This document shows, piece by piece, positions 1 to 5,668 of a stretch of 5,668 bases of DNA. The stretch is from contig SKPT01000245.1 of assembly GCA_007119405.1 (NCBI GenBank), forward strand, positions 1-5,668, in the 5' to 3' direction. The notes under the pieces were generated by a model, which saw nothing but the letters and a program-made list of their open reading frames with translations, did not search any database and had not been told where the DNA came from. The first letter of the stretch is position 1. Each line of letters starts with the position of its first letter. A program made the translations under genes and the position numbers. Source of the DNA: Phycisphaeraceae bacterium. GTDB lineage: Bacteria > Planctomycetota > Phycisphaerae > Phycisphaerales > Phycisphaeraceae.

Positions 1-2
1 GG

Positions 3-404
3 GCGACGGACGCGGAAGGCATCGTGTTCCTGGCCAACGAGCGTTGCGAGCAGGAGAACCTGATCGAGCAGCTCAAGAACGGCTGCAAGGCGATGCGGAT
101 GCCGGTGGACAACCTGCTGAGCAACTGGGCGTACATGGTGATGGGGGCGCTGGCATGGACGCTCAAGGCGTGGTTCGCGCTGTCGCTGCCGGTGGCGCGT
201 GGACGCTGGGCCGCGCGTCATCGCGAGGAGAAGCATGAGCTGCTGCGGATGGAGTTCAAGGGCTTCGTCGAAGCGATGATGCGCCTGCCATGCCAGGTGT
301 TGCGATCGGGGCGGAAGCTGGTGTATCGGCTGCTGTCGTGGAACCGTTGGCAATCGGCGCTGCTGCGTTCGGCCGAGGCGTGGCGTGAGCCGATGCGCTG
401 TTGA
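3..404 (+). CDS. IS1380-type DDE transposase, C-terminal part (5' end outside window)
   Basis: The reading frame is open from the first bases of the window, so the gene begins upstream; 133 residues and the stop are visible. A start at the GTG at 24 is unlikely because the preceding codons read on as the same protein. Residues 14-25 fit the R-x3-E-x6-K pattern of IS4/IS1380-type transposases (R14, E18, K25), with E18 the likely catalytic glutamate of the DDE triad. The following stretch (LKNG, then RMPVDNLLSNWAYMVM, LAWTLKAWFAL, LRMEFKGF, PCQVLRSGRKLVYRLLSWN) matches what I recall of IS1380 C-termini. The enzyme would cut and join the ends of its own insertion sequence. The C-terminus looks intact. 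No IS end is certain: possible right ends finishing in AGG lie at about 432, 483 and 500, but the left end is needed to decide. The gene converges with the minus-strand gene ending at 609. Confidence 0.85.
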   Translation, partial: ATDAEGIVFLANERCEQENLIEQLKNGCKAMRMPVDNLLSNWAYMVMGALAWTLKAWFALSLPVARGRWAARHREEKHELLRMEFKGFVEAMMRLPCQVLRSGRKLVYRLLSWNRWQSALLRSAEAWREPMRC

Positions 405-420
405 ACGGCGGCAGGTTGAA

Positions 421-442
421 GTCGGGGTAAGGATGCCCCGAT
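421..442 (+). repeat. Short hairpin after the transposase stop
   Basis: TCGGGG at 422-427 pairs with CCCCGA at 436-441 around an 8-nt loop, with a possible extra G-U pair outside. It lies 17 nt after the transposase stop codon and has no T-tract, so it is at best a weak terminator or a structure inside the IS 3' end. The rest of the 405-608 gap holds no gene that I can support. Confidence 0.3.
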
Positions 443-608
443 CCGCGAGATTCGGCTGGACACGTGGCGGGAGCCAAGCGAGGCGTCAGATGAAGCAAGG
501 ACAAGATGGTTCACGCCTCGACCCACCCGGCGTCGTCGGCGATCCCGTGGCCGGCGCCACCGTCGGTCGAACGCCGCGCGGAGGCCGAGCGATACGCTTG
601 TTTTGGGG

Positions 609-1184
609 CTAGAGGACGTCGCGGCCGGTCTGGCGGGCGATGCGCCGGCCGCACTCCGGGCATCGCGGCCCCGGCGAGCCGCGCAGGTCGTAGCCGCACG
701 TCGCGCACGCTCCGCGCTGGGGGACCTGGAGCCAGTGCTGGTGGTAGCCCAGCTTCAGCAGCCCGTAGCCGGCGAGGAAGGAGATGCCCACGGTGCCGAC
801 GATCATCGCCAGCGCGGCCGCGAGGTGGCCGACGGTCATCACCTCGCCGAGATGAAACGTCGCGAACGCGGCGACCAGCGACACGATGCCCGCCAGGGCC
901 GCGAGGTTCCAATAGCGGGGGCGGTGTCGGACCAGCGGCAGCGGCACGAGAAGCTGGGCGAGCATGAAGCCGATGCTGTTGATCGCGTTTGTCGTCGCCG
1001 CCAGGAACATCAAGGCGATGGCGCCGAGGTCGTCGATGCCCAGCCATCGCGCCGGGGCGCGCACGCCAAGCAGCGCCGCGGCCACGAGGTAGATGAGCAC
1101 GGGCACGAGGGGTGCGACCCAGAAGCAGACCACGGCCACGGGGCGGCACGGCAGGGGGCGGGCGTCGTCGTGGGCCAACGGCAT
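609..1184 (-). CDS. Four-helix membrane protein with C-terminal zinc ribbon
   Basis: The product is 191 residues if started at the ATG at 1184. A TTG at 1220 would add 12 residues, but a -10-like box (TACAAT) lies inside that extension, so I chose the ATG. Hydrophobic segments at about 15-40, 52-83, 94-111 and 119-146 predict four membrane helices. A zinc ribbon follows: C160-x2-C163-GYDLRG, then C175-PE-C178-GR. The two CxxC pairs should bind one zinc ion on a cytoplasmic or membrane-proximal tail. I recognise the ribbon type from planctomycete membrane proteins of unknown role, but not the gene itself. The upstream gene (1240-1782, same strand) ends 55 nt before this start, and the -10 box in the gap argues for separate transcription. 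It is very GC-rich (a sampled line is 80% GC), like the native flanks. Function unknown. Confidence 0.8.
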   Translation of the reverse strand: MPLAHDDARPLPCRPVAVVCFWVAPLVPVLIYLVAAALLGVRAPARWLGIDDLGAIALMFLAATTNAINSIGFMLAQLLVPLPLVRHRPRYWNLAALAGIVSLVAAFATFHLGEVMTVGHLAAALAMIVGTVGISFLAGYGLLKLGYHQHWLQVPQRGACATCGYDLRGSPGPRCPECGRRIARQTGRDVL

Positions 1185-1190
1185 GGCGGG

Positions 1191-1220
1191 ATTGTAGAGG
1201 CCGGGGCGCAGGCGGCGCAA
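1191..1220 (-). promoter_or_regulatory. Predicted leaderless promoter of the 609-1184 gene
   Basis: On the minus strand, CTCTACAAT ends at 1191, six bases (CCCGCC) before the ATG at 1184, so transcription would start at or next to the A of the ATG. TTGCGC at 1215-1220 gives a plausible -35 with an 18-bp spacer. A perfect TTGACA at 1238-1243 overlaps the upstream gene's stop codon but is 41 bp from the -10, too far to pair with it. No Shine-Dalgarno sequence fits between the box and the ATG. Confidence 0.6.
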
Positions 1221-1239
1221 GCGTCCATCCGGGTCGCTG

Positions 1240-1782
1240 TCAAATGAGCGCCGGTAGGGAGTAGATCCACAGGATGAGTATGCCGATGATCCAGGAGGCC
1301 GCCACGAAGAACACCTGCGATTCGATGGGCATTTGGAGCATATCGCCCATGCGGCGCCACCAGATGACGAGCATGGTCGCGGCGATGCCTGTCATGAGGA
1401 CAGTGAGGCAGCCGGCCACGGGATCGCGATACTCCCGAAGGCGATCAGGAAGCTGGGCCAGCAGCCAGACCGCCAGCGGCGCGAGCGCGGCCAGGAAAAG
1501 CGGCAGGGCGCTGAGCCAGACGGGCCAGGCATCGAGCCTCAGGCGCGTGCGGCGAAGGTGGCGATAGAGCGACAGAAGCGGCGAGCCGAGGTCAACGACA
1601 AGCTCGAGCCGCTGCCCGCACTCGGGGCAGCTCGTGCCCGTCAAGTCGCGCAGGTTGTAGCTGCAATTGGGGCAGGGCACGTCGCGATGGCGCAGATACG
1701 CCGGGAGAAGCTCGTCCATGGCCTGCGGGGCCGGCGACGCGGCGGGCACGTCATCGCATGGGTCGGTGTCCGGGGCGGTCAT
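1240..1782 (-). CDS. Membrane protein with N-terminal zinc ribbon
   Basis: The product is 180 residues from the ATG at 1782, preceded by AGGGGG about 9 nt upstream. The frame stays open to 1980, but that extension is Arg/Ser/Pro-rich and looks like non-coding translation. M22 (ATG at 1719) is an alternative start just before the conserved part. A zinc ribbon lies near the N-terminus: C37-PN-C40-SYNLRDLTG, then C52-PE-C55-GQ. Three hydrophobic segments follow at about 86-110, 121-142 and 155-178, with basic residues between the ribbon and the first helix (RHLRRTRLR, 74-82). The ribbon is thus at the opposite end from its two neighbours of the same type, and the G of the usual CGYDLRG is S here. 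The protein probably sits in the cytoplasmic membrane with the ribbon inside the cell. I do not recognise a specific family, and the function is unknown. Confidence 0.78.
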   Translation of the reverse strand: MTAPDTDPCDDVPAASPAPQAMDELLPAYLRHRDVPCPNCSYNLRDLTGTSCPECGQRLELVVDLGSPLLSLYRHLRRTRLRLDAWPVWLSALPLFLAALAPLAVWLLAQLPDRLREYRDPVAGCLTVLMTGIAATMLVIWWRRMGDMLQMPIESQVFFVAASWIIGILILWIYSLPALI

Positions 1783-1837
1783 GACGGGGTACCCCCTGGC
1801 TGATGGTGCTGCGGGGCGCGGCGTGATGGCGAACGGT

Positions 1838-1862
1838 GAACGTCGAGTGCATGATGACGTTC
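1838..1862. repeat. 7-bp inverted repeat upstream of the 1240-1782 gene
   Basis: GAACGTC at 1838-1844 is repeated in inverted form as GACGTTC at 1856-1862, separated by 11 nt. It sits 56-80 nt upstream of the minus-strand start at 1782, where an operator could lie. A second small hairpin (CGCCAT 1901-1906 / ATGGCG 1912-1917) lies farther out. I see no convincing -10 box or gene in 1783-2021. Confidence 0.3.
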
Positions 1863-2021
1863 GAGTGCGCGGCGAACGGCCGGCGAGGCTGACGCAGCAT
1901 CGCCATGTAGAATGGCGGCGAATGCACGCGGACGCAACCGGCGGTCCGCACAGAGCACGGTTCGGGATGCTGTGTGGCACGCGGGGCCCGGCACGCGGCG
2001 ACCGGCATTGCAGGGGCAGGG

Positions 2022-2264
2022 TTACCAGATCATGGCCAGCAGCAATATCGCCAATCCCTGGATGACAAACACGATCCCGAGAAACAGGAATATCCGCGGC
2101 GCGGTCGCTTCGTCGTAGATGTGATACGCCAGTTCCCGGAAAACGCTCTGCTCAAAGATCTTTCGGCCAAGCCGACAGAATGCCACGCCACCGGGTCGCC
2201 TTCCGGCAATCAACAATAGGCCTGCGATGACGTTGCCCCACCCGATCAGGTGCAGCAGGTTCAT
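2022..2264 (-). CDS. Small two-helix membrane protein, unknown function
   Basis: The product is 80 residues from the ATG at 2264, chosen because AGGAGC lies about 10 nt upstream and the protein becomes coherent from there (MNLLHLIGWGNVIAGLLLIAG). The frame is open to an ATG at 2330, but those 22 extra residues are Arg/Ser-rich and overlap a promoter-like box. There is a first hydrophobic helix at about 3-20, then a basic/aromatic middle (GRKIFEQSVFRELAYHIYDEA, about 34-54), then a second helix at about 56-79 that runs to the end. The C-terminus ends two residues after the helix (MIW), so it is likely buried or periplasmic. There are no cysteine pairs, so it is not another zinc-ribbon protein. 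Sampled GC is about 55%, well below the flanks. I do not recognise it. It is divergent from the truncated comM copy and upstream of the 1240-1782 gene on the same strand. Confidence 0.65.
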   Translation of the reverse strand: MNLLHLIGWGNVIAGLLLIAGRRPGGVAFCRLGRKIFEQSVFRELAYHIYDEATAPRIFLFLGIVFVIQGLAILLLAMIW

Positions 2265-2312
2265 GGCTGCCGCGCTCCTGGACTGGCGGATTCGTAGAAC
2301 CGATCGGACCCT

Positions 2313-2346
2313 AGTGTAGCGGCGATCCATACCCGACCGCTATACT
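2313..2346. promoter_or_regulatory. Mirror-symmetric divergent promoter pair
   Basis: AGTGTAGCGG (2313-2322) and CCGCTATACT (2337-2346) are inverted copies matching at 9 of 10 positions, 14 nt apart. Read outward, they give CGCTACACT on the minus strand, towards the small membrane protein, and CGCTATACT on the plus strand, towards the truncated comM copy. Both fit the -10 form used elsewhere in the window. The -35 region of each promoter overlaps the other's -10 area, so the two would compete for RNA polymerase. No good TTGACA-like -35 is visible for either. Confidence 0.5.
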
Positions 2347-2440
2347 CCCCCCCATGCTCGCCCAGGCCCACAGCGTCGTCCTCCAGAACATCGACCCGCT
2401 TGCCTGCAAAGTCGAAGTCGACGTTGCTGAGGAGGGGTTG
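2337..2440 (+). repeat. Direct repeat, copy 1 (duplicated comM promoter and 5' end)
   Basis: This stretch matches 3110-3212. The 10-bp CCGCTATACT is identical, the following C-run is one base longer here, and the first 29 codons differ at 9 of 87 bases. Beyond about 2440 the match drops to roughly half of positions and is lost by about 2461. Confidence 0.9.
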
Positions 2441-2467
2441 CTCACAATGACCGTCGCGAGGCAATAA
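2354..2467 (+). pseudogene. Truncated duplicate of the comM N-terminus (37-codon ORF)
   Basis: From the ATG at 2354 the frame encodes 37 residues ending at TAA 2465-2467. The first 29 residues match the ComM N-terminus at 3126 with four changes (V5A, F8V, G12N, E19K), and the last eight (LTMTVARQ) only faintly recall the real PKTTIVGL. It holds just the first strands of the ChlI/Lon-like fold and no ATPase domain, so it cannot work as ComM. The copy keeps the comM -10 box seven bases before its ATG, so it may still be transcribed. Its stop lies 45 nt before the GTG of the next gene, which it could serve as a leader ORF. Of the nine base differences in the matched codons, five change amino acids, so selection on the peptide is not evident. 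Confidence 0.85.
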
Positions 2468-2500
2468 ACTCCGGTCCGGCGGCCGCCGTGTTCGTCAATA

Positions 2501-2507
2501 AGGGAGG
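2501..2507 (+). promoter_or_regulatory. Strong Shine-Dalgarno site deciding the GTG start at 2513
   Basis: AGGGAGG, continuing into TGA, is close to the ideal complement of the 16S rRNA tail. It lies 5 nt before the GTG at 2513. An earlier GTG at 2507 overlaps the site itself and so is not the start. Confidence 0.75.
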
Positions 2508-2512
2508 TGAGC

Positions 2513-3097
2513 GTGCAGGATTCTGCCGGTAAACAACACGTTGTGCGTCGCGCGGGCAGTGTCCTCCTGCTCGCCGCGTGGCTTGCGGGCGCGATTGTCA
2601 TGCTGCTGCCGGCTTACCACGGCGAGTTCATTGCACCGGGCTCGGCGACGACCTTACACGGTCTTCAAATTGCTGTCATCGGCTTCGTGTTCGGCTTTAC
2701 GCAGCTCGAGTTGTTGCTGATGGCAACGCTTCCCATCACGCTCTTCCTGCTAACGCCGCTGATATTGCTGCGTTATCTGCGGCGCGAGTATGTGCTGCCG
2801 GCGATTTGGGGAAGTCTACTCGCGATCAGCGCCGTGTCACCTGTGATAGCGGCCTTGGCACCTTTGCATGGCGTGAACCAGCGGCTTTTTGGCTTCTATC
2901 TGCTGCCCCTGCCGCTATTGATCGCCGGCGCGGCCCTCTACACGCTGGGTTACGCCGGGCTCCTGGCATCGCGCCAGGATCGACGTGCCACTCGACAGTT
3001 GTGCATTCACTGCGGTTATGACCTCCGGGGGACGCCAACCGGTGTCTGCCCCGAGTGTGGGCAGGCGAACGATGTGCGCGGCGATGAGCTCAATTGA
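2513..3097 (+). CDS. Four-helix membrane protein with C-terminal zinc ribbon
   Basis: The product is 194 residues from the GTG at 2513, placed by the Shine-Dalgarno site just upstream. Hydrophobic segments at about 14-35, 51-87 (probably two helices), 95-117 and 126-152 predict four to five membrane helices. A short basic linker (RQDRRATRQ) leads to the ribbon C164-IH-C167-GYDLRG, then C179-PE-C182-GQ, and an acidic tail. The layout resembles the 609-1184 protein, though helix sequences differ. Two things set it apart: sampled GC is about 58% against about 73% in comM, and it has a classic ribosome-binding site beside leaderless-type neighbours. It lies between the two copies of the comM 5' end, which suggests it arrived with that rearrangement. 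The stop TGA (3095-3097) overlaps the TTGACG that may serve as comM's -35, and comM starts 28 nt later. Function unknown. Confidence 0.82.
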   Translation: MQDSAGKQHVVRRAGSVLLLAAWLAGAIVMLLPAYHGEFIAPGSATTLHGLQIAVIGFVFGFTQLELLLMATLPITLFLLTPLILLRYLRREYVLPAIWGSLLAISAVSPVIAALAPLHGVNQRLFGFYLLPLPLLIAGAALYTLGYAGLLASRQDRRATRQLCIHCGYDLRGTPTGVCPECGQANDVRGDELN

Positions 3098-3125
3098 CGC
3101 CTTCCCCCTCCGCTATACTCCCCCC
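3094..3125 (+). promoter_or_regulatory. Predicted leaderless promoter of comM
   Basis: CGCTATACT ends at 3119, six C bases before the ATG at 3126, so the transcript would begin at or beside the start codon. TTGACG at 3094-3099 overlaps the stop of the preceding gene, but the spacer to the -10 is only 14 bp, so it is a weak -35 candidate. No ribosome-binding site is present between the box and the ATG. Confidence 0.6.
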
Positions 3126-3212
3126 ATGCTCGCCCAGGTCCACAGCTTCGTCCTCCAGGGCATCGACCCGCTTGCCTGCGAAGTCGAGGTCGACGTTGCC
3201 GAGGAGGGCCTG
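3110..3212 (+). repeat. Direct repeat, copy 2 (promoter and first 29 codons of comM)
   Basis: This is the functional partner of the repeat at 2337-2440: same -10 box, C-run one base shorter, 78 of 87 coding bases identical. Together the copies bracket the 2513-3097 gene, offset by about 773 bp. Confidence 0.9.
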
Positions 3213-4640
3213 CCCAAGACGACGATCGTCGGGCTGCCCGATGCGGCCGTCAAGGAGTCCATCGAGCGCGTCCGCTCCGCGATGGTCAACTCCGGGTTCC
3301 CCTTTCCGCTGGCCCGCCTGCTCGTCAACCTCGCCCCGGCCGACATCCGCAAGGAAGGCCCGGCCTTTGACCTGCCCATCGCCCTGGGCCTGCTCATCGC
3401 CGAGCGGGTCATCCGCAGCGAGCGGCATCGCGAGTTTCTCTTTGCCGGCGAGCTGGCGCTGGACGGCCGACTGCGCCCCATCCGCGGGGCGATCAATCTC
3501 GCGCTCTTGGCGCGTGAGCACAAGATGGCGGGGCTCATCGTGCCCGAGGACAACGCCGAGGAGGCCGCGGGCGTCGGCGGCGTGAAGGTCTACCCGGTCC
3601 AGACGCTGGCGCAGGTCGTGGGCTTTCTCAACGAGGTGGACGACATCGCGCCGCTCGCCGATCGCGGCGACACGGCCTTCGGCTTCGACGAGCGGGCGGA
3701 GGTCGACTTCGCCGACATCCGCGGGCAGGAGGCGGTCAAGCGCGCGGCGATGCTCGCGGCCGCGGGGGCGCACAACCTGCTCATGCTCGGGCCCGCGGGC
3801 ACGGGCAAGACGATGATCGCCAAGGCCATGCCCGGCATCCTCCCGCCGCTGACGCGCGAGGAGGCGCTGGAGATCACGCGCATCTACTCGGCCGTCGGGC
3901 AGGTGCCGGCCGGGCAGTCGCTCATCCGCCATCGCCCGGTGCGCACGCCACACCACACCGCCAGCAGCGCGGCCGTGATCGGCGGGGGCACGATTCCCAA
4001 GCCCGGCGAGGTGAGCTTGGCCCATCGCGGCGTGCTGTTTCTTGACGAAGTGCCCGAGTTTCCGCGCATGGTGCTCGAGACGCTGCGCCAGCCGCTGGAA
4101 GACGGCTACGTCACCATCTCGCGGGCGCACAGCTCCATCCGCTTCCCCGCCCGCTTCCTCATGCTGGGGGCGATGAACCCCACGCCCAAGGGCGACAAGC
4201 CCACCGACGAGTTCTCCCATCGCCAGATGCAGCGCTACCTCGCCCGGCTGTCCGGCCCATTCATCGACCGCGTGGACCTGCACGTCGAGGTCCCGCCTGT
4301 GCCCTATCAGCAGCTCAGCGGCGAGCGGCGCGGCACGGGCTCGGCGGAGCTGCGCGAGCGCGTCGTCGCGGCGCGCCAGCGGGCGATCAAGCGCAACGGC
4401 AGTGCGCTCAAACCCAACAGCGCGCTCACCGGCCGCGAGCTCGATCGCGTCGCGGTGCTCGACGACACGGGCCGGGAGCTGCTGCGCCAGGCGATGAGCG
4501 AGCTGAACCTGAGCGCCCGGGCGTACGACAAGATCCGCCGCGTTGCCCGCACCATCGCGGACGTCGACGACGCCGACGTGATCCGCCCCGAGCATGTCGC
4601 GGAGGCGGTGCAGTATCGGCTGCTGGATCGTGAACTGTAG
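3126..4640 (+). CDS. comM: ComM/YifB-family Mg-chelatase-like AAA+ ATPase
   Basis: The product is 504 residues, the usual ComM length. In naturally transformable bacteria ComM is a hexameric helicase that aids branch migration during integration of incoming DNA; that role is carried over from the family, and no competence genes are visible here. The N-terminal ChlI/Lon-like domain (about 1-165) opens MLAQVHSFVLQGID and contains IVGLPDAAVKESIERVR (34-50). The AAA+ core has Walker A GPAGTGKT (222-229), RTPHHTAS (273-280), Walker B VLFLDE (303-308), sensor-1 N351 and GPFIDRVDLH (377-386). The C-terminal domain has SARAYDKIRRVARTIAD (463-479). The CPCG cysteine cluster usual after MN in the family is absent (NPTPKGD, 351-357), and no cysteines follow. 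The ATG at 3126 is chosen by homology and by the -10 box just before it; an in-frame ATG at 2985 lies inside the previous gene. It converges with tRNA-Leu. Confidence 0.96.
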   Translation: MLAQVHSFVLQGIDPLACEVEVDVAEEGLPKTTIVGLPDAAVKESIERVRSAMVNSGFPFPLARLLVNLAPADIRKEGPAFDLPIALGLLIAERVIRSERHREFLFAGELALDGRLRPIRGAINLALLAREHKMAGLIVPEDNAEEAAGVGGVKVYPVQTLAQVVGFLNEVDDIAPLADRGDTAFGFDERAEVDFADIRGQEAVKRAAMLAAAGAHNLLMLGPAGTGKTMIAKAMPGILPPLTREEALEITRIYSAVGQVPAGQSLIRHRPVRTPHHTASSAAVIGGGTIPKPGEVSLAHRGVLFLDEVPEFPRMVLETLRQPLEDGYVTISRAHSSIRFPARFLMLGAMNPTPKGDKPTDEFSHRQMQRYLARLSGPFIDRVDLHVEVPPVPYQQLSGERRGTGSAELRERVVAARQRAIKRNGSALKPNSALTGRELDRVAVLDDTGRELLRQAMSELNLSARAYDKIRRVARTIADVDDADVIRPEHVAEAVQYRLLDREL

Positions 4641-4664
4641 GCAGCCGCTGGTGGCTTCGCGAGG

Positions 4665-4684
4665 CGCCCCGTATGCCCGGGGCG
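4665..4684. terminator. GC-rich hairpin between convergent comM and tRNA-Leu
   Basis: CGCCCCG (4665-4671) pairs perfectly with CGGGGCG (4678-4684) around a 6-nt loop, 24 nt after the comM stop and 20 nt beyond the tRNA 3' end. There is no T-tract on either side, so simple intrinsic termination is doubtful, but the place suits a shared two-way terminator. Confidence 0.4.
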
Positions 4685-4704
4685 GTGGTGCGGGAAAGGG
4701 TGAA

Positions 4705-4790
4705 TGCGGCCGAGAGGAGTCGAACCTCCACGGGGTTTTATCCCCACCAGGCCCTCAACCTGGCGCGTCTGCCAATTCCGCCACGGCCGC
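4705..4790 (-). tRNA. trnL: tRNA-Leu, anticodon GAG
   Basis: The 86-nt minus-strand sequence folds as a class II tRNA: 7-bp acceptor stem GCGGCCG/CGGCCGC with discriminator A, D arm GCG/CGC around a loop with GG, anticodon stem CCAGG/CCTGG with loop TTGAGGG, long variable arm GGGG-ATAAAA-CCCC, and T arm GGAGG-TTCGACT-CCTCT with one G-U pair. The anticodon GAG (4754-4756) reads CTC and CTT leucine codons. The 3' CCA is not encoded (the minus strand continues TTCA), so it must be added by tRNA nucleotidyltransferase. Confidence 0.97.
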
Positions 4791-4820
4791 GGCGTGCCCG
4801 GGCGTCGCCGGGGACTCCAC

Positions 4821-4848
4821 AGTATAAGCGCTGCCCGGCCGTTGTCGA
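4821..4848 (-). promoter_or_regulatory. tRNA-Leu promoter
   Basis: On the minus strand, TATACT (4821-4826) follows TCGACA (4843-4848) with a 16-bp spacer, close to a sigma-70 promoter. Initiation about 7 nt downstream (near 4814) would leave a 5' leader of about 24 nt for RNase P to remove. It is the best two-box promoter in the window. Confidence 0.65.
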
Positions 4849-4862
4849 GGCGAGCGGTGGCA

Positions 4863-5059
4863 GGTTCTCGCAGAGGCCGCCGAGAGCGCAGAGGGCGCGG
4901 GTTGGCTATACCTCGCGAGCCCCGGGTGCCGTGGTCTTGGCGAGTCCGCTCGCCAAGGCCACGATCCTGCGTGTCCATCGCTGGCCTTGGCATTCGCCAG
5001 GACCACACCCCCAGCGCAGTGCCACACCACCCATCATCTCCGCGCCCTCCGCGAGAACC
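4863..5059. repeat. MITE-like segment bounded by 23-bp inverted repeats
   Basis: The left arm 4863-4885 and the reverse complement of the right arm 5037-5059 both begin GGTTCTCGC and match at 20 of 23 positions, differing at A/G, C/G and C/G. Inside the left arm region, CGCAGAGG occurs at 4869-4876 and 4887-4894, 18 bp apart. The interior is non-coding and contains the hairpin at 4931-4962. It occupies nearly all the space between the tRNA promoter and the carbonic-anhydrase promoter. It could be a small non-autonomous mobile element or two insertions of a dispersed GC-rich repeat in opposite orientation. No target-site duplication is clear. Confidence 0.5.
4931..4962. repeat. 14-bp-stem hairpin
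   Basis: GTGGTCTTGGCGAG (4931-4944) pairs with CTCGCCAAGGCCAC (4949-4962) across a TCCG loop. All 14 pairs form, one as a G-U in the plus-strand RNA. A related inverted copy, TCGCCAGGACCAC (4994-5006), matches the complement of the left arm at 12 of 13 positions, so three versions of the unit lie within 76 bp. There is no T-tract and no gene directly upstream on either strand to terminate, so it looks like a REP-type palindrome. Confidence 0.6.
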
Positions 5060-5064
5060 CCCCC

Positions 5065-5079
5065 TCTACAATCACCGCC
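5065..5079 (+). promoter_or_regulatory. Predicted leaderless promoter of the carbonic-anhydrase gene
   Basis: CTCTACAAT ends at 5072, seven bases (CACCGCC) before the ATG at 5080. The box is identical to that of the 609-1184 gene. No -35 or ribosome-binding site is evident: the bases 17 bp upstream are GC-rich, and no purine-rich stretch precedes the ATG. Confidence 0.55.
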
Positions 5080-5598
5080 ATGAGCATCCAACACATCGGC
5101 AGCGTCTACATCGCCGACACCGCCCGCGTCGTGGGCGAGGTCGAGCTGGGTGAGGGCGTCAACCTCTGGTACGGGGCCGTGATCCGCGGCGACGTGGCGC
5201 CGGTGAGCATCGGCACGGGCACCAACATCCAGGACGCGGCCGTCGTCCACTGCGACTCCGACGTGCCCAACGTCATCGAGGCGAACGTCAGCGTCGGCCA
5301 CGGCGCGATCGTCCATGGCAAGCGCGTCGGCGAAGGCACGCTCATCGGGATGGGCGCGACCGTGCTTGGGCAGACGGTCATCGGCCGCGGGTGCCTGGTC
5401 GCCGCCGGGGCGCTCGTGCCGCCGGGGCTGGAGGTGCCCGACGGCCACGTCGTCATGGGCGTGCCTGGCCGGGTCGTGCGACCCATCAACGATAAGGAGC
5501 GCGCCTACCTCGCCTGGCTCGCCCCGCACTACGTCGAGCTGGCGCGGCTTCATGCAACGCAGCCGCAGGACAGGCGCGTGCGGGCGATGGAGCGGTAG
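5080..5598 (+). CDS. Gamma-carbonic-anhydrase-family protein (YrdA/PaaY-like)
   Basis: The product is 172 residues, a normal length for the short cytoplasmic members. It should form a trimer of left-handed parallel beta-helices with a metal ion (zinc or iron) at each subunit interface. Hexapeptide repeats run through most of the chain (GEVELG, WYGAVIRGD, VSIGTGTNIQD, TLIGMGATVLG, CLVAAGALV). The metal ligands of the family are in place: H57 after NIQDAAVV, and H74 and H79 in GHGAIVH. The family arginine (R36 of RGD) and Q51/D52 are also present. The C-terminal GVPGRVVRPI and the helix that follows (KERAYLAWLAPHYVELA) fit the YrdA/PaaY group. Some members are active carbonic anhydrases and others have lost activity, so CO2 hydration is possible but not proven. 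The start at 5080 is favoured over an ATG at 4987, because upstream residues lie in the non-coding repeat and a -10 box directly precedes it. It has no operon partner in the window. Confidence 0.93.
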   Translation: MSIQHIGSVYIADTARVVGEVELGEGVNLWYGAVIRGDVAPVSIGTGTNIQDAAVVHCDSDVPNVIEANVSVGHGAIVHGKRVGEGTLIGMGATVLGQTVIGRGCLVAAGALVPPGLEVPDGHVVMGVPGRVVRPINDKERAYLAWLAPHYVELARLHATQPQDRRVRAMER

Positions 5599-5668
5599 GC
5601 TTGGTTGGAAACGGGTGTCACGCAACGCCGTGAACTTCACGCGTGGCGGCGCCGATGTAGGGTGGGTA

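What the first reader, a model, noticed from the sequence alone, without database searches (positions are those of the whole stretch)
2337..3212. Scar of a comM 5'-end duplication flanking a lower-GC gene
The promoter and first 29 codons of comM are present twice (78 of 87 coding bases identical), about 773 bp apart. The upstream copy breaks off into a 37-codon ORF. Between the copies lies a gene of lower GC with a strong Shine-Dalgarno site, unlike its leaderless-type neighbours. One reading is a tandem duplication that later decayed. Another is integration of a small element at the comM 5' end that supplied a new 5' end and left the old one behind. comM is known as an insertion site for resistance islands in Acinetobacter, though there the insertion is inside the gene. 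No integrase is visible in the segment.
Basis: partly seen in the sequence, partly recalled or inferred. Interest (0 to 1): 0.7.

Follow-up and report, generated by a model that had tools for sequence, protein, structure and literature searches.

The report
Gene cassette inserted at comM start
A small foreign-looking gene sits between two copies of the front end of the DNA-uptake gene comM, and related bacteria carry other genes in the same kind of spot, in one case as rows of such cassettes, which suggests an undescribed gene-capturing site that keeps comM working.

Summary
In detail: 82 of 89 bases (-6 to +83) of the comM 5' end recur 772 nt upstream, and the upstream copy ends as a 37-codon ORF. 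It is not a one-off. Truncated comM 5' copy, cargo, intact comM 5' end: this layout occurs in five other Phycisphaerae genomes with different cargo (G172, G383, G168, G144, G313). G313 has nine extra copies in two groups, one of them away from comM; 7 of 8 intervals hold mostly one small gene. One G313 cassette holds a 62%-identical homologue of the window's cargo gene, which has only four full-length relatives, its own included, among the proteins scored. In G383 the copy is a mosaic: left part equals its own comM; tail is shared with three G313 copies. No recombinase was found in the cargo. Best reading: the comM 5' end is a gene-preserving insertion site for small integrase-less cassettes; the element-insertion reading is supported, plain tandem duplication less so. 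Against: G595 has a cargo-free tandem copy, and two gene 3' ends in G313 also flank cargo, so it may not be unique to comM. Anatomy is shown; mechanism is inferred.

The parts
2327..2353 (+). upstream copy of the comM promoter region; -10-like TATACT at 2341-2346
   Evidence: repeat family D11; exact 16-nt block at 2337-2352
2354..2467 (+). truncated comM 5' copy read as a 37-codon leader ORF with stop; codons 1-22 (2354-2419) match the comM of the window at 91%, codons 23-36 (2420-2461) at 71%
2501..2510 (+). Shine-Dalgarno of the cargo gene
   Evidence: read by eye
2513..3097 (+). cargo (cassette) gene: 194 aa, hydrophobic stretches by eye, C-terminal four-cysteine zinc ribbon; homologue at 62% identity beside comM 5' copies in G313
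3100..3125 (+). second copy of the promoter region, now in front of comM; -10-like TATACT at 3114-3119
3126..4640 (+). intact comM (504 aa; ChlI, Mg_chelatase and Mg_chelatase_C domains)

Best explanation
The 5' end of comM (promoter plus roughly the first 22-36 codons) is a recurrent, gene-preserving insertion site for small cargo cassettes in Phycisphaerae. A cassette usually carries one gene and no recombinase. After insertion the old comM 5' end stays upstream as a promoter plus a short leader ORF in front of the cargo gene, and a second comM 5' end serves comM downstream. Repeated events build arrays. Most likely step (inferred, not shown): a cassette bearing a comM 5' segment recombines with the resident comM 5' end, by homologous recombination or by a recombinase acting in trans. 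The window holds one such cassette with an ageing upstream copy.
For: (1) Same layout, different cargo: G172 (-38..+107, 136/145 identical; 108-aa unknown), G383 (-13..+65, 78/78; 127-aa basic protein), G168 (-74..+90, 156/164; 818-aa PQQ_2/TPR protein with a lipobox by eye), G144 (-16..+66, 77/82; AAA ATPase matching NsnB and PDC-M55A models, plus a weak PIN_3 match). (2) G313: three truncated copies before comM on C8, six on C14 plus a tail-only remnant; 8 of 9 clear cassette genes point with the copies. (3) The cargo gene is shared with a G313 cassette at 62% identity. Only P0001-P0004 cover most of it among the 7,997 candidates scored. Of 397 class genomes only G313 has a full-length match; the next best is E 7.8e-12 and partial. 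(4) Codons 1-22 of the upstream copy match the own comM at 91, 98 and 98% (window, G172, G383). In G383, codons 23-36 match G313 C14c (67%) better than the own comM (60%), and the tail after codon 36 aligns with three G313 copies (scores 23-24; null maximum 16 in 300 shuffled pairs). (5) Copy-versus-comM differences in codons 2-22 are 44 synonymous to 15 not, with 24% synonymous expected. (6) Of 66 short comM-5' database proteins, 17 diverge with a tail of 5 or more residues at codons 30-37 and 19 over codons 38-100.
Against: No recombinase in any cargo, and no tyrosine-recombinase match in C8:46-98 kb or C14:1-40 kb of G313; the one recombinase seen near is a Resolvase about 19 kb past the G313 comM start; L209 and L210 were not scanned for other types. 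Cargo-free copies exist: G595 has an immediate tandem copy (55/57 at -55), G190 and G142 weaker copies 106 and about 150 nt upstream, so simple tandem duplication happens here. Two of nine other direct repeats in 892 kb of G313 are gene 3' ends flanking one gene. No empty site with conserved flanks. Edges vary: left -74 to -6, right +65 to +107. Orthologues of different genomes can also match this well in codons 1-22: window vs L122 60/66, equal to the window's own two copies; L091 vs L092 65/66. In the window codons 23-36 are no closer to G313 cassettes (69% at most) than to its own comM (71%), and its tail and that of G172 do not align with the shared tail. The left differences in the window are 1 synonymous to 5 not. 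In G168 the cargo has higher GC than comM.
Confidence: 0.57

Rival explanations
1. General gene-end insertions with long duplication: foreign DNA enters through template switching or one-sided homology, and events that duplicate a gene's end survive because the gene stays whole; comM is one place among several, and the one we looked at.
For: Variable repeat edges and near-identical halves. Two gene 3' ends in G313 flank a single gene: 82 nt at C6:97278/98175 and 114 nt at C6:55938/60390. An ectopic comM copy in G448 (133/135) ends in a 22-nt palindrome, as after template switching.
Against: No other gene 5' end flanking cargo among the nine other direct repeats in 892 kb of G313, about a fifth of the genome. 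The G313 groups, shared cargo and shared tail point to a common element.
Confidence: 0.25
2. The copies are selected expression leaders: the comM promoter and start were recruited repeatedly to express the cargo; mobility is incidental.
For: An open leader ORF is kept, with the stop at codon 38 in 4 of 12 copies (window, G172, G383, C14b). The synonymous bias.
Against: One G313 cassette gene is reversed. It does not say how copies arise. The window copy shows 1 synonymous to 5 other differences.
Confidence: 0.09
3. Ordinary tandem duplication of the comM 5' region followed by decay.
For: Direct repeat beside comM; cargo-free tandem copy in G595; ageing copy in the window.
Against: Different cargo in six genomes, a shared cassette gene and a shared non-comM tail.
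Confidence: 0.06
4. Remnants of known comM-targeting transposons (Tn6022 with TnsF, or Tsy).
For: comM is a known target (PMC10293859, passages seen); the G313 comM is also split at Walker A.
Against: Those act at the Walker B region, not codons 22-37, and encode transposition proteins; none was found in the cargo here.
Confidence: 0.03

Closest known systems
5'-end-targeting integrative elements (dusA IMEs such as IMEVchUSA3; SXT in prfC)
   Same: [quoted passage not shown] for dusA a new N-terminus over 35 residues (PMC8409611, passages seen).
   Different: The dusA/yicC set is 22.8-37.1 kb and has integration modules. Here cargo is about 0.4-2.6 kb with no recombinase, and the two 5' ends are much more alike within a genome (dusA: 61% over 35 residues).
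Integron gene cassette arrays, including integrase-less ones (the latter recalled, no call)
   Same: Mostly one-gene cassettes, mostly in one direction, separated by a repeated site; mostly unknown genes.
   Different: The repeat is the promoter and first 36 codons of comM, not an attC; integron integrase TIGR02249 is not over cut-off in G313, G383 or G172.
Tn6022/AbaR-type and Tsy elements in comM
   Same: comM is the target.
   Different: Target is the Walker B region and comM is broken; here the site is the 5' end and comM stays whole (except in G313, where it is split elsewhere).

Membership tests
Integron | integron integrase gene in the genome | tested here: not met
   TIGR02249 over cut-off in 3 of 8 genomes searched (G146, G208, G057), not in G313, G383, G172, G309 or G448; G168 and G144 not tested; several genomes are fragmented
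Integron | attC sites with R/L boxes and bottom-strand fold | tested here: inconclusive
   no GTTRRRY/RYYYAAC pair noticed by eye in the repeats; Rfam gave only a tRNA; no attC model was run
Integron | tandem single-gene cassettes sharing a repeated site | tested here: met
   G313 C8 and C14: 7 of 8 intervals of about 560-1290 nt, the eighth about 9 kb with several genes
5'-end-targeting integrative element | insertion in a gene's 5' end, with promoter and N-terminus supplied | tested here: met
   six genomes by anatomy; expression not testable here
5'-end-targeting integrative element | own integrase and defined att core | tested here: not met
   no recombinase in cargo proteins scanned; edges vary
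Tn6022/Tsy | insertion at the Walker B region of comM | tested here: not met
   right edges lie at codons 22-36; their site from PMC10293859

The most novel reading that the evidence does not exclude
Phycisphaerae have an integron-like cassette system without an integron integrase: mobile one-gene cassettes whose attachment site is a promoter-bearing piece of a host gene, comM codons 1-36 plus a short tail, so that every insertion expresses the new gene from a comM promoter and rebuilds comM, and arrays accumulate at comM and elsewhere.
Probability: 0.3. Interest if true: 0.9.

Novelty: new variant of a known kind. Interest (0 to 1): 0.7.

Why it matters
If right, a conserved DNA-processing gene doubles as a safe docking and expression site that collects rare cargo genes (including a defence-like ATPase with a PIN-like partner) without harm to the host gene. 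It would be a gene-capture route outside integrons and integrase islands, and would make testable how integrase-less cassettes move.

Tried and rejected
Considered and dropped: a comM paralogue as source (left part matches the own comM best in window, G172 and G383). A special DNA-level constraint on the comM 5' end among 32 orthologues (synonymous identity of codons 1-22 ranks 61 of 483 windows). Carriage by phages (one IMG/VR hit, L186, comM split at codon 221) or plasmids (no match for the 37-residue query). Empty site by synteny (no shared flanks). Rfam (tRNA only). Second matches not counted: G345, G633, G257, G677 (second long comM-like frames), G501 (copy at a contig end), G569, G591 (weak); G101, G676, G691 L228 and P0090 (comM 5' end joined to comM interior); G691 L233, G448, G309, G146, G383 C484 (lone or decayed copies without cassette evidence); G065 (second frame of 227 aa, not studied); G142, G190, G595 (no cargo). 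G025 was not inspected (genome cap reached); G218 and G681 second frames (482 and 516 aa) were not compared at DNA level. Structure prediction was not used.

Full report
What is there. The window holds comM (3126-4640) and, 772 nt upstream, a second copy of its promoter and first codons. The repeat is 82/89 identical from -6 to +83 and fades toward codon 36. The upstream copy runs on as a 37-codon ORF that stops at 2467. Between the copies lies one gene, GTG 2513 to 3097, with a strong Shine-Dalgarno; the cargo stretch has GC 61.9% against 70.7% for comM. It encodes a protein with hydrophobic stretches (by eye) ending in a zinc ribbon; Pfam gives only weak hits. The genome of the window is not held.

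Is it chance or a paralogue? In 134 comM loci only three have a good repeat of the first 90 nt upstream of comM: L113 85/90, window 80/90, L133 76/90; the next best is 48/90. The other two lie in G172 and G383, whose comM proteins are 59% and 69% identical to the window's.

Recurrence. In G172 and G383 the upstream copy also ends as a 37-codon ORF, and a different small gene lies between. A 37-residue profile of the comM N-terminus (A1) was run over 400 genomes of one order (329 with a match, 11 with more than one), 26 of a second order (22 and 4) and 387 of the class (334 and 15); the samples overlap. Follow-up gave two more adjacent cases: G168 (156/164, -74..+90, cargo an 818-aa PQQ_2/TPR protein) and G144 (77/82, -16..+66, cargo an AAA ATPase matching NsnB and PDC-M55A models plus a weak PIN_3 match). 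The other multi-match genomes are listed in Tried and rejected.

The G313 groups. G313 has ten profile matches: three truncated copies then comM on C8, and six truncated copies on C14, with a tail-only remnant and no comM start other than these in the 40 kb read. Seven of the eight intervals are about 560-1290 nt; the C8 interval 67683-76638 is about 9 kb with several genes. Cassette genes: a truncated lipoprotein-like ORF, 141-aa and 159-aa unknowns (C8); a 181-aa unknown, a 111-137-aa zinc-ribbon-like protein, a 347-aa LD-carboxypeptidase (Peptidase_S66), a 125-146-aa unknown, a 186-aa zinc-ribbon protein, and a reversed lipoprotein-like ORF (C14). The 186-aa protein is 62% identical to the window's cargo. 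In a search of 5.8 billion proteins, where the 7,997 candidates sharing most words were scored, only four cover most of that gene: the window's own, one from Phycisphaerales bacterium AB-hyl4 on a contig of 90,338 bases, which is the length of G313 C14, and P0003 and P0004 without context. Both instances with known context lie beside comM 5' copies.

Mosaic structure. Codons 1-22 of the upstream copy match the own comM at 91% (window), 98% (G172) and 98% (G383), more than any other sequence in that table; G313 copies match the G313 comM at 82-97%, but some are closer to each other, and C8c is 94% identical to the window's comM. Codons 23-36 match the own comM at 71, 83, 60 and 69-83%. In G383 this part is closer to G313 C14c (67%); in the window it is not closer to any G313 copy (69% at most). 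After codon 36 comM similarity ends. The G383 tail aligns with three of seven G313 tails compared (scores 23-24; null maximum 16 in 300 shuffled pairs); the tails of window and G172 do not align with it. A caution: orthologues of different genomes can match equally well in codons 1-22 (window vs L122 60/66; L091 vs L092 65/66), but there the match goes on after codon 36 (31 and 33 of 42, against 6-14 of 42 for the copies). Over 32 orthologues 46% of shared-residue codons are identical, with no excess in codons 1-22.

Constraint. In codons 2-22, differences between copy and own comM are 44 synonymous and 15 not, over 13 pairs, with 24% synonymous expected (binomial p 2e-16; the pairs are not independent, include two ectopic copies and six G313 copies against one comM, and changes on the comM side count too). 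In G313 C8a, C8b, C8c and C14b all 18 differences are synonymous; in the window the count is 1 to 5. Either copies spend time as the functional comM start, or the leader peptide is kept; the window's copy looks old.

Breakpoints elsewhere. Two protein searches with leader-ORF alignments gave 66 short comM-5' proteins. Of these, 17 diverge with a tail of 5 or more residues at codons 30-37, 19 at codons 38-100, and 30 have tails under 5 residues. The query included nine of the earlier hits, and P0090 is a comM-internal fusion, so this is supporting evidence only. Some tails resemble the G313 tail by eye (SKRPTS in P0053; SNCPTSAG in P0078).

Results that cut the other way. G595 has a cargo-free tandem copy of the comM start (55 of 57 nt identical, offset 55), G190 a weaker one (35 of 57, 106 nt upstream), and G142 a partial copy about 150 nt upstream. 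These are tandem duplications or sites that lost cargo. In 892 kb of G313 (about a fifth) there are nine direct repeats of 60 nt or more, 150-6000 nt apart, outside the comM copies: four on C7 (three REP-like by eye, one inside a transporter-like ORF), two on C2 and three on C6. None is a gene 5' end flanking cargo, but two on C6 are gene 3' ends flanking one gene (82 nt, spacing 897; 114 nt, spacing 4452). So gene-end duplication around cargo may be broader than comM.

Mechanism. Shown: anatomy, recurrence, shared cargo, and mosaicism in G383. Inferred: that cassettes recombine with comM through the comM 5' copy, and that leader and cargo are cotranscribed. Integron integrase is not over cut-off in G313, G383 or G172, and no tyrosine-recombinase match lies in the G313 stretches read around the copies. 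[quoted passage not shown] comM itself is a known target, but at Walker B, for Tn6022 and Tsy (PMC10293859, passages seen). Literature listings bearing on comM 5' insertions or Phycisphaerae cassettes showed no such report; lists were capped, only open-access papers are held, and the term comM also matched words such as community.

Verdict. The finding belongs to a recurrent insertion pattern that I did not find described. I file it as a new variant of gene-preserving 5'-end insertion, with an integron-like array form in G313, and leave the stronger reading open.

Noticed in passing
window 609-1184 (-), 1240-1785 (-), 2513-3097 (+): Three proteins with a similar C-terminal zinc ribbon in one window; 120 of 397 class genomes match the two-sequence profile, and the listed matches other than G313's cover mainly the C-terminal part.
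   Followed up: partly
window 2022-2330 (-): 102-aa ORF of GC 57.9%, no Pfam hit and no match in the fetched comM loci; possibly also foreign.
   Followed up: partly
window 24-404 (+): Piece of a DDE transposase (PF13701, below its cut-off, E 0.00046).
   Followed up: no
window 4705-4790 (-): tRNA-Leu(GAG) just downstream of comM.
   Followed up: no
L174 15927-16607 and L186 1-666: comM is split at the Walker A region in G313 and, in a metagenomic virus record, at codon 221; a second comM-interior hotspot in this class.
   Followed up: partly
L213 7048-7182 (-) (G448 C54): Lone ectopic comM copy, 133/135 identical to the own comM, between unrelated genes, ending in the 22-nt palindrome TCCCCGACGCCGGCGTCGGGGA.
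   Followed up: partly
L192, L226, L228: In G101, G676 and G691 a comM 5' end is joined to the comM interior, as in mini-comM pseudogenes.
   Followed up: partly
G313 C6: 97278-98256 (L258) and 55938-60502 (L256, L257): Two repeated gene 3' ends, of a LacI-type gene (82 nt, 89%) and of a PIN-domain-like gene (114 nt, 89%), each flank one gene; possible 3'-end analogues.
   Followed up: partly
L157 (G595), L217 (G190), L189 (G142): Short comM 5' copies directly upstream of comM without cargo.
   Followed up: partly
G146, G208, G057: Integron integrases over the TIGR02249 cut-off in related genomes.
   Followed up: no
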